Source: Brevundimonas subvibrioides (GTDB taxonomy: Bacteria > Pseudomonadota > Alphaproteobacteria > Caulobacterales > Caulobacteraceae). From it: a stretch of 64,000 bases of DNA. The translations under genes and the position numbers were made by a program. The stretch lies in NCBI RefSeq assembly GCF_002280785.1, contig NZ_NCEQ01000007.1, positions 186,001 to 250,000 of the forward strand, given 5' to 3'. The number at the start of each line of letters is the position of its first letter. Within the stretch, counting starts at the first letter, position 1. Positions 1 to 64,000 of the stretch are shown here, one piece after another. A model generated the notes under the pieces. That model did no database searches, was not told where the DNA came from, and saw only the letters and a list, made by a program, of their open reading frames with translations.

Positions 1-269
1 AGGGGGCCGACTACGTGGCCTTCGGCGCCTTCTATCCCACCTCGACCAAAGACACCGTGCATCGCCCGGAACCCGATATCCTGACCATCTGGCAGGAGAC
101 GATGGAAATCCCGTCGGTGGCGATCGGCGGCATCACGATCGAAAACGCCGCGCCCCTGATCGCGACAGGCGCCGACTTCCTGGCGGTCAGCGCCGGCGTC
201 TGGGCGCATCCCGAGGGGCCCGCCGAGGCGGTCCGCCGGTTTTCGCAGCTTCTGTCGGAAAGCGGCTAA
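1..269 (+). CDS. thiE: Thiamine-phosphate synthase, C-terminal part (cut by window edge)
   Basis: Joins the hydroxymethylpyrimidine and thiazole moieties to give thiamine phosphate in the cytosol. The frame is open from base 3, so only about 89 C-terminal residues are present. It shows the TIM-barrel end typical of Thi[17 protein letters not shown] (the G-x-FxTxTK phosphate loop), PSVAIGGI, and a closing [12 protein letters not shown]. The other thiamine genes of the window, thiS and thiG, lie about 45 kb away, so the pathway is split. The family call is firm; the start lies outside the window. Confidence 0.93.
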
Positions 270-335
270 CTTCAGGGGATATTAGGAAGCTCTGGTTAAG
301 GTCGGGCCTCGTCTGCCCACCCAGAGTTACCCTGT

Positions 336-2024
336 ATGCTTCAAAGCCGCGCGATGACCGCGACCGATACGGACGCCCTGGAGCCTATCGCCGCAGCCGC
401 GCGTCCGGGGCGCACGTCCACGGCTGCCGGGCTGTTCGCCCAGCCCCTGGCGCCGATGCTGACGGTTCTGGGTGTCGCCGTTCTGGTCTTTGCGGCGATC
501 TCCACGGCCCGCACGGCCGACATGATCGCGGCGCTCTGGGCGGCCAACGGCCTGGCCGTCGCCGTCTGGCTGAGAAGCGGCCGGGGGTTCGGCTACGATC
601 TGGCCTTCGGCGGGCTGATCGCCTTCGGGGTCCTCGCCGGTGAGTTCCTTGCCGGCAACGGCCCGATCCTGTCCGTCGGGTTTACGGCGCTCAACATGCT
701 GGAGATCGTGCTGGCCGTGTGGCTGGCCCGGCGGTTCGCCCCCACCCTTAACCTGGCCACAGTGGCAGGCGCGTGCCGGTTCATCCTGTGCACCGGGGGG
801 GTCGCCCCCGCCGTCGCCGGACTGGCCGCCGGGGCCTTCCTGTGGCTGACCCGGGGGACGCCGTTTGTGCCGACCTTCCAGACCTGGTGGTTCGGCCATG
901 CCCTGGGCCTGGCGGTGATCGGATCGTTCGTCCTGGCGCTCGACATGCGGGCCGTCCGGGCGATGTTCAACCCGTGGCGCGCGGCCGAGACGGTGCTGAC
1001 ATTCGGCCTGCTGATCGTCATCTGCGTGACCGTCTATTTCGTGCTCGACATGCCGCTGGGCTTCGTCATGGTGCCCGTGCTCATCGTCATCGCGGCTCGC
1101 CTGAGGGTCATCGGGGTGACCGCCGCCCTGGTGGTCATCTCCGTGCTGTCTCTGGGCTCGCTGATGATGGGAGCAGGGCCCTGGCGCCTGGTGATCGGCG
1201 ATCTGTCCGAACGCGCCGTGCTGCTGCAGCTGACGCTCCTGTTCGGCTATCTGCCGATCCTGCTGGTCGCCTCCCTGCTGGAGGAACGCGACCGCCTGTC
1301 GGCGCGGGCCAAGGCGGGGCAGCTTCGCGCAGAGAAGGCCTCGGCCGCCAAGTCGCGCCTGCTCGCCAACGTGGCTCACGAAATCAAGAGCCCCATCGGC
1401 GGGATCATCGGCATCGGCGACCTGTGGTCGACCGGGCAGCTCGGCCCCGTCACCGAGACCCAGGCCGAGATGGCGGCCATGCTGGTCAAGACGGCGCGCC
1501 AGGTCGAGGCCCTGTCGCACGACCTGCTCGACGTCGCCCGCGCCGAGGCCGGGGCGGTCAAGGTCGAGATGCGCCCGACCGACATCCCCGGCATCCTGGA
1601 AGACGTTCGACGCGCCACGGCGATGCGCCCGGAAGCCCGGATGCTGTCGCTCAAGGTCATCTGCGAGGGCGACGGGCTGGTGGCCCTGGCCGATTCCCAG
1701 CGCCTGGCCCAGGTGATCGACAACCTGGCGACCAATGCCGTGAAATACGGCGCGGCGGGAGGCGAGGTCCTGTTCCGGGCCAAGCGGGTCTATGACGGCG
1801 TCCGCATCGAGGTCAGCGACAAGGGCCCAGGTCTGTCGCCCGACAAACAGGCCCAGTTGTTCGAACCGTTCAACCGGCTGGGACTGGAGCGATCGGCGGT
1901 CGAAGGCCACGGCATCGGTCTGGCCCTGGCCAAGCGGCTGGTCGAGCTGCAGGGCGGGTCGATCGGCGTCGTGTCCGTTGCGGGCGAGGGCGCCACTTTC
2001 TGGATCGAATTGCCCGCCGCCTGA
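336..2024 (+). CDS. Membrane-bound sensor histidine kinase, MASE1-like sensor region
   Basis: 562 residues. Residues about 35-310 form many hydrophobic segments resembling a MASE1-type integral membrane sensor. They are followed by a HisKA dimerisation helix with the phosphoacceptor His348 in NVAHEIKSPIGG, and an HATPase domain with N box (DNLATNAVKYG), DKGPGLS and GHGIGLALAKRLVE G boxes. It should autophosphorylate on His348 and signal to a partner; no response regulator is next to it. ATG 336 is used, but ATG 354 is also possible and neither has a clear Shine-Dalgarno. It sits 120 bp upstream of cydAB, but a functional link to respiration is only a guess. Confidence 0.88.
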   Translation: MLQSRAMTATDTDALEPIAAAARPGRTSTAAGLFAQPLAPMLTVLGVAVLVFAAISTARTADMIAALWAANGLAVAVWLRSGRGFGYDLAFGGLIAFGVLAGEFLAGNGPILSVGFTALNMLEIVLAVWLARRFAPTLNLATVAGACRFILCTGGVAPAVAGLAAGAFLWLTRGTPFVPTFQTWWFGHALGLAVIGSFVLALDMRAVRAMFNPWRAAETVLTFGLLIVICVTVYFVLDMPLGFVMVPVLIVIAARLRVIGVTAALVVISVLSLGSLMMGAGPWRLVIGDLSERAVLLQLTLLFGYLPILLVASLLEERDRLSARAKAGQLRAEKASAAKSRLLANVAHEIKSPIGGIIGIGDLWSTGQLGPVTETQAEMAAMLVKTARQVEALSHDLLDVARAEAGAVKVEMRPTDIPGILEDVRRATAMRPEARMLSLKVICEGDGLVALADSQRLAQVIDNLATNAVKYGAAGGEVLFRAKRVYDGVRIEVSDKGPGLSPDKQAQLFEPFNRLGLERSAVEGHGIGLALAKRLVELQGGSIGVVSVAGEGATFWIELPAA

Positions 2025-2026
2025 CT

Positions 2027-2044
2027 TCAATATTCACTTATTGA
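2027..2044. promoter_or_regulatory. A/T-rich inverted repeat upstream of cydA
   Basis: TCAATA-N6-TATTGA forms a perfect 6-bp inverted repeat in the 120-bp gap between the kinase gene and cydA, conspicuous in a GC-rich background. It overlaps TTGAT at 2041-2045, a good half-site of an FNR/FixK box, but the second half (TAACG in place of ATCAA) does not match. It may be a cydAB operator or simply a promoter-associated A/T-rich stretch. Confidence 0.3.
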
Positions 2045-2144
2045 TGAAATAACGCGACCGACTGTCGCGCGCCGTTCGCGCGTGTGGACACCGCCGATGA
2101 GAGGGCGCACTCCGCCGCCATCGCATTGTCACCAGGAACACCCC

Positions 2145-3590
2145 GTGGACCTCGACGCCCTGCTGCTGTCACGACTTCAGTTCGCCTTCACCATCGCCTT
2201 TCACATCCTGTTCCCGGCCTTCACCATAGGGCTGGCGGCCTATCTGGCGGTGCTGGAAGGGCTCTGGCTGTGGACGAAGCGCGAGGCCTTCAAGGTCCTC
2301 TATCTGTTCTGGGTCAAGATCTTCGCGCTCAGCTTCGGCATGGGCGTCGTGTCAGGCGTGGTGCTGAGCTACCAGTTCGGCACCAACTGGAGTGAGTTCA
2401 TCCGCCTGACCGGCGGTGTGATCGGGCCACTGCTGGCCTATGAAGTGCTGACGGCCTTCTTCCTCGAGGCGTCCTTCCTGGGCGTCATGCTGTTCGGCTG
2501 GAAGAAGGTGGGGCCGAAGCTGCACTTCGCCTCCACCGTTCTGGTGGCCGTCGGCACCACGATTTCGGCCTTCTGGATCCTGTCAGCCAACAGCTGGATG
2601 CAGACGCCGCAGGGGTTCCAGATCATGGCCGACGGCCGGTTCGAGGCGACCGACTATATGCAGGTCATCTTCAACCCCAGCTTCCCGACGCGACTGGCGC
2701 ACATGTTGCTGGCCGCCTTCCTGACGACCGGACTCGTGGTCGGCGGCGTCTCCGCCTGGCGGCTGCTCAAGGACCGCGCTGCGGGCGTGAAGACCGAGGG
2801 CTGGAGCGAAAGCCGCATCTCCCTGGTCATGGCGGTGGGGCTGATCGCCGTTCTGGCCCCGCTGCAACTCGTCGTCGGCCACGCCTCCGGTGAGGTCGCG
2901 CACAAATACCAGCCGTCCAAGACGGCTGCCATCGAGGGATACTGGGAGACCCGGGCCGACCAGCCGCTGCACCTGTTCGGCATTCCCGACCGCAACGCGC
3001 AGAAGAACCATTTCGAGGTCTCCATCCCGGGCGTCGGCAACCTGATCCAGGGCGTGCCGAAGGACGAGGTGATCAAGGGGCTGGACAGCTGGGCGCGCGA
3101 GGATCAGCCGCCGCCCTTCATCCCCTTCTTCGGCTTCCGCATCATGGTCGGACTGGGCCTGCTGATGATCGGGCTCGGCGCCTGGGGCGCGGTGCTGATC
3201 TGGCGCAAGAAGATCTTCGACAGCCCGCTGTTCCTGCGTTTCGCCGTCCTGATGGGGCCGGCCGGCTTCATCGCCGTCCTGGCCGGCTGGATGGTCACCG
3301 AGGTCGGACGCCAGCCCTGGGTCGTCTATGGCGTGCTGAAGACGCGCGACGCCGTCTCGCCGGTGATCGCCAGCCAGGTGGCGACCTCGCTGATCGCCTA
3401 TGTCCTGGTCTATTCCGTCGTGTTCACCGCCGGGGCCATCTTCATCCTCAGGCTGATGGCCGAGGGGCCGGTCGCCGCCGTCACGGCGCCGTCGCCGCGC
3501 GGGCAGCGATCGCCGGGCACGCCGCTCGCCAAGGCGCCCGAGGACACGACCCCGGGCCGACCCGACCGCGTGCCTGGAGACCCGAAGTGA
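2145..3590 (+). CDS. cydA: Cytochrome bd-type quinol oxidase subunit I (short Q-loop)
   Basis: Haem-bearing subunit of the bd oxidase in the inner membrane; it oxidises quinol and reduces O2. GTG at 2145 is chosen because AGGA lies 7 bases upstream and the protein then begins DLDALLLSRLQFAFT as in the family; the 21 codons upstream of it look non-coding. Visible ligands: His20 (TIAFHILFP), His186 (RLAHMLLAAF) and Met334 (FRIMVGLG), plus the GRQPW signature. Met334 lies about 59 residues earlier than in E. coli CydA, so the Q-loop is of the short, CIO-like type. The stop overlaps the cydB start (GTGA). Confidence 0.96.
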   Translation: MDLDALLLSRLQFAFTIAFHILFPAFTIGLAAYLAVLEGLWLWTKREAFKVLYLFWVKIFALSFGMGVVSGVVLSYQFGTNWSEFIRLTGGVIGPLLAYEVLTAFFLEASFLGVMLFGWKKVGPKLHFASTVLVAVGTTISAFWILSANSWMQTPQGFQIMADGRFEATDYMQVIFNPSFPTRLAHMLLAAFLTTGLVVGGVSAWRLLKDRAAGVKTEGWSESRISLVMAVGLIAVLAPLQLVVGHASGEVAHKYQPSKTAAIEGYWETRADQPLHLFGIPDRNAQKNHFEVSIPGVGNLIQGVPKDEVIKGLDSWAREDQPPPFIPFFGFRIMVGLGLLMIGLGAWGAVLIWRKKIFDSPLFLRFAVLMGPAGFIAVLAGWMVTEVGRQPWVVYGVLKTRDAVSPVIASQVATSLIAYVLVYSVVFTAGAIFILRLMAEGPVAAVTAPSPRGQRSPGTPLAKAPEDTTPGRPDRVPGDPK

Positions 3591-4624
3591 ACCTCGACCT
3601 GCAACTGATCTGGGCGGGCCTGATCGCCGTCTCCGTCCTGCTGTACGTGACGCTTGACGGCTTCGATCTGGGGATCGGCATCCTGTTCCCGTTCGCGAAG
3701 TCCCCGGGCGAGCGGGACGTGATGATGAACACCATCGCCCCGGTCTGGGACGGCAACGAGACCTGGCTGGTGCTGGGAGGAGGGGGGCTGCTGGCGGCCT
3801 TCCCCCTGGCCTATTCGGTGCTGATGCCGGCGCTCTATCTGCCGATCCTGCTGATGCTGGCGGGGCTGATCCTGAGAGGCGTGGCGTTCGAGTTCCGTTT
3901 CCGGGCGCGCAACAGGGGCCGCAAATTCTGGACCCAGATGTTCTCCGGCGGGTCGATCCTGACCGCGGTGGCCCAGGGTCTGGTGCTGGGCGGCTTCATC
4001 CAGGGGGTGACGGTGCGCGACGACCGGTTCGCCGGCGGCCAGTTCGACTGGCTGACGCCCTACACCCTGCTGGTCGCGGCAGGACTGGTGGCCGGTTACG
4101 CCCTGCTGGGCGGGGCCTGGCTGATGATGAAGACCAAGGATAATCTGCACGGCGATGCGAAGCGCTGGACCCGCATCTCGGCCCTGATCGTGACCGGGTT
4201 GCTGGCGGCGGTCAGCGTGGCGACCCTGCTGATCCATCCGCGGGTCGCAGCGCGTTGGGGCTTCGATCTGCACGACGGGTTCGCGCTGGAGCTGGCGAAG
4301 CTCCTGCCGCTCTTGCCGATCCCGCTGCTCGGCCTGATCGGTCTGGGCATCGTGTTCGTGATGAGCCGCAAGGGGTCGCATCGCTGGCCGTTCGTCGGTG
4401 CGATCCTGGTCTTCCTGTCCGGCTATCTGGGGCTGGCGGTCGGGTTCGCCCCCTATATCGTGCCCTATGCCCTGAACTTCCGGCAGGCGGCGGCGCCCGA
4501 CAATGCGCTGGGGCTGATGCTGGTGGGGACCGCGGCGATCCTGCCGCTGATCCTGGCCTACACGGCGTGGGTCTACTGGGTGTTCCGGGGCAAGATCGAC
4601 GAGGAGGCCGGTTATCATCATTAA
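3587..4624 (+). CDS. cydB: Cytochrome bd-type quinol oxidase subunit II
   Basis: 345 residues of alternating hydrophobic segments, starting with the family hallmark LDGFDLGIGILFPF and then WDGNETWLVLGGG. It is the structural partner of CydA and contributes to proton and O2 access. The GTG start overlaps the cydA stop by 4 bp, implying translational coupling. The last codons (EEAGYHH) overlap a further small gene whose ribosome binding site, GAGGAGG, lies inside the cydB end. Length is normal. Confidence 0.96.
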   Translation: MNLDLQLIWAGLIAVSVLLYVTLDGFDLGIGILFPFAKSPGERDVMMNTIAPVWDGNETWLVLGGGGLLAAFPLAYSVLMPALYLPILLMLAGLILRGVAFEFRFRARNRGRKFWTQMFSGGSILTAVAQGLVLGGFIQGVTVRDDRFAGGQFDWLTPYTLLVAAGLVAGYALLGGAWLMMKTKDNLHGDAKRWTRISALIVTGLLAAVSVATLLIHPRVAARWGFDLHDGFALELAKLLPLLPIPLLGLIGLGIVFVMSRKGSHRWPFVGAILVFLSGYLGLAVGFAPYIVPYALNFRQAAAPDNALGLMLVGTAAILPLILAYTAWVYWVFRGKIDEEAGYHH

Positions 4625-4766
4625 GCCCGTTCCCCCGCCCGAGGCCGGCGAAGACGCCGGCCCGCTGTGGAAGAAGCTGGCCTGGTTCGCGGGCCTCTGC
4701 GTCGCCGGATCGGCCACGGTCGCCGTGGTCGCCTATGCGCTGAGAAGCTTGCCGTTCATGGGCTGA
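4614..4766 (+). CDS. DUF2474-like small membrane subunit of bd oxidase, non-AUG start
   Basis: About 48-50 residues. One transmembrane helix follows a basic/aromatic lead-in: GPLWKKLAWFAGLCVAGSA, then VAVVAYALR and a short tail. This matches the single-span DUF2474 proteins encoded after cydB/cioB, which probably act like CydX in stabilising the oxidase. A strong Shine-Dalgarno (GAGGAGG, 4601-4607) precedes it, but there is no ATG, GTG or TTG in frame between the preceding in-frame stop (4548-4550) and the conserved region. Only ATC (4614, 4617) or ATT (4620) fit. The exact start is therefore unsettled. The reading frame overlaps the cydB stop. Confidence 0.75.
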   Translation: MIIKPVPPPEAGEDAGPLWKKLAWFAGLCVAGSATVAVVAYALRSLPFMG

Positions 4767-4772
4767 GAGGCG

Positions 4773-5723
4773 ATGGTCGCGGTCATGTCGAATATCCTCG
4801 TCCTCGCCGCTCTCCTGATCGCCCAGACCCAGGCCGCGCCCTCCACCGGCAGCGCCCTGACCCGCAGCCTGAACGCGGCGCCCCCCGCAGCAGTCATCCC
4901 GGCTCCACGCCCGGCGACCGTTTCGCCAGCCCCGACGACGACCCTGCCGCCGCCGGTCGCCAGCGCCTCGCCGCCCGGACGGATCGCCCCGATCCCCTCG
5001 GCGCCCGTAATTGCCCCGCCGAGGGCCGCGCCGATCACCCCGCCGGGGGCGGCTAATCCGCCCCGGACCCAGCCTCTGGCGACACCCGCGACACCCGCGC
5101 CGACGACTGCCGCGCCCGCTCGTGCGCCGACTGCGACGGCGCCGGTCACGACCCCCCGACCCATGGCTCCCACGCCGAGCGCCGTCGCTCCGCGCGCGAC
5201 CACGCCCGCTCCGGCCACTGTTGCGCCTCGGACAACCCCAGCCGCTCCGACCACGACGCCCGTCACCACTCCGGCGCCCCGACCGACCCTGCCGGCGGCG
5301 ACTGCCCCGGCCCCGGCCCCGGTGGTCACGGCCCCCGCCGAGCCGCCTCCGCCGCCGATGACGGTGCTGGACGCGCCGGCCATCCGCGCCCTGCCGTTCA
5401 CCCTCGACCTGCCGGCCGGCTTCACGATCACGACCGGTCGGCCCGGGCCGAACTTCAACATCTGGACCATCCGGCGCGGGCAGCTGCCGCTGGTCATGGT
5501 CTATGCCGGACCGGCGTCGCAGTTCCCGATCTACAGCGGCGAGATGGTCGAGGCCGGGGCTCGCGCCTCGGTCGTGGCGACCGAGGACGGGCGGCGCGTG
5601 GCGCTGGAGCATCTGTTCACCCGCCCGTCTGCGCCGCGGGAAGTCCACGTCTGGATCACCAGCGTGGACGGCGCCGACCGGACCCTGGCGGAGCGGATCG
5701 GTCAGTCGGTGGACGTCCGCTAG
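4773..5723 (+). CDS. Exported Pro/Ala/Thr-rich protein of unknown function
   Basis: 316 residues. A hydrophobic signal sequence (SNILVLAALLIAQTQA) is followed by roughly 160 residues of low-complexity Pro-Ala-Thr, like a cell-wall-spanning linker. The C-terminal domain of about 120 residues (from LPFTLDLPAGFTITT) is globular-looking and I do not recognise it. ATG 4773 or ATG 4785 could start; GAGAGG just upstream is only 2 bases from the first. It begins 6 bp after the small cydB-linked gene, so it may share its transcript. A location in the periplasm or envelope is inferred from the signal sequence. Confidence 0.65.
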   Translation: MVAVMSNILVLAALLIAQTQAAPSTGSALTRSLNAAPPAAVIPAPRPATVSPAPTTTLPPPVASASPPGRIAPIPSAPVIAPPRAAPITPPGAANPPRTQPLATPATPAPTTAAPARAPTATAPVTTPRPMAPTPSAVAPRATTPAPATVAPRTTPAAPTTTPVTTPAPRPTLPAATAPAPAPVVTAPAEPPPPPMTVLDAPAIRALPFTLDLPAGFTITTGRPGPNFNIWTIRRGQLPLVMVYAGPASQFPIYSGEMVEAGARASVVATEDGRRVALEHLFTRPSAPREVHVWITSVDGADRTLAERIGQSVDVR

Positions 5724-5779
5724 GGCGTTCGACGGGTGAGTTGCGGCGCTCCTTTGAGCCCCTTTGACCAACGAACGCG

Positions 5780-6196
5780 CTAGGCGCGTCTGACGGGCGT
5801 ATCCGTGACGCCCAGCCGGACGCCGCGTTTGCCGGCGAAGATCAGCACTTCCTGACCCTCGGCGGCGGCCCAGCGGCGCAACTGCGTCTGATAGGGCTCG
5901 CGCCGCCAGTCATGGGGGCGGGCGGGGTCGCATTCGACGATCAGCCGCGCCCCGCCCAGTTCCGAGTGCAGGACGAAGCCCGAGGTCGTGGGCTTCCAGC
6001 TGTCGTCCAGCGCCTCGGTCAGCAGCCACAGGCAGTTGAACACCCGGCAGTCGTTCGGCCTGTCGTCGTAGATGGCGCAGCCGGTCGTCTTGCCGAAATG
6101 ACGGCACCAGCGGCCCGCGGGCTTCTCAAGGGCGGTGACGCCCATGATCTTGCAACACAGACCGCAGTCGCCGCAGGTCTTGGCCGAGGTGTTCAG
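5780..6196 (-). CDS. YkgJ-family cysteine-cluster protein (zinc/iron-chelating domain)
   Basis: About 138 residues. The family motif CGDCGLCCKIMGV lies at the very N-terminus and further cysteines follow (WCRHF, GCAIYDDRP, DCRVFNC), the usual YkgJ pattern of a bound metal. An ATG at 6145 exists, but starting there would delete four motif cysteines. Upstream in frame the best candidate is a CTG at 6196-6194, which overlaps the TGA of the preceding gene (CTGA) and gives LNTSAKTCGDCG. A CTG start is therefore proposed. It is the last gene of an M1 peptidase/DUF6702 operon. Function in the cell is unknown. Confidence 0.78.
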   Translation of the reverse strand: MNTSAKTCGDCGLCCKIMGVTALEKPAGRWCRHFGKTTGCAIYDDRPNDCRVFNCLWLLTEALDDSWKPTTSGFVLHSELGGARLIVECDPARPHDWRREPYQTQLRRWAAAEGQEVLIFAGKRGVRLGVTDTPVRRA

Positions 6197-6702
6197 GCGC
6201 CGCCTGCCGCGAACATCACCGTCTGGGCCGCCGACCCCGGGCGGAACACCACGGTGCGGGTGACGCCGTTTATCCTGACATTGACCTGTTGTTCCTGGTC
6301 GTCGTGGACGCCGGGGAAGAAGTCGAGGTCGATCGTGACGGCGGCGATGTCCCGGTCGGTTGTCTCGCCGGTGAAGGCGACGCGGACGTTGTCGCCCGCC
6401 AGATCGGTGGCGGCGTGGGTCACCGGGATGGCGGCGCCGTCGATATCCAGACGAAACCGCTGGCGCAGATGGGTCTCCAGGTCGGCCACGGCCCGGGGGT
6501 CGTCGAGACTCGGCTGGGCCTCCGGGGCGATGGAGACCAGGGCGGGCTCCACATCATGGGCGGAGAAGCGATGCACCACGCTGACCGCGCCCGAGGCGGG
6601 GTCGATCTCGACCACGGTCAGGCCCGAGTGGCCGCGATGCGCCAGGGCCGGAGAGGCGAGGGCGCCGACCAGGGCCGTGACAAGCAGAACCCGCTTCATC
6701 AC
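6193..6702 (-). CDS. DUF6702-like exported protein
   Basis: 169 residues with a clear signal peptide (KRVLLVTALVGALASPALA) followed by HRGHSGLTVVEID, and a repeating beta-strand pattern of about 140 residues containing LRQRFRLDIDG and FFPGVHDDQ. The composition matches the DUF6702 family, small periplasmic proteins often encoded next to M1 aminopeptidases. The ATG overlaps the stop of the upstream peptidase gene (ATGA), and its own stop overlaps the next start. Its molecular role is unknown; a partner role for the peptidase is only suggested by context. Confidence 0.72.
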   Translation of the reverse strand: MMKRVLLVTALVGALASPALAHRGHSGLTVVEIDPASGAVSVVHRFSAHDVEPALVSIAPEAQPSLDDPRAVADLETHLRQRFRLDIDGAAIPVTHAATDLAGDNVRVAFTGETTDRDIAAVTIDLDFFPGVHDDQEQQVNVRINGVTRTVVFRPGSAAQTVMFAAGGA

Positions 6703-9113
6703 TGGCTCGCCGCCGGACGACGAACCCGCGTCGCCGTCGAGTCGGGGCTGACCTCGACGTCGGAGTCGCGCATGCGGTTCTCGCCGGGCGGCGGCGGCGG
6801 GGACAGGCGCAGCGTCCGCTCGTCAATCCGCCGCGGGAACAGGTTGTTGGCCAGGTTGGCGTCGGCGGTTTCCCGCAGGGGATCGACCTCGGCCGAGACC
6901 AGGGTCTTGTTCGATACGTGCTGCCAGATCACCTGCTGGCTGTTGCGCCGCCAGATCTCGGCGGGAATTCGGATCGTCTCGTCCGAACCGTCGCTGTAGG
7001 TCAGCTTCAGGATCACCGGCATGACCAGGCCGCCGACGTTCTTGAAGGTGAAGCGGTAGATGTTGTCGTCGAAGCCCTGGGCCGCCCGGCGGTCGGCGTC
7101 GGCGCGGCGGGTCGCGGCTTCGGCGTCCCGGCTCTGCTGGGCCGTCGTCGTGAAGCGGTCGGTCTCATTGTAGAAGTCCCGGGTCGCCGGGTCACGCTCG
7201 ACCACCGTCTCGATGCCGCGGTTGTTCTCGACCGTGCGCGAGACCGGCTCCTGTTCGAACCGCTCGCGGGCGGCGCGGTTGCGGGCCTCCGGGTCGGCCG
7301 ACTCCAGGGTCGCGGCCGTCACGCTCTCCAGCGAGATGTCGACGTGGTCGGTCGAATAGAACCAGCCACGCCAGAACCAGTCGAGGTCGACGCCGGAACT
7401 CTCCTCCATGGTGCGGAAGAAGTCATAGGGGGTCGGGCGTTTGAAGGCCCAGCGCTGCGAATATTCGCGGAAGGCGCGGTCGAACAGTTCGCGGCCCAGC
7501 ACCGTCTCGCGCAGGATCACCAGGGCCGTCGCCGGCTTGGCGTAGGCGTTGTTGCCGAACTGAAGCAGGCTGTCGGACTGGGTCATGACCGGCACCTGGT
7601 CCTGACTGATCATGTATTCGATGATGCTGGACGGCTCGCCGCGGGCCGGGAAGTCGGCGTCCCACAGCTTCTCGGCCTGGAACTGCAGGAAGCTGTTCAG
7701 TCCCTCGTCCATCCAGGTCCACTGACGCTCGTCGGAATTGACGATCATCGGGAAATAGGTGTGGCCGACCTCGTGGATGACCACGCCGATCAGGCCGTTC
7801 TTGGCGCGCTCGGTATAGGTCAGGCGGCCATCGTCGCCTCGCACCGGGCGCGGCCCGTTGAAAGTGATCATCGGATATTCCATCCCGCCGACCGGGCCGT
7901 TGACCGACTGGGCCGTGGGATAGGGATAGGTGAAGGCGAACTGGTTGTAGACGTCGATGGTGTGGGCGATCGAGCGGGTCGAATAGGCGTCCCACAGCGG
8001 CCGGGCCTCCTTCGGATAGAAGGACATGGCCATGACCACAGGGTGTTCGGCGCTCTCCTGATCGACCCCCATGGCGTCCCAGATGAATTTGCGGCTCGAG
8101 GCCCAGCCGAAGTCGCGCACGTTGTCGGCGCTGAAATTCCAGGTGCGGGTTCCGGAGCGGGCCGGGCGAGCTTCGGCCGCGGCGGCCTCTGCGGGCGTCA
8201 CGACATAGACCGGGGCATCAGCGGTGCGGGCCTCGGCGAGCCGGGCCCGCTGCTCGGCGCTTAGGATGTCGGTGTTCTGCAGTTCGCCGGTGGCGGCGAC
8301 CGTATGGTCGGCGGGCGCGGTGATGGAGACGTCATAGTCGCCGAACTCGAGCGTGAACTCCCCGGCGCCCAGGAACTGGGCGTTATGCCAGCCCTCATAG
8401 TCGGAATAGACCGCCAGACGCGGGAACCACTGCGCCGCCAGGAACAGGCAGTTGCCGTCCTCGCCGGGCTTGGTGAAACACTCATAGCCGCTGCGGCCGC
8501 CGACCACATTGGTCTCCGGCAGGGGCAGGCTGAAGTCGATCGTGAAGGCGAAGCTCTCGCCGGTCGCGAGCGGGCGCGGCAGTTCGACCCGCATCATGGA
8601 ATCGACGATGGTGAAGGGCAGGTCGCGGCCGTCGGGACCGATCACCTTCAGGTCGTTGAAACCGCCTTCCCAGCCCTGCATCCGCTGCACGCGCAGCACT
8701 TCATTGACGCTGACCGTGTCCGAGGCGGTGTAGGTGCGGCTGCGCTCGGCGAGGGAGTCGCGGCGGTAGTTCTGCTGATCCAGCAGCAGCCACAGATAGC
8801 CGAGCGAGTCCGGCGAATGGTTGGTGTAGGTCACCGCCTCGCGCCCCGTCAGCGTGCGGTTGGCCTCATTCAGGCTGACGTCGATGTCGTAGTCGACCTG
8901 CTGCTGCCAGTAACGGTGGCCGGGCGCGCCCGAGGCGTTGCGGTAGTCGGTCGGAGTCGGCCAATCCTCGCCCTCGAACTGCCGGAACTTGTCCTCGAAC
9001 GTGCCCCGCGACTGGTCGACCGGGCCGACGCTCTGCTGCGCCAGGGCGGCCGTGGCCATCAGGGAGACGCCGGCGACCGACGCCAGCAACATACCGATCC
9101 GCATTCGAAACAC
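6699..9113 (-). CDS. M1-family zinc metallopeptidase, exported
   Basis: 804 residues with a signal peptide ending near ALAQQ. The gluzincin motif HEVGH (His447, His451) is followed 19 residues later by the third zinc ligand Glu470 in WMDEGLNS. GGMEYPM precedes it in the place of the substrate-binding GAMEN motif of M1 aminopeptidases. The N-terminal half holds the beta-saddle; the last 150 residues are a beta-rich domain with a charged linker. It probably degrades peptides in the periplasm. First gene of a three-gene minus-strand operon. A second ATG nine bases downstream could also start. Confidence 0.9.
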   Translation of the reverse strand: MFRMRIGMLLASVAGVSLMATAALAQQSVGPVDQSRGTFEDKFRQFEGEDWPTPTDYRNASGAPGHRYWQQQVDYDIDVSLNEANRTLTGREAVTYTNHSPDSLGYLWLLLDQQNYRRDSLAERSRTYTASDTVSVNEVLRVQRMQGWEGGFNDLKVIGPDGRDLPFTIVDSMMRVELPRPLATGESFAFTIDFSLPLPETNVVGGRSGYECFTKPGEDGNCLFLAAQWFPRLAVYSDYEGWHNAQFLGAGEFTLEFGDYDVSITAPADHTVAATGELQNTDILSAEQRARLAEARTADAPVYVVTPAEAAAAEARPARSGTRTWNFSADNVRDFGWASSRKFIWDAMGVDQESAEHPVVMAMSFYPKEARPLWDAYSTRSIAHTIDVYNQFAFTYPYPTAQSVNGPVGGMEYPMITFNGPRPVRGDDGRLTYTERAKNGLIGVVIHEVGHTYFPMIVNSDERQWTWMDEGLNSFLQFQAEKLWDADFPARGEPSSIIEYMISQDQVPVMTQSDSLLQFGNNAYAKPATALVILRETVLGRELFDRAFREYSQRWAFKRPTPYDFFRTMEESSGVDLDWFWRGWFYSTDHVDISLESVTAATLESADPEARNRAARERFEQEPVSRTVENNRGIETVVERDPATRDFYNETDRFTTTAQQSRDAEAATRRADADRRAAQGFDDNIYRFTFKNVGGLVMPVILKLTYSDGSDETIRIPAEIWRRNSQQVIWQHVSNKTLVSAEVDPLRETADANLANNLFPRRIDERTLRLSPPPPPGENRMRDSDVEVSPDSTATRVRRPAASQ

Positions 9114-9177
9114 CGTCCGTTACCTTAAAGCCCGGGCGGACCATAGTCGGCGCGGACGGCGGGGCAAGGCGGGAAAA

Positions 9178-10149
9178 TTAAGTCTGCGTAATCCAGCCGT
9201 GCCGCGCCGCCCATGCCAGCACCAGTTCCGGCCAGGCGGCGGCGGGTTTGCCTGCGATCAGGCGGATACCGAAGCCGTGGCCGCCCTCCTGGAACAGATG
9301 CGCCTCGCAGGGCACGCCCGCGGCGCGCAGCGTCGTCAGCAGTTGGAGGCTGTTCTCGACCGGCACGGCGCCGTCATCCATGGCGTGCAGCAGGAAGGTC
9401 GGCGGACGTCCGGACCAGTCCATCCGTTCCAGCGAATACCGCTCGACAGCCTCCGGGGTCGGGGTCGGGCCCAGCAACTCCCGCCGCGACCCGGCGTGGA
9501 CATGGGGGTCGGCCATGGTCGCCACGGAATAGAGCAGGATACTGAGGTCCGGTTGATGCGGGACGGCGTCCGCCTCGTCCACGGCGTCATAGGTCGCATC
9601 CGCCCGCGCGGTCAGCATCCCGGCCAGATGCCCGCCCGCCGAAGCGCCCAGAACGGCGACCCGCGCCTGGTCGAGCCCATGGGCGGCGGCCTGTGACCGC
9701 ACCAGCCGCAGGGCGCGCTGGGCGTCCTGCAGGGGTGCGTCCGGTCCCGCGGCCCAGCCATCGCCCGGCAGGCGGTAGCGCAGCACGAAACAGGTGATCC
9801 CGGCGGCGGCGAACACCCGGGCGCAGTCCAGCCCCTCCTTGTCCACGACCGCCCATCTGTATCCGCCGCCCGGGATCAGCAGCAGGGACGCCCCGTTGGG
9901 CTGGTCGGGCCTCAGCACGGTCAGGATCGGGTCGGTGGTGTAGCGGGCGAAACGGTCGTGGAAGGCAGGGTCGGTCGATCGCTCGGTGACCTGGGGCGTG
10001 ACCGTGACCCGCTCCCCGCCGGGTGCGGCGCCCGGCCATAGCCGGATCGTCTCGGTCGGATCGGCCGGAGCGATCTGCGGCGCCGCGGCCCGGACGGGGA
10101 CTGTTGCCAGGGCGGCCAGGCCCAGGGCGGTGCGGCGGTTCAGCGTCAT
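9178..10149 (-). CDS. Alpha/beta-hydrolase, Tat-exported esterase (BD-FAE / acetylxylan esterase-like)
   Basis: 323 residues. The N-terminus MTLNRRTALGLAALA carries a twin-arginine signal. The hydrolase core shows an HGG-like oxyanion segment (LLIPGGGYRWAVV), the nucleophile elbow GASAGGH, an Asp region (HAMDDGAVPVENS) and the catalytic His in EGGHGFG. The repeated WPGxAPGG opening resembles carbohydrate esterase/xylanase-type hydrolases. The substrate cannot be read from the sequence. It stands alone, between the M1 operon and the thiolase gene, all on the minus strand. Confidence 0.82.
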   Translation of the reverse strand: MTLNRRTALGLAALATVPVRAAAPQIAPADPTETIRLWPGAAPGGERVTVTPQVTERSTDPAFHDRFARYTTDPILTVLRPDQPNGASLLLIPGGGYRWAVVDKEGLDCARVFAAAGITCFVLRYRLPGDGWAAGPDAPLQDAQRALRLVRSQAAAHGLDQARVAVLGASAGGHLAGMLTARADATYDAVDEADAVPHQPDLSILLYSVATMADPHVHAGSRRELLGPTPTPEAVERYSLERMDWSGRPPTFLLHAMDDGAVPVENSLQLLTTLRAAGVPCEAHLFQEGGHGFGIRLIAGKPAAAWPELVLAWAARHGWITQT

Positions 10150-10209
10150 GGTTGGGCTCCTGCCGTCGAGGCTAGAGCATTGGTTCGCCCACCGCCAAGG
10201 CGGTGGGCC

Positions 10210-11391
10210 TCAGGCCAGTTCGACCGCCACGGCCACGGCCTCGCCGCCGCCTATGCACAGGCTGGCCACGCCCTTCTTGCCGCCGCGCGCCTGAAGCGCC
10301 GCCAGCAAGGTGGACAGGATGCGGGCGCCCGAAGCGCCGATGGGGTGACCCAGGGCCGTGGCGCCGCCGTTGACGTTCAGCCTGGCCCGGTCGATGCCGA
10401 GGTCGCGCATCGCGATCATGGCGACCACGGCGAAGGCCTCGTTGATCTCCCACAGGTCTACGTCCTCGACCGACCAGCCGGCCTTCTTCAGTGCCTTCTG
10501 CATGGCCGGGACCGGGGCGGTGGTGAACAGGCCCGGCTCGTGGGCGTGGGCGGCGTGGGACACGATGCGGGCGACGACGGGCAGGTTCAGCGCCCGGGCG
10601 ACGCTCTCGCGCGTCATGACCAGGGCGGCGGCGCCGTCACTGATCGACGAGGCGTTGGCGGCGGTGATGGTGCCGTCCTTGCTGAAGGCGGGCTTCAGGG
10701 TCGGGATTTTCTCGGGCATGGCCTTGCCGGGCTGTTCGTCCTCGGTGACCGTCACCGTCCCCTTGCGGCCCGAGACCTCGACCGGGGTGATCTCGGCCTT
10801 GAAGGCGCCGGTCTCGATGGCCTTCAGGGCGCGGCTCAGGCTTTCGAGGGCGTAGGCGTCCTGCTGCTCACGGGTGAACTGGTAGGTCCGGGCCGAGTCC
10901 TCGGCGAAATTCCCCATCAGCTTGCCGGGCGTATAGGCGTCCTCGAGCCCGTCCATATACATGCTGTCGACGATCACATCGTGGCCGATGCGCGCGCCGC
11001 CGCGGTGCCTTGTCATCAGGTAGGGGGCGCCGGTCATCGATTCCATGCCGCCCGCAACGATGATGTCGGCGCTGCCCGCCGCGAGGCTGTCGGAGGCCAT
11101 CATCACGGCCTGCAGGCCCGAGCCGCACATCTTGTTGACCGTCGTCGCCTCGACATGCTGGCCGAGGCCGGCGCCGATGGCCGCCTGGCGCGCCGGGGCC
11201 TGGCCGAGGCCGGCCGGCAGGACGCAGCCCATATAGATCTGCTCGATCCTTGCCGGATCGACGCCCGCCCGCTCGACCGCCGCCCTGACCGCCGTGGCCC
11301 CCAGTTCGGTCGCCTTGACGCCGTTGAACGCCCCCTGGAAGCCGCCGATGGGCGTGCGGGCGAAGGCGACGATGACGACGGGATCGGACAT
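10210..11391 (-). CDS. Acetyl-CoA C-acetyltransferase (thiolase)
   Basis: 393 residues from the ATG at 11391; the frame continues upstream but into repeat sequence that is not conserved. Nucleophile Cys89 is in NKMCGSGLQAV, the His motif is GGATALGHPIGASGAR, and the second Cys is in SLCIGGGEAVA. It condenses two acetyl-CoA or cleaves acetoacetyl-CoA, so it can serve polyhydroxybutyrate synthesis or beta-oxidation; the PhaA/AtoB distinction cannot be made here because no phaB or other pathway gene is adjacent. Confidence 0.93.
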   Translation of the reverse strand: MSDPVVIVAFARTPIGGFQGAFNGVKATELGATAVRAAVERAGVDPARIEQIYMGCVLPAGLGQAPARQAAIGAGLGQHVEATTVNKMCGSGLQAVMMASDSLAAGSADIIVAGGMESMTGAPYLMTRHRGGARIGHDVIVDSMYMDGLEDAYTPGKLMGNFAEDSARTYQFTREQQDAYALESLSRALKAIETGAFKAEITPVEVSGRKGTVTVTEDEQPGKAMPEKIPTLKPAFSKDGTITAANASSISDGAAALVMTRESVARALNLPVVARIVSHAAHAHEPGLFTTAPVPAMQKALKKAGWSVEDVDLWEINEAFAVVAMIAMRDLGIDRARLNVNGGATALGHPIGASGARILSTLLAALQARGGKKGVASLCIGGGEAVAVAVELA

Positions 11392-11460
11392 GGACAGGCT
11401 CTCACAATGGCGTGGAGCGGATGTAGCGTTCACCGTGGTGGATTGCGAGGGGAGGGGAAA

Positions 11461-11644
11461 TCCCTTCTCCCCTTGCGGGAGAAGGTGGCCGAGCAAAGCG
11501 AGGTCGGATGAGGGGTCACGCTGACGTCGACGGCGAGTGTTTGATCCGGCCATTCCAGCTGCCCGTGTGACCCCTCACCCGACCGCGCAAGGACGACGGC
11601 TACGCCGCCGTGCACGGGCTCCCTCTCCCGCAAGGGGAGAGGGA
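11461..11644. repeat. Inverted-repeat (MITE-like) intergenic element, copy 1
   Basis: The gap between gatA and the thiolase gene is filled by an element with terminal inverted repeats. The left end begins TCCCTTCTCCCCTTGCGGGA (11461) and the right end is its near-perfect complement ending at 11644. Each end can also fold on itself. Inner blocks GGATGAGGGGTC and GACCCCTCACCCG are inverted too. Two other copies lie at 16518-16661 and 26979-27129. No target duplication is obvious here. Confidence 0.75.
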
Positions 11645-11649
11645 AGAGA

Positions 11650-13128
11650 TCACCACCAGCGCTCCGCCCGACCCACGCCGCCGGCGGCCTGTTCCAGCGC
11701 TGCGCCGACCTGAAGCACGGTCGCCTCGTCCAGCGCCTTGCCGATCACCTGCAGACCCAGCGGCAGGCCATTGGAATCCACGCCCGCCGGCACCGAAATC
11801 CCCGGCAGGCCGGCGAGGTTGGCCGTCACCGTGAAGACGTCGTTCAGATACATGGTCACAGGGTCGATCTGCTTGTCGCCGATGGCGAAGGCGGCCGACG
11901 GGGTGGACGGCGTCAGGATGGCGTCGACCTGGCCCCAGACCTTGTCGAAGTCCTCGGCGATGCGGCGGCGGACCTTCAGGGCGCGGACGTAGTAGGCGTC
12001 GTAGAATCCGGCCGACAGCACATAGGCCCCGATGACCAGACGGCGCTTGACCTCGGCGCCGAAGCCCTCGGCGCGGCTGGTCTCGTACAGGTCGGTCAGG
12101 GAGGTCGTGTTCGACGCCCGATGGCCGAACCGCATGCCGTCATAGCGGGCCAGGTTCGACGAGGCCTCGGCCGGGGCGACGATATAGTAGGTCGGCAGGG
12201 CGTATTTGGTGTGCGGCAGGGAGATGTCGACGATCTCGCAGCCCGCGTCGCGCAGCCAGGCCACGCCCTGATCCCACAGGGCCTGGATCTCTGCGGGCAT
12301 GCCGTCGACGACGTATTCGCGCGGCACGCCGATGCGCAGCCCTTTCACGGACTTGCCGACCGAGGCGGACCAGTCGGGCGTCGGGATGTCGAGGCTGGTC
12401 GAATCCTTGACGTCGAAACTGCACATGGACTGCAGCATCAGGGCGGCGTCCTCGACCGTCTTCGTGATCGGCCCCGCCTGATCCAGCGACGAGGCGAAGG
12501 CGACCATGCCGAACCGGCTGGCACGGCCATAGGTGGGCTTGATCCCGACCGTGCCGGTGAAGGCGGCCGGCTGGCGGATCGAGCCGCCGGTGTCCGAGGC
12601 CGTGGCGGCCAGGCAGAGGTCGGCGGCGACGGCCGAGGCGGACCCGCCCGAGCTCCCGCCCGGCGTCAGGTCGGCGTTGGAGGTCTTCGACTTCCAGGGG
12701 TTCACGACCGGACCGAAGGCCGAGGTCTCGTTCGACGAGCCCATGGCGAACTCGTCCATGTTGAGCTTGCCCAGCATGACCGCGCCGTCGCGCCACAGGT
12801 TGGCGGTGACGGTGGACTCATACGGCGGCACGAAGCCGCGCAGCATGTTGGAGCCGGCGGTCGTCTGGACGCCGTCGGTGCAGAACAGGTCCTTGATCCC
12901 CAGCGGCGCGCCTTCCAGCACGCCGGCCGTCCCGGCCGCGATGCGGGCGTCGGAGGCCTTCGCCATGTCGATCGCCTTGTCGGCGGTGACCACGACATAG
13001 GCGTTCAGGGTCGGGTTGGCGGCCTCGATGTTCGAGATGAAGGCGCGGGTGATCTCCTCGGACGAGAAGGCCCTGGCCTTGAGGCCGTCGACGGCGGCCT
13101 TGAGGGTCAGTTTCGTGAGGTCAGACAT
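11650..13128 (-). CDS. gatA: Asp-tRNA(Asn)/Glu-tRNA(Gln) amidotransferase subunit A
   Basis: 492 residues, amidase-signature family. The catalytic triad is visible: Lys79 (LGIKDLFC), cis-Ser159 (PGGSSGGSA) and Ser183 ([10 protein letters not shown]), consistent with the staphylococcal GatA positions plus a small offset. GatA releases ammonia from glutamine and channels it to GatB for amidation of mischarged tRNA. It follows gatC with no gap; gatB is not in the window. The presence of this system fits the AspRS at 34-36 kb, which carries a residue associated with relaxed tRNA recognition. Confidence 0.96.
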
Positions 13129-13416
13129 CTATTCGACCACCTTGGGCACGACGTAGAAGCCGTCGGCGGACTTGGGCGCATTGGACAGGACCGCCTCGAC
13201 CCTGGCGCCGTCGGTGACGACGTCGTCGCGCAGGCGCAGCGGTTGGGCGACGTTCGAGGTCATCGGCTCGACGCCGACCACGTCGACCTCGTTGAGCTGG
13301 TCGATCCAGGCCATGATGCCGTTCAGCTCGCCGGCCAGCGGCTCCAGCCTGTCGTCGGGGGTCTTGATGCGGGCGAGGTGCGCGACCTTCCTCACCGTCT
13401 CTGCGTCGATGGCCAT
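13129..13416 (-). CDS. gatC: Asp-tRNA(Asn)/Glu-tRNA(Gln) amidotransferase subunit C
   Basis: 95 residues, the normal GatC length. It starts AIDAETVRKVAHLARIK, a standard GatC N-terminal helix, then LNGIMAWIDQLNEVD and the PLRLRDDVV segment that wraps around GatA. It is a small stabilising subunit with no catalytic residue. It directly precedes gatA; the stop codon ends one base before the gatA ATG, so the two are co-translated. Confidence 0.95.
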   Translation of the reverse strand: MAIDAETVRKVAHLARIKTPDDRLEPLAGELNGIMAWIDQLNEVDVVGVEPMTSNVAQPLRLRDDVVTDGARVEAVLSNAPKSADGFYVVPKVVE

Positions 13417-13489
13417 CCGGCCCTCCGATAGTCTTAGTGCAAGCGGGCGGGATTAGCCGCCCGTGCCGCGCTGCACAAGGACCGCAGGC

Positions 13490-14011
13490 TTACCCGGCGG
13501 GCGTAACGGTGACGGAAGCGGGCGCGCCGCCGTCCTCGCCGGGGGTCCACTGGACGATGATCTTGCGCACCTGGGTGTCGGCCGAGTCGGTCTGCTGGTT
13601 CCAGCTGCTCTGGCTGATCTCCAGATCCACGCGGTTCGGGCCGGTCGAGAGCACGGTGTACTCGTTGAAGTCGCCCAGTTTGTAGACCGCCCAGCCGTCG
13701 GCGGTGGACTGGAAGACCGCCAGATAGGTGTAGAGGCCGTTGATCGCCGGGTCGCCGCCGGCCGTGCCAAACAGCTTGGCGTCGGTGTCAGGGATGTCAT
13801 CCACCTTCACCACCGAGGCGGCCCACTGGATGTTCTCCTCGGCAGCCTCCGCAGCCAGGGTCTCGGACGGGCCGTTGGCGGTCAGGGACGTGCCCTGGGG
13901 CGCCGCCGTCGCTTCGGTCGTGGTCGTCACCTTGACCTCCGGCGCCGCGTCGCAGGCGCTGGCGGTTACGGTGGTTGCGAGGGCGGCAGCGATGAGCAGA
14001 TGACGCGACAT
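13490..14011 (-). CDS. Exported protein of unknown function (putative lipoprotein)
   Basis: 173 residues. MSRHLLIAAALATTVTASAC looks like a signal peptide ending in a Cys at residue 20, but the lipobox (TASAC) lacks the usual Leu at -3, so lipidation is doubtful. The mature part begins with a Thr-rich, low-complexity linker and then a compact domain (GLYTYLAVFQ, GWAVYKLGDFNEY). I do not recognise the family. It is divergent from ruvX, 48 bp away, and upstream of gatC. Confidence 0.7.
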   Translation of the reverse strand: MSRHLLIAAALATTVTASACDAAPEVKVTTTTEATAAPQGTSLTANGPSETLAAEAAEENIQWAASVVKVDDIPDTDAKLFGTAGGDPAINGLYTYLAVFQSTADGWAVYKLGDFNEYTVLSTGPNRVDLEISQSSWNQQTDSADTQVRKIIVQWTPGEDGGAPASVTVTPAG

Positions 14012-14059
14012 GGAACCTCTCCGTTATGGTCAAGCTCACTGTCGTCTTTGACAGGCGGC

Positions 14060-14563
14060 ATGGCAACGCCTACCGCCCGCGCTGTGCCCGTATTTGATCT
14101 GACAGACCTGCCCGCCGCCTGCCCGCCCGGCACCGCCTGGATGGGGCTGGACCTCGGCGAGCAGACCATCGGGGTGGCGGTGTCGGATACGACCCGCCTG
14201 ATCGCCAGCCCGCTGTCGCTGATCAGGAAAACGAAGTTCACCGATGATGCCGCCGCGCTGTTCAAGCTGATGGACGCCCGCAAGGTCTCCGGCCTCGTCA
14301 TCGGCCTGCCGGTCAATATGGACGGCACGGAGGGACCGCGCGCCCAGTCGTGCCGGGCGTTCGCGCGCAATCTGGACAGGCTTCGACCGACAGGCGTCGC
14401 CTTCTGGGACGAGCGGCTGTCGACCAGCGCCGTCGAACGGTTCCTGATCGACGAGCTGGACCTGTCACGGAAGCGCCGCGCCGGGGTGGTGGACCGGACG
14501 GCCGCCGCCTGGATCCTGCAGGGAGCCCTGGACCGGGTGCGCGACCAGCAGACCTGGACATGA
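14060..14563 (+). CDS. ruvX: Putative pre-16S rRNA nuclease / Holliday junction resolvase YqgF
   Basis: 167 residues from the ATG at 14060. RNase H-like fold with the first acidic residue in GLDLGEQTIGVAVSD, the GLPVNMDGTEG loop, WDERLST with the second acid, and DRTAAAWILQ at the end. The N-terminal extension of about 30 residues (PTARAVPVFDLTDLP) is the usual one in alphaproteobacteria. YqgF matures the 5' end of 16S rRNA and is essential in many bacteria. Its stop overlaps the ATG of the permease gene (ATGA). Confidence 0.93.
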   Translation: MATPTARAVPVFDLTDLPAACPPGTAWMGLDLGEQTIGVAVSDTTRLIASPLSLIRKTKFTDDAAALFKLMDARKVSGLVIGLPVNMDGTEGPRAQSCRAFARNLDRLRPTGVAFWDERLSTSAVERFLIDELDLSRKRRAGVVDRTAAAWILQGALDRVRDQQTWT

Positions 14564-15483
14564 TCGGCATGATCGCCGGGGTCGTCCCGGTCTTCATCCT
14601 GATCGCCCTGGGCTACGGGTTGAGGAAGACGGATTTTCTGCCCGACGCGACCTGGCGGCCGATCGAGAAACTGTCGATCAACCTGCTGTATCCCGGCTTC
14701 CTGATCCCGGCGATCTGGGGCGCCGACCTGTCGGGCGGCAGCGCCCGGGCGGCTGCGGCGGCGGCGGTCGTCGCGGTCCTGATCGTGTCGGCGGCGACGC
14801 TGCTGGCCAAGCCTCTGATGACGATCGAGGGGCCGGCCTACACCTCGGTGTTCCAGGGCGTGATCCGGTGGAACAGTTTCGTCTTCCTGCCGGTGATCCA
14901 GGCCGCATTCGGGGCCGAGGGGCTGGCGTTGGCCGCGGTGATGATCGCCTGCATCATTCCGGTGACCAATATCGCCTGCGTCGCCGTGCTGGCGAAATGG
15001 GGCGCCGATCAGCGGGCCGTGACGCCGTTCCAGCTCGTCAAGGCGATGCTGGCCAATCCGATCCTGCTCGCCTGTCTGATCGGCCTGGCGCTGAACTTCT
15101 CCCGGGTGCCGCGCCTGCCGGGGATTTCGGACACGCTGGAGCTGCTGGGCTCGGCCGCCCTGCCGCTGGGCCTGATCATCGCCGGCGCGGGCCTGAGCTT
15201 CACCGAGGTGGCGCGCAGGAAGTTCACCATCGCCGGGGTATCGTTCGTGAAACTGTTCCTGATGCCGCCCCTCATGTGGGGGCTGTGCATCCTGTTCGGC
15301 GGCGATCATCTGGCTCAGGGCGTCGCGATGCTGTGCGGGGCGGCGCCGGGGGCGGCGGCGGCCTATCTGCTGGCGCGCCAGATGGGCGGCGATGCGCCCC
15401 TGATGGCGGGTGTGATCGCTCTGACGACCGTGATCAGCGCCCTGATGATGCCGCTGCTGCTGTTCCTCCATCACCTGACTTGA
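14560..15483 (+). CDS. AEC-family (auxin efflux carrier-like) membrane transporter
   Basis: 307 residues with about ten hydrophobic segments in two halves, beginning GVVPVFILIALGYGLRKT, the standard AEC start. The first half holds the conserved SINLLYPGFLIPA and WNSFVFLPVI segments; the second half contains GLALNFSRVPRLP and APGAAAAYLLARQM. AEC permeases export organic anions such as malate, but the substrate here is unknown. The ATG overlaps the ruvX stop. Confidence 0.9.
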   Translation: MIGMIAGVVPVFILIALGYGLRKTDFLPDATWRPIEKLSINLLYPGFLIPAIWGADLSGGSARAAAAAAVVAVLIVSAATLLAKPLMTIEGPAYTSVFQGVIRWNSFVFLPVIQAAFGAEGLALAAVMIACIIPVTNIACVAVLAKWGADQRAVTPFQLVKAMLANPILLACLIGLALNFSRVPRLPGISDTLELLGSAALPLGLIIAGAGLSFTEVARRKFTIAGVSFVKLFLMPPLMWGLCILFGGDHLAQGVAMLCGAAPGAAAAYLLARQMGGDAPLMAGVIALTTVISALMMPLLLFLHHLT

Positions 15484-15531
15484 GGCCATTGTCTTGAGGT
15501 CGGGGCCTGAGGTCCGTATAGCCGGGCTTCG

Positions 15532-16512
15532 ATGACCCAGCTTGATGCCGCCGCCGACCTTATCGCCGACCGGCTGGTCCCGTTTCCGAAACCCCATTTC
15601 CTCGCCGCCGGCGATCTGAACCCGCCGTTCGTGTTGAGCCTGCTGGATCTGGCGGACTCGTTCGTCGATCTGAACCGCCAGTCGACCAAGCAGCTCGACC
15701 TGCTGCGGGGCAGGACGGTGATGAATCTGTTCTTCGAGAACTCGACCCGGACCAGTTCCTCGTTCGAGATCGCGGCCAAGCGTCTGGGCGCCGACGTGGT
15801 GACCATGCCGGTCCAGGCCAGTTCGGTGAAGAAGGGCGAGACCCTGATCGACACGGCGGTCACCCTGAACGCCATGAAGCCGGATATTCTGGTCGTCCGG
15901 CACGGCGCGTCGGGCGCGGCGGCCCTGCTGTCGCAGAAGGTCGGCTGCGCGGTCGTCAACGCCGGGGACGGACGACACGAGCATCCGACCCAGGCACTGC
16001 TGGACCTGTTGAGCCTGCGTCGCGCCTTCGGCGACGTGGGCGGGCTGACCGTCGCCATCTGCGGCGACATCGCCCACAGCCGGGTGGCGCGGTCCAATGT
16101 CGCCCTGCTGTCGATGATGGGGGCGCGGGTGCGGCTGATCGGGCCGCCGACCCTGGTGCCCGGCGACGCCGACCGCTGGGGCTGCGAGGTCTTCCACGAC
16201 ATGCGCGAGGGTCTGGCCGGCTGCGACGTCGTCATGATGCTGAGGCTGCAGCTGGAGCGGATGGACGGGGCCCTGGTGCCGTCGACGCGCGAGTATTTCC
16301 GCTTCTGGGGCCTCGACCGCGAGAAGCTGGCCTGGGCGAACGCAGGCGCCAGGGTCATGCACCCCGGACCGATGAACCGGGGCGTGGAGATCGACTCCGA
16401 CGTCGCCGACGACCTGACCGTCTCCCTGATCCAGGATCAGGTCGAGATGGGGGTCGCGGCGCGAATGGCGGTCCTGGCCTCGCTGTCGGCCCGTCTGGAG
16501 GGCGCGGCATGA
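15532..16512 (+). CDS. pyrB: Aspartate carbamoyltransferase catalytic subunit
   Basis: 326 residues. The carbamoyl-phosphate site ([20 protein letters not shown]), [11 protein letters not shown] and the aspartate loop [10 protein letters not shown] are intact, followed by [11 protein letters not shown]. It forms N-carbamoyl-L-aspartate in pyrimidine synthesis. No pyrI regulatory gene is present. The downstream gene is a dihydroorotase homologue lacking metal ligands, as in class A ATCases, where the inactive partner is needed for the holoenzyme. The stop TGA (16510-16512) still forms ATGA with an orphaned ATG at 16509. Confidence 0.97.
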
Positions 16513-16667
16513 GTTCGTTCCGCCCAGTCCTCCCCCATCGGGGGAGGGGACTCGAAGCGAAGCGTAGAGACGGAGGGGGCGAGCCCCGGATGCCGGCGTG
16601 CGGGGTGGGCCCCCTCCACCGCGAAGACGCGGTCCTCCTCCCCCGATGGGGGAGGATTTTCGCATGA
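16509..16667 (+). CDS. Possible 52-codon leader frame created by the repeat insertion
   Basis: The original pyrC start codon, ATG at 16509, still overlaps the pyrB stop (ATGA). From there the frame runs through the inserted element without a stop for 52 codons and ends in TGA at 16665-16667, which overlaps the present pyrC ATG (16664) in the same ATGA arrangement. Translation from pyrB through the element into pyrC is therefore possible. Whether a stable peptide is made is unknown; the sequence (Arg/Gly/Pro-rich) does not look like a selected protein. Confidence 0.3.
16518..16661. mobile_element. 144-bp inverted-repeat element inserted at the pyrB/pyrC junction, copy 2
   Basis: Perfect inverted ends: TCCTCCCCCATCGGGGGAGG at 16528-16547 and its exact complement at 16637-16656; each is also a hairpin. 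It is flanked by an 11-bp direct repeat, GCATGAGTTCG, at 16507-16517 and 16662-16672, as expected for a target-site duplication. The duplicated bases include the pyrB stop and the pyrC start codon. No transposase gene is inside, so it is a MITE-like element moved in trans or a mobile repeat of REP type. Confidence 0.78.
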
Positions 16668-17941
16668 GTTCGCAGGCCATCATCAACGCCCGCCTGCTGG
16701 ACCCGGCGAGCGACTACGACGGCCCCGGCTCGGTGGTCATCGAGGACGGCGTCATCACCCGCGTCGAGCGCGGGTCTGTCGCGGTCTCGGCCACGGAAAT
16801 CCTCGACGCGCGCGGACTGTGCCTGTCGCCCGGCCTGATCGACATCCGCGTGCGAACCGGAGAGCCGGGGGCCGAGCCCAAGGAGACGCTGAAGTCCGCC
16901 AGCCTGTCCGCAGCGGCCGGCGGGGTCACCACGGTGGTCATCCAGCCCGACACCGATCCGGCTGTGGATGATCCGGCCATGGTTGATTTCATCCAGAGGC
17001 GGGGCGCCGCCCTGAACCTCGTCAACGTGCGGGCGGCAGGGGCGGCGACCAAGGCCCGCGACGGCAAGCGGATGGCCGAGATCGGCCTGATGCACGAGGC
17101 CGGCGCCCTGTATTTCACCGACGGCGACCACGTCATCGCCGACAGCCGCGTGCTGCAGCGGGTCATGGCCTATGCCACGGCGTTCAACGCCCTGATCGCC
17201 TGTCGTCCAGCCGATCCGTGGCTGACGGAGGGCTCGGTGGCGACGTCGGGCGAACTGGCGACGCGGCTGGGCCTGTCCGGCGCCCCAGCCATCGCCGAAC
17301 GCATCCAGCTGGAGCGGGACCTGGCCCTGGTCGAACAGACCGGCGTGCGCTTCCTCGTCGACCAGATCTCGACCGAGGCGGCGCTGGAGGTGCTGGCGCG
17401 CGCGCGGGGCCGGGGGCTTGAGGTCGCGGCCTCGGTCTCGATCAACCACCTGTGCTTCAACGAGATCGACATCGGCGACTACCGCACCTTCTTCCGGCTG
17501 GAGCCGCCTCTGCGCCCCGAGAGCGACCGGCGCGCCCTGATCGAGGCGGTCCGCGACGGGCTGATCGAGGCCATCACCTCGGCGCACACCCCCGCGCCCG
17601 CCGAGGACAAGCGCCGCCCGTTCGCCGAGGCCGCGCCGGGGGCGGTGGGTCTGGAGACACTTCTGCCTGCCGCCCTCAGCCTGCATCACGAGGAGGGGCT
17701 GGATATGCTCGACGTGCTTCGTCCGCTGACCCATGGGCCTGCGAGCCTGCTGGGACTTGAGGCGGGGCTGCTGGCGGCGGGCGCGCCGGCCGACCTGATC
17801 CTGTTCGATCCGGGCGCGCCGGTGATCGTCGACGCCGCCACTCTGCGGTCGAAGTCGAAGAACTCGCCGTTCGACGGGCGCAGGCTGCAGGGCAGGGTGG
17901 AGATGACGATCGTCGGCGGGCGGGTGGTCTACGCCGCCTGA
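16664..17941 (+). CDS. pyrC: Dihydroorotase homologue, predicted inactive (PyrX / pseudo-DHOase type)
   Basis: 425 residues with the amidohydrolase fold of class I dihydroorotases (SPGLIDIR, PFAEAAPGAVGLETLLP), but the catalytic site is degraded. The metal-binding HxH is RVR (Arg62, Arg64), the His of the HCED motif is Arg181 (ACRPADP), and the catalytic DHAPH is AHTPA (Ala307). Asp153 and His262 remain. Such proteins are known next to pyrB as non-catalytic partners of ATCase. An active dihydroorotase must then be encoded elsewhere. ATG 16664 was recreated by a repeat insertion that separated it from pyrB. Confidence 0.88.
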   Translation: MSSQAIINARLLDPASDYDGPGSVVIEDGVITRVERGSVAVSATEILDARGLCLSPGLIDIRVRTGEPGAEPKETLKSASLSAAAGGVTTVVIQPDTDPAVDDPAMVDFIQRRGAALNLVNVRAAGAATKARDGKRMAEIGLMHEAGALYFTDGDHVIADSRVLQRVMAYATAFNALIACRPADPWLTEGSVATSGELATRLGLSGAPAIAERIQLERDLALVEQTGVRFLVDQISTEAALEVLARARGRGLEVAASVSINHLCFNEIDIGDYRTFFRLEPPLRPESDRRALIEAVRDGLIEAITSAHTPAPAEDKRRPFAEAAPGAVGLETLLPAALSLHHEEGLDMLDVLRPLTHGPASLLGLEAGLLAAGAPADLILFDPGAPVIVDAATLRSKSKNSPFDGRRLQGRVEMTIVGGRVVYAA

Positions 17942-17969
17942 TCTCGCGTCACATGCGCCGCGATCGCCT

Positions 17970-18254
17970 CTATTTCCGATAAACCGTCACGTCCGCAGGT
18001 TGGTTCATTATGAGCGCCTGCCCCATGATTGAACCTGCGGCCAGTGGAATGTGGCCCATACGTATGCCGGGTTGAGTTGCGGGCTTCTTTGTCCGCAGAT
18101 CGACGGTGACCGTTGTTTTGCCGTCTTTAATCTTGATAGCCGAGATGCGTGACTGTGTAATTCCTTCCACCTGACCGGCCCATGTCTCCAGTTGCGCGAG
18201 TGTCCAGGCGGCGTTGTCGTCAAAGTAGGTGCGGGGAAGACCCTCTCGGCTCAT
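17970..18254 (-). CDS. Small protein of unknown function
   Basis: 94 residues beginning MSREGLPRTYFDDNAAWTLA; no signal peptide and no family recognised. A middle segment, IKIKDGKTTVTVDLRTKKP, suggests a beta-sheet. Its ATG overlaps the stop of the upstream lipoprotein gene (ATGA), so the two are coupled. Base composition is visibly more A/T-rich than neighbouring genes, and codon choice is less GC3-biased, consistent with later acquisition. Confidence 0.6.
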   Translation of the reverse strand: MSREGLPRTYFDDNAAWTLAQLETWAGQVEGITQSRISAIKIKDGKTTVTVDLRTKKPATQPGIRMGHIPLAAGSIMGQALIMNQPADVTVYRK

Positions 18255-19162
18255 AGCTTGAACTCCCGCTCGGTGATCGCCTTCAACTGAGGGCTCAGCG
18301 CGTTGATAACGTCTGCTCCCCTTGCCGCACGGAGTGCGTATGCGTCGGCTATGTCCTGTTGATAGATACGCAGTCCGTCGGCCTCCGAGAGGGTTTGATC
18401 GCCAGGCTTCGCGACCGCGAGGAGTTGGGCGAGGGCATGGAGGGTAGGGAGCCTCGTTTCTGCAATCACGTATGCCGAGAAGGCTTCACGGACCGCCTGA
18501 ATACTTGGTGAAACAAGAGGCATTCGTACGACTGTCAAAGCCTCGGCCTGTGCGTCCGTCAGTTCATTCGCCGCTGTGCGCGCCATCTGGACAGACGCGT
18601 TGTTGATGCTGGCTTGTGCATTCAGAGCGCGTACTTCAATCAGCGCATCGCCGAGCGGATAGGTGGACGTGTCTTCAAGCAACAAGCGACGCCTGATCTG
18701 GGTCATGGCCCGGAGGCGAGCGGCTTCGGCGGTTGACAAGGCCGCTGCCAGGCTCTGTTCCATGAAAACTTCCCGATTGAACACCGAGTTCGCGCCGATC
18801 ATGGTCGCCGACCCGACCGCGAGCGCACGAGCGGCTTCCGCCCCCGATACCGCAGCGGCGCCGTTCATAATCAGGACGGCGATGCTCGAGCCTGTTTCCA
18901 GACCTTTCATTTCTCGAGAAAGGTTCTGTCTGAATGCAATGTACCCGGCGTCAGAAAGGCCGATCCAGTGGTAAACGATGCGGTCCCGATAACGGCGGCG
19001 CTCCACCTCTGAGTTGAGTGTGGAAAATTCCGTCAGAACGGCGGTCTCTGCAAAGTCGCCCGTCGCTACCAGAGACGCAGGCTCGCCGGTGAAGGAGGCG
19101 CAACCACCGAGCAACGCTGCGCCCAGGACGATCGCGCCAGCTCTGCCAAACCACCTGCTCAT
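18251..19162 (-). CDS. Putative lipoprotein of unknown function
   Basis: 303 residues from the ATG at 19162. This start is preferred over an in-frame ATG 21 bases upstream because GGGAGGGGG sits directly before it and MSRWFGRAGAIVLGAALLGGC gives a proper signal with a LLGGC lipobox (Cys21). The rest is largely alpha-helical (ALAVGSATMIGAN, LRAMTQIRRRLLLE), without a recognised domain. It is co-transcribed with the next small gene and shares its A/T-richer composition. Likely attached to the envelope; role unknown. Confidence 0.7.
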   Translation of the reverse strand: MSRWFGRAGAIVLGAALLGGCASFTGEPASLVATGDFAETAVLTEFSTLNSEVERRRYRDRIVYHWIGLSDAGYIAFRQNLSREMKGLETGSSIAVLIMNGAAAVSGAEAARALAVGSATMIGANSVFNREVFMEQSLAAALSTAEAARLRAMTQIRRRLLLEDTSTYPLGDALIEVRALNAQASINNASVQMARTAANELTDAQAEALTVVRMPLVSPSIQAVREAFSAYVIAETRLPTLHALAQLLAVAKPGDQTLSEADGLRIYQQDIADAYALRAARGADVINALSPQLKAITEREFKL

Positions 19163-19283
19163 AGCCCCCTCCCTGGATGGCACAACACTGGTCTCTCAAC
19201 TGAGCTGAGTCAACGTGAGAGTGTGTCGCTCGCGGAGTGGGTGCGTTCGAACCAGGCGTCCATGAGCTTGGGGGCTGCGCGCG

Positions 19284-19529
19284 TTATCGTGGTTTCCGCT
19301 CCAGCGCATAGAGCGCCTCGGCCATCTCGTCGGCCTTGGCGGCGATCAGGGCCTGGGCGTCGTAGACGGCGCGGTTGTAGACCGCGTGGCCCAACGTATT
19401 GGCGAAGAAGTCCATCAGCATGGACGCCTGCAGGTCGCCGATCTCCTGATCCAGCTCGTCACGCACGAAGGCCTTGATGCGCGGAATCAGGTCGCGCTGC
19501 TCCTCCTTCGAGAAGACGATCGGCTTCAT
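19284..19529 (-). CDS. DUF2164 family protein
   Basis: 81 residues from the ATG at 19529 (MKPIVFSKEEQRDLIPRIK). The internal segment ELDQEIGDLQASMLMDFF, then LGHAVYNRAVYDAQA, is characteristic of DUF2164, small proteins found in many proteobacteria and Firmicutes with no known activity. The start overlaps the stop of the upstream exported-protein gene (ATGA). Confidence 0.85.
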   Translation of the reverse strand: MKPIVFSKEEQRDLIPRIKAFVRDELDQEIGDLQASMLMDFFANTLGHAVYNRAVYDAQALIAAKADEMAEALYALERKPR

Positions 19530-19900
19530 GCGGCGGGGCGGATCGAGACCCGGATTTCGTCCCACTGGTCGGACCTGGTCATCATCATGGCCTCGCCGTC
19601 TGGATTGACTGTGATGCGGGGGCGGGCCTCAACTATCCATTCGACGCCGTTCTGCCGCGCGATTTCCGTCTCCAGCTGCATCTTGCCGTCGGCGGCCTCC
19701 GTCACGGTGGCGTTGATCCGATAGCAGTCGTTGACCTGCATCCGGGCGCTCCCGCCGACCGCAAGCCGGATCGACGGCGCGGCCACCACCTCACCGTCTT
19801 CGGTCACCTGAATGGTGATTTGGTAGGCCCGCTCAGGCTCGGCGTGAGCGACGGGGGCAAGCAACAGCGCGGCGGCGAAGGCGAGTGGCACACGATGCAC
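19526..19900 (-). CDS. Small exported protein of unknown function
   Basis: 124 residues. The GTG at 19900 is chosen because AAGGAG lies six bases upstream and the product starts with a signal peptide (HRVPLAFAAALLLAPVAHA). The mature part is about 100 residues of predicted beta-strands (AYQITIQVTEDGEVVAAPSI, GKMQLETEIARQ) ending MMMTRSDQWDEIRVSIRPA; the length and pattern resemble a small periplasmic beta-sandwich. No family name can be given. Coupled to the DUF2164 gene by a 4-bp overlap. Confidence 0.7.
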   Translation of the reverse strand: MHRVPLAFAAALLLAPVAHAEPERAYQITIQVTEDGEVVAAPSIRLAVGGSARMQVNDCYRINATVTEAADGKMQLETEIARQNGVEWIVEARPRITVNPDGEAMMMTRSDQWDEIRVSIRPAA

Positions 19901-19946
19901 TGGAAACTCCTTCAAACGAACGGGTGATGTCAGCAGTGTAGTGCAA

Positions 19947-21827
19947 TCACGCAACTTCCGCGAGCGCTTCCTCGGCCGCCATCCAGGCCGCTTCCGCAGC
20001 GTCGAGATCGGCTTGGGACCTGGCCCGCGCGCGGGTCAGGCCTTCCAGCGCCTTCGGATTGGACACGGCGGCGTTGGCCAGGTCGTCGTCGATCCGGGAA
20101 ATCTCTGCCGTCAGGGCGACGACGCGTTCCTCCGCCTTCTTCACCGCATGACGCAGGGTAGAGGGAGAAGGGCCGCCCTTCTGCTTCTGAGGCCTGGCGT
20201 TGGAGGTCGAGGCGACGGCCGCCTCTTCCTTCTTGATCTGACTGGGCTTCACCGCCGCCTGTTTGGCGCGATCGAGGACGAATTTCGCATAGTCGTCCAT
20301 GTCGCCGTCGAAGGGCTTCACCGTGCCGTCGGCGGCCAGCCACAGCCGGTCGGCGACCATCTCCATCAGCGACCGGTCGTGGGTGATCAGGATGACGGCG
20401 CCCGTGTAGTCGTTCAGCGCATCGAGCAGGGCGCGGCGGCTGTCGATGTCCAGGTGGTTGGTCGGTTCGTCGAGGATCAGGACGTGCGGCGCCTCCATGG
20501 CGACCATGTTCAGCAGCAGGCGTGCGCGCTCGCCGCCGGACAGGCTGTCGACCGTGGTCTCCTGCTTCTCGTAGTTCAGGCCGAACTGGGCCAGCTTGGA
20601 CCGGCGCCCGGCCTCGGTCGCCTCCGGCATGGCCCGGCGGATGATCTCCAGCGGCGTGTCGGTCGGGTCCATGGCCTCGATCTGGTGCTGGTGGAACCAG
20701 CCCACGCGCATCTTCCTGTCGCGATGCAGTTCGCCCTCGGTGACCTTGAGCGCGCCCGCGATCATCTTGGCGAAGGTCGACTTGCCGGCGCCATTGACGC
20801 CCAGCAGGCCGATGCGGTCGTCCAGGTCCATGCGCAGGTTGAGATTGCGCAGGATCGGCCGGCCGGTCTCGTAGCCGACGTTGGCGCGCTCCAGCCGGAT
20901 CAGGGGCGGCGCCAGAGGACGCGGCGGCGAGGGCAGGGTGAAGGGGGCGACGCGCTCCTCGATGGTGGTCGAGACCGGCTGCATCTTGGCCAGACGCTTC
21001 ATGCGGCTCTGGGCCTGGGCGGCCTTCGACGCCTTGGCCTTGAACCGGTCGACGAAGGACTGGAGGTGGGCGCGTTCGGCGTCCTGCTTGGCCTTGGCCG
21101 ACAGCTGCAGGCGGGCCTTTTCGGCGCGCGCCTGTTCGAACTGGTCGTAGTTGCCGGTGTAGATCTCCAGCTTGCGGTTCGCGAGGTGCAGGATGTGGGT
21201 GCAGACCTCGTTCAGCATTTCGCGGTCGTGGGAGATGATCAGGGCCGTCGCCGGATATTTCTTCAGCCGCGCCTCGAGCCACAGGGCGCCTTCGAGGTCG
21301 AGATAGTTGGTCGGTTCGTCGAGCAGCAGCATGTCCGGCTGGGCGAACAGTGCGGCGGCCAGGGCCACGCGCATGCGCCAGCCGCCGGAGAATTCCGACA
21401 TCGGCCGCTGCTGGTTCTCGTGGTCGAAGCCGAGGCCGGCGAGGATTTCGGCCGCCCGGGAGGGGGCGCCGTCCGCGTCGATCTCGATCAGCCGGGTCCA
21501 GATCTCGCCCATCTCCTCGGGCTCGGCGGTCTCGAGGCGGCCCAGCAGGTCGTGGCGCTCGGTATCGGCCTCCAGAATGGTCTCGACCACGCTGACGGGC
21601 GTCGCCGGGTGTTCCTGATCCACCGAGCCGATGCGGGCGGTCCTGGGCAGGGAGACTTCGTCGCCATTGCCGGCCAGCTCGCCCAGGATGATCTTGAACA
21701 GGGTCGACTTGCCGATGCCGTTACGGCCGACCAGCCCGACCTTGGAGCCCGGGGGCAGGCTGACCGAGGCGTCGTCCAGAAACTGGCGACCCCAGGCGTT
21801 GAACGTCAGGTTGGTGATCTGGAGCAT
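19947..21827 (-). CDS. ABC-F family ATPase (Uup/YheS-like), ribosome-associated
   Basis: 626 residues from the ATG at 21827. Two ABC domains: Walker [10 protein letters not shown] and GVNGAGKST, signatures FSGGWRMR and LSGGERAR, Walker [12 protein letters not shown] and [11 protein letters not shown]. Between them lies the charged helical linker ([19 protein letters not shown]) that reaches the ribosomal tRNA site, and a C-terminal charged coiled-coil of about 80 residues. There is no membrane domain. These proteins act on stalled or antibiotic-bound ribosomes. Divergent from ndk. Confidence 0.94.
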
Positions 21828-21976
21828 GGCGAAAGAAAACGTCCGTAGGGCGAAAATCCGCTCCTCAAGCAGCGAGCCGCCGCGCAAGGAGCAATAGGAG
21901 CCAACATCATGTTGGAAACCGGGGAGGCGGCGTCTATAAGCCCGCGACCTTCAAACTCCCAACAAGAAGTCTCTCC

Positions 21977-22396
21977 ATGACCGACCGTACCTTCTCGATT
22001 ATCAAGCCCGACGCCACGCGCCGCAACCTGACGGGCGCCATCAACGCCGTGATCGAGGGCGCAGGCCTGCGTATCGTGGCCCAGCGCCGCATCAAGCTGA
22101 CCGAAGCCCAGGCGAAGAAATTCTACGAAGTCCATGCCGAGCGTCCCTTCTACGGCGAACTGGTCGGCCAGATGATCGCCGAGCCCGTCGTCGTCCAGGT
22201 GCTGGAAGCCGAAGGCGCCGTCGCCAAATACCGCGACGTCATGGGCGCGACGAACCCGAAGGACGCCGCCGACGGCACGATCCGCAAGCTGTTCGCCCTG
22301 TCGATCGGCGAGAACTCGGTCCACGGTTCGGATAGCGAAGAGAACGCCGCGCTCGAGATCGCCCAGTTCTTCACGGACGCCGACATCGTCGGGTAA
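21977..22396 (+). CDS. ndk: Nucleoside-diphosphate kinase
   Basis: 139 residues, the normal length. Begins [16 protein letters not shown]; the phosphorylated His116 is in [12 protein letters not shown], and [11 protein letters not shown] and [13 protein letters not shown] are intact. It transfers phosphate between NTPs and NDPs. It is followed by a hairpin (22435-22456) and a strong terminator, and its promoter must lie in the 149 bp shared with the divergent ABC-F gene. Confidence 0.98.
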
Positions 22397-22466
22397 GCGG
22401 CTGATATAAAAGGTCGCTCAAGCAGAGAGCGGCCGGGTCGCAAACGATAGCGACCCACAACAAAGA

Positions 22467-22494
22467 GGCCCGCGTCCGGAACCGGACGCGGGCC
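22467..22494 (+). terminator. Rho-independent-type terminator after ndk
   Basis: Perfect 13-bp stem GGCCCGCGTCCGG / CCGGACGCGGGCC with a 2-base AA centre, flanked by A/T residues (AAAGA before, TTTCC after) that extend it weakly. A second hairpin, GGGTCGC-N8-GCGACCC, sits just before it at 22435-22456. The T run is short, so termination on the plus strand is likely but not certain. Confidence 0.75.
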
Positions 22495-22544
22495 TTTCCG
22501 TTTGATCTCCACGCTGTCCCCGAAGCGAAACTGGAGATTTGACC

Positions 22545-22754
22545 ATGAAGACGATCCTGAAGATGGCCCCGCTGGTTGGCGCGATGGCCCTGCTGGCCGC
22601 CTGCGGTACGACGATGGAACAACGCGCCGCCACGGGCGCCATCGGCGGCGCTGTCGCCGGCCAGGTCATCGGCGGCAACACCGGCTCGACCGTTGCCGGC
22701 GCCGCGATCGGCGGCGTGGTCGGCGCGGCCACCACCCCGCGTCGTCCGAACTAG
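22545..22754 (+). CDS. Small Gly-zipper lipoprotein
   Basis: 69 residues from the ATG at 22545, with TGGAG eight bases upstream. A lipoprotein signal ends LLAACGTT (Cys20 in MALLAAC). The rest is a glycine-zipper, GAIGGAVAGQVIGGNTG then AGAAIGGVVGAA, capable of inserting into or packing against a membrane, as in Rick/YMGG-type 17-kDa surface antigen-like lipoproteins. Terminators flank the gene, so it is a single-gene unit. Role unknown, likely envelope homeostasis. Confidence 0.82.
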   Translation: MKTILKMAPLVGAMALLAACGTTMEQRAATGAIGGAVAGQVIGGNTGSTVAGAAIGGVVGAATTPRRPN

Positions 22755-22814
22755 GCAAGACCTTCGTTCAAGCAGCGGGGCTCCGCGAGCCTCGCGTTAG
22801 CGAGACCAAAAAAG

Positions 22815-22842
22815 AAAGGCCCCGGAGCGATCCGGGGCCTTT
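22815..22842. terminator. Bidirectional rho-independent terminator
   Basis: AAAGGCCCCGGA-GCGA-TCCGGGGCCTTT is a perfect 12-bp stem with a GCGA tetraloop, followed by TTT on the plus strand and by A residues before it (AAAAAA GA), which read as T on the minus strand. It lies between the convergent lipoprotein gene and the M13 peptidase gene, ending 8 bp from the latter's stop, and can serve both. Confidence 0.88.
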
Positions 22843-22849
22843 TTCGCAT

Positions 22850-24910
22850 TCACCAAATCCGCGCCCGGGCTTCAGGGGCCAGATACTGTTCGTCGCCGGG
22901 CTGGACGCCGAAGGCTTGGTACCAGGCGTCGATGTTCCGGGGCGAGACCGCGGCACGGTACATGCCCGGCGAGTGCGGATCGGTCGTGACCTGCTGACGC
23001 AGGTATTCGTCACGGCTGTTGGTCCGCCAGACCTGGGCCCAGCCGAGGAAGACCCGCTGGTCGCCGGTCAGGCCGTTGATCACCGGGGCCGGCTGGCCGT
23101 TCAGCGACATGTGATAGGCGTCCAGCGCCATCAGCAGACCGCCCAGGTCGGCGATGTTCTCGCCCATGGTCAGGTCGCCGTTGACGTTGGCGCCTTCCAC
23201 CGGCGACAGGGCCGAATACTGGGCCCCCAGGACGGCGGCCCGCTCCTCGAATTTGGCGGCGTCCTCCGCGGTCCACCAGTCACGCAGCACGCCGTCGCCG
23301 TCGGTCTTGCGACCCTGGTCGTCGAAGCCGTGGGTGATTTCGTGGCCGATGACGGCGCCGATGCCGCCGTAGTTGACCGCCGGATCGGCGCGCGGATCGA
23401 AGAAGGGCGCCTGCAGGATGGCGGCCGGGAAGACGATCTCGTTGCGCGGCGGGTTGTAGTAGGCGTTCACCGTCTGGGGCGTCATGCCCCATTCCAGCGG
23501 GTTCACCGGCCGGTCCAGCTTGGAGAGGTTGAACGCCCATTCGAAGGCCGCCGAGCGTTCGACGTTGCCGTAGAGATCGCCCGCCACGAGGTTCAGCCCG
23601 TCATAGGAGCGCCATTCGTCCGGATAGCCGATCTTCACCCCGAACCGGCTCATCTTGTAGAGCGCCTGCTCCTTGGTTTCCGGGCTCATCCATTCGAGGT
23701 TCTGGATGCGGACGGTCATGGCGGCGCGCAGGTTGGCGACCAGGTCCTCCATCTGGGCCTTGGACTCGGCCGGGAAGTGGCGGGCGACGTATTCGCGCCC
23801 GAGGGATTCGCCGAGCGAGCCCTCGACCAGGGTCACGCCGCGCTTCCAGCGGGGCTGGATCTCCTGCTGACCGCTCAGGGTCTTGCCGAAGAATTCGAAG
23901 CGGGCGTCGACGAAGGGCTGCGACAGATAGGGGGCGGCCTGATCGATGACGTGGAAGGCTTCCCACGACTGCAGGGTCGAGATCGGGGTCTCGGCGAACA
24001 CCCGCGCCATCCCCGGGAAGGCGGTGTTGTTGGCGGCGATCAGGGTGCGATCCGTTCCGACGCCGGCGGCCTTGGCCCAGCCGGCCCAGTCGAAGCCGGG
24101 GGCCGCGGCGGTCAGTTCGGTCACCGTCATCGGGTTGTAGATCTTGTCGATCTGGCGGTTCTCGACGGCCGTCCAGTGCTCCTGGGCGATGGCGGTCTCG
24201 AAGGCCAGGATGGCGTCGGCGGCCGCGGCGGGCTCGGCCCAGCCGGCCAGGGTCAGGGCCTGTTCGACATAGGCGCGATAGGCGGCCTTCTGGGGCGCGA
24301 AACGGTCTTCCAGATAGTAGTCGCGGTCGGGCATGCCGATGCCGCCCTGGACCACATAGGCCGAGGTGCGGTCGGGAGTCCGCAGATCCTCGAAGGTCTG
24401 GACGCCGAACAGGCTGGAGCCGAATCCGTACTGGGTGCGGCCCATCAGGACGGCCAGTTTCTCGCGGGTGTCGGCGGCGCGGACTTCGGCCAGGTCGGCC
24501 TGCAGCGGCGAGGCGCCGAGGGCGTTGACGGCGGCCTCGTCGAGGAAGGCGGAATACAGGGCGCCGATGCGGGTCGCATCGGCGCTGGCGCCGGGGTTGG
24601 CGGCGCTCTCGTCGATGATGGCGCGCAGATCGGCGTCCGAGCGGTCCCGGAGCACGGTGAACATGCCGTAGGACGGCTTGTCGGCGGGGATCGGGGTGTT
24701 GGCGAGCCAGTTGCCGCTGACGTAGCGATTGAAGTCATCGCCGGGCTTCACCGACGTATCCATGCCGTTCAGATCAACGCCGAAGGCGCCGATCTCGGCC
24801 TGGTCCTCGGACGGAATCTCGACCGGCAGGGGCGTAGTCTGGGCCAGGGCGGGCGAGGCGAGCAGCAGGGCGGCGCCGGCGGCGCACGCCATGAGGCGAA
24901 TTCTGGACAT
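22850..24910 (-). CDS. M13-family (neprilysin-like, PepO) zinc metallopeptidase, exported
   Basis: 686 residues with a signal peptide (MACAAGAALLLASPALAQ). The active-site motif HEITH (His523, Glu524, His527) in AVIGHEITHGFDDQGR and the third ligand region ENIADLGG are intact, as is the NAYYNPPRNEIVFPA substrate-binding segment. It probably cleaves oligopeptides in the periplasm. It converges with the Gly-zipper lipoprotein gene on a shared terminator. Normal family length. Confidence 0.95.
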   Translation of the reverse strand: MSRIRLMACAAGAALLLASPALAQTTPLPVEIPSEDQAEIGAFGVDLNGMDTSVKPGDDFNRYVSGNWLANTPIPADKPSYGMFTVLRDRSDADLRAIIDESAANPGASADATRIGALYSAFLDEAAVNALGASPLQADLAEVRAADTREKLAVLMGRTQYGFGSSLFGVQTFEDLRTPDRTSAYVVQGGIGMPDRDYYLEDRFAPQKAAYRAYVEQALTLAGWAEPAAAADAILAFETAIAQEHWTAVENRQIDKIYNPMTVTELTAAAPGFDWAGWAKAAGVGTDRTLIAANNTAFPGMARVFAETPISTLQSWEAFHVIDQAAPYLSQPFVDARFEFFGKTLSGQQEIQPRWKRGVTLVEGSLGESLGREYVARHFPAESKAQMEDLVANLRAAMTVRIQNLEWMSPETKEQALYKMSRFGVKIGYPDEWRSYDGLNLVAGDLYGNVERSAAFEWAFNLSKLDRPVNPLEWGMTPQTVNAYYNPPRNEIVFPAAILQAPFFDPRADPAVNYGGIGAVIGHEITHGFDDQGRKTDGDGVLRDWWTAEDAAKFEERAAVLGAQYSALSPVEGANVNGDLTMGENIADLGGLLMALDAYHMSLNGQPAPVINGLTGDQRVFLGWAQVWRTNSRDEYLRQQVTTDPHSPGMYRAAVSPRNIDAWYQAFGVQPGDEQYLAPEARARIW

Positions 24911-24982
24911 TAGGGCACCCCGATGGAATTTCGCGGCAGACTGACTCCGTCGCGTCGGCCTGTCGCGGGCAAAGCGCGATGA

Positions 24983-25585
24983 TTACAAACTTCTAATCCG
25001 GCCCCGGCAGAAGTCGGCCATCGCGCGGGCATAGAGGATGTGCTCGGCCTGCAGGACGCGCTCGGCCAGTGTCGCGGGCGTGTCATCGGCGACGATGGGC
25101 ACGGCCTGCCGGGCGAGGATCGGGCCTTCGTCCACGCCCTCGGTGACCAGATGGACGGTGCAGCCGGCCTCGGCGTCACCGGCGGCCAGAGCGCGGGCAT
25201 GGGTGTCCAGCCCCGGATATTTCGGCAGCAGACTGGGGTGGATGTTCAGCATCCGGCCTGCCCAACGGTGCACGAGGAAGGGCGTCAGCAACCGCATGTA
25301 TCCGGCCAGGGCGACGACCTCGGTCCCCGCCGTCTTCAGTGCTGCCTCAATCGCAGCCTCGTGGGCGGCGCGGTCCTTGGCGAACGGCCTGTGGTCGATC
25401 GCGGCGGTGGGCACGCCCTTGGCGCGTGCGATGGCCAGACCGCCCGCCTCGGGGTCATTGGACAGGACGAGAACCACCTCGAACGATGCCTCGGCCGCCT
25501 GACCCGCGTCGATCAGGGCGGCCATGTTCGACCCGGCCCCGGAGATCATCACGGCCACGCGCACGCGGCCCGACGGCTGGCTCAT
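24983..25585 (-). CDS. purN: Phosphoribosylglycinamide formyltransferase 1
   Basis: 200 residues from the ATG at 25585; the longer open frame upstream lies in the previous gene. The N10-formyl-THF-dependent transformylase motifs are present: ISGAGSNM (phosphate loop), AGYMRLLTPFLV, the catalytic NIHPSLLPKYPG and TVHLVTEGVDEGPI. It catalyses step three of purine synthesis. Its start overlaps the end of the M28 peptidase gene (ATGA), and purM, its usual partner, lies just beyond that gene. Confidence 0.96.
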   Translation of the reverse strand: MSQPSGRVRVAVMISGAGSNMAALIDAGQAAEASFEVVLVLSNDPEAGGLAIARAKGVPTAAIDHRPFAKDRAAHEAAIEAALKTAGTEVVALAGYMRLLTPFLVHRWAGRMLNIHPSLLPKYPGLDTHARALAAGDAEAGCTVHLVTEGVDEGPILARQAVPIVADDTPATLAERVLQAEHILYARAMADFCRGRIRSL

Positions 25586-26958
25586 CGGGCGGCGGGCGCC
25601 GGCGGGTCGCCCACGGAGACGAAGGCGCCGGCGGGGCCGGGATAGACGACCGGGCTCTCGAACCCGTCTTCGGACAGGGCCGAGACGCCGAAGAAATAGT
25701 CGTCGATCGGCACCCCGGTCAGGACCAGCGACGTCGCCGTTCCGGCCGAACGGTTGAAGGTCCACTGCGGCGCCGTCGTCGATCGCCACCAGACGCGATA
25801 GCTGGCCGCGCCCGGGACGGCGGACCAGCGCAGGGTGGTGTCCGGCTTGACCGCGCCCTCGATGGTCACGTCGGCCGGGACCATGGGCGCGGAGGCCAGG
25901 GCGGCCATGGTGGCGATGTTGAGCCGTGCGACCTGGGCCAGGTAGTCGAAGTCCACGCCCTCGATCGTGTCGCCGTATTCGACGCCGTTTTCGGTGCGAA
26001 GGTCCTGGTGCTGGCGGTCGTAGTTCTCGGCCCCCTCGGAGATGCGGACGGCGGGGAAGCCGGCGCGCAGCATCTCCACCTGGTCGCCGCCCCGGCCGAA
26101 ACGGTCGGTGCGATAGATCATGTCGACGTCGAAATTGGTCAGGTAGCGGTCGGCGATTCCGTCGACGTAGCGGGCGAGATTGCGCGAGGAGCTATCGACC
26201 TCCCCACCGTTGTAGCGTCGGCGTTCGGCCTGCAGCGCCGTCTCGACGGTCTTGGTGCCCTCGGAAAACACGCGCACCCGGGTCGTGTCGCGGATGCCCG
26301 ACTGGCCTTCGGAGTTGCCGACGATGTCGTTGTTCAGATTGGCCTCGACGACCCAGCCCTGGGCCTTGGCATAGTCGGCCAGGATCTTGCCGCCCAGCAG
26401 ACCCTGCTCCTCGCCCGACAGGACGGCGTAGACGAGGGTGGCGTCGAACGAGTGTTGCGACAGGACGCGGGCCGCCTCCAGCACCGCGGACACGCCCGAG
26501 GCGTCATCGTTGGCGCCCGGCGCGTCGGCGGTGAAGTTCATCACGTCGGTGACGCGGCTGTCGATGTGGCCGGAGATGATGATGACGCGGTTCGGATCGC
26601 CGGTTCCGCGCTGGATGGCCACGACATTGACGACTTCGGTCGGGGTCGGCACGCGGGGGCCGGTCACGGTGTCGGCGGGCAGGGCGATCTCGAGACAGCC
26701 GCCGCATTCCGTGCTGATGGTCCGGAAGTGGCTCTCGGCCCAGCGGCGGGCGGCGCCGATGCCCCGCGTGTCCGAATCGGTCTGCGACATCGTGTGGCGG
26801 GTGCCGAACCCGACGAGGGCCGTGATGTCTGAACGCATCCGTTCGGCTTCCACCTGGGAGACGACAGTGTGGAGCAATGCCTGTTCGACGGCGGCGGGCG
26901 TCTGGGCGTGGGCGGTTGCGGGGAGAAGGGCGAGGGCGGCGAGGGCGATCAGACGCAT
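25582..26958 (-). CDS. M28-family metallopeptidase with C-terminal FnIII-like domain, exported
   Basis: 458 residues. ATG 26958 has AGGAGT five bases upstream and begins with a signal peptide (MRLIALAALALLPATAHAQ). Co-catalytic zinc ligands are visible in GHIDSRV, DAPGANDDASG, the catalytic Glu in SGEEQGLLGG, and NNDIVGNS. The last 100 residues (from ADVTIEGAVKPDTTLRW) look like a fibronectin III sandwich. It probably acts as an aminopeptidase in the periplasm or outside. Unusually it separates purM from purN, and the inverted-repeat element lies directly upstream of it. Confidence 0.9.
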   Translation of the reverse strand: MRLIALAALALLPATAHAQTPAAVEQALLHTVVSQVEAERMRSDITALVGFGTRHTMSQTDSDTRGIGAARRWAESHFRTISTECGGCLEIALPADTVTGPRVPTPTEVVNVVAIQRGTGDPNRVIIISGHIDSRVTDVMNFTADAPGANDDASGVSAVLEAARVLSQHSFDATLVYAVLSGEEQGLLGGKILADYAKAQGWVVEANLNNDIVGNSEGQSGIRDTTRVRVFSEGTKTVETALQAERRRYNGGEVDSSSRNLARYVDGIADRYLTNFDVDMIYRTDRFGRGGDQVEMLRAGFPAVRISEGAENYDRQHQDLRTENGVEYGDTIEGVDFDYLAQVARLNIATMAALASAPMVPADVTIEGAVKPDTTLRWSAVPGAASYRVWWRSTTAPQWTFNRSAGTATSLVLTGVPIDDYFFGVSALSEDGFESPVVYPGPAGAFVSVGDPPAPAAR

Positions 26959-26978
26959 GGGCGACTCCTGCAAGACAG

Positions 26979-27129
26979 CCTTCTCCCCTCGGGGGAGAAG
27001 GTGGGCGGCGGAGCCGCTCGGATGAGGGGGCTGGTTCACCAGTTCCCGATGTTTGACAGTGAGTCCCGATGAGGCAACCCCCTCATCCGTCTCGCTTCGC
27101 TCGCCACCTTCTCCCCCGAGGGGAGAAGG
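26979..27129. repeat. Inverted-repeat (MITE-like) intergenic element, copy 3
   Basis: Between purM and the M28 gene. The ends are perfect 26-bp inverted repeats at 26979-27004 and 27104-27129, with core CCTTCTCCCCTCGGGGGAGA. Inner blocks CGGATGAGGGGG and CCCCCTCATCCG are also inverted, so nearly the whole 151 bp can fold. It lies 20 bp upstream of the peptidase ATG and could act as a transcript hairpin that separates expression of purM from the genes behind it. Confidence 0.8.
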
Positions 27130-27137
27130 AAAAAAGT

Positions 27138-28169
27138 TTAGACCAGTTGCCCGCAGACGAACGCCGCTTCACCCGCCTCCAGCAAGCCGGCCAGCACATC
27201 CTCGGCGTTCTCCGGCGCGACGATCAGGATGAAGCCGATGCCGCAGTTGAAGGTGCGGCGCATTTCGTGGTCGCTGATGCCGCCGGTCTCGGCCAGCCAC
27301 TGGAACACGGCCGGCATCGGCCAGGCGTTCCAGTCGAACTCGGCGGTCAGGCCCTCGGCGATGCAGCGGGGCGGATTTTCGATCAGGCCGCCGCCGGTGA
27401 TGTGGGCCGCGCCCTTGATCAGGCCCGCCTTCATCAGCGGCAGGACCGGCTTCACATAGATTCGGGTCGGCTCCATCAGGGCCTGGGCCAGCGAACGATC
27501 TTTTGCGAACGGCGCATCGTCGCCCCAGGCCAGGCCCGAGCGGTCCACGACCTTGCGGATCAGCGAATAGCCGTTGGAGTGTGGGCCCGAGGACGCCAGG
27601 CCGATGATCAGGTCGCCGGTGTTCTGCAGATCCAGCCGGGGCAGGGCGTGACCCCGCTCGACGGCGCCCAGCGAGAAGCCGGCCAGGTCGTAGTCGCCGC
27701 CCGAATACATGCCCGGCATCTCGGCCGTTTCACCGCCGACCAGGGCGGCGCCGGCCTGACGGCAGCCCTCGGCGATTCCCGAAACCACGCGGCGAGCCGC
27801 GTCGATTTCGAGCTTTCCAGTCGCATAATAGTCGAGGAACAGCAGCGGCTCTGCGCCCTGGGCCAGCAGATCGTTGACGCACATGGCGACCAGATCCACG
27901 CCGACGCCGTCATGACGGCCCGTTTCGATGGCGATCTTCAGCTTGGTGCCGACGCCGTCGGTGGTGGCGACGATCAACGGGTCGACGAATCCGGCCGCCT
28001 TCAGGTCGAACAGGGCTCCGAATCCGCCCAGCGAGGGCTCCGAACCGGGGCGGGCTGTGGACTTGGCCAGGGGCTTGATGTGCTCGACCAGCATGTCGCC
28101 GGCATCGATATCGACCCCTGCATCGGCGTAGGTCAGGCCGTTCGGCAATGGGTCTTTATTGTCGCTCAT
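27138..28169 (-). CDS. purM: Phosphoribosylformylglycinamidine cyclo-ligase
   Basis: 343 residues. PurM motifs: [26 protein letters not shown], the aspartate-rich [29 protein letters not shown] and [10 protein letters not shown]. It forms aminoimidazole ribonucleotide with ATP in purine synthesis. The ordinary partner purN is displaced by about 1.5 kb through a peptidase gene and an inverted-repeat element. Divergent from rnd, 80 bp away. Confidence 0.97.
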
Positions 28170-28249
28170 CGCTCACGGGCCTGGAATCGGTGCGGAAATA
28201 TGGTCGCGGCTCTTGCCACGACCGCGTCGCGGGGGGCTATAGCATTTCA

Positions 28250-29398
28250 ATGACGCCGATCACCACTAATGACGCGCTGGTTCAGTTCTGCGCGGCCGTC
28301 GCCCACGCTCCGTTCATCGCGGTCGATACCGAGTTCATGCGGGAAACGACCTACTGGCCCAAGCTGTGCCTGATCCAGGCCGCTACGCCGGAGCATGAGG
28401 CCATCATCGATCCGCAGGCCGAGGGCCTGGACCTGGAGCCGTTCCTGGACATCCTGCGCGATCCGAAGATCGTGAAGGTCTTCCACGCCGCGCGGCAGGA
28501 CACGGAAATCTTCGTCAAGCTGGGCGCCATGCCGAGGCCGATGTTCGACACCCAGGTCGCCGCGATGGCGGCCGGGTTCGGCGATCAGGTCGCCTATGAC
28601 GGGCTGGTCCGCCAGATGCTGCGCATCGACCTCGACAAGGGCAGCCGGTTTACCGACTGGTCGCGTCGGCCCCTGTCCGACGCCCAGCTGACCTATGCGA
28701 TCGGCGACGTGACCCACCTGGCGGCCCTGTATCCCAAGCTGCGCGATCGCCTGGAGAAGGATGGCCGCCTCGACTGGGTGACCTCGGAGATGGAGGATCT
28801 GGTCGATCCGGCCCTCTACGACACCGATCCGGAGAAGGCCTGGAAGCGGCTGAAACCCAAGAAGTACAACGCGAAATATCTGGCCGCCTTCAAGGCCACG
28901 GCAGTGTGGCGCGAGAAGGCGGCGCAGGATCGCGACCAGCCGCGCGGCCGAATCCTCAAGGACGAGGCGATCGACGAGATCGCGACCCAGGCCCCGATGG
29001 ACGTCGAGGCCTTCAACCGCCTGCGCTCCGTGCCCAAGGGATTCGGCGGCTCGCGCCTGGGCCTCGAACTGACGGAAGAGCTGAAGCGGGTCATGGCCGA
29101 TCCGGAGGCCCATGCGCCCAAGCTGGACCGCCCGGCCCACAACCAGCCGGCTCCGCCCTCGGTCGTCGAACTGCTCAAGGTCCTGCTGAAGGCCAAGAGC
29201 GACAATGCCGGCGTGGCGTCCAAGCTGATCGCCAACGTCGCCGACCTCGAGCGAATCGCCATCGACGACAATGCCAAGGTCGATGCCCTGACCGGCTGGC
29301 GACGTCAGCTGTTCGGCGAGGACGCGCTGAAACTCAAGCGCGGCGAGATCGCCCTGGTCCTGAACGGCGCCCGGGTCGAGGTCGTCGAGATCGAATAG
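28250..29398 (+). CDS. rnd: Ribonuclease D
   Basis: 382 residues from the ATG at 28250. DEDDy exonuclease motifs: AVDTEFMRETTYW (ExoI), FHAARQDTEIF (ExoII) and YAIGDVTHLAALY (ExoIII), followed by helical HRDC domains (PRGRILKDEAIDEIA, then RLRSVPKGFG). It trims the 3' ends of tRNA and other stable RNAs. Single gene, divergent from purM and convergent with ppx, with only 9 bp between the stops. Confidence 0.96.
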   Translation: MTPITTNDALVQFCAAVAHAPFIAVDTEFMRETTYWPKLCLIQAATPEHEAIIDPQAEGLDLEPFLDILRDPKIVKVFHAARQDTEIFVKLGAMPRPMFDTQVAAMAAGFGDQVAYDGLVRQMLRIDLDKGSRFTDWSRRPLSDAQLTYAIGDVTHLAALYPKLRDRLEKDGRLDWVTSEMEDLVDPALYDTDPEKAWKRLKPKKYNAKYLAAFKATAVWREKAAQDRDQPRGRILKDEAIDEIATQAPMDVEAFNRLRSVPKGFGGSRLGLELTEELKRVMADPEAHAPKLDRPAHNQPAPPSVVELLKVLLKAKSDNAGVASKLIANVADLERIAIDDNAKVDALTGWRRQLFGEDALKLKRGEIALVLNGARVEVVEIE

Positions 29399-29407
29399 GC
29401 CGCCGGT

Positions 29408-30895
29408 TCAGATCTCCAGCTTCAGCCCCAAGGCCTCGGCCAGGGCCTTGGCGCGGCGACGGGTCTGTTCGCCCAGCAGCACATCGGCATAGCCGGGCGA
29501 CGCGGTCAGCTTCAGCGCGCCGTTCTTCACGGTCACCGAGGCGTTGGCCAGCAACTGGGGCGAACGGCCCGACAGGTCGCAGCCCAGCCGCATGGCCAGG
29601 CCCAGAGCCCGGGCGCTGAACCGCGCGTCATCGCTGAGAAGGCGGGTGACGGCGGCCGGCGCGGGCGTCGAGGCCCCGCCGCCGTAGCGACCGTTCAGGG
29701 CGCAGGCGAGCCACACGCGCTCGGGGTGGGTCTGGCCCGGAATCGGCGCACGCAGCACCTGATCGAACACCAACTCGAGCCGGTGATCGGGATGCAGCCG
29801 GGCCCCGAGGTCAGCGAGGCGGCAGGCCGCGGCGGCGAGCACGGCGTCGCGCTCACGGCCGAAGGCCACGGGCAGGGCGGCGATGACATCGGTCAGCCAG
29901 GCGTTGAGCGCGGCCGGCATGGCCGGTGAAATACCCTGGCGCGCCCCCAGGGCGGCGGCTCCGGCGATCAGCGGATCGGCGGGGGCCTCGTCCTGATCCA
30001 GCGTCTCGTAGAGCAGGCCCTCGCGCAGGCCCCAGGCGGAGAAGGTGAGGGTCTTCAGGCCCAGGGTGTCGATCAGTCCCTCCAGCACCAGGGCGGCGTA
30101 GGGCAGGGTCTCGGCGCGGCGTTTGGAGATGCCCGGAAGGCGGTCGAGCGAGGCCTTCGATTGTTGAGCCACCAGTCGGGCCACCCCGCGCGCGTCTTCG
30201 GCGCTCATCGCGTACTGGTGGACGATGCGGAGCGGATAGTCGCTCATCTCCATGTGCAACTGGGCCAGAGAGCGCCAGCCGCCGCCCACGGCGTGGAGTT
30301 CGTCGGCCGAGAACCGTTTCGCAGCGGGTCTCAGCCGTTCGGCGATCGTGTCGCGCAGGCGTGCGGCGTCGAATCCTTTCGGATCGGCCAGGCTGAACGG
30401 ACCAAGGGGCAGGGTGATCCCGGGGCTTGACGCCCCCTCGCCGACCTTGATCAGCTCCAGGCTGGACCCGCCCATGTCGGCGGCGACGCCGTTCGAGCGC
30501 GGCTCTCCGGCCAGGACGCCCAGGGCGGCGTATTTCGCCTCCTCCTCGCCGGTCAGGACGCGGACGCGCAAGCCCGTCGCGGCGGCGACGCGGTCGCAGA
30601 ACTCCGGGCCGTCTGCGGCCTCGCGCACGGCGGCGGTGGCGGCGACGAAGGTGTATGCGGGACGCACCCCCTCCAGCACGGCCGCGAACCGGCGCAGCGT
30701 CGTCATCGCCAGCTCGACGCCCGTCGGCGACAGTCTGCCGGTCACCGGCAGGTCGCGGCCGAGGCCGGCCTGGACCTTTTCGTTGAACACGGTCCAGATG
30801 GCGCGGCCTTCCAGCCGGTACAGGACCATGCGGACGGAGTTCGAGCCGATGTCGATCACCGCCGCCTCGCGCGGCGTCGCATAGAGTGCGTTCAC
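29408..30895 (-). CDS. ppx: Exopolyphosphatase / Ppx-GppA phosphatase
   Basis: 495 residues from the GTG at 30895, which overlaps the ppk stop (GTGA). The ASKHA fold begins [18 protein letters not shown]; the second phosphate loop is [13 protein letters not shown], with the [10 protein letters not shown] segment between. The C-terminal 190 residues form an HD-like helical domain. The enzyme removes terminal phosphate from polyphosphate and may also act on pppGpp. Downstream of ppk1 in one operon, so synthesis and breakdown of polyphosphate are set together. Confidence 0.93.
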
Positions 30896-33108
30896 TGACC
30901 GGGCCGATCGTAGCGCAGCGCTTCCGGCCGGGTCTTTACCTTTCGGCCCCGGCCCGACAGGCTGGGGTTGGTCATGAAGTATTTGTGGGCCGAGAAGGGC
31001 CGCGCCGGATCGGCCGGCGTGACCCTGGTGTAGCCGCCGTCGGCGCCCAGAACCCAGCTCTGGGCGTCGTCCTTCAGGTTGGCGACCATGATCTGGTCGA
31101 GCACCTGGTCGTGGACCGTGGCGTTGAACACCGGTGTCATGATCTCGACCCGCCGGTCCAGGTTGCGGGTCATCCAGTCCGCTGACGAGATGAACACCTT
31201 CGCCTTGTCGTGGGGCAGGTCCTTGCCGTTGGCGAAACAGATGATCCGGCTGTGCTCCAGGAAGCGGCCGACGATCGACTTGACGCGGATATTCTCCGAC
31301 AGGCCCGGCACGCCGGGACGCAGGCAGCAGATGCCGCGCACGACCAGTTCGATCCGCACGCCCCACTGGCTGGCCCGGTACAGGGCGTCGATGATCTCGG
31401 GATCGACCAGGGCATTGAGCTTGACCCAGATCGCCGCCGGCTTGCCCTTGGCCGCCGCCGACATCTCCTTGCCGATCAGCTCGATCAGCGTCGACTTCAT
31501 GTTCAGGGGCGAGACGACCAGCGCTTCCAGATCCTCGGGCTGGGCGTAGCCGGTGATGTAGTTGAACACCCGCGACGCATCGCGGGCCAGCACGGGATCG
31601 GAGGAGAACAGACTGAGGTCGGTGTAAACCTTGGCCGTGATCGGGTGATAGTTGCCGGTGCCGAAGTGGCAGTAGGTCTTCAGCGCATCGCCCTCGCGCC
31701 GCACGACGACGCTGAGCTTGGCGTGGGTCTTGTATTCGACGAAGCCGAAGACGACGTGGACCCCGGCCCGCTCCATGGCGCGGGCCCAGCGCAGGTTGGC
31801 CTCCTCGTCGAACCGGGCCTTGATCTCGACCAGAGCCACGACGTTCTTGCCGTTCTCGGCCGCCTCGATCAGGGCCGCAACGATCGGGCTGTCCTTGGAC
31901 GTGCGATACAGCGTCTGCTTGATGGCGATGACGTTGGGGTCGCGCGCCGCCTGACGCAGAAACTGCACCACCACATCGAAGCTCTCGAACGGGTGGTGGA
32001 TGAGGATGTCCTTCTCGCGCACCGCGGCGAAGACGTCGCCGCCCTGATCGCGAACCCGTTCCGGATAGCGGGGCTCATAGCCCGGGAACTTCAGGTCGGG
32101 GTGGCCGGAAGGGATCAGTTCGCCCAGCTGCGCCAGGCCCAGCATGCCGTCGACCAGAACGACATCCTGGGGCGCGGCCTCCAGTTCGCCGACGATGAAG
32201 GCGCGCAGATCGTCGGGCATCGACGCCTCGATCTTCACCCGCACCACCGATCCCAGACGACGCTGTTTCAGCGCCTCCTCGAACTCCAGCACCAGGTCCT
32301 CGGCCTCCTCCTCGATCTCGATGTCACTGTCGCGGATCAGGCGCAGCACGCCCTTCTCGAGCACCTCGTGGCCCGGGAACAGGTGCTCGATGAACAGCAG
32401 CAAGACGTTTTCGAGCGAGATGAACCGCCGGCGCCCTTTCACCGACCGTCCGTCGCCGGTCAGTTCCCAGAAGCGCCGCACCTGGGTCGGCACGGGGACG
32501 AGTGCGTAGAGGGTCTTGTTGTCCCGGTTCCGGCGCAGCTTCAGCGCCAGGGAAAAGCCGAGGTTGGGCAGGAAGGGGAAGGGGTGCGCCGGGTCTATGG
32601 CCAGCGGCGTCAGCACGGCGAACAGCTGGTTCAGGAATTCGGGCTCAAGCCGTTCCTTGTCCGTCTTGGTGATCTTGCCCGGCTGAACAACCTCGATCCC
32701 GGCCCCGGTCAGTTCCTTGCGCAGCTGGCGCCAGCGTTCCTGCTGTTCGGCCATCAGCTCGCCGGCGGCGACGTTGACCTTTTCCAGCTGTTGGGCAGCC
32801 GTCAGGCCATCGGCGGACAGGACCCGCACCCGTTCGCGGACCTGACCCTTCAGACCGGCGACGCGGGTCATGAAGAACTCGTCGAGGTTATTGGCCGAGA
32901 TCGACAGGAACCTCAGCCGTTCCAGCAGCGGGTGGCTGGGGTTGGCGGCTTCTTCGAGAACCCGGGCGTTGAACGCCAGCCAGCTGATCTCGCGATTGAA
33001 GAACCGTGTGGGCGAGGCCATCAGGCCCTCGTCCAGGTGCAACTGGGGCGCTCGGGAGGAGGGGACTTCCTCGCCCCGGGTGGCGTCGGCTATGGCGGCG
33101 TCGGACAT
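30892..33108 (-). CDS. ppk1: Polyphosphate kinase 1
   Basis: 738 residues. N-terminal domain starts [19 protein letters not shown]; the autophosphorylated His462 lies in [16 protein letters not shown], and [21 protein letters not shown] follows it. It polymerises the gamma phosphate of ATP into polyphosphate at the membrane side of the cytosol. It is the middle gene of hdaA-ppk1-ppx: hdaA ends 23 bp before its ATG and ppx overlaps its stop. Confidence 0.97.
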
Positions 33109-33131
33109 GAGCCGGTTGTGGGGCGCGATTG

Positions 33132-33845
33132 TTACGGCTGCAACCCTGATCCGCCGTCATCTTCAGGCGCGTCGTCGAACAGGTCGTCGCTGGCCTCCAG
33201 AACCTGCCGCGCCAAGGTCCGCGTGACCGGCCTGTGCTCCGCATCCAGCCGGTCAACCACGTCGGCGACGGCCGCCGCCGACCGGTCGATGCGTCTGACC
33301 AGATAGTCGATGACGCCGTCACCCGGCGTGATGCTGTGTTCGGCGAAACGGGCGGTCAGGATGGCCGACAGGACGTTGTCGTCCGGCGCCTCCATCGCCA
33401 CCACCCGCACAGCGTCGAGCCGCGACCGCAGATCCGGCACCGCCACATCCCAGCGTCGCGGCGAGGGCCGCGAGACCATCAACAGGGCGCCGCCGTCGTG
33501 CTGGGCCAGGTTGATCAGGTGGAACAGGGTCTCGTCGTCGGCGTCCTGGGCGATGTCGAGCAGGACAGGGCGGCCCTCCAGCTCGAGCGGATCGGCCAGC
33601 GCCGCCTCGGCCCCGTTCAGGGGGATGGCGCCGACCCGTTCGGCCCAGAGGGCGGCCAGATGGCTCTTGCCGCATCCGGCCGGGCCGCAGATGGCCATGA
33701 CCTGGCCCGCGCTGTCCGGCCAGGCGGCGAGCGCATCGACGGCATAGGCGTTGGACGCCGAGCGCACGAAGGTCGTCGCGCCATGCGACGCCTCCCGGGT
33801 CAGGGGCAGTCTGAGCTGTTCGCGAAGGGGACGGCGCGCCGACAT
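33132..33845 (-). CDS. hdaA: HdaA, DnaA-related regulator of replication initiation
   Basis: 237 residues from the ATG at 33845. The N-terminus REQLRLPLT is a sliding-clamp binding motif (QLxLPL), which Hda proteins use to bind DnaN and inactivate DnaA-ATP. AAA+ features: GPAGCGKSH (Walker A), [12 protein letters not shown] (Walker B region), SRPSPRRWD (sensor I) and [11 protein letters not shown]. No DNA-binding domain IV of DnaA. The gene heads the ppk1-ppx operon and shares a 383-bp divergent region with aspS holding four GANTC sites. Confidence 0.9.
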
Positions 33846-34228
33846 GGCTTCACCATAGCAGATCGCCCGGATTGTCCTGATACGGGATTGTCTTGCGACG
33901 TGGACAGACGATCCAGCCCTGTGGACCGCTGCGACCGCTTCTGACGTCGAACATAAAAAGTCATGCGACGCTCTGGAAGGCGCCTCTTCCCGGCGGGCGG
34001 GCATCGGGGCCTCTCGTCCGCGCCTTGGCGGTCTGCGGGTGTAGACTACGGGGCTGGCTCGGACGTCGGCCGCGAACGTATCGACTCTGTCGACTCTATC
34101 GACTCCGTTTTTGGAGTCGCGCAGGTCCCGAAACCGGCGTCCGACCTTGACTTTCGGGGGCGCGGATGCGCCTTACGCCGCTTCCAATTCCCGCCGTTTC
34201 GCGGCCGATTCAGACGATTTTCCCCCCG
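33846..34228. other. Divergent intergenic region hdaA/aspS (383 bp)
   Basis: No gene is supported here; the short open frames lack ribosome sites and conserved content. It must carry the promoters of hdaA (minus) and aspS (plus). The outstanding content is the GANTC cluster at 34083-34119, described separately. The DnaA box consensus TTATCCACA is not seen. Confidence 0.7.
34083..34119. promoter_or_regulatory. Cluster of four GANTC (CcrM-type) sites with 9-bp tandem repeat and hairpin
   Basis: GACTC occurs at 34083-34087, 34092-34096 and 34101-34105, as three tandem 9-bp units (TCGACTCTG, TCGACTCTA, TCGACTCCG), followed by GAGTC at 34114-34118. The last two units form a perfect 7-bp hairpin CGACTCC-N6-GGAGTCG. 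GANTC is the CcrM methylation sequence in Caulobacterales and GcrA acts at methylated promoters. Four sites in 36 bp just upstream of aspS and hdaA is exceptional. Regulation by methylation state is an inference. Confidence 0.55.
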
Positions 34229-36064
34229 ATGTCCGACATGCACGCCTATCGCTCCCACACCTGCGGCGCCCTCCGGTCTTCTGACGCGGGCTCCAATGTG
34301 CGCCTGTCGGGCTGGGTGCATCGCAAGCGCGACCACGGCGGTCTGTTGTTCATCGACCTGCGCGACCACTACGGCCTGACCCAGCTGGTCTTCCACCCCG
34401 AGACGCCGGGCTTTGAGGCCGTCGAGCGCGTGCGCGCCGAAAGCGTGATCCGCGTGGACGGTGAAGTGGTCGCCCGCGACGCCTCGGTGGTGAACCCGAA
34501 CCTGCCGACCGGCGAGATCGAGCTGCGCGTCACGGGCGTCGAGATCCTGTCCGAGGCCGCCGAACTGCCGCTGCCGGTCTTCGGCGAGCCGGAATACCCC
34601 GAGGAAATCCGCCTCAAGCACCGCTATCTCGATCTGCGCCGCGAGACCCTGCACAAGAACATCGTGCTCCGCAGCCGCGTGATCTCCTCGATCCGCCAGC
34701 GCATGGTCGGTCAGGGCTTCCTCGAGTACCAGACCCCGATCCTGACGGCCTCCAGCCCCGAAGGCGCGCGCGACTTCCTGGTGCCGTCACGCCTGCATCC
34801 GGGCAAGTTCTACGCCCTGCCGCAGGCCCCGCAGCAGTTCAAACAGCTGCTGATGGTCTCGGGCTTCGACCGCTATTTCCAGATCGCGCCCTGCTTCCGC
34901 GACGAGGACCTGCGCGCCGACCGGTCGCTGGAGTTCTACCAGCTCGACGTCGAGATGAGCTTCGTCACCCAGGAAGACGTCTTCGCCGCCATCGAGCCCG
35001 TCATGCACGGTGTGTTCGAAGAGTTCGCCGACGGCAAGGCGGTCTCGCCGATCGACGGCGCCCATACCTTCACCAACGACTTCGGCCAGACCCTGGAGCA
35101 CGCCGGCTTCGAACGCCTGACCTACGCACAGTCGATGAAGTGGTACGGCACCGACAAGCCGGACACCCGCAACCCGATCAAGATGCAGGACGTCTCGGAG
35201 CATTTCCGCGACGGCGGCTTCGGCCTGTTCAACAAGATCCTCGGCGCTGACGAAAAGAACGCCGTCTGGGCGATTCCCGCCCCGACCGGCGGCTCGCGCG
35301 CCTTCTGCGACCGGATGAACTCCTGGGCCCAGGGCGAGGGCCAGCCCGGCCTCGGCTACATCTTCTGGTCGGATGACAACAACGCCTGGGGCGGCCCGAT
35401 CGCCAAGAACCTGGGCGAGGCCACCGACGCGTTGATGGCTGCCCTGGGTCTCGGCAAGGGCGACGCCGCCTTCTTCGCCGCCGGTCTGCCCGCGGTCTTC
35501 GCCAAGTTCGCCGGCCTGGCCCGCACCCGCGTCGCCACCGAGCTGAAGCTGGTCGACGAGGCGCAGTTCAAATTCTGCTGGATCGTCGACTTCCCGATGT
35601 TCGAATGGTCCGAGGAAGAGAAGAAGGTCGACTTCTCGCACAACCCCTTCTCGATGCCGCAGGGCGGGCTGGAGGCTCTCGAAACCCAGGACCCGCTGAC
35701 CATCCGCGCCTATCAGTACGACATCGTCTGCAACGGCTACGAACTGTGCTCGGGCGCGATCCGGAACCACAAGGCCGAGATCATGCTCAAGGCCTTCGAG
35801 ATCGCCGGCTACGACGCCTCGGTGGTCGAGGAGCAGTTCGGCGGCATGCTCAACGCCTTCCGCTACGGCGCGCCGCCGCACGGCGGTCTGGCCCCCGGCA
35901 TCGACCGCATCGTCATGCTGCTGGCCAACCAGGTCGCCATCCGCGAGGTCATCGCCTTCCCGCTGAACCAGCAGGGGCAGGATCTGCTGATGAGCGCGCC
36001 GGCCGAGGCCCAGGACCGTCAGTACAAGGAACTGCACATCCGCCAGAGCCTGCCGCTGAAGTAG
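34229..36064 (+). CDS. aspS: Aspartate-tRNA ligase (probably non-discriminating)
   Basis: 611 residues from the ATG at 34229; ATG 34238 is also possible. Bacterial-type AspRS: OB fold ([19 protein letters not shown]), class II motif 2 ([17 protein letters not shown]), GAD insertion, and motif 3 ([13 protein letters not shown]). The His in RDHGG is at the position where discriminating enzymes have Leu; His there is associated with charging of both tRNA(Asp) and tRNA(Asn). With gatCA in the same window this points to transamidation as an Asn-tRNA route. Proof needs a search for asnS. Confidence 0.96.
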
Positions 36065-36105
36065 GGCTTCGGCTCACACAGCGGCGGCTTCGACGGCCGC
36101 CGCGA

Positions 36106-37014
36106 TCAGTGGTCGGCGCTGGCGAAGTTGCGGCGCGGCGAGGGCGGCGCCGGAGGCGCGGGCGGGACCGGCGGCGCAGGCGTCCGGACCATGATCCGGG
36201 AGCCGCAGCTTCGGACGCTGAGACCGTTCGGCAGGCGGGTCGAGGAGTCGCCGCAGGCCTGCGCGATCTGGGCCTGGGTCAGGCCCCGGGCGCTCGACAG
36301 GTCGGCGCCCCGGATGTCGGTCCGGCGCAGCGAGGCGTCGGTGAAGACGGCCCGGCCGAAGGTCCCCTGGGACAGGCGGGCTCCGTCCAGCTGGGCGTTG
36401 CTGAAGTTGGCGGCGCTGAAGTCGCCGCTGGCCATGTTGGCCGCGTTCATCTCGGCGTTGGCGAAGGAGGCGCCGCGCGCGCTGACGTTGGCCAGGGTGG
36501 TGCCGAACAGCTCGGCGTTGGACAGATTGGTCCCTGACAGGACCGCGCCGTTCATGTTCGCGCCCATGAGTTCGGCCCCTGACAGATTGGCCCGGCTGAG
36601 ATCAGCGCGGCTGAAGACGGCGCCCTGGGCCTCGGCTCCGTGCAGGTTCACGTCTCGGAAGACAGCGCCGCCGAAGTTCGATCCCTGGATCTGCACACCG
36701 GTCATGTTTGCGTCGGTGAAGTCGCTGTTCGAGAAGTTGGAGCCGACCAGTTCGGCGCCACGCAGGTCCGCGCCGACCAGGGTCGCGCTGATGAAGCTGG
36801 CGCCGGTGAAGGTGGCGCCGGCCAGGTTGCGGCCCGACAGTTCGCAGCGGTTGCAGGTTCCGCCCAGTGAGATCATCCGGGTCACGTCGCGATCCTGGAT
36901 CGGCAGGCTCACTTCGGCCGCAGCCGGCGCCGCGAGCGCCGAGAGGCCGGCGAACAGCGCGAGGGCCGGCAGGGCGGTGGAGAGGCGGCGGGAAATGAAC
37001 ACGGTTTGTTTCAC
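36106..37014 (-). CDS. Exported pentapeptide-repeat protein, larger paralogue
   Basis: About 302 residues. Signal peptide (LSTALPALALFAGLSALAAPAAA), then about 35 pentapeptide repeats of A(D/N)LxG type from residue 60 (LAGATFTGASFISATLVGAD), giving a right-handed beta-helix. After the repeats comes GLTQAQIAQACGD, then a Pro-rich tail (PAPPVPPAPPAPPSP). The start is uncertain: GTG at 37014 is used, but TTG 37038 or GTG 37002 are possible. A CNRC motif precedes the helix. Function unknown; similar motifs in the next gene make them paralogues. Confidence 0.82.
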   Translation of the reverse strand: MKQTVFISRRLSTALPALALFAGLSALAAPAAAEVSLPIQDRDVTRMISLGGTCNRCELSGRNLAGATFTGASFISATLVGADLRGAELVGSNFSNSDFTDANMTGVQIQGSNFGGAVFRDVNLHGAEAQGAVFSRADLSRANLSGAELMGANMNGAVLSGTNLSNAELFGTTLANVSARGASFANAEMNAANMASGDFSAANFSNAQLDGARLSQGTFGRAVFTDASLRRTDIRGADLSSARGLTQAQIAQACGDSSTRLPNGLSVRSCGSRIMVRTPAPPVPPAPPAPPSPRRNFASADH

Positions 37015-37076
37015 GCCCTCTAGATGATCCCTGGGCAACCGAAACCCTACTTAAATCGCGGTAAGAATGGAGGTCT

Positions 37077-37562
37077 TCAGCAGGCGGGAATGCGCAGGTT
37101 TCCGGGCAATGTGGTCGCGGCGTCGCCGCAGGCGCGGTTCAGCTGGGCCTGGGTCAGGCCCGTCGCGCGCGCCAGCTGGGCGCCGGAGAAGTTAGCCCCG
37201 GTCAGGGTCGCACCTGAAAAGCTCGACCCCTCCAGATAGGCGCCGACGAAGCTGGCGTTGGTCAGGTCGGCGCGATTGAAATTCGAACTGGAGAAGACGC
37301 CGCCGTAGGCCTCCACATCGCGCAGATCGGCGCTGGAGAACCGGGTGCGGTTCATCACTGCCAGGCTCAGGTCCGCCTGGCGCAGCCGGGAGCCGCTGAG
37401 GTTCAGGCCGCGCGCCTCCAGCCCCGAGAAGTCGCCCTGGAACAGATTGCAGCCGGAACAGCTGGTGCCGCCGCGCACGCGAGCGATCTGGCCAGCGTTC
37501 TGGGCAAGGGCCGGGGCGGCGATGAGGGTGAGGGCGGCGGCGGCGAGGATCAGGCGTTTCAC
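37077..37562 (-). CDS. Exported pentapeptide-repeat protein, smaller paralogue
   Basis: 161 residues. Signal peptide (MKRLILAAAALTLIAAPALAQ), a CSGC motif, and about 18 pentapeptide repeats (LNLSGSRLRQADLS, FSGATLTGANFSGAQ). The C-terminal motif GLTQAQLNRACGD, then TTLPGNLRIPAC, is shared with the larger protein downstream (GLTQAQIAQACGD and a terminal Cys), as is the cysteine pair before the repeats. The pair therefore arose by duplication. Spacing to the next gene is about 60 bp; possible shared transcript. Role unknown. Confidence 0.85.
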   Translation of the reverse strand: MKRLILAAAALTLIAAPALAQNAGQIARVRGGTSCSGCNLFQGDFSGLEARGLNLSGSRLRQADLSLAVMNRTRFSSADLRDVEAYGGVFSSSNFNRADLTNASFVGAYLEGSSFSGATLTGANFSGAQLARATGLTQAQLNRACGDAATTLPGNLRIPAC

Positions 37563-37648
37563 GGCGGTCGTGCTCCGAAGCCGGCGAACCGGCGGCAGTC
37601 GTCGCCCTGTGGTTACCGCACAGGTGCTTACGATCTGTTGAACCGTGC

Positions 37649-38050
37649 TCAGTCGGGAGCCGCCACGCGGGCGAGCATGGCGCGATAGGCGTCGGAGAGC
37701 GGCTCGGACCTGCCCTCCAGGGCGCGGACATAGGTCAACGAGACCTCGGTCAGGATCTGGCCGTCGCGCCGGATATCGACGCGAAGCTCATAGCTGGAGC
37801 GACCGATACGGGGCAGGGAGACCTCCATGTCCAGCAGGTCGTCGAACCGGGCCGAACTGCGAAAGCTGGCCCGCGCGTCGACAACATAGCTCTGGGCCAT
37901 GTCGGGATGGTCGTCGGTCAACACCCCGGCGGCGCGGAAGAATTCGGTCGCGGCGACGTCGGCATAGGCGAAATAGTTGGGATTGAAGACGACGCCCTGG
38001 GCATCGACCTCGCCCCAGCGGACGCGGAGCGGGCAACTGAACCCGGACAT
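37649..38050 (-). CDS. Acyl-CoA thioesterase, 4HBT/YbgC family
   Basis: 133 residues with the hotdog-fold motif WGEVDAQGVVFNPNYFAYAD, where Asp16 is the catalytic acid. Length and the later GRSSYELRVDIRRDG strand fit 4-hydroxybenzoyl-CoA thioesterase-like enzymes. It hydrolyses an acyl-CoA thioester in the cytosol; the exact acyl chain cannot be read. Its start lies six bases after the stop of the NrdJ-like gene, so the two are one transcript, without an obvious functional link. Confidence 0.85.
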   Translation of the reverse strand: MSGFSCPLRVRWGEVDAQGVVFNPNYFAYADVAATEFFRAAGVLTDDHPDMAQSYVVDARASFRSSARFDDLLDMEVSLPRIGRSSYELRVDIRRDGQILTEVSLTYVRALEGRSEPLSDAYRAMLARVAAPD

Positions 38051-38056
38051 TTGCGC

Positions 38057-40825
38057 CTATCCGCGCATCTGGGGCGCGATCCCGCAGGTGTCGCAGATCC
38101 AGGCCGCCCCACGCTGTTGCAGGGTGAAGTCGCCGCAGGCGGGGCAGGCATCGGCCTCGCTGTGGTCGCCGCTGACGACGGGCGCCTCGGTGCGCCGGCC
38201 GAAGGGCAGGACGACCAGATTGTCAGGCGTGGCGCCCCGCGCGAAGCCCTTGGAGATGAAACGGGCCGCCGGCACCAGTTCGTCGGCCTTGCCAGAGCCC
38301 AAACCGTCGGCGTCCAGCGGCTCGGCGTCGGCGTTGGCCAACTCGTGCCGATCCAGGTAGCTCACGCCCAGTTCGCGGAAGATGTAGTCGAGGATCGAGG
38401 TCGCCGAGCCGATCGAATCGTTGCCGGTGACCCGCCCGGCCGGCTCGAACCGGGTCAGGACGAAGGCATCGACGAACTCGTCCAGCGGCACGCCGTATTG
38501 CAGGCCGATCGAGACCGCGATGGCGAAATTGTTCATCAGGCTGCGGAAGGCGGCGCCTTCCTTGTGCATGTCGATGAAGATCTCGCCGAGCTCGCCGTCC
38601 TCGTATTCGCCGGTGTGGATATAGACCTTGTGGCCCCCTACGGCGGCCTTCTGGATATAGCCCTTGCGGCGGTCGGGGAGTTTGCGGCGAGTGCGGACGC
38701 GCTCGATGACCCGTTCGACCACGCGCTCGGTCCTGGCGGGACGGGGGGAGGGAGCGGGTTCCGGCGCGCGCCGGGCCGGTTCGACGTCCGGCAGCAGAAG
38801 CAGGGGCTGGTTCGCTGCCTGACGGCGCGACAGACGAATCGCGCGGCGGCCTTCGGATGCGGCCTGGGTCAGCATGGCCATGGCCGCGCCGATGCCCGCC
38901 CGGCTGGGCAGCTCCACAGATGTCATGTCCGCGACGTCGCTCGACGGCTCCGCCGCGCGGACGAGGGCGGCGGCCGCGGCATCGAGGTCGGTGAGAACGG
39001 TCTTCAGTCGCATGGGCGTGCTGGGCCAGGCGGACAGGTCCCGATGCCCGAACACATGCTCCGTCGCCGCCGCGATTTCATCGGGGGACGCCAGCTGGGC
39101 CAGCAGTCCGCCTTGAATCAGGGTCTCCTGATCGATGCCCAGGACGTCGCGGATGAAGCCGGCTTCCAGCGTCGGCGGGCTGAAAGCGTCTTCGAGCCGC
39201 TCGACATGGGTCAGGGCCGTCTCGACGGCTTCCAGCTCCAGTTCGGTGAACCCTTTCGCCGAGAGTTCGGCATGGCCGAGGGCCGGCGAGTCCATCAACG
39301 TCCGACGGCCCAGCAGCCAGCGCTCGGCGCCCTCCACGTCGCCGCCCTGGGCGGCGATCGCGGCGGCCAGCGTCGGATGCAGGCGGCGAACGATCTCGCC
39401 GTCGCGGGTCTGGAAGACTTCGAGGCCGGACAGAGGGGCGACGCCCAGCCGCAGATCCCGCTCCGCGTCCGCAGACAGGGTGGCGATGAGGCACTGGCGG
39501 CGACCGGACGCGCTGGCGGCGGCGTGGGCCTGGGCGGTACGCAGGGCCGCGGCCCGCCCCAGATCGCTCGTCAGGTCGGCGAGGCGCGCCTCGCGCGCCG
39601 CAAGGGCGGCCAGGATGGTCTCGGCGGCGACGGGCCAGTCGGCGGCGGGGCGCAGGGTCTCGGCCAGTTCGCTGGAGGCCAGGGAGGCTGACGCCGCCAG
39701 CAGGCCTGAGGCGGCCACGAACTCGGTCTCGTTGATCACTCCGTCGGCCTGGGACGCCAGCCAGTCGAGCCCGCCCACCAGAGTCAGGACCACCGGCCGC
39801 ACGGCGTGACGCCGTCGGGCCAGACGGCCGTCGGGGGCGAAGCCGCAGGCGACCTCGATCTCCAGCGCCGTCGTCCACAGCCGGGCGAGGGCGTCCAGGC
39901 CTGCGATCATGTCCGGCAGGGCGGCCGCCACGGCGGGCAGGGCGATGGCGCAGCCCGGAGCGATGGCGAGATCCGCAGCGGCCTCGGCATCGCGCACGGA
40001 GAAGGCCACGATCAGGTCGTCGGCCAGACAGCCGTCGGCGGCGGCGCGAAGGGGGGCGTCCATCGGCGCAGCGGGATCGGAGACCGCGACGACTCGTGTC
40101 TGCTTCAACGGCTCGGGTTCCGGGGCGGAGAACATCCGTCCGGCGATGGCGTCCAGGATGGCCGTGTCGTCGGCGCCGGCACGGCGGGCGGCGAGGGCGG
40201 CGCGGCCCAGGACCGGATTGGCGCCGGGGTCGGAGCATACCGACGCCGGGCCTTCGCAACGCCTGACCGCGTCGGTCACGGCCCGGAGGGTGCGGGTGAC
40301 CCCGGACAGGGCGTGGGCGGTGACGCGCGCAGTGCGCCGCCGCGCCGTGTCGCTTTCAAATCGCGCGCGGACCCCGGCGTCGCCGAGATCGAAGACGGTC
40401 GCATTGCGCGTCGGGCCAGGCTGATCCTCGACGGCGGGCGGCGTCCGCGCGCCCTCCATCAGGACCGAGGACGGCGCGGCCAGCCCCAGAATGACGCTGG
40501 CGACCAGTTCCGAAGCGAAGGTGTCGGCAGCGATCGCCGACGGGAATATGCCGGTGGAGCGGCCCCAGGCGGCGAGGCGGGCGGCCCAGCGATCCAGGGC
40601 GCCGTCCAGGACGGGCGGTCCGGCGGCCGCGGTGCGGGTCGGCGCCCCCTCGAGGCGGGGCCAGTCGTCGGGCGACTGGTCGTACCAGTCGAGCCACGCC
40701 TCGACCCTGGAGTCGCTCCAGCCGGCGGGCGCCAGCACCCTGATGACGCGGTCAGCGCGCTCGATCTCGCGCGCTTCGCACACGACGGAGGCGGACAGGT
40801 CGGTCAGGAAGGGGGTGAAGCGCAT
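38057..40825 (-). CDS. Degenerate class II ribonucleotide reductase homologue (TSCPD and zinc-ribbon domains kept, catalytic core lost)
   Basis: 922 residues from the ATG at 40825. Residues about 710-830 match the C-terminal TSCPD region of adenosylcobalamin-dependent NrdJ almost exactly ([75 protein letters not shown]), followed by a four-Cys zinc ribbon (ACPACG, ICDTCG) near 892-916. The N-terminal 700 residues keep only faint resemblance ([18 protein letters not shown]) and contain none of the family active-site motifs or cysteine pattern. It cannot be a reductase; a structural or regulatory role is likely. Translationally adjacent to a thioesterase gene. Confidence 0.72.
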
Positions 40826-41030
40826 TCGCAGGCCCGGACAGGATCGTTTCGTCAGCCTAGGGCGCTCAGCACCGTGGCCGCAATAGATGTAGCGGTTTGA
40901 CGCAAGGTTACCCCCAAGATGTTGCATCCTGTGATTTGGGCTGGACGCTGGACGCGGACGCGGCCGGTTTCTATGATCGGGCGAGTGGATCGGGCCTCCC
41001 GCCGATCCGAATCTGGACTGGAATCGCCTC

Positions 41031-41423
41031 GTGCTCGGCAGAATCTTCGGTTGGACGTCCGGCGCGACGATCGGCACCCTCTTCACCATCGCCAAGCGCG
41101 GCGAACTGATCGGGACCGACGAGAACGGCAACCGCTATTATCAGTCGCGCGACAACGTCAGCTATGACGGCCGCAAGCGCCGCTGGGTCGTTTACGACGG
41201 CTATGCCGAGGCGTCGAAAGTGACGCCCGACTGGCACGGCTGGCTGCACTATACCTTCGATGAGCCGCCGACCGAGGCGCCGTTGCCGCGCCGTCGCTGG
41301 GAACTGGATCACCGCCCCAACATGACCGGAACGCCGCTGGCCTGGCATCCGCAAGGCTCACTGCTGGAGGAGGGCGTGCGCCCGGCAGCGACCGGCGACT
41401 ACGAGGCCTGGAAGCCCGAATGA
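41031..41423 (+). CDS. NADH:ubiquinone oxidoreductase NDUFA12-family subunit
   Basis: 130 residues from the GTG at 41031. Conserved B17.2/NDUFA12 segments: [46 protein letters not shown], then a Pro/Arg-rich stretch. In alphaproteobacteria, as in mitochondria, it is an accessory subunit of respiratory complex I on the matrix/cytosolic side; the other nuo genes are not in this window. Its stop overlaps the next start (ATGA). Two GAATC (GANTC) sites lie just upstream. Confidence 0.93.
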
Positions 41424-42100
41424 ACCGCGCTCGCATCCTGCTGATCAGTACGGCGGTCGTCGGACTGGCCGTGTCGGGCGGCGTGGTCGCGGGCGGGTGG
41501 CAGAATGCGCCGGCCCAGGATGCGACCCCGGCGCCCGATTCCATCGGCGACGTCCTGCGGTCGACCGGGCCGGCGGAAGAGACGGCGCCCGCCGGCGACC
41601 CCGCCCCGGCCGTGCCCATCGCCATCACCCCGCCGACGCCCGCGATTCAGATCGAGACGGCCGCCCTGCAAGGGGATGAGGCCGACGCCGAGGCGGCGGA
41701 CGCCGATGCGGACAAGGAAGACGAGGACGCCGAGTCTGAAGCGGACAAGGCCAAACGCCTCGCGGCCGATACCGTGCTCCCGCGCCAGCGTCGCCGCGTC
41801 GCCATCATCGAGGCGATCGACAAGATCACGGCCGAAAGCATGCGGTTCGAGGTCGAGGTCGGCGGTCGCCCGGTACGCTTCAACCAGGCGCTGATCTTTA
41901 CCGCCCGCGCCTGCGAGGTCTCGGCGGAGAACGAACTTGTCCCGGACGCCATCGCCTATGTCGATGTGACGCTGCAGCCGAAGGCAGCTGGCGCCGCGCC
42001 GCGCCAGATCTTCCGGGGCTGGATGTTCTCGTCGAGCCCGGCCATCAGCGGGCTGCAACACCCGATCTATGATGCCTGGGTCGTGGGCTGCAAGGCATAG
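41420..42100 (+). CDS. DUF2155 domain protein, exported
   Basis: 226 residues. A signal-anchor/signal peptide (ILLISTAVVGLAVSGGVVAG) is followed by a low-complexity, acidic linker (Ala/Asp/Glu-rich, about residues 85-115) and the conserved C-terminal DUF2155 domain (AIIEAIDKITAESMRFEVEV, RGWMFSSSPAISGLQHPIYD, VVGCKA). It is always next to the NDUFA12 gene in alphaproteobacteria; function unknown. The ATG overlaps the previous stop; its 3' end overlaps the aat gene by 34 bp. Confidence 0.92.
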   Translation: MNRARILLISTAVVGLAVSGGVVAGGWQNAPAQDATPAPDSIGDVLRSTGPAEETAPAGDPAPAVPIAITPPTPAIQIETAALQGDEADAEAADADADKEDEDAESEADKAKRLAADTVLPRQRRRVAIIEAIDKITAESMRFEVEVGGRPVRFNQALIFTARACEVSAENELVPDAIAYVDVTLQPKAAGAAPRQIFRGWMFSSSPAISGLQHPIYDAWVVGCKA

Positions 42101-42762
42101 GTCACGGCCTCCGCGCCTGACAGCGGGCGGGTGAGGGCGGACTGGTCCGGTATCGCGGGCAAGGCGTCGGCCAGGCGTTTCAGATAGGCGCGCTGCGGGA
42201 TTTCCAGCAGACCGAACTGATCCAGATGCGGCGTGCGGAACTGGGCGTCGAGCAGTCGCCAGCCGCCGAGCCGGAGCCGCGCCACCAGATGGACGAGCGC
42301 GACCTTGGAGGCGTCTGTGGCCCGGCTGAACATGCTCTCGCCGAAGAAGGCGCCGCCCAGGGTGACGCCATAGAGCCCGCCGACCAGGACCTCGTCTCTC
42401 CAGCATTCGATGCTGTGGGCGTGACCCCGCATATGCAGGTCGAGGTACAGGCCCATGATCGGGTCGTTGATCCAGGTTTCCTCACGCCCTGGCCCCGATG
42501 CGGCGCAGGCATGCAGGACCGCGTCAAAGGCCGTATCGACGCGCACCACGAACGGTTCGCTGCGGATCGTGCGGCGCAGACGGGCGGGAATGTGGAAGCG
42601 GTCGAACGGGATGATGCCCCGCTGCTCGGGCTCGACCAGATAGACGCGCGGGTCGTCCCGGTTCTCGCCCATCGGGAACACGCCGTGGGCGTAGCACTGC
42701 AACAGGGCGTGGGCGTCGAACGGATCCGGCGGCGTGAAGGCGCTGGCCGCCGGATCGGTCAC
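42067..42762 (-). CDS. aat: Leucyl/phenylalanyl-tRNA-protein transferase
   Basis: 231 residues from the GTG at 42762, one base after the accC stop. Family motifs: LLQCYAHGVFPMGE, RGIIPFDRFHIPARLRRT, GREETWINDPI, SIECWRDEVLVGGLYGV and GGAFFGESMFSR. It adds Leu or Phe to N-terminal Lys/Arg, feeding the N-end rule ClpS/ClpAP degradation. Its 3' end converges with and overlaps the DUF2155 gene by 34 bp. Likely read from the accBC transcript. Confidence 0.96.
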   Translation of the reverse strand: MTDPAASAFTPPDPFDAHALLQCYAHGVFPMGENRDDPRVYLVEPEQRGIIPFDRFHIPARLRRTIRSEPFVVRVDTAFDAVLHACAASGPGREETWINDPIMGLYLDLHMRGHAHSIECWRDEVLVGGLYGVTLGGAFFGESMFSRATDASKVALVHLVARLRLGGWRLLDAQFRTPHLDQFGLLEIPQRAYLKRLADALPAIPDQSALTRPLSGAEAVTYALQPTTQAS

Positions 42763-42763
42763 G

Positions 42764-44116
42764 TCAGGCGTCGGTCTTTTGACGCCTGGCCCAGTTCTCC
42801 AGCCAGTGGATATCGTAGTCACCCGACAGGATGTCGGGCTCGTTCAACAGCTTCTGGAACAGGGGAATGGTCGTGTCGATGCCGCCGATGACCATCTCGT
42901 TCAGGCTGCGCTTCAGCCGGGCGACGCACTCGGCGCGGTCGCGGCCGTGGACGATCAGTTTGCCGATCAGGCTGTCGTAGTAGGGCGGGATCGAATAGCC
43001 GGCGTAGATGGCGCTATCGAGCCGCACGCCCAGGCCGCCGGGGGCGTGGAAGTCGGTGACCGTGCCGGGCGAGGGGGCGAATGTTTCCGAGTTTTCGGCG
43101 TTGATCCGGACCTCGATGGCGTGGCCCTCGAAGTGGATATCGGCTTGCGTGAACGAGAGCGGCAGGCCGGCGGCGATGCGGATCTGTTCGCGGACGAGGT
43201 CGACGCCGGTGACGGCCTCGGTGACCGGGTGTTCGACCTGCAGCCGGGTGTTCATCTCGATGAAGAAGAACTCGCCGTCCTCCCACAGGAACTCGATGGT
43301 GCCGACGCCGAGGTAGCCGATCTTGCCAATGGCCTTGTTGACGACCTCGCCGATCTGGATGCGTTCGGCGGCCGACAGGGCGGGCGACGGGGCCTCTTCC
43401 AGCACCTTCTGGTGGCGACGCTGCAACGAGCAGTCGCGTTCGCCCAGGTGGACGACGTTGCCGTGGCTGTCGGCCACGACCTGGATCTCGATGTGGCGGG
43501 GCTTCTGAAGGTACCGCTCCATATAGACCGCGCCGTTGCCGAAGGCGGCCTTGGCCTCGGTCTGGGCGGTCTGGACGGCCTCGACGAGGTCTTCGGCGGT
43601 CAGGGCGACCTTCATGCCGCGTCCGCCGCCGCCCGCCGCCGCCTTGACGATCAGCGGGAAACCGATCGACTTCGACGCCTCGATGGCGGCCTCGATCGTC
43701 TCGACCTCGCCGGCCGAGCCGGGCACGCAGGGGATGCCGGCTTCCAGCACCGTCTGCTTGGCGCTGATCTTGTCGCCCATGACCCGGATGTGCTCGGGTT
43801 TTGGACCGATGAAGGTCATGCCGTGAGCCTCGACGATCTCGGCGAAGCGGGCGTTCTCGGACAGGAAGCCGTAGCCCGGGTGGATCGCCTGGGCGCCGGT
43901 GATCTCGGCGGCGGCGATGATCGACGGGATGTTCAGATAGGATTTCGCGGCCGGGGCCGGGCCGATGCAGACGCTCTCATCCGCCAGCCGCACCCACATG
44001 GCGCCGCGATCGGCTTCCGAGTGCACGGCGACGGTGGAGATGCCCATCTCCTTGCACGCGCGGTGGATACGCAGCGCGATCTCGCCGCGGTTGGCGATGA
44101 GGACTTTGGTGAACAC
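42764..44116 (-). CDS. accC: Acetyl-CoA carboxylase, biotin carboxylase subunit
   Basis: 450 residues. GTG at 44116 ([20 protein letters not shown]) is the likely start, four bases after the accB stop. Motifs: [24 protein letters not shown] (glycine loop), [40 protein letters not shown]. It carboxylates biotin on AccB with ATP and bicarbonate, the first step of malonyl-CoA formation. Middle gene of aroQ-accB-accC-aat. Confidence 0.98.
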
Positions 44117-44120
44117 GGGA

Positions 44121-44633
44121 TCAGGCCTCGAGGACAACGAGAGGTTCGCCGAACTCGACGGGCTGGGCGTCGCCGACCAGGATCTCCTGCACGACGCCGT
44201 CGCGAGGAGACTGGATCGGGTTCATCGTCTTCATGGCCTCGACGATCAGCAGGGTCTGACCCTTCTTGACCTTGTCGCCGACCTTGGCGAACGGCGGGGC
44301 CTCGGGCGAGGCCTGCAGATAGACGGTGCCGACCATCGGCGACTTCACCTGCTCGCCCGACCTGGCGACGATCGTGGCCGGGTCCGACGGCATGGACAGA
44401 GGCGCGGCGGCGGCCGCAGGCGCTGCGGCGGCCTGCGGGGCGTAGGCCGGAGCCGACGCGTACTGCATCACCGGGGTGGCGGTGATTTCGCGGGCGACGC
44501 GGATGCGCAGCTCGCCGCGCTCGACCTCGATCTCGGTCAGCGAGGTGTCGTTGAGAATGTCGGCCAGCTGGCGGACCAGCGTGGTGTCGATCTCCACCGA
44601 GGGCTCGTTATCCAGTTTCTTGTCGGTCGCCAT
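44121..44633 (-). CDS. accB: Acetyl-CoA carboxylase, biotin carboxyl carrier protein
   Basis: 170 residues. The N-terminal third ([21 protein letters not shown]) is the usual helical start, then an Ala/Pro-rich linker and the biotinyl domain with the target Lys in [12 protein letters not shown] (the T variant of EAMKM is common in alphaproteobacteria). It carries biotin between carboxylase AccC and the transferase AccAD. Followed directly by accC; aroQ lies upstream, 25 bp away. Confidence 0.98.
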
Positions 44634-44658
44634 GAGAGCTATGCCTTGTGGTCTGGGT

Positions 44659-45120
44659 TCAACGGGCAGGCGATGCGGAGCGTTCCCGCGCCAGCCGGAG
44701 GGCGGCCTTGACGGCCAGTTCGTAGGAATGGGCGCCGAAGCCCGAGACGATGCCCGCGGCCGCCAGCGAGACGTAGGAGTGACGCCGGAATTCCTCGCGG
44801 GCCCCCGGGTTGGACAGGTGGCACTCGACGACCGGGATCGTCAGGGCCTTCAGCGCGTCCAGCAGGGCGATGGAGGTGTGGCTGTAGGCCGCCGGGTTGA
44901 TGACGAGCGCCACAGCTTCCGTGCGAGCTTCCTGGATCCAGTCGACCAGTTCGCCTTCGTGATTCGACTGGCGGAAGACCACGGTCGCGCCTTCGGCCGC
45001 CGTCTCGCACAGGGCCTGGACGTCGGCCAGGGTATCGCGCCCATAGATGTGCGGCTCCCGCACCCCCAGGAGGTTGAGGTTGGGGCCGTTCAGGACGTAG
45101 AGGACGGGGGTTTCGGGCAT
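44659..45120 (-). CDS. aroQ: 3-dehydroquinate dehydratase, type II
   Basis: 153 residues from the ATG at 45120. Catalytic residues: Arg21 (loop) and Tyr26 in [47 protein letters not shown] and the shikimate-pathway CHLSN. It converts 3-dehydroquinate to 3-dehydroshikimate by a type II trans-elimination. Head of the accB-accC-aat operon, a standard alphaproteobacterial arrangement. Confidence 0.97.
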
Positions 45121-45249
45121 TCGCTCCGGAGGGGTTGGCGACGGGGCCAATGAGAGTGGTTCGCCGCTTCGGTGGGCGGGCCTTTTAGCGGAACGGCGTC
45201 GCTCGTCAAAGCCGAGGTTGCGCCGCACAGGTCAGGTTGACGTAACGAC

Positions 45250-45447
45250 ATGCGCATTCAAGTCAACGGAGATACGCGGGAGGTGGCCGCACGAACAGTC
45301 CTGGCGTTGGTCGAGGAGCTCGGATTCGACGTTCGCAAGGTCGCCGTCGAGCGCAACCTGGCCATTGTGCCCCGGTCGCTGCATGCCGGGACGGCGCTGG
45401 AGGACGGCGACCGGATCGAACTGGTCCAGTTCGTCGGCGGCGGGTGA
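45250..45447 (+). CDS. thiS: Thiamine biosynthesis sulfur carrier ThiS
   Basis: 65 residues with a ubiquitin-like fold ([31 protein letters not shown]) and the required C-terminal Gly-Gly for adenylation and thiocarboxylate formation. It donates sulfur to ThiG. Divergent from aroQ by 129 bp. No TPP riboswitch elements were recognised upstream. thiG follows 40 bp later. Confidence 0.96.
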
Positions 45448-45487
45448 GCGGGTTCCGTTCCCGGGCGCGCAGGCCTAGATTAGGGCG

Positions 45488-46294
45488 ATGAACGCTCCCT
45501 TCGTCGCACCGACCGCCGATTCCCCGACCGATCGCTGGACCGTCGCCGGTCGCAGCTTCAACTCGCGCCTGATCGTGGGCACCGGCAAATACGCCGACTA
45601 CGCCCAGAACGCGGCGGCGGCCGAGGCGGCGGGCGCCGATATCGTCACCGTGGCCCTGCGCCGGGTGAACCTCAGCGATCCGTCCCAGCCGATGCTGATC
45701 GATTATCTGAAGCCGGACCGGTTCACCTTTCTGCCCAATACGGCCGGCTGTTTCACGGGGGAGGACGCGGTGCGGACCCTGAGGCTGGCGCGCGAGGCGG
45801 GCGGCTGGGACCTGGTCAAGCTGGAGGTTCTGTCCAACTCGGCGCACCTGTATCCCGACATGATCGAGACGCTCAGGGCGCTGGACCTGCTGGTCAAGGA
45901 CGGCTTCGACGTCATGGTCTACTGCACCGACGACGTGGTCATGGCCAAGCGGCTGGAAGATGCGGGCGCGGCGGCGATCATGCCGGCGGCCTCGCCGATC
46001 GGATCGGGTCTCGGCATCCAGAACCGGGTCAATATCCGGCTGATCGTCGAGCAGGCGAGCGTTCCGGTGCTGGTCGATGCCGGCGTGGGCACGGCATCGG
46101 ACGCCACCATCGCCATGGAGCTGGGCTGCGACGCCGTGATCGCCAACACGGCCATCGCCGGGGCGCGCGATCCCATCGGCATGGCGCGAGCGATGAAGCA
46201 CGCCGTCATTGCCGGGCGAGAGGCCTATCTGGCGGGACGGATGGCGAAGAAGATGTACGCCGATCCGTCCTCGCCTCTGGGCGGGCTGATCTGA
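45488..46294 (+). CDS. thiG: Thiazole synthase
   Basis: 268 residues. (beta/alpha)8 barrel with the Schiff-base Lys in [37 protein letters not shown] and the phosphate loop [12 protein letters not shown]. With ThiS it makes the thiazole moiety from DXP and dehydroglycine/iminoacetate. No thiH or thiO is in the window. The N-terminal ~20 residues before [17 protein letters not shown] are of low complexity. Confidence 0.97.
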
Positions 46295-46351
46295 GCTTGA
46301 CGGAACGCGGGTTCGGCGACAGGGTGTTCCTGTAATGTTCCGGAGCGACCG

Positions 46352-46855
46352 ATGCGAACCCTGACTCTCCGAGGCTATCTCGCCGTGGCTGTTCTCGGCC
46401 TGTTGATCGCGATCGGGGTCATGGCCGCCGGAAGCGCCAAGGCCCAGGAGACAACAGTGCAACACGCCGTGGGGACCTTCGAGGTGGCGATGGCGCCCGC
46501 CGATGCCGAGGTGATCGAGGCGGGCCTGGGTCTGTCCCGCTACATCCTGTCCAAGACCTTCACCGGCGGCATCACCGGCGTGTCGAGCGGCCAGATGCTG
46601 ACCGGCGGGCCTCCGGGCGACACGACCGGGACCTATATCGCGCTGGAACGGGTGGTGGGCACGCTCAACGGCAAGGAGGGCGGCTTCCTGCTGGCCCATC
46701 GCGGCGACATGAGCCCGGAGGGCTATACGCTGTCGATCACCGTCGTGCCGAACTCGGGCACCGGAGCGCTGGCGGGGATCAGCGGGGACTTCGCCCTGAC
46801 GCTCGAAGGCGGGGAACACCGCTACGACCTCAGCTACAGCCTGCCAAACCCCTGA
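46352..46855 (+). CDS. DUF3224 domain protein, exported
   Basis: 167 residues with a signal peptide (RGYLAVAVLGLLIAIGVMAA, then GSAKAQ). The mature domain fits DUF3224 (HAVGTFEV; LSRYILSKTFTGGITGVSSG; VPNSGTGALAGISGDFALTL), a small beta-barrel of the allene oxide cyclase-like type. DUF3224 proteins have no established activity. Between thiG and the TPR gene, with normal spacing of 57 and 69 bp; it may be part of either transcript. Confidence 0.87.
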   Translation: MRTLTLRGYLAVAVLGLLIAIGVMAAGSAKAQETTVQHAVGTFEVAMAPADAEVIEAGLGLSRYILSKTFTGGITGVSSGQMLTGGPPGDTTGTYIALERVVGTLNGKEGGFLLAHRGDMSPEGYTLSITVVPNSGTGALAGISGDFALTLEGGEHRYDLSYSLPNP

Positions 46856-46924
46856 GACGATCGGGGCGCTTGGAAGCGCTCTTCGACTGGTGCAGGATCG
46901 TCGCCTCGGATCGAGGGGAAGACG

Positions 46925-48634
46925 ATGCGACTGAAACTGCTCACCTTCACCGCCGTCGCCCTCTGTCTGGCGGGACCCGCCGCTGTCGCCGATGCGACCT
47001 CGGCGACCGCCGATGCGGAGGCGAGCGCCTCCCTGTTGCAGAACCCCCGGGGATGCGGCCGGGTCGGGTCGGTGCTGGACGCCGCGCCGGAAGCCTCCAT
47101 GGTCCTGGTGCCCGGTTTCGGCGAGGTCGCGAGCTGGACCGTCGACACCACAAATCCGGAGGCCCAGGCCTGGTTCGACCACGGGGTGCGGCTGCGCTGG
47201 GCGTTCGAGCACAAGGAATCGGTCCGGGCCTTCCGCCGGGCGCGGGCCATCGATCCCGGCTGCGGCCTGTGCGCCTGGGGCGAGGCCTGGGCGACCGGGC
47301 CCAACCTCAACGGCGGCGGCACGGATGACGACTCCCTGCGGGCCGGGCTCAGGCTGGCCCAGCTGGCCCGGCGCGAGGCGGGCGGCGCCACTGCCGTCCA
47401 GCGCCAGATGATCGACGCCCTGATCCAGCGCTATTCCGGGGCCAAGGCCAGCCAGGGCGTTCGCTTCGCCCGGGCCATGGACCGGATCGTTCGCCGCAAC
47501 CCCGACAGCCCCCTGATCGCCGCCATCGCCGCCGACGCCTGGATGCTGCAGGCCGATGAGTGGTTCGACGAGGCGGGCCTGCCCAAGGACCGCGGCATCG
47601 TCCGGGCCATGGACATCCTTGAGGCGTCGCTGGCGAAGGCGCCCGACGACCCCGGCACCATCCACCTCTACATCCACCTGACCGAGTGGTCCGACGACCC
47701 GCACAAGGCCATTCCCTATGGCGAGAAGCTGGCCCGGCTGGCGCCCTCGGCCAGCCATCTGGTGCATATGCCGTCGCACACCTTCTACCGGGTCGGGCGC
47801 TACCGGGACGCCATGCGGTCCAATGTCGAGGCCGTGGCCCTGGACAAGCGCTATGACCGGCTGGCCGCGCCTCCGGGCGGGATCACCGGCATGCCGCTGC
47901 ACGCCCACAATATCCACTTCGGCATGGGCGGCGCCCTGATGGCCGGCGGGGCCGAGGAGGGGCTGGCCCTGGCCGAGGGCTTCCTGTCGACCTATCCCGA
48001 CATCCCGGCCGAGAACCTGTGGCGTCAGCTGATGGCCAACGACGCCTATGCGATCTTCGGCCGCTTCGGCACGGCGGCCCAGGTCGCGGCCCTGGCGGAA
48101 CCGCCCGAGACCAAGCCGGTGCAGCGCGCCAATTGGCGCTACGGGCGCGGCGAGGCGGCGGCCCGGGCCGGCGACGCGGGCGCCGTCCGCGCCGAGGCCG
48201 AGGCCATCCGGGCGATCCGCGAAGGCGACGCCATCACCGGCGCCCAGGCCGCCGACATGAAGGACTTCATCGAGGTCTCGCAGCGGGTGCTGGAAGGCCG
48301 GGCGGCGATGCTGGAGGGCAATGCGACCGCTGCCGTGGCGGCCTTCACCCGCGCCGCCGAGATCCAGGGCCAGGAAGAGGAGGGCGGCGACCCGCCGATC
48401 ATCTGGTTCCCGACCCGCCGCAGCCTCGCCGCCGCGATGCTGGCCAATGGCGACGCGGCCGGAGCGAAGGCGAAGATCGAGGAACTGCTGACCGACTGGC
48501 CGATGGACCCCTACAGCTATTTCGTTCTCGCCGAGGCCGAGGCCGCCCTGGGCAACACGGCCGCCGCCGAGGCCGCGCGGGCGCAGGCGCGGGTCGAATG
48601 GATCGGCGGCGAGATGAGCCTGAAGCTGGCCTAG
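46925..48634 (+). CDS. Exported TPR-repeat protein
   Basis: 569 residues with a signal peptide (KLLTFTAVALCLAGPAAVADA). Several tetratricopeptide units are visible (AWFDHGVRLRWAFEHKESVR, AFRRARAIDPGCG; later AKIEELLTDWPMDPYSYFVL), with the conserved HMPSHTFYRVGRYRDA and HNIHFGMGG segments found in the family of large TPR proteins next to metal-transport or stress genes. It probably binds a partner protein in the periplasm. GAGGGG sits just upstream of the ATG. Single gene or joined to DUF3224. Confidence 0.87.
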   Translation: MRLKLLTFTAVALCLAGPAAVADATSATADAEASASLLQNPRGCGRVGSVLDAAPEASMVLVPGFGEVASWTVDTTNPEAQAWFDHGVRLRWAFEHKESVRAFRRARAIDPGCGLCAWGEAWATGPNLNGGGTDDDSLRAGLRLAQLARREAGGATAVQRQMIDALIQRYSGAKASQGVRFARAMDRIVRRNPDSPLIAAIAADAWMLQADEWFDEAGLPKDRGIVRAMDILEASLAKAPDDPGTIHLYIHLTEWSDDPHKAIPYGEKLARLAPSASHLVHMPSHTFYRVGRYRDAMRSNVEAVALDKRYDRLAAPPGGITGMPLHAHNIHFGMGGALMAGGAEEGLALAEGFLSTYPDIPAENLWRQLMANDAYAIFGRFGTAAQVAALAEPPETKPVQRANWRYGRGEAAARAGDAGAVRAEAEAIRAIREGDAITGAQAADMKDFIEVSQRVLEGRAAMLEGNATAAVAAFTRAAEIQGQEEEGGDPPIIWFPTRRSLAAAMLANGDAAGAKAKIEELLTDWPMDPYSYFVLAEAEAALGNTAAAEAARAQARVEWIGGEMSLKLA

Positions 48635-48652
48635 GGCCTGGGGTCTGTCCGG

Positions 48653-48704
48653 TTTCGTCCCTTGGTCCGGACGAAAAACACCCTGACGAAACGGACGAAG
48701 CGGA
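48653..48704. repeat. Short hairpin and tandem GGACGAA repeats
   Basis: In the gap after the TPR gene TTTCGTCC-N8-GGACGAAA forms an 8-bp stem (48653-48676), followed by three tandem 9-bp units built on GGACGAA (TGACGAAAC, GGACGAAGC, GGACGAAAC). It lies between convergent genes; no T run is present for either strand, so it is not a clear terminator. Confidence 0.5.
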
Positions 48705-48716
48705 CGAAACCCGGGA

Positions 48717-49301
48717 TCAGGTCGCCGGGTCGGGCGCGGCCTCTTCGGTCGTTTCAGCGAACGCGGCCTCGCGGCCGGCGGCGAACTCCTCGTTCAGTCG
48801 GTGCAGATAGGAGGCGCGGACACGGTCGATGTCCCGGAAGGCGGAGGAGTCCATGTCCAGGCGCGCGCCGCAGCGCTCAGCCAGCTGGACGAGCCGCATC
48901 CAGGAGAGGGCCTGCTGCGGCCGGTCGACGGCGGCGTTCTCGGCCGCCTGACGGAAGGCGTAGTGGCGCAGGCTCCGGGGATCGGGATTGAACAGCAGGC
49001 CGAAACGGGAGGTCGAGGCCTCCGCCGCCACCTCCTCCAGGGCCGGATCAATCTCCATCTCCTCGTCCCTGGTGCGCGGCCCGGCCATCCACGGCGGCGG
49101 CGGGGCGAGCCGCGTCGGCAGGAAGTCGGGGCGGCGCCAGCCCTCGATCGCCGCGCGACGACGGATGCTGCGATCGGTCGTGCCGTAGCGTTCGGCGATG
49201 ACGGCGCAGCTGATGCCGGCGATGAAATCCTCGCGGGCATGAGCCCAGGCTTCGGCGGTGAGGCGGGGCGGTCTGTGTTGGGTCTGGGTCATGCCCGGCA
49301 T
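48717..49301 (-). CDS. HTH-containing protein of unknown function
   Basis: 194 residues. The N-terminal 60 residues contain a helix-turn-helix-like pattern (EDFIAGISCAVIAERYGTTD, then RSIRRRAAIEGWRRPD) resembling the small subunit of phage terminases or resolvase-type HTH modules. The rest is helical and charged, with no recognised domain. There are no phage genes nearby. ATG 49292 could be the start in place of 49301. Transcription factor or phage relic are both possible. Confidence 0.6.
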   Translation of the reverse strand: MPGMTQTQHRPPRLTAEAWAHAREDFIAGISCAVIAERYGTTDRSIRRRAAIEGWRRPDFLPTRLAPPPPWMAGPRTRDEEMEIDPALEEVAAEASTSRFGLLFNPDPRSLRHYAFRQAAENAAVDRPQQALSWMRLVQLAERCGARLDMDSSAFRDIDRVRASYLHRLNEEFAAGREAAFAETTEEAAPDPAT

Positions 49302-49525
49302 TGTCCGGCCGTTTCAGACCAGGGCGCGTAAAATGGCTCTCGTTAGAGCCGGGCATTGAATTCAAAGGGGTTTGGGGACGATCCGCGCCTTGGTATCGGG
49401 GCTATCGCAGACATTGATGGGCCTGAAAGGGGACGCTTCCAACGTCGGCAACGGGTGGTGAGCGGACATGAAAACAGCCCCGCCGTCGCCAGCGAGGCCA
49501 CTTCTTTGCGTGTGGGGCCGCTGGA
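49302..49525. other. Intergenic region 224 bp, nothing recognised
   Basis: Between the HTH gene start and the end of the propeller gene, both minus-strand. No coding or RNA features recognised; the HTH gene promoter should be in it. Confidence 0.5.
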
Positions 49526-50629
49526 TCAGCCGAACTGTCGCCGCCGCTGGACCAGCACCGCCGCCCCACCCGCCAGGCCAAGGCCGAACAGGATCATTGC
49601 CCATTCCGACAGGGTGGGGACGGGAACGGGCGCGGCATCGGCCGGCCGGATGAACTGGCCGAAGGCGGTGGGACTGTTCCCCACGGCCACGGTCGCGCTG
49701 ACGGTATTGGATGCGGTGTTGATCACCGAGACGGTGTTGGAACTGCCGTTCGCAACATAGGCGTGGGTACCATCGGGGCTCACTGCCACGCCGCGAGGAC
49801 CGGTCCCCACGGCGACGGTGGCGGCGACGGTGTTGGTGGCCGTGTTGACCACCGAGACGTTGCTGGACCCGTTGTTCGCGACATAGGCGCGTGTTCCATC
49901 TGGGCTCACGACCACGCCGAAAGGATTGCTCCCCACGTTGACGGTGGCGACGACAGTATTTGTGGCTGTGTTGATCACCGAGACCGTGGTGGTGCCAGTG
50001 TTCGCGACATAGGCACTGGTTCCGTCGGGGCTGACGGCCACGCCTTGAGGACTGGTCCCCACAGTCACAGTCGCGACGACAGTATTGGTGGCGGTGTTGA
50101 TGACCGAGACGGTGTTGGAGCTGTAGTTCGCGGTATAGACGCGGGCGCCATCGGGGCTAACGGCCAGGCCGTAGGGACCGACCCCTACCGCCACGGTGGC
50201 GACGACGGCATTGGTGGCCGTGTTGATCACCGAGACACTGTTGGAGTTGAGGTTTGCGACATAGGCACGGGTTCCGTCGGGGCTCACGGCCACGCCGAAG
50301 GGAACGTTGCCCACGGTCACGGTCGCGGTGACGATATTGGTGGCGGTGTTGATGACCGAGACGGTGTTGGAGCCGAGGTTTGCGACATAGGCACGGGTGC
50401 CATTGGGGCTCACGGCCACGCCGAATGGACTCGACCCCACGGTCACGGTGGCGGTGACGGTATTGGTGGCCGTGTCGATGACCGAGACGGTGTTGGAACC
50501 CTGATTAGAAATATAGGCGTTCTGGGCCATCGCGGCCCCGGACCAGACCAGGGCCATGACACCGGCCGCGACGGCAGCCAGCAGGGTTCGCACCGACCGC
50601 GCAGGGTCGGAGGACTGGATGATCGACAT
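49526..50629 (-). CDS. YVTN beta-propeller protein with IPTL-CTERM sorting tail, exported
   Basis: 367 residues. Signal peptide (TLLAAVAAGVMALVWSGAAMAQ), then seven tandem 42-residue YVTN repeats (unit: AYVANxGSNTVSVINTATNT and a following VATVTVGxxPxGVAVSPDGTR) from residue 38 to about 326, a seven-bladed propeller. The C-terminus has PVPTLSEWAMILFGLGLAGG and a basic end (RRRQF): an IPTL-CTERM sorting signal, i.e. a Pro-Thr motif, one transmembrane helix and Arg cluster. Such tails are processed by exosortase-type enzymes. No sortase gene is in the window. Surface or extracellular location is inferred; the ligand is unknown. Confidence 0.9.
   Translation of the reverse strand: MSIIQSSDPARSVRTLLAAVAAGVMALVWSGAAMAQNAYISNQGSNTVSVIDTATNTVTATVTVGSSPFGVAVSPNGTRAYVANLGSNTVSVINTATNIVTATVTVGNVPFGVAVSPDGTRAYVANLNSNSVSVINTATNAVVATVAVGVGPYGLAVSPDGARVYTANYSSNTVSVINTATNTVVATVTVGTSPQGVAVSPDGTSAYVANTGTTTVSVINTATNTVVATVNVGSNPFGVVVSPDGTRAYVANNGSSNVSVVNTATNTVAATVAVGTGPRGVAVSPDGTHAYVANGSSNTVSVINTASNTVSATVAVGNSPTAFGQFIRPADAAPVPVPTLSEWAMILFGLGLAGGAAVLVQRRRQFG
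49652..50518 (-). repeat. Seven 126-bp tandem coding repeats
   Basis: The 42-residue protein repeats correspond to 126-bp DNA units, seven in a row inside the propeller gene (the last one slightly shorter). Neighbouring units differ at many synonymous sites, so the array is an old one and not recently expanded; unequal crossing-over could still change the number. Confidence 0.85.
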
Positions 50630-51060
50630 GAAACGCTTCCCCTACCGGGAAACGGACTGTCCACACCCCACGGCTACGCTTGCATGCCAAATCCCGGAAT
50701 ACTAGGGAAAACTACGTAGTCCCCGAACGCCGGTCCGTCGCGTGATCGTCGCGGCTGCGATCAGCGGACGCCGTCAACGTCTGCAATGGGTCGGGTTCAG
50801 CCTTTAGCCTGAGGCCCGATTGCAGACATTCGATGAACGCGCCGTAAGCGGACATCGTGCAGGTCCGTTCGGGGTGGACTGCGGACCTTCGGTCGCTCAT
50901 GGCCTCCGCCCATCAAGCGTAGCCGCCGGGACACGGTATGCTGCCGATCGCGTCGCCCGAGGCGGACGTCACGAAACAGAAGCTTGACCGTAACGACGCC
51001 GTCTTTCGGCCCGCCTAACGCGGTTCGAGGCCAATGGAGGCCTAAGAATTCGGGGCGAAC
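50630..51060. other. Divergent intergenic region, propeller gene / TonB receptor (431 bp)
   Basis: No gene is supported; a 62-codon minus-strand frame has no ribosome site. It must hold the promoters of both flanking genes. It contains a palindrome at 50711-50720. TTGACC occurs at 50984-50989, about 72 bases before the receptor ATG, without a well-placed -10. Confidence 0.6.
50711..50720. promoter_or_regulatory. Palindrome ACTACGTAGT, candidate response-regulator operator
   Basis: A perfect 10-bp palindrome, ACTACGTAGT, next to the A-rich CTAGGGAAA (50702-50710), lies 82 bp upstream of the propeller gene ATG (minus strand). Read on that strand it is ACTACGTAGTTTTCCCTAG. TACGTA-centred palindromes next to a T run are the kind of site bound by LuxR/NarL-type response regulators. 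Assignment to a particular regulator is not possible. Confidence 0.35.
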
Positions 51061-53400
51061 ATGACCACTCATCGACTTCTCGCGGGCGTTTCGACGCTCG
51101 CCCTCGCCCTTACGGGCGCGCTTGTCCTGCCGACCGCCGTACAGGCCCAGGCCGTCGTTTCCGAGCCGGGCGACGCCGCCCAGCTTGATGAAGTCGTCGT
51201 CTTCGGCGTCGGCCAGAGCCGCCAGCAGGCCTCGATCACCGAAGCCGCGATCGCCGTCGAGGCTCCCGGCACCAGCCCGCTGAAGGCGATCGAACGCCTG
51301 CCCGGCGTCAGCTTCCAGTCGGCCGACGCCTTCGGCAACTATGAATGGTCGGCGCGCATCGTGCTGCGCAGCTTCAACCAGAATCAGCTCGGCTTCACCC
51401 TGGACGGCGTGCCGCTGGGCGACATGAGCTATGGCAACCACAACGGCCTGCACATCTCGCGCGCCATCATTTCCGAGAACGTCGGCCGCGTGGACGTGGC
51501 CCAGGGCTCGGGCGCGCTGGGCACCGCCTCCAGCAGCAACCTGGGCGGCACCGTCCAGTTCATCAGCCGTCGCCCGGCCGATGAGTTCGGCCTTGACGTC
51601 GCCGCCACCTATGGCAGCGAACAGACCCTGCGCGGCCTCATCCGTCTGGACACGGGCGCCTTCGGCCCGGCCGGCACGGCGCTGTCGCTGTCCTATGTCG
51701 ATCATCAGATGGACAAGTGGAAGGGCGTGGGCGAACAGAACCAGCAGCAGATCAACGCCAGCCTGGTCCAGCCGATCGGCAAGGGCGAGATCACCGGCTT
51801 CGTCAACTGGTCTGAGCGCCGCGAGAACGACTATCAGGACCTGTCCCTGGCCCAGATCGGTTACCTGGGCCGCGACTTCGATAATATCTCGGGCAACTAC
51901 GCCCTGGCCGTTCGCATCGCCGACATCGCCAACAATCGCGGTGAAACCGGTGCGGCCGTGACCAATGTTGCAGCCGGAACGGTCTATCCGGCCCCGATCC
52001 GGACCGTCGACGACGCCTATTTCGACGCTTCGGGCCTGCGTGACGATACGATCGGCGCCCTGACGTTCAACTACCCGATCTCGGACGCCTTCTCGGTTTC
52101 GCTGACCGGCTATGGTCACCGCAACGAAGGTCAGGGTCTGTGGTGGACCCCCTACGTCGCCACGCCCGTCGGCGCGCCCGATCAGAACGGCACGGCGATC
52201 ACGGCCCCCAGCCCGATCTCGGTGCGCACCACCGAATATGACATCGAGCGCACGGGCGCGCTTGGTTCGGCCATGCTGGACCTGGGGACCCATTCGATCG
52301 AGGCCGGCTTCTGGCTGGAGAAGAACGACTTCAACCAGGCGCGCCGGTTCTACGGCCTGGCCCGCGCGGCCAACACCCGCTCGTCGCTGGAGTTCCTCGA
52401 GAACCCCTTCTTCACCCAGTGGGAATATGAGTTCGAGACCGAAACCCGCCTGTTCTACGTGCAGGACAGCTGGGCCGTCACCGACGCCCTGACGGTTTTC
52501 GGCGGCTTCAAGTCCCTGTCGGTCGAGAACACGGCCCGGACCGTTACGGGCCCCAACAAGACGGGCACGATCAAGGCTGAAGACAACTTCCTGCCCCAGG
52601 TCGGCGCGACCTTCGACGTCAACGACGATCACCAGATCTTCGTGTCCTACTCGGAAAACCTGCGGGCCTTCGAATCGTCGAACACCGGCGGACCGTTCTC
52701 GGCTTCGGCGGCCGGCTTCGCGGCCCTGCGGACCACGATCGAGCCGGAAAGCTCCAGGACGGCCGAGGCCGGCTGGCGCTTCCGCTACGACCAGCTCCAG
52801 GGTTCGGTGGCAGTCTATAACGTCGAGTTTTCGGACCGCCTGCTGGGCGTCGCCCTCGGCGCTCCGATCCTGGGCCTGGGTTCCGGCATCCAGAACGTGG
52901 GTTCGGTAAAGTCGCGCGGTTTCGAAGCGGCAGCCGTCTGGAGCTTCAACGACGACTGGTCGGCCTTCGGTTCGTTCAGCTACAACGACTCGACCTATGA
53001 GGACGATGTCCGCGACGGCACGGGCGCCCTGGTCGCCGCAACCGGTGGGAAGACCGTCGTCAACACGCCCGAGACGCTGTTCCGCGCCGAACTGGCCTAT
53101 GACGACGGAGCCCTGTTCGGCACCCTCGCCGCCGCCTACACCGGCGAGCGCTTCTCCAGCTATCTCAATGACGAGAGCGTCGACGGCTACACGCTGGTCG
53201 AACTGACGGGCGGCTATCGGATTGCGGACACCGGTGGCTGGCTGGACGGGACCGAACTGCAGCTCAATGTCACCAACCTGCTGGACGAGGATCACATCTC
53301 GACTGTCGGATCGGGCGGCTTCCAGAACACGGCGGGTCGCCAGACCTTCCTGCCGGGCGCGCCGCGCCAGGTGTTCGTGTCCGTGCGTCGTCACTTCTAG
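51061..53400 (+). CDS. TonB-dependent outer-membrane receptor
   Basis: 779 residues. Signal peptide (LLAGVSTLALALTGALVLP, ending VQAQA), TonB-box-like LDEVVVFGVG at residues 41-50, a plug domain (PLKAIERLPGVSFQSADAFG; LRSFNQNQLGFTLDGVPLGD; NVGRVDVAQGSGALGT) and a 22-strand barrel ending RQVFVSVRRHF with the terminal Phe of outer-membrane proteins. The substrate is unknown. The PhoD-like phosphatase gene follows 76 bp later, so uptake of a phosphorylated compound is one possibility. Confidence 0.95.
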   Translation: MTTHRLLAGVSTLALALTGALVLPTAVQAQAVVSEPGDAAQLDEVVVFGVGQSRQQASITEAAIAVEAPGTSPLKAIERLPGVSFQSADAFGNYEWSARIVLRSFNQNQLGFTLDGVPLGDMSYGNHNGLHISRAIISENVGRVDVAQGSGALGTASSSNLGGTVQFISRRPADEFGLDVAATYGSEQTLRGLIRLDTGAFGPAGTALSLSYVDHQMDKWKGVGEQNQQQINASLVQPIGKGEITGFVNWSERRENDYQDLSLAQIGYLGRDFDNISGNYALAVRIADIANNRGETGAAVTNVAAGTVYPAPIRTVDDAYFDASGLRDDTIGALTFNYPISDAFSVSLTGYGHRNEGQGLWWTPYVATPVGAPDQNGTAITAPSPISVRTTEYDIERTGALGSAMLDLGTHSIEAGFWLEKNDFNQARRFYGLARAANTRSSLEFLENPFFTQWEYEFETETRLFYVQDSWAVTDALTVFGGFKSLSVENTARTVTGPNKTGTIKAEDNFLPQVGATFDVNDDHQIFVSYSENLRAFESSNTGGPFSASAAGFAALRTTIEPESSRTAEAGWRFRYDQLQGSVAVYNVEFSDRLLGVALGAPILGLGSGIQNVGSVKSRGFEAAAVWSFNDDWSAFGSFSYNDSTYEDDVRDGTGALVAATGGKTVVNTPETLFRAELAYDDGALFGTLAAAYTGERFSSYLNDESVDGYTLVELTGGYRIADTGGWLDGTELQLNVTNLLDEDHISTVGSGGFQNTAGRQTFLPGAPRQVFVSVRRHF

Positions 53401-53476
53401 GCGTCAGGCGACTGACCGGTTCCGGGGCGCGCCCACGCGGCGCGCCCCGTTCGCGTTTGAAAGCGGAGATGAGGCA

Positions 53477-54583
53477 ATGAACACCCTTTCGCGGCGGGGT
53501 CTGATGACCGGGACGGTGGGCGTCGGGCTGGCGGCGGGCGCGGTCCCGGTTGTGGCCGCCCCGGATGTCCGGTCCGGGCAGACGCTGACCCGGATCGCCT
53601 TCGGCTCCTGCGCCAAGAGCGACAAGCCCCAGCCGATCTGGGACGCTGTGCTGGCGGCGGAGCCGGACCTGTTCATCTTCCTCGGCGACAACGTCTATCT
53701 GGATACCCGGGACCCGGCAGTGATGCGCCGGAAATACGCCGAACTGGCCGCCCAGCCCGGGTTCCAGAAGCTGAAGGCCAGCGTGCCCATCCTCGCCATC
53801 TGGGACGACCACGACTATGGCGAGAACGACGCCGGAGCCGACTATCCGATGAAGGAGGAAAGCCGTCGGCTGTTCCTGGATTTCTTCGGCGAGCCGGCCG
53901 ATAGCCCCCGACGCACCCGCGACGGCATCTACACTGCGCAGGTGTTCGGCCCGGCCGGCCGGCGGGTGCAGATCCTGCTGCCCGACCTGCGCTGGAACCG
54001 CACGCCGCTGGTGCCGCTGGAGCTCGGCGATCAGGACTATGACACCTGGGTCGAGCAGCGCGCCGAGGCGGGGCTGAGCACACCCGGCCCCTATATGCGC
54101 AATCCCGAGATGGCTGCGACCCAGCTGGGCGAGACCCAGTGGCGCTGGCTGGAAGAGCAGCTGTCCGTCCCGGCCGACATTCGCATCCTCGCCTCCAGCC
54201 TGCAGGTGGTGGCCGATTTCGCCGGCTGGGAGGGCTGGATCAATTTCGCCCACGACCACCAGCGGCTGATCGCCGCCATCCGCGACCGCAAGGCGAACGG
54301 ACTGTTCTGCCTCTCGGGCGATACCCACTACGCCGAAATCTCGAGGTTGGACGTCAACACCCCCTATCCGTTGTGGGACATCACCTCATCGGGGCTGACC
54401 GAGGTGTGGCCGGTGACCCCGCCCAACGCCTTGCGCGTTGGCGAAGTGTTCCGGGAGCAGAATTTCGGCCTGCTGACCATAGGCTGGCAGGGCGAAAGCC
54501 CAACGGTCCTGGCCCAGGTCTACGACGTCAATCGCATCGTCCGGTTGGAACAGCTGATCCGGATCTCTGACCTCGTCGTATGA
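53477..54583 (+). CDS. PhoD-like metallophosphatase (alkaline phosphatase D family), Tat-exported
   Basis: 368 residues from the ATG at 53477 (GAGATGAGG upstream). Twin-arginine signal (TLSRRGLMTGTVGVG), then the binuclear metal motifs FGSCAKSDKPQP, FIFLGDNVYLD, AIWDDHDYGEND, and SGDTHYAEIS. The order is that of PhoD phosphodiesterases/phosphatases. It releases phosphate from esters in the periplasm. Immediately downstream of a TonB receptor, which suggests a phosphate- or phospholipid-scavenging pair; no Pho box was found. Confidence 0.93.
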   Translation: MNTLSRRGLMTGTVGVGLAAGAVPVVAAPDVRSGQTLTRIAFGSCAKSDKPQPIWDAVLAAEPDLFIFLGDNVYLDTRDPAVMRRKYAELAAQPGFQKLKASVPILAIWDDHDYGENDAGADYPMKEESRRLFLDFFGEPADSPRRTRDGIYTAQVFGPAGRRVQILLPDLRWNRTPLVPLELGDQDYDTWVEQRAEAGLSTPGPYMRNPEMAATQLGETQWRWLEEQLSVPADIRILASSLQVVADFAGWEGWINFAHDHQRLIAAIRDRKANGLFCLSGDTHYAEISRLDVNTPYPLWDITSSGLTEVWPVTPPNALRVGEVFREQNFGLLTIGWQGESPTVLAQVYDVNRIVRLEQLIRISDLVV

Positions 54584-55229
54584 TCTCCGCGCAGTGGTTT
54601 TTCCAATGCCGCATAGAACGCGGCAATGCCGATCCACATCACGCGGATGATTGTCTCGCTGCGCGACTGAGTGGCGTGGTTCAAAAGCTCCTTTAGTCTT
54701 GCATCCCATTGTCTGCCATTCGCCGGGCGCTGTCAGAATCTGAAGATGGGCTCCGGGCCGCATGATCAAAACTCATGTTCAGCAAGCGAAGATATTTCCG
54801 AGCTCGCGATAGACCGAGCCCAAAGCAACCTTTATGACATTTTTATGGAAGCAAGAATTGTTCGGGGGACGCCATCGAGGACGCTGCAAGGGCAACAGCT
54901 CTGGCAACTTGAGACACGCCCGAGTTCAAAATCGGACTGGTCGCGCCTTTACGGGCGCGGCCACTCGTCGACTATAGAAGCGGACCTCAAAAAAACAGCG
55001 CAATCAAATGGTTGGACGATTGTTCCATCTGACCATCCCTGAAGCCGTCATTCACGACGTCGGCTGAGGGTCGGGAGCGGTCAAAGGCATCGGACCGAAA
55101 AGCGGACCTTCCCAGGCTCAGACGGCACGGCTGACTGTCGCGTTTCCGGCGCTCGGTGAATGACCGGGTCTGGCGTGACAGTATCGGCAGCTCGCGGCTC
55201 TGCCTTGTCCCCAGGTCCATCTGCCTCTT
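54584..55229. other. A/T-richer stretch with weak coding content (646 bp)
   Basis: Between the PhoD-like gene and the DsbA-like gene. Bases about 54,590-55,060 are visibly more A/T-rich than the neighbours; only one candidate frame (54671-55042) is open, listed separately. Bases 55,060-55,229 contain no supported feature. A TGCCGC-N7-GCGGCA hairpin near 54607-54625 may follow the phosphatase transcript. Confidence 0.5.
54671..55042 (+). CDS. Possible small protein, weak evidence
   Basis: 123 residues if the GTG at 54671 is used, about 98 if the ATG at 54746 is used. Neither has a good ribosome site. The C-terminal half (SNLYDIFMEARIVRG; LWQLETRPSSKSDWSRLYGR) could be a compact domain. No family recognised; the codon use is unlike the surrounding genes. 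It could be a recent acquisition or a non-coding frame. Confidence 0.3.
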   Translation: MAWFKSSFSLASHCLPFAGRCQNLKMGSGPHDQNSCSASEDISELAIDRAQSNLYDIFMEARIVRGTPSRTLQGQQLWQLETRPSSKSDWSRLYGRGHSSTIEADLKKTAQSNGWTIVPSDHP

Positions 55230-56027
55230 CTAACCCCGCTTCGCCGCCTCGATCGCCGCCGCCACCTCCTGCGGGTTGATGGTGGCCGTGGTCTTGCCGT
55301 TGATCAGGAAGGTCGGGGTGCCGATGAGGCCGAGGGTGGCGCCGGTGGTGTGGATGTCGGCCAGCAGGCGGTCCGTGCCGGTGTCGCGGATGACGGCGGC
55401 GGCCTGGTCCAGGGCGACGCCGTTGGCGGCGAGGATGCGATCCACCGCCTCGGGCGTCAGGCTGCGCTCGGCCATGAGGGCCTGGTGGACGGTCAGATAT
55501 TTGCCCTGGCGATGGGCGGCGAGGGCGGCGCGGGCGGCGTAGTTGGAGGTGGTGCTGTCGCCCCGGTCGAGGATCGGCCATTCCTTGAAGACGAAACGGA
55601 CGTCCGGATGGGCGCGCATCAGGGCCAGATAGTCCTCGGAGACGGCCTTGCAGCCCGGGCACTGGTAGTCGAAGAACTCGACCACCGTGACCTTCGCATC
55701 GGCGGGACCGAAGGCCGGATCGCGCGCGTCGGGCGCCATCAGGGCCGCGTTGGCGGCGACGGCGGCGTTGATCGTGTCGACGCGAACGGTCTCGGCCCGG
55801 GTCTCGAAGGCGGCCTGGACCTCGGTCATGACCTGGGGGTTGGCGAGCAGATAGGCGCGGACCTTGCCGCCGAAATCGCCTCCGGTGACATAGGGGGCGG
55901 CCGCCAGACCCAGGGCCACGACGGACACCGCCAGGGCCGCCGCGCCGCCGCGACCGGAGGCGAACCAGGCGAGGGGGTCGCGAGTCGGCTTGTCGTCCGG
56001 GGACGGGGCGGGGGCTTGGTCGGTCAT
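55230..56027 (-). CDS. DsbA-family thiol:disulfide interchange protein
   Basis: 265 residues. A transmembrane signal-anchor follows a cytosolic N-terminus (GGAAALAVSVVALGLAAAPYV), then an N-terminal extension (VRAYLLANPQVMTEVQAAFE) and a thioredoxin domain with the active site CPGC (Cys123, Cys126) in FFDYQCPGCKAVSED and the cis-Pro loop GTPTFLING. This is the DsbA/BdbD-like type that oxidises or isomerises disulfides in the periplasm. It follows the M48 protease gene by 22 bp on the same strand, an arrangement shared with other Caulobacterales. Confidence 0.92.
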   Translation of the reverse strand: MTDQAPAPSPDDKPTRDPLAWFASGRGGAAALAVSVVALGLAAAPYVTGGDFGGKVRAYLLANPQVMTEVQAAFETRAETVRVDTINAAVAANAALMAPDARDPAFGPADAKVTVVEFFDYQCPGCKAVSEDYLALMRAHPDVRFVFKEWPILDRGDSTTSNYAARAALAAHRQGKYLTVHQALMAERSLTPEAVDRILAANGVALDQAAAVIRDTGTDRLLADIHTTGATLGLIGTPTFLINGKTTATINPQEVAAAIEAAKRG

Positions 56028-56049
56028 TCAGGTCTCGGAATAGGGGCGG

Positions 56050-57474
56050 TCAGGCGCCGGGCGCGATGACGGTCTGTTGTTGTTCGCGGCGACGCTCGTT
56101 GCGCCGATCGACGTCGGCGATGTCGTCCATCGTGGCCCCGGACGCCAGAACGATGTCCATGGCGCGCCGCCATTCGTTCGAGCCGGGCGGCAGCATGTCG
56201 CGGGCGCGCAGGGCGAACTGGGTCGACTGTTCCTCAGCCCCGGCGGCGAAATAGTATTCGGCCGAGGCCAGACGCGCCTCGCCCTCCTTGCCCTGGCTGG
56301 CATAGGCCTGACCCAGCAGGCGCCAGGCCAGGGTGTTGTCGCCTTCGCGGGCCGTGGCGCGCTTCAGCTGATCGACGGCTTCGTCGAGGTTGGCGGGATC
56401 GTTGGTCTCGATCAGGGCGTGGGCCAGGTTGATGCGTAACAGGGGGGCGTCGGGCTTCAGCCGGATGGATTCGCGGTGGGCGTCGATGGCCTCGCGCGGG
56501 CGGCCTTCCTCGAACAGGATCTGGCCCTTGAGCTCCCACAGATAGGGGTTGTCGACGTCCCCGGCGATCAGGGCGTCGGTGGCGTCGAGGGCGCGCTGGG
56601 TCTGGCCGTCGCGATACCAGGCGATGGCGCGGGCGTAGCGGGCCGGGAAGGAGGTGTCGCTTTCCAGATAGGTACGCAGGGTCTGGGTCGGGGCATCCAT
56701 GAAGGCATGCACCTTGGCCAGGATCAGGGCGTGGTCGGCCAGCCTCTCGGGGCTGTCCCTGTGGCTGTAGTGGGACGCGGCCTCGACGGGCCTGCGCAGG
56801 GCCTCGATGCGCTGGCCGGACAGGGGGTGGCTGCGGAAATAGGGATAGCGGCGGGCGTCGGAGAACACTTCCTGACTGCGGAAATTCTCGAAGAACTCGA
56901 CCAGGCCCCGACCGGATTCGCCGGCGGCCTCCAGGCCGCGCGCGGCGGTGATGTCGGCCTCGCCTTCCTGGCCCTGCATGTAGCGCAGGGAGCCCAGGGC
57001 GCCGAAATACTGGCCGGATCCGATCAGCGCCATGCCGGCGCCTGGCTGACCGGCCGCGACGGCCAGGGCGCCGAGCGCCATCGACATCAGCATGGGTTGC
57101 ATGCCGGCGCTCTGGGCGCCGTCGCGCAGGGTGTGCCGGTTCTTGACGTGACCGGCCTCGTGGGCGAGCACGCCCAGAAGCTCGTTGGGATCGCGGGTGC
57201 GCAGGATCAGGCCGGTGTTGATGCCGATGATCCGCCCGCGCGTGGCGAAGGCGTTCAACTCGGGATCGTTGATCAGCAGGACCTCGACCTCGGCCGGTTC
57301 GAGACCCATGGCCGCGAACACCGGGTCCGACCACCCGCGGATGATGCCCTCGACCTCGGTGTCGCGGATCGTGCTCTGGGCGGAGGCAGGGCCGGCCGCC
57401 GCCATCACGAGGACGGCGGCGGACGCGGCGACCAGCCCGAGGAGGGCGGACGTGACGCGGGTCGGCCGGATCAT
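56050..57474 (-). CDS. M48-family metalloprotease with TPR domain (BepA-like)
   Basis: 474 residues from the ATG at 57474, with AAGGAG five to six bases upstream. Signal peptide (SALLGLVAASAAVLVMAAAG), M48 protease domain with HEAGH (His105, Glu106, His109) in LGVLAHEAGHVKNRH, and TPR repeats from about residue 250 (AIAWYRDGQTQRALDATDAL; LRINLAHALIETNDPANLDE). This order fits BepA/YfgC-type chaperone-proteases that act on LptD/BAM assembly. It is co-transcribed with the DsbA-like gene. Confidence 0.93.
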   Translation of the reverse strand: MIRPTRVTSALLGLVAASAAVLVMAAAGPASAQSTIRDTEVEGIIRGWSDPVFAAMGLEPAEVEVLLINDPELNAFATRGRIIGINTGLILRTRDPNELLGVLAHEAGHVKNRHTLRDGAQSAGMQPMLMSMALGALAVAAGQPGAGMALIGSGQYFGALGSLRYMQGQEGEADITAARGLEAAGESGRGLVEFFENFRSQEVFSDARRYPYFRSHPLSGQRIEALRRPVEAASHYSHRDSPERLADHALILAKVHAFMDAPTQTLRTYLESDTSFPARYARAIAWYRDGQTQRALDATDALIAGDVDNPYLWELKGQILFEEGRPREAIDAHRESIRLKPDAPLLRINLAHALIETNDPANLDEAVDQLKRATAREGDNTLAWRLLGQAYASQGKEGEARLASAEYYFAAGAEEQSTQFALRARDMLPPGSNEWRRAMDIVLASGATMDDIADVDRRNERRREQQQTVIAPGA

Positions 57475-57529
57475 GGCGAACTCCTTCGACGGGCGCCCCC
57501 GCCCCACGGTCTAATCTAGGCGCGGTTCG

Positions 57530-60223
57530 TCACAGACGCCACCATCCGCGTTTCGGCTTGGCGGGCGGCGCGGTGATCTGGTTCGGATCGTTGGCGATGA
57601 TCGCGCTGAGATCGGCCTCGGGAGCCGGGGCGACCGAGGCCTCGGCGGTGACCAGGGTCTCTGTTCCGACGACGACCGGTTCCGGCTCGACCGCGACCGG
57701 CGCAGCTTCAGGCTCCGCCTCGACGAAGGCGATCTCGGGCTCCAGCGGCGGCGCGACAGCCTCGACGGCTTCGGCCGCAACGACTTCGGTCTCCACCGCC
57801 GAGCCGGCCGTCTTGCGACGGACGCGGCGACGCTGGGGCTCGGGCGCGATCACCGGAACGACCGCCTCGGAGGCGTCGTCCGACAGGACCACGGCCATCG
57901 GGGTCTCGGGATCGGCGTCGACGGGCATGCCTTCGTTGGTGGCGCGACCCTCGACCCTCAGATCCTGCGGGGTGGCGCGTTCGCCGCGACCCCGGCCGCG
58001 ACGGCGGCGACGCGAGCGACCGCCTTCGCGATCTCCGGCCAGTTCGCCCTCGGGACGTTCGCCGATCATCTCCTCGACGTCGTGCGCGGCTTCAGCGTCA
58101 TCACGGGCGGGCGCGGCCGGACGTTCGGCGCGCGGGGCGGGGTTGATCGGGTCGAACCAGACATAGGGATCGTCCAGCGACGGCGTGCGGCCCCGGACCC
58201 AGAAGAAGGATCCCGCGCCGGCGCCGGCGCCGGCGGTGTCACCGTCTTCGCGGATGCGACGTCCGCCACGACGACCCCGACGACGGCGACGGCCGGCCTC
58301 GCTGTCATCGTCATCGGCAGCCAGACCCTCGACCTCGGCGTCGGCGGCCACGGGAGCGGCCTCCTCGTCGCGACGGCCGCCCCGACGGCGGCGGCCCCGA
58401 CCGCGGCCCTTGTCGCCCTCAGGACGTTCGGCGCGTTCGGCCCGCTCGCGCGGTTCGTCCTCGTCGGAGTCCTCGCGATCCAGCGCGTCCTCGTCGTCGT
58501 CGTCGCCGGCGATGATGTCGTCTTCGTCGTCGTTGTCGTCTTCGTCCTGCCAGGCGTTGTCGTCGAAGTCGTCTTCGAGATCGGCCAGCGAGACGATGGC
58601 TTCAGGCGGGGTGAAGTCCTCGTTGGTTTCGGTGCGCTCGATGGCGCTCTCGCCCTGACCCAGACGGTCGTCGATCTGGATGATCACGGCCAGGCCGCGA
58701 CGCTCCAGCAGACGCTGCAGATAGTCGCGCTTGTGGTTCAGGATGTAGAGGGCGACGGCCGACGAGACCTTCAGGTTGATCGACCCCGCGCCGTTCTTCC
58801 CGGCCTCGATATCGACAGCGCGCAGCACCATCAGGGCGGCGGATTCGGCCGAGCGGACGCGACCGGCGCCCTGGCAGTGGGGGCAGACCTCGGTGGCGCC
58901 TTCCAGCACGCCGAGGCGGCGACGCTGGCGGCTGATCTCCATCAGGCCGAAGCCGGAGATGCGTCCCATCTGGATGCGGGCGCGGTCGAAGCTGAGTTCG
59001 TCCTTGAGGATGCGTTCGACGGTCCGGTTGTTCTTGGACTCGTCCATGTCGATGAAGTCGATCACCACCAGGCCGGCCAGGTCGCGCAGGCGCAGCTGGC
59101 GGGCGGCCTCGACGGCGGCCTCGCAGTTGGTCTTGAAGGCCGTGGCCTCGACGTTGCGTTCCTTGGTCGCGCGGCCCGAGTTGACGTCGATGGCGACCAG
59201 GGCCTCGGTCTGGTTGATCACCAGATAGCCGCCGGACTTCAGCGGCACGATGGGCTGGTGGATCTGCGTCAGCAGCTCCTCGATGCCGTTGGCGGCGAAC
59301 AGGGGCCTGGAGCCCTGGTACAGATGCACCTTCTTGGCCTGCGAGGGCATCAGCACCCGCATGAAGTCGCGCGCCTCCTTGAAGCCCTCGAGGCCCTCGA
59401 CCTGGATGCCGTCGAAATCCTTGTCGAACATGTCCCGCACGGCGCGGCGGACGAGGTTTTCTTCTTCGTAGATCAGAGACGGGGCATGCGAGGCGAGGGT
59501 GGTCTCGCGGATCGTCTCCCACAGGCGCAGCAGGTATTCATAGTCGCGCTTGATCTCGGCCTTGGTGCGTTTGGCGCCGGCCGTGCGGATGATCAGACCC
59601 ATGCCGCGCGGCACGTCCAGGGCGGCCGCGGCGGCCTTCAGGCGCTTGCGGTCGCTGGCCTGGGTGATCTTGCGGGAGATGCCGCCGCCCTTGCCGGTGT
59701 TGGGCATCAGGACGCAGTAGCGGCCGGCCAGCGAGAGCCAGGTGGTCAGGGCCGCGCCCTTGCCGCCGCGCTCGTCCTTGACGACCTGGATCAGCAGGAT
59801 CTGGCGACGCTTGATGACGTCCTGGATCTTGTAGCGCCGCATCAGGCGGCGCTTCAGCCGCTCTTCCTCGGCCATGCCGCCTTCGGAATCGCCGTCGTCC
59901 GAGTCACGGGCGTTCTCGTCGTCGTGATCGTCCTCGGCCGAATGGGCCTCGGCCATGATCGCGTCGCGGTCGGCGGCCGGGATCTGGTAGTAGTCGGGGT
60001 GGATCTCGTTGAAGGCCAGGAAGCCGTGGCGATTGCCGCCGTATTCGACGAAGGCGGCCTGCAGGCTGGGTTCTACGCGGGTGACCTTGGCGAGGTAGAT
60101 ATTGCCGCGAAGCTGGCGTTTGGTTTTCGACTCGAAGTCGAATTCCTCAACCTGGCGGCCGTCCACGATAGCGACGCGGGTTTCTTCCGCGTGCGCTGCA
60201 TCGATTAGCATCGTCTTTGACAT
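57530..60223 (-). CDS. rne: Ribonuclease E
   Basis: 897 residues from the ATG at 60223. N-terminal catalytic half: S1 domain with an acidic insertion (DDHDDENARDSDDGDSEGG, about residues 95-115), 5' sensor and RNase H-like parts, DNase I-like domain with the catalytic Asp in VAIDVNSGRATKERN and LVVIDFIDMDE, and the zinc link CPHC (Cys447, Cys450) in CPHCQGAGRV. The C-terminal ~350 residues are disordered: a Asp/Glu-rich run, then Arg-rich stretches (GRGRGRRRRGGRRDEE) that bind RNA and degradosome partners. Central RNA decay and processing enzyme. Confidence 0.96.
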   Translation of the reverse strand: MSKTMLIDAAHAEETRVAIVDGRQVEEFDFESKTKRQLRGNIYLAKVTRVEPSLQAAFVEYGGNRHGFLAFNEIHPDYYQIPAADRDAIMAEAHSAEDDHDDENARDSDDGDSEGGMAEEERLKRRLMRRYKIQDVIKRRQILLIQVVKDERGGKGAALTTWLSLAGRYCVLMPNTGKGGGISRKITQASDRKRLKAAAAALDVPRGMGLIIRTAGAKRTKAEIKRDYEYLLRLWETIRETTLASHAPSLIYEEENLVRRAVRDMFDKDFDGIQVEGLEGFKEARDFMRVLMPSQAKKVHLYQGSRPLFAANGIEELLTQIHQPIVPLKSGGYLVINQTEALVAIDVNSGRATKERNVEATAFKTNCEAAVEAARQLRLRDLAGLVVIDFIDMDESKNNRTVERILKDELSFDRARIQMGRISGFGLMEISRQRRRLGVLEGATEVCPHCQGAGRVRSAESAALMVLRAVDIEAGKNGAGSINLKVSSAVALYILNHKRDYLQRLLERRGLAVIIQIDDRLGQGESAIERTETNEDFTPPEAIVSLADLEDDFDDNAWQDEDDNDDEDDIIAGDDDDEDALDREDSDEDEPRERAERAERPEGDKGRGRGRRRRGGRRDEEAAPVAADAEVEGLAADDDDSEAGRRRRRGRRGGRRIREDGDTAGAGAGAGSFFWVRGRTPSLDDPYVWFDPINPAPRAERPAAPARDDAEAAHDVEEMIGERPEGELAGDREGGRSRRRRRGRGRGERATPQDLRVEGRATNEGMPVDADPETPMAVVLSDDASEAVVPVIAPEPQRRRVRRKTAGSAVETEVVAAEAVEAVAPPLEPEIAFVEAEPEAAPVAVEPEPVVVGTETLVTAEASVAPAPEADLSAIIANDPNQITAPPAKPKRGWWRL

Positions 60224-60749
60224 TGAAGGTATCTCTCTGGCGCGCTCGGCCGTTGCCGGGGGAGGCAACGGCGGCTCGCCGAACGGGGTAAGGGGCGGAC
60301 GCGTGCGTCATCCCGTCGTCGCGGCGATGGCCGAAGACGACTGCGACCGGCCCGAAGAGGGCTGACGGTTCGTGGGAGAGGCAGGCGGAAATGCCCATGG
60401 GTTCTGGTAGGTCCTCGACCCGCACGCGCCGAGGGCGTCGCAAGGTCCGGTTCGGAATAGGCCCGGCTTTGTCGATCGATGGGCCAGTCAGTCAGTGACC
60501 ACGGTCAGAGACAGGGGGCGACACGATCCGCGAAGGCGGGAAGTCGGCGCCGCGCCGGGGCCGCGCCAAACCGACAAAGCGGCGGCGCGATCGTTCGCGG
60601 ACGGATATAAGCATAAGCATCAAGTCACGGAATGGAAAGGCAGCCCTCGGCTTTAGGTGGCGAATGCGCAGAAAGCGCTGTCGCTTAACCCAATCCAAAC
60701 CGGGCCCTGCCACAACGGAGCCAACGATAAAGGTGGGCCCGCCGTCAGA
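60224..60749. other. Divergent region rne/amiC (526 bp) with rne leader
   Basis: No gene is supported. rne mRNA leaders in many bacteria are long and used for feedback control, so a long leader here is plausible. A stem-loop is noted at 60250-60271. A CtrA half-site (TTAACC) occurs near 60686 on the amiC side, too weak to call on its own. Confidence 0.55.
60250..60271 (-). promoter_or_regulatory. Hairpin in the rne leader
   Basis: CCGTTGCC-GGGGGA-GGCAACGG is a perfect 8-bp stem with a 6-base loop, 27 bases upstream of the rne start codon and therefore in its leader RNA. RNase E commonly controls its own mRNA through leader hairpins. The role here is by analogy. Confidence 0.4.
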
Positions 60750-61970
60750 ATGACTGGTCGCAAGTATTTTAACCTGTCCGGCTGGGGCCCGCGTGAGTGG
60801 GCCATGACCGCGCTCGCCCTGCTGGTGCTGGGCGTCGTGCTGCTGGTCAGCACGCGCGGTCTGGCGGCCGGGGCGAGCGGTGACGTGCGCGGCGTGCGCT
60901 TCGGCGGGGACGTGCAGCGGACCCGGGTCGTCATCGACCTGGACCGGTCCGCGCGCGGAGAGGTGATCGAGAGCGGGGACCGCGGCTCGCTTGTCCTGAC
61001 CCTGGCCGGCGTCGGCGCCGGTCGCGGCGTCGATGGCGCGGGCTCGGGACTGGTGCGCGACTGGCGCGTCAGCGCCTCGGGCACGGCGTCGCGGGTGCAT
61101 CTGGGCCTGGCCCGGACGGCGCGGATCGAGCGTCGGTTCCTGCTGCCGCCCGGCGACGGGGTCCCCTACTATCGCTATGTCATCGATATCGCCGCGACCG
61201 GATCGGCTGCAATTCCGGCGGCCGCGCGCCAGGCCCCGCGTCCCGAACAGCGCCGGGCCGAGCGCCCGTTGATCGTCATCGACGCCGGTCACGGCGGTCG
61301 CGATCCGGGCGCGCAAGGCGCACAGCGCAGCGAGAGCGAGGTCACCCTGGCCGCCGCCCTGGCCCTGCGCGACGAACTCACCCGGACAGGCCGCTATCGC
61401 GTCATGCTGACGCGCGAGACCAATGTCTATGTCGACCTGTACCGTCGGGTGCGGATCGCGCGTCAGGCGGACGCGGACCTGTTCATCTCGTTGCACGCCG
61501 ACGCCGGGGCCGATCCGGCCACGCGCGGGGCGTCGGTCTATACCCTGTCAGAACAGGGGGCGACGCGGGCCGTCCGCGAAGTGACACGCAGCGATGACTG
61601 GCACCGCGACCTGCATCTGCCGGGGCGGGATCCTTCGGTGGACCGGATCCTGCTCGACATGACCCAGAGGGCGACCCAGAATCGTTCGGCCCAGTTCGCC
61701 CGCGTCCTGCTGACCCACCTGGAGGCCGCCGACCATCCGCTGCTGCGCCGCAGCCACCGCGACGCCGGCCTGGCCGTGCTGCTGGCCCCCGACGTGCCGG
61801 CCGTGCTGCTGGAGATGGGGTTCATCACCAATCCCGACGACGAGCGGGCGCTCGGCGACGCGGCGCAGCGGCGCAGGCTGGTCCGGGCCGTCTCCGAAGG
61901 GATCGACCGGTATTTCCGTGAACCGTCGGGCACGATGCAGATTGCGGGAATGCCCGGCGCGGGCGGCTGA
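60750..61970 (+). CDS. amiC: N-acetylmuramoyl-L-alanine amidase
   Basis: 406 residues from the ATG at 60750. A single transmembrane/signal segment (EWAMTALALLVLGVVLLVST), an AMIN-like beta domain (about residues 45-150) and the amidase_3 catalytic domain with zinc ligands in IDAGHGGRDPGAQG, the Glu of SESEVTLAAALAL, SLHADAGA and the catalytic Glu in VLLEMGFITNPDDE. It cuts the peptide from muramic acid during cell separation. Divergent from rne; the PBP1a gene follows 76 bp later, an arrangement typical of alphaproteobacteria. Confidence 0.95.
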   Translation: MTGRKYFNLSGWGPREWAMTALALLVLGVVLLVSTRGLAAGASGDVRGVRFGGDVQRTRVVIDLDRSARGEVIESGDRGSLVLTLAGVGAGRGVDGAGSGLVRDWRVSASGTASRVHLGLARTARIERRFLLPPGDGVPYYRYVIDIAATGSAAIPAAARQAPRPEQRRAERPLIVIDAGHGGRDPGAQGAQRSESEVTLAAALALRDELTRTGRYRVMLTRETNVYVDLYRRVRIARQADADLFISLHADAGADPATRGASVYTLSEQGATRAVREVTRSDDWHRDLHLPGRDPSVDRILLDMTQRATQNRSAQFARVLLTHLEAADHPLLRRSHRDAGLAVLLAPDVPAVLLEMGFITNPDDERALGDAAQRRRLVRAVSEGIDRYFREPSGTMQIAGMPGAGG

Positions 61971-62046
61971 TCCCGGACGATTCCGGCCTTCCCGCCGGAC
62001 CCGGCGCGGGCTACATCGGGCCAAGGGTGTAGTCGGAGAAGTCTTG

Positions 62047-64000
62047 GTGAAGGTTGCCGAACGGTGGTTCGTGATTGCGGGCATCGGCCTTTTGGGCGCG
62101 ATCGCGCTCGCAGGGCTGATCGTGGCGGTCTACGCCGCCTGGCTGTTCCATGACCTGCCTGACGCCTCGGAGCTGGCCGACTACCGGCCGCCGACCGCGA
62201 CGCGGGTCTATGCCGGCGACGGGACGCTGATCGGCGAGTTCTCGGACGAGCGCCGCATCTATGTGCCCTACGAACAGATTCCGACGCCGGTCGTGCAGGC
62301 CTTCCTGGCCGCCGAGGACCGCAACTTCTTCCAGCACGGCGGCATCGACGTGTCGGGCCTGGGCCGTGCCATGCTCAAGAACGTCTTCAACGCCGCCACC
62401 GGACGGCGGCTGGAGGGCGGTTCGACCATCACCCAGCAGGTCGCCAAGAACGTCTTGCTGACCAATGAATCGACCATCGGCCGCAAGCTGAAGGAAGCCA
62501 TCCTGTCCAGCCGCCTGGAGGCGACGCTGTCCAAGGAGCAGATTCTCGAACTGTATCTGAACGAGATCTTCCTGGGTTACCGGTCCTACGGCGTGGCCTC
62601 GGCCGCCTACAACTATTTCGGCAAGTCGCTGGCCCAGTTGACGCCGGACGAGGCGGCCTTCCTGGCGGCCCTGCCCAAGGGCCCCAACAACTATCATCCG
62701 AAGCGGCACCCCGAGGCAGCCAAGGGCCGTCGCGACTGGGTTCTGGGCGAGATGGCGCAGAACCGGTTCATCACCCAGGCGCAGTACGCCGAGGCGATCG
62801 CGCGTCCGCTGACGACCCGCGCCGCCCCGCGCCGCGCCGAATACCAGGACGCCGACTTCTTCGTGGAAGAAGCGCGTCGTCAGGCCGCCGCCAATCCGGA
62901 GTTCGGCGACCAGCTGAACGCGGGCGGCTTCTACATGCGCACGACGCTCGATCCTTCGCTGCAGACGGCGGCGCGCGACGCCCTGATGCGCGGGCTCGAG
63001 AACTACGACCGCCGCCACGGCTGGCGCGGGGCCTGGGGCACGACCGACTTCGCTCCGGGCTGGCAGGCCGTGGCCCTGCGCCAGACCGCGCCGCCGGAAC
63101 GCCGCGAGTGGCGCGCCGCCGCCGTCGAGAGCGTGTCGGGCAACACGGTCCAGATCCGCACCGCCCGCGACGACACGACCGGCAGCCTGATCGTCTCGGA
63201 TGCCGCCTGGGCCAACGCCAACCGGCCGCTCAAGCGCGGCGACCTGATCTTCGTCGAGCCGCGCAACGGCCAGTTCGCCCTGAAGCAGGTCCCGGCCGTG
63301 AACGGCGCCATGGTGGCCATCGAGCCGCAGTCGGGACGGGTCCTGGCCATGGTCGGCGGCTATTCCTACGCCCTGTCGAGCTTCAACCGTGCGACCCAGG
63401 CCCAGCGTCAGCCGGGGTCTTCGTTCAAGCCGTTCGTCTATGCCGCCGCCCTGGAGGGCGACTTCACCCCGGCCTCGATCGTGGTCGACGGGCCGATCAG
63501 CTTCGCCGGCGGGGCGAACGGTCAGCGCTGGACGCCCGAGAACTACAGCCGTCGCTACTACGGTCCCTCGACCCTGCGGCGCGGGCTGGAGCTGTCGCGC
63601 AACGTCATGACCGTGCGCCTGGCCAACACCATCGGCATGGACAGGGTCGTCGACCTCGCGGCCCGCATGGGCGTGGCCGACAATCTGCAGCCCAATCTGT
63701 CAGTGTCGCTGGGGGCAGGGGAGGTCACGGCCTATCACCTCACTGCCGCCTATGCCGCCTTCGTCAACGGCGGGCGGCGCGTCGATCCCTATCTGATCGA
63801 ATACGTCCAGGACCGGGACGGGGAGACCATCTATCGCGCCGACCAGCGCCGCTGCCGCGACTGCGGCCGGGCCTTCTCGGGCCAGGCCTCGCCCTATCTG
63901 GACCCGCGCGGAACCCAGGTCATCGATCCGATCACCGCCTATCAGATCAGCTCGATGCTGGAAGGCGTGGTCCAGCGGGGCACCGCCGCCAGCGCGCGCG
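62047..64000 (+). CDS. mrcA: Penicillin-binding protein 1A, N-terminal part (cut by window edge)
   Basis: 651 codons are present, without the C-terminal end. A short cytosolic start and transmembrane helix (IGLLGAIALAGLIVAVYAAW) precede the glycosyltransferase domain (AFLAAEDRNFFQHGGID, GGSTITQQVAKNV, LELYLNEIFLG) and the transpeptidase domain with SSFK (PGSSFKPFVYAAAL) and SRN (LSRNVMTVRLA). It polymerises and cross-links peptidoglycan. Start GTG 62047 (GGAG eight bases upstream); TTG 62044 is equally possible. A CRDCG pair lies near residue 605 in the extension typical of alphaproteobacterial PBP1a. The KTG box should be beyond the window. Confidence 0.95.
   Translation, partial: MKVAERWFVIAGIGLLGAIALAGLIVAVYAAWLFHDLPDASELADYRPPTATRVYAGDGTLIGEFSDERRIYVPYEQIPTPVVQAFLAAEDRNFFQHGGIDVSGLGRAMLKNVFNAATGRRLEGGSTITQQVAKNVLLTNESTIGRKLKEAILSSRLEATLSKEQILELYLNEIFLGYRSYGVASAAYNYFGKSLAQLTPDEAAFLAALPKGPNNYHPKRHPEAAKGRRDWVLGEMAQNRFITQAQYAEAIARPLTTRAAPRRAEYQDADFFVEEARRQAAANPEFGDQLNAGGFYMRTTLDPSLQTAARDALMRGLENYDRRHGWRGAWGTTDFAPGWQAVALRQTAPPERREWRAAAVESVSGNTVQIRTARDDTTGSLIVSDAAWANANRPLKRGDLIFVEPRNGQFALKQVPAVNGAMVAIEPQSGRVLAMVGGYSYALSSFNRATQAQRQPGSSFKPFVYAAALEGDFTPASIVVDGPISFAGGANGQRWTPENYSRRYYGPSTLRRGLELSRNVMTVRLANTIGMDRVVDLAARMGVADNLQPNLSVSLGAGEVTAYHLTAAYAAFVNGGRRVDPYLIEYVQDRDGETIYRADQRRCRDCGRAFSGQASPYLDPRGTQVIDPITAYQISSMLEGVVQRGTAASAR

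What the first reader, a model, noticed from the sequence alone, without database searches (positions are those of the whole stretch)
16507..16672. Mobile inverted-repeat element split a coupled pyrB/pyrC overlap and re-created the start codon
An 11-bp direct repeat (GCATGAGTTCG) flanks a 144-bp element with perfect 20-bp inverted ends. The repeat contains the pyrB stop and the pyrC start, so the ancestral genes overlapped as ATGA, and the insertion duplicated the start. The orphan ATG opens a 52-codon frame through the element that ends in the same ATGA overlap with the new pyrC ATG. Translation could therefore still pass from pyrB to pyrC. This is a clean record of a transposition-like event for an element that has no transposase.
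Basis: partly seen in the sequence, partly recalled or inferred. Interest (0 to 1): 0.8.

Follow-up and report, generated by a model that had tools for sequence, protein, structure and literature searches.

The report
Repeat inserts acting as translational relays
A repeat element sits between two pyrimidine-synthesis genes whose stop and start codons overlap in related bacteria, and it carries a small reading frame that begins in one such overlap and ends in another, so ribosomes can likely still pass from the first gene to the second.

Summary
In this Brevundimonas genome an 11-bp repeat, GCATGAGTTCG, flanks a 144-bp insert between pyrB and pyrC. Relatives have one copy, with the genes overlapping as ATGA. 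The orphan ATG opens a 52-codon frame ending in ATGA on the new pyrC start.

The pattern goes well beyond this copy. Among 219 distinct Caulobacteraceae pyrB/pyrC junctions, 163 of 169 uninterrupted ones overlap by 4 or 1 nt, and 30 carry repeat-type inserts. In 28 of those 30 a frame opens at the pyrB stop and closes on the pyrC start; shortening inserts by 1 or 2 nt in a script leaves 2 and 2 of 30. Merged conservatively into 19 insertion events, 17 keep the relay in every member. Relay peptides look unconstrained; only the frame is kept. Elsewhere in this genome, 8 of 13 suitable copies keep an open frame onto the next start.

Likely mechanism: a relay cistron preserves translational coupling of PyrB with its pseudo-dihydroorotase partner PyrC'. 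Closest known case: mycobacterial MIRUs; here different element families do it, so selection seems to act at the junction. The 11-bp duplication is not general in the family. No expression data were available.

The parts
15532..16512 (+). pyrB, aspartate carbamoyltransferase catalytic chain; stop TGA at 16510-16512
   Evidence: NCBIfam PRK00856 and TIGR00670 over cut-off
16507..16517 (+). left copy of the 11-bp direct repeat GCATGAGTTCG; holds the pyrB stop and the orphan start as ATGA
   Evidence: sequence; single copy in L035
16509..16667 (+). relay ORF, 52 codons, from ATGA at the pyrB stop to ATGA at the pyrC' start
   Evidence: no NCBIfam match
16518..16661 (.). 144-bp insert between the direct repeats
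16528..16547 (+). left inverted repeat, itself a hairpin (TCCTCCCCCATCGGGGGAGG)
16637..16656 (+). right inverted repeat; contains GGAGG that ends 8 nt before the pyrC' ATG
16662..16672 (+). right copy of the 11-bp direct repeat, holding the present pyrC' start
16664..17941 (+). pyrC', dihydroorotase homologue with HVH to RVR and TDH to SAH changes (predicted inactive partner chain of PyrB)
   Evidence: that these motifs are catalytic is recalled

Best explanation
The repeat element sits in what is, in relatives, the pyrB/pyrC' stop-start overlap, and its 52-codon frame, which begins in one ATGA and ends in another, likely works as a relay cistron that hands ribosomes from pyrB to pyrC'. Shown: the duplicated overlap, the open relay frame, empty sites in relatives, and the same architecture in 28 of 30 inserts at this junction. 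Inferred: a ribosome that ends pyrB restarts on the relay, translates a peptide of no importance, opens the element's stable RNA fold on the way, and restarts on pyrC', in Brevundimonas helped by the GGAGG at the element's edge. Inferred: selection for matched amounts of PyrB and its partner PyrC' removes inserts that break this chain, so an insert persists here mainly if it is a relay.
For: Relay in 28 of 30 inserts (26 exit at -4, one at -1, one at -7); phase right in 29 of 30, expected relays 4.5 of 30 from phase and shuffled openness; frame-shift control 28 against 2 and 2 of 30. Other two frames closed in 16 and 24 of 30, relay frame in 2 of 30 once L264's own exit stop is set aside. 19 merged events, 17 with relay in every member, P = 6e-7 at one third. 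Kin pairs: substitutions even over codon positions, frame kept. 163 of 169 uninterrupted junctions overlap. Own genome: 8 of 13 copies with a near downstream start have a continuous frame onto it, against 1 and 0 when shifted. GGAGG 7-8 nt before pyrC' in 6 of 6 inserts of this family in Brevundimonas. Stable fold with the SD paired. Published: about 20 nt of spacing nearly abolishes coupling (PMC10666635, abstract); ATCase of P. aeruginosa needs equimolar pseudo-dihydroorotase (PMC7053772, passages).
Against: No expression or ribosome data. L176 keeps pyrB and pyrC' with a relay broken at codon 39, and L275 ends 16 nt short and out of phase, so the relay is not strictly required. 5 of 13 own-genome copies with a near start have no continuous frame (L005, L008, L010, L011, L019). 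11 of 30 inserts lack an SD-like match of 4 nt, and clearing the relay hardly changes predicted openness of the start in most inserts outside Brevundimonas. Merging into 19 events was done by hand. Only one junction was surveyed across species.
Confidence: 0.8

Rival explanations
1. The frame is kept only so that ribosomes cover the insert and Rho does not end transcription inside it (polarity); restarting on pyrC' by hand-over is incidental.
For: Any translated frame would protect; untranslated RNA in operons is open to Rho (PMC12548453, passages). Phase and openness alone fit as well.
Against: Cover needs no exact exit, and a fusion to pyrC' or an out-of-phase overlap would also cover, yet 26 of 28 relays end at -4 of the pyrC' start. 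Part of this exactness could be inherited from the duplicated overlap.
Confidence: 0.12
2. The element donates a ribosome-binding site: GGAGG at its edge starts pyrC' independently and the open frame is a by-product.
For: GGAGG 7-8 nt before pyrC' in 6 of 6 inserts of this family in Brevundimonas.
Against: 11 of 30 inserts have no SD-like match of 4 nt, 10 of these 11 are relays or better said all 11 are relays; independent start would not hold phase in 29 of 30; the SD is paired in the predicted fold.
Confidence: 0.04
3. Chance: GC-rich DNA is often open and the phase fell right.
For: P(open) for shuffled inserts is 0.47-0.93 in the eight Brevundimonas inserts, so openness alone is weak evidence there.
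Against: Phase 29 of 30 and frame-shift control 28 against 2 and 2 of 30; 17 of 19 merged events, P = 6e-7; the repeat cores in this genome fall in all three phases.
Confidence: 0.01
4. The relay ORFs are real small-protein genes kept for their products.
For: They are open and translation is likely.
Against: Substitutions fall evenly on codon positions in kin pairs (8/6/10, 5/5/3, 10/7/12, 8/8/9); the inserts fall in many sequence groups; the window's 52-aa product matches no NCBIfam model.
Confidence: 0.03

Closest known systems
MIRUs, mycobacterial interspersed repetitive units (Supply 1997 not held; described in PMC12548453, passages read; also PMC2734929, passages)
   Same: Short repeats at start codons whose own ORF is coupled to the next gene with -4 spacing, so insertion does little harm.
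   Different: Other hosts and sequence. Here inserts of several sequence families, and with the same exit even a LOG-like gene, do it at one junction; repeat cores of the window's family have no fixed phase, so the property seems to belong to the junction, not to one repeat.
CIR, Caulobacter GANTC-associated intergenic repeats (Chen and Shapiro 2003 not held; described in PMC2229807, passages)
   Same: About 110-bp intergenic repeats of alphaproteobacteria built of hairpins.
   Different: GANTC in only 4 of 27 copies; clear terminal-type inverted repeats, which CIR lacks according to that review.
MITEs (review passages PMC2229807)
   Same: Short, multicopy, inverted repeats, no transposase gene inside.
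   Different: No general target duplication; no autonomous partner identified.
REPIN/RAYT systems (recalled; PMC3116915 and PMC2817692 seen as listings only)
   Same: Two hairpins in inverted arrangement.
   Different: 0 matches for the Y1 transposase family in the genome.

Membership tests
MIRU | insertion at a start codon with an ORF coupled at -4 to the next gene | tested here: met
   window copy; feature taken from PMC12548453 passages
MIRU | mycobacterial repeat sequence family | not tested
   host is Brevundimonas; no MIRU sequence was compared
MITE | terminal inverted repeats, short, multicopy, no transposase gene inside | tested here: met
   the repeats are subterminal in the window copy
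MITE | target-site duplication | tested here: not met
   as a family trait: 25 of 27 copies share 6 nt or less, L014 7, window copy 11
CIR | GANTC methylation site in the repeat | tested here: not met
   4 of 27 copies
REPIN/RAYT | Y1 REP-associated transposase in the genome | tested here: not met
   PF01797: 0 matches in the own genome; control rang in 5 of 14 genomes, Caulobacter vibrioides among them
ATCase with pseudo-dihydroorotase (class A2) | PyrC homologue with lost metal and catalytic motifs next to pyrB | tested here: met
   HVH to RVR, TDH to SAH against 3d6n; only TIGR00857 match over cut-off in the genome
ATCase with pseudo-dihydroorotase (class A2) | 1:1 complex needed for activity | not testable with these tools
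   shown for P. aeruginosa in PMC7053772 (passages)

The most novel reading that the evidence does not exclude
Coupled gene junctions act as selective gates: DNA that lands in an important stop-start overlap, repeat or real gene, is kept mainly if it becomes a cistron coupled at both ends. Repeats are thereby turned into translated relay cistrons again and again, a route for the birth of new small cistrons inside operons. At the same junction an intervening gene (LOG-like in the one case identified) exits at -4 in 13 of 17 rows and a lipoprotein-like gene (L253) enters and exits at -4.
Probability: 0.5. Interest if true: 0.82.

Novelty: new variant of a known kind. Interest (0 to 1): 0.72.

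Why it matters
It is a natural experiment, run about 19 times by a conservative count, on whether overlap-based translational coupling matters in living cells: when the overlap is split by 55-241 nt, a bridge of no fixed sequence is kept open and in phase. It gives an evolutionary counterpart to reporter work that says ribosomes hardly cross gaps, and it predicts many unannotated translated mini-cistrons made from repeats, which could be mistaken for small-protein genes in ribosome profiling.

Tried and rejected
Rfam: two matches, both far below the gathering score and from unrelated hosts (21.2 against 40 and 19.5 against 50 bits); rejected as chance. REPIN idea: no Y1 transposase match. CIR idea: GANTC rare. 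General target duplication: tested on flanks of 27 of 30 copies (L011, L020 and L029 gave no clear border and were dropped) and on empty sites found in six relatives with 12 copies' flanks; rejected. Remnants of a longer duplication at the start in the set of 30 inserts: mean 4.7 matches of 14 against 3.9 by chance, not convincing beyond the window copy. Intrinsic ORF of the element: core lengths fall in all three phases (13, 5, 9 of 27 for remainders 0, 1, 2). Hot-spot claim: not made, copy numbers in other species were not measured. First gene-finder training preferred a shadow ORF over pyrB and was redone.

Rows dropped: 3 of 280 loci did not parse (L175, L186, L304); 277 gave 232 distinct junctions; L225-L237 (13 rows) were left out of the family count by number, and L228 (Caulobacteraceae MAG) and L231 (Caulobacterales MAG), both uninterrupted, fell with them. 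L253 (a gene) and L337, L338 (longer pyrC') were not counted as inserts. In one search, 97 of 101 genomes' junctions were fetched. One search returned a capped list (best 80). In one search (149 genomes, 144 with a match) 23 new loci came with the search, 80 further places were fetched, and about 34 lower-ranked genomes were not. An earlier count said 9 of 30 inserts lack an SD; the recount is 11.

Full report
WHAT IS THERE. pyrB (15532-16512) is followed by the repeat copy 16507-16517, a 144-bp insert (16518-16661), the second repeat copy 16662-16672 and pyrC (16664-17941). The orphan ATG at 16509 opens 52 codons that end in ATGA with the pyrC ATG. The pyrC product aligns along its length with Aquifex dihydroorotase, but the motif HVH reads RVR and TDH reads SAH (that these are metal and catalytic residues is recalled). 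It is most likely the inactive partner chain PyrC'. In P. aeruginosa such a chain is needed in equimolar amount for ATCase activity (PMC7053772, passages).

EMPTY SITE. L035 (G053, PyrB 96% identical) reads GCATGAGTTCGCAGGC with one repeat copy and an ATGA overlap; L033 has the same repeat once; the closest genome, L032 (98%), has GCATGAGTTCC. Insertion with duplication of the overlap is therefore the plain reading for this copy. The repeat is beyond chance: at most 9 in 702 mismatched flank pairs.

FAMILY. A DNA search gave 77 matching stretches in the genome with 40 of 116 candidates scored; the hairpin end occurs 117 times, the reversed control pattern 0 times. Many of the 30 copies examined lie tightly between genes. 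Of 27 copies with clear borders, 25 share 6 nt or less between their flanks, L014 shares 7 and the window copy 11. Empty sites in six relatives, found with joined flanks of 12 copies, show no long duplication. So the 11-bp duplication is real but not the family's usual trace.

THE JUNCTION ACROSS THE FAMILY. From 101 genus genomes, a capped scan of species genomes (best 80 kept) and 149 family genomes I read 280 loci; 277 parsed, 232 distinct, 219 in the family set. Of the 219, 169 are uninterrupted, and in 163 of these pyrC' starts at -4 or -1 of the pyrB stop; 30 carry repeat-type inserts; 17 an intervening gene (one of the 17, L220, was checked: Pfam Lysine_decarbox, i.e. LOG-like); 1 a lipoprotein-like gene (judged by eye); 2 only a longer pyrC'. 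The raw comparison puts the 30 inserts in 12 components; I regrouped them into 11 by splitting Brevundimonas from Asticcacaulis members that share stretches of about 40-60 nt and by joining two pairs. They occur in Brevundimonas, Caulobacter, Phenylobacterium, Asticcacaulis and an unnamed genus.

THE RELAY. In 28 of 30 inserts a start codon at the pyrB stop opens a frame of 20-82 codons that closes on the pyrC' start: 26 at -4, one at -1 (L264), one at -7 (L283). In one of the 28 (L254) the frame starts directly after the stop rather than overlapping it. Failures: L176 (stop at codon 39) and L275 (ends 16 nt short, out of phase). Phase fits in 29 of 30. With inserts shortened by 1 or 2 nt in a script the count is 2 and 2 of 30. 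Expected from phase and shuffled openness: 4.5 of 30. The relay frame is closed in 2 of 30 (the script prints 3 because it counts L264's own exit stop), the other two frames in 16 and 24 of 30.

INDEPENDENCE. On a tree of 216 rows from PyrB and PyrC' the inserts form 24 pure clades and need 23 changes of presence. Merging same-group inserts of one genus by hand gives 19 events: 17 relay in every member, 18 in at least one; P = 6e-7 for 17 of 19 at one third.

FRAME YES, PEPTIDE NO. In four kin pairs substitutions are even over codon positions (8/6/10, 5/5/3, 10/7/12, 8/8/9); in the seven pairs compared indels are absent, a multiple of three, or add up so that both frames stay open to the exit. 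L053 and L087 differ in length, 202 and 55 nt, and both are in phase. This is what selection for being translated, not for a product, would leave.

ELSEWHERE IN THE GENOME. Of 30 copies, 19 lie between co-directional genes by my gene calls; 13 of the 19 have a start of the downstream frame within -12 to +25 of the element's edge. 8 of the 13 have a continuous frame onto it, against 1 and 0 of 13 when shifted: pyrB/pyrC'; metF/metH (upstream gene extended through the element; TGATG in the relative L359); nuoN/birA; gyrA/class IV aminotransferase; a hydrolase/astA-like (TAATG in the relative L367); an unnamed ORF/mnmE; DUF952/pyrD (upstream gene extended); mutS/glnD (names). In this looser test the relay may start up to 30 nt from the stop (for example -17 in L016, +4 in L014). 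The five without are L005, L008, L010, L011 and L019.

RIBOSOME SITE AND FOLD. GGAGG from the right inverted repeat ends 7-8 nt before the pyrC' ATG in 6 of 6 inserts of this family in Brevundimonas; 11 of 30 inserts have no SD-like match of 4 nt. The window RNA folds at -117.2 kcal/mol, z -7.25, with the SD paired. Clearing the relay raises predicted openness around the start from 0.22 to 0.41 in the window and in all eight Brevundimonas inserts, but hardly, or the other way, in most others (mean of 30: 0.43 to 0.50). SD donation and unfolding may help in Brevundimonas; the shared feature is the relay.

MECHANISM AND LITERATURE. Reporter work found that about 20 nt between genes nearly abolishes coupling (PMC10666635, abstract) and that the need for an SD varies from pair to pair (PMC6728339, passages). 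An untranslated insert of 55-241 nt would thus be expected to uncouple the genes; a relay cistron would keep them coupled. MIRUs of mycobacteria are described as doing this at start codons (PMC12548453, passages). My searches listed no paper whose title or abstract start describes this at pyrB/pyrC or in Caulobacteraceae; most subscription papers are not held, so this is weak evidence of novelty.

VERDICT. A real, recurrent and testable pattern: repeats that split a coupled junction are found there mostly as relay cistrons. It works like a MIRU; what is new is that inserts of several families do it, as if the rule belonged to the junction.

Noticed in passing
L220 and 16 other loci with gaps of 577-609 nt: A whole gene of about 193 codons (LOG-like in L220) sits between pyrB and pyrC', starting in a TGATG or ATGA overlap and exiting at -4 in 13 of 17; L221 has a broken frame.
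   Followed up: partly
L253, between pyrB and pyrC': A 141-codon lipoprotein-like ORF enters at -4 and exits at -4, so a non-repeat insert follows the same rule.
   Followed up: partly
L004 and L023 (own genome): The upstream genes (metF, DUF952 protein) run on through the element as C-terminal extensions and end on the start of metH and pyrD: another way to keep translation continuous.
   Followed up: partly
L014 (own genome, nuoN/birA): A 7-bp shared word (CCCGCCC) and look-alike start regions on both sides of the element hint at an older duplicated start.
   Followed up: partly
L176 = L256 (Asticcacaulis biprosthecium): The one insert in phase but with a stop at codon 39: a natural test of whether a broken relay is tolerated.
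   Followed up: no
window 13966-16686, minus strand: A 906-codon open frame runs antisense to pyrB and its neighbours; most likely a GC-rich shadow ORF, it misled a simple gene finder.
   Followed up: no
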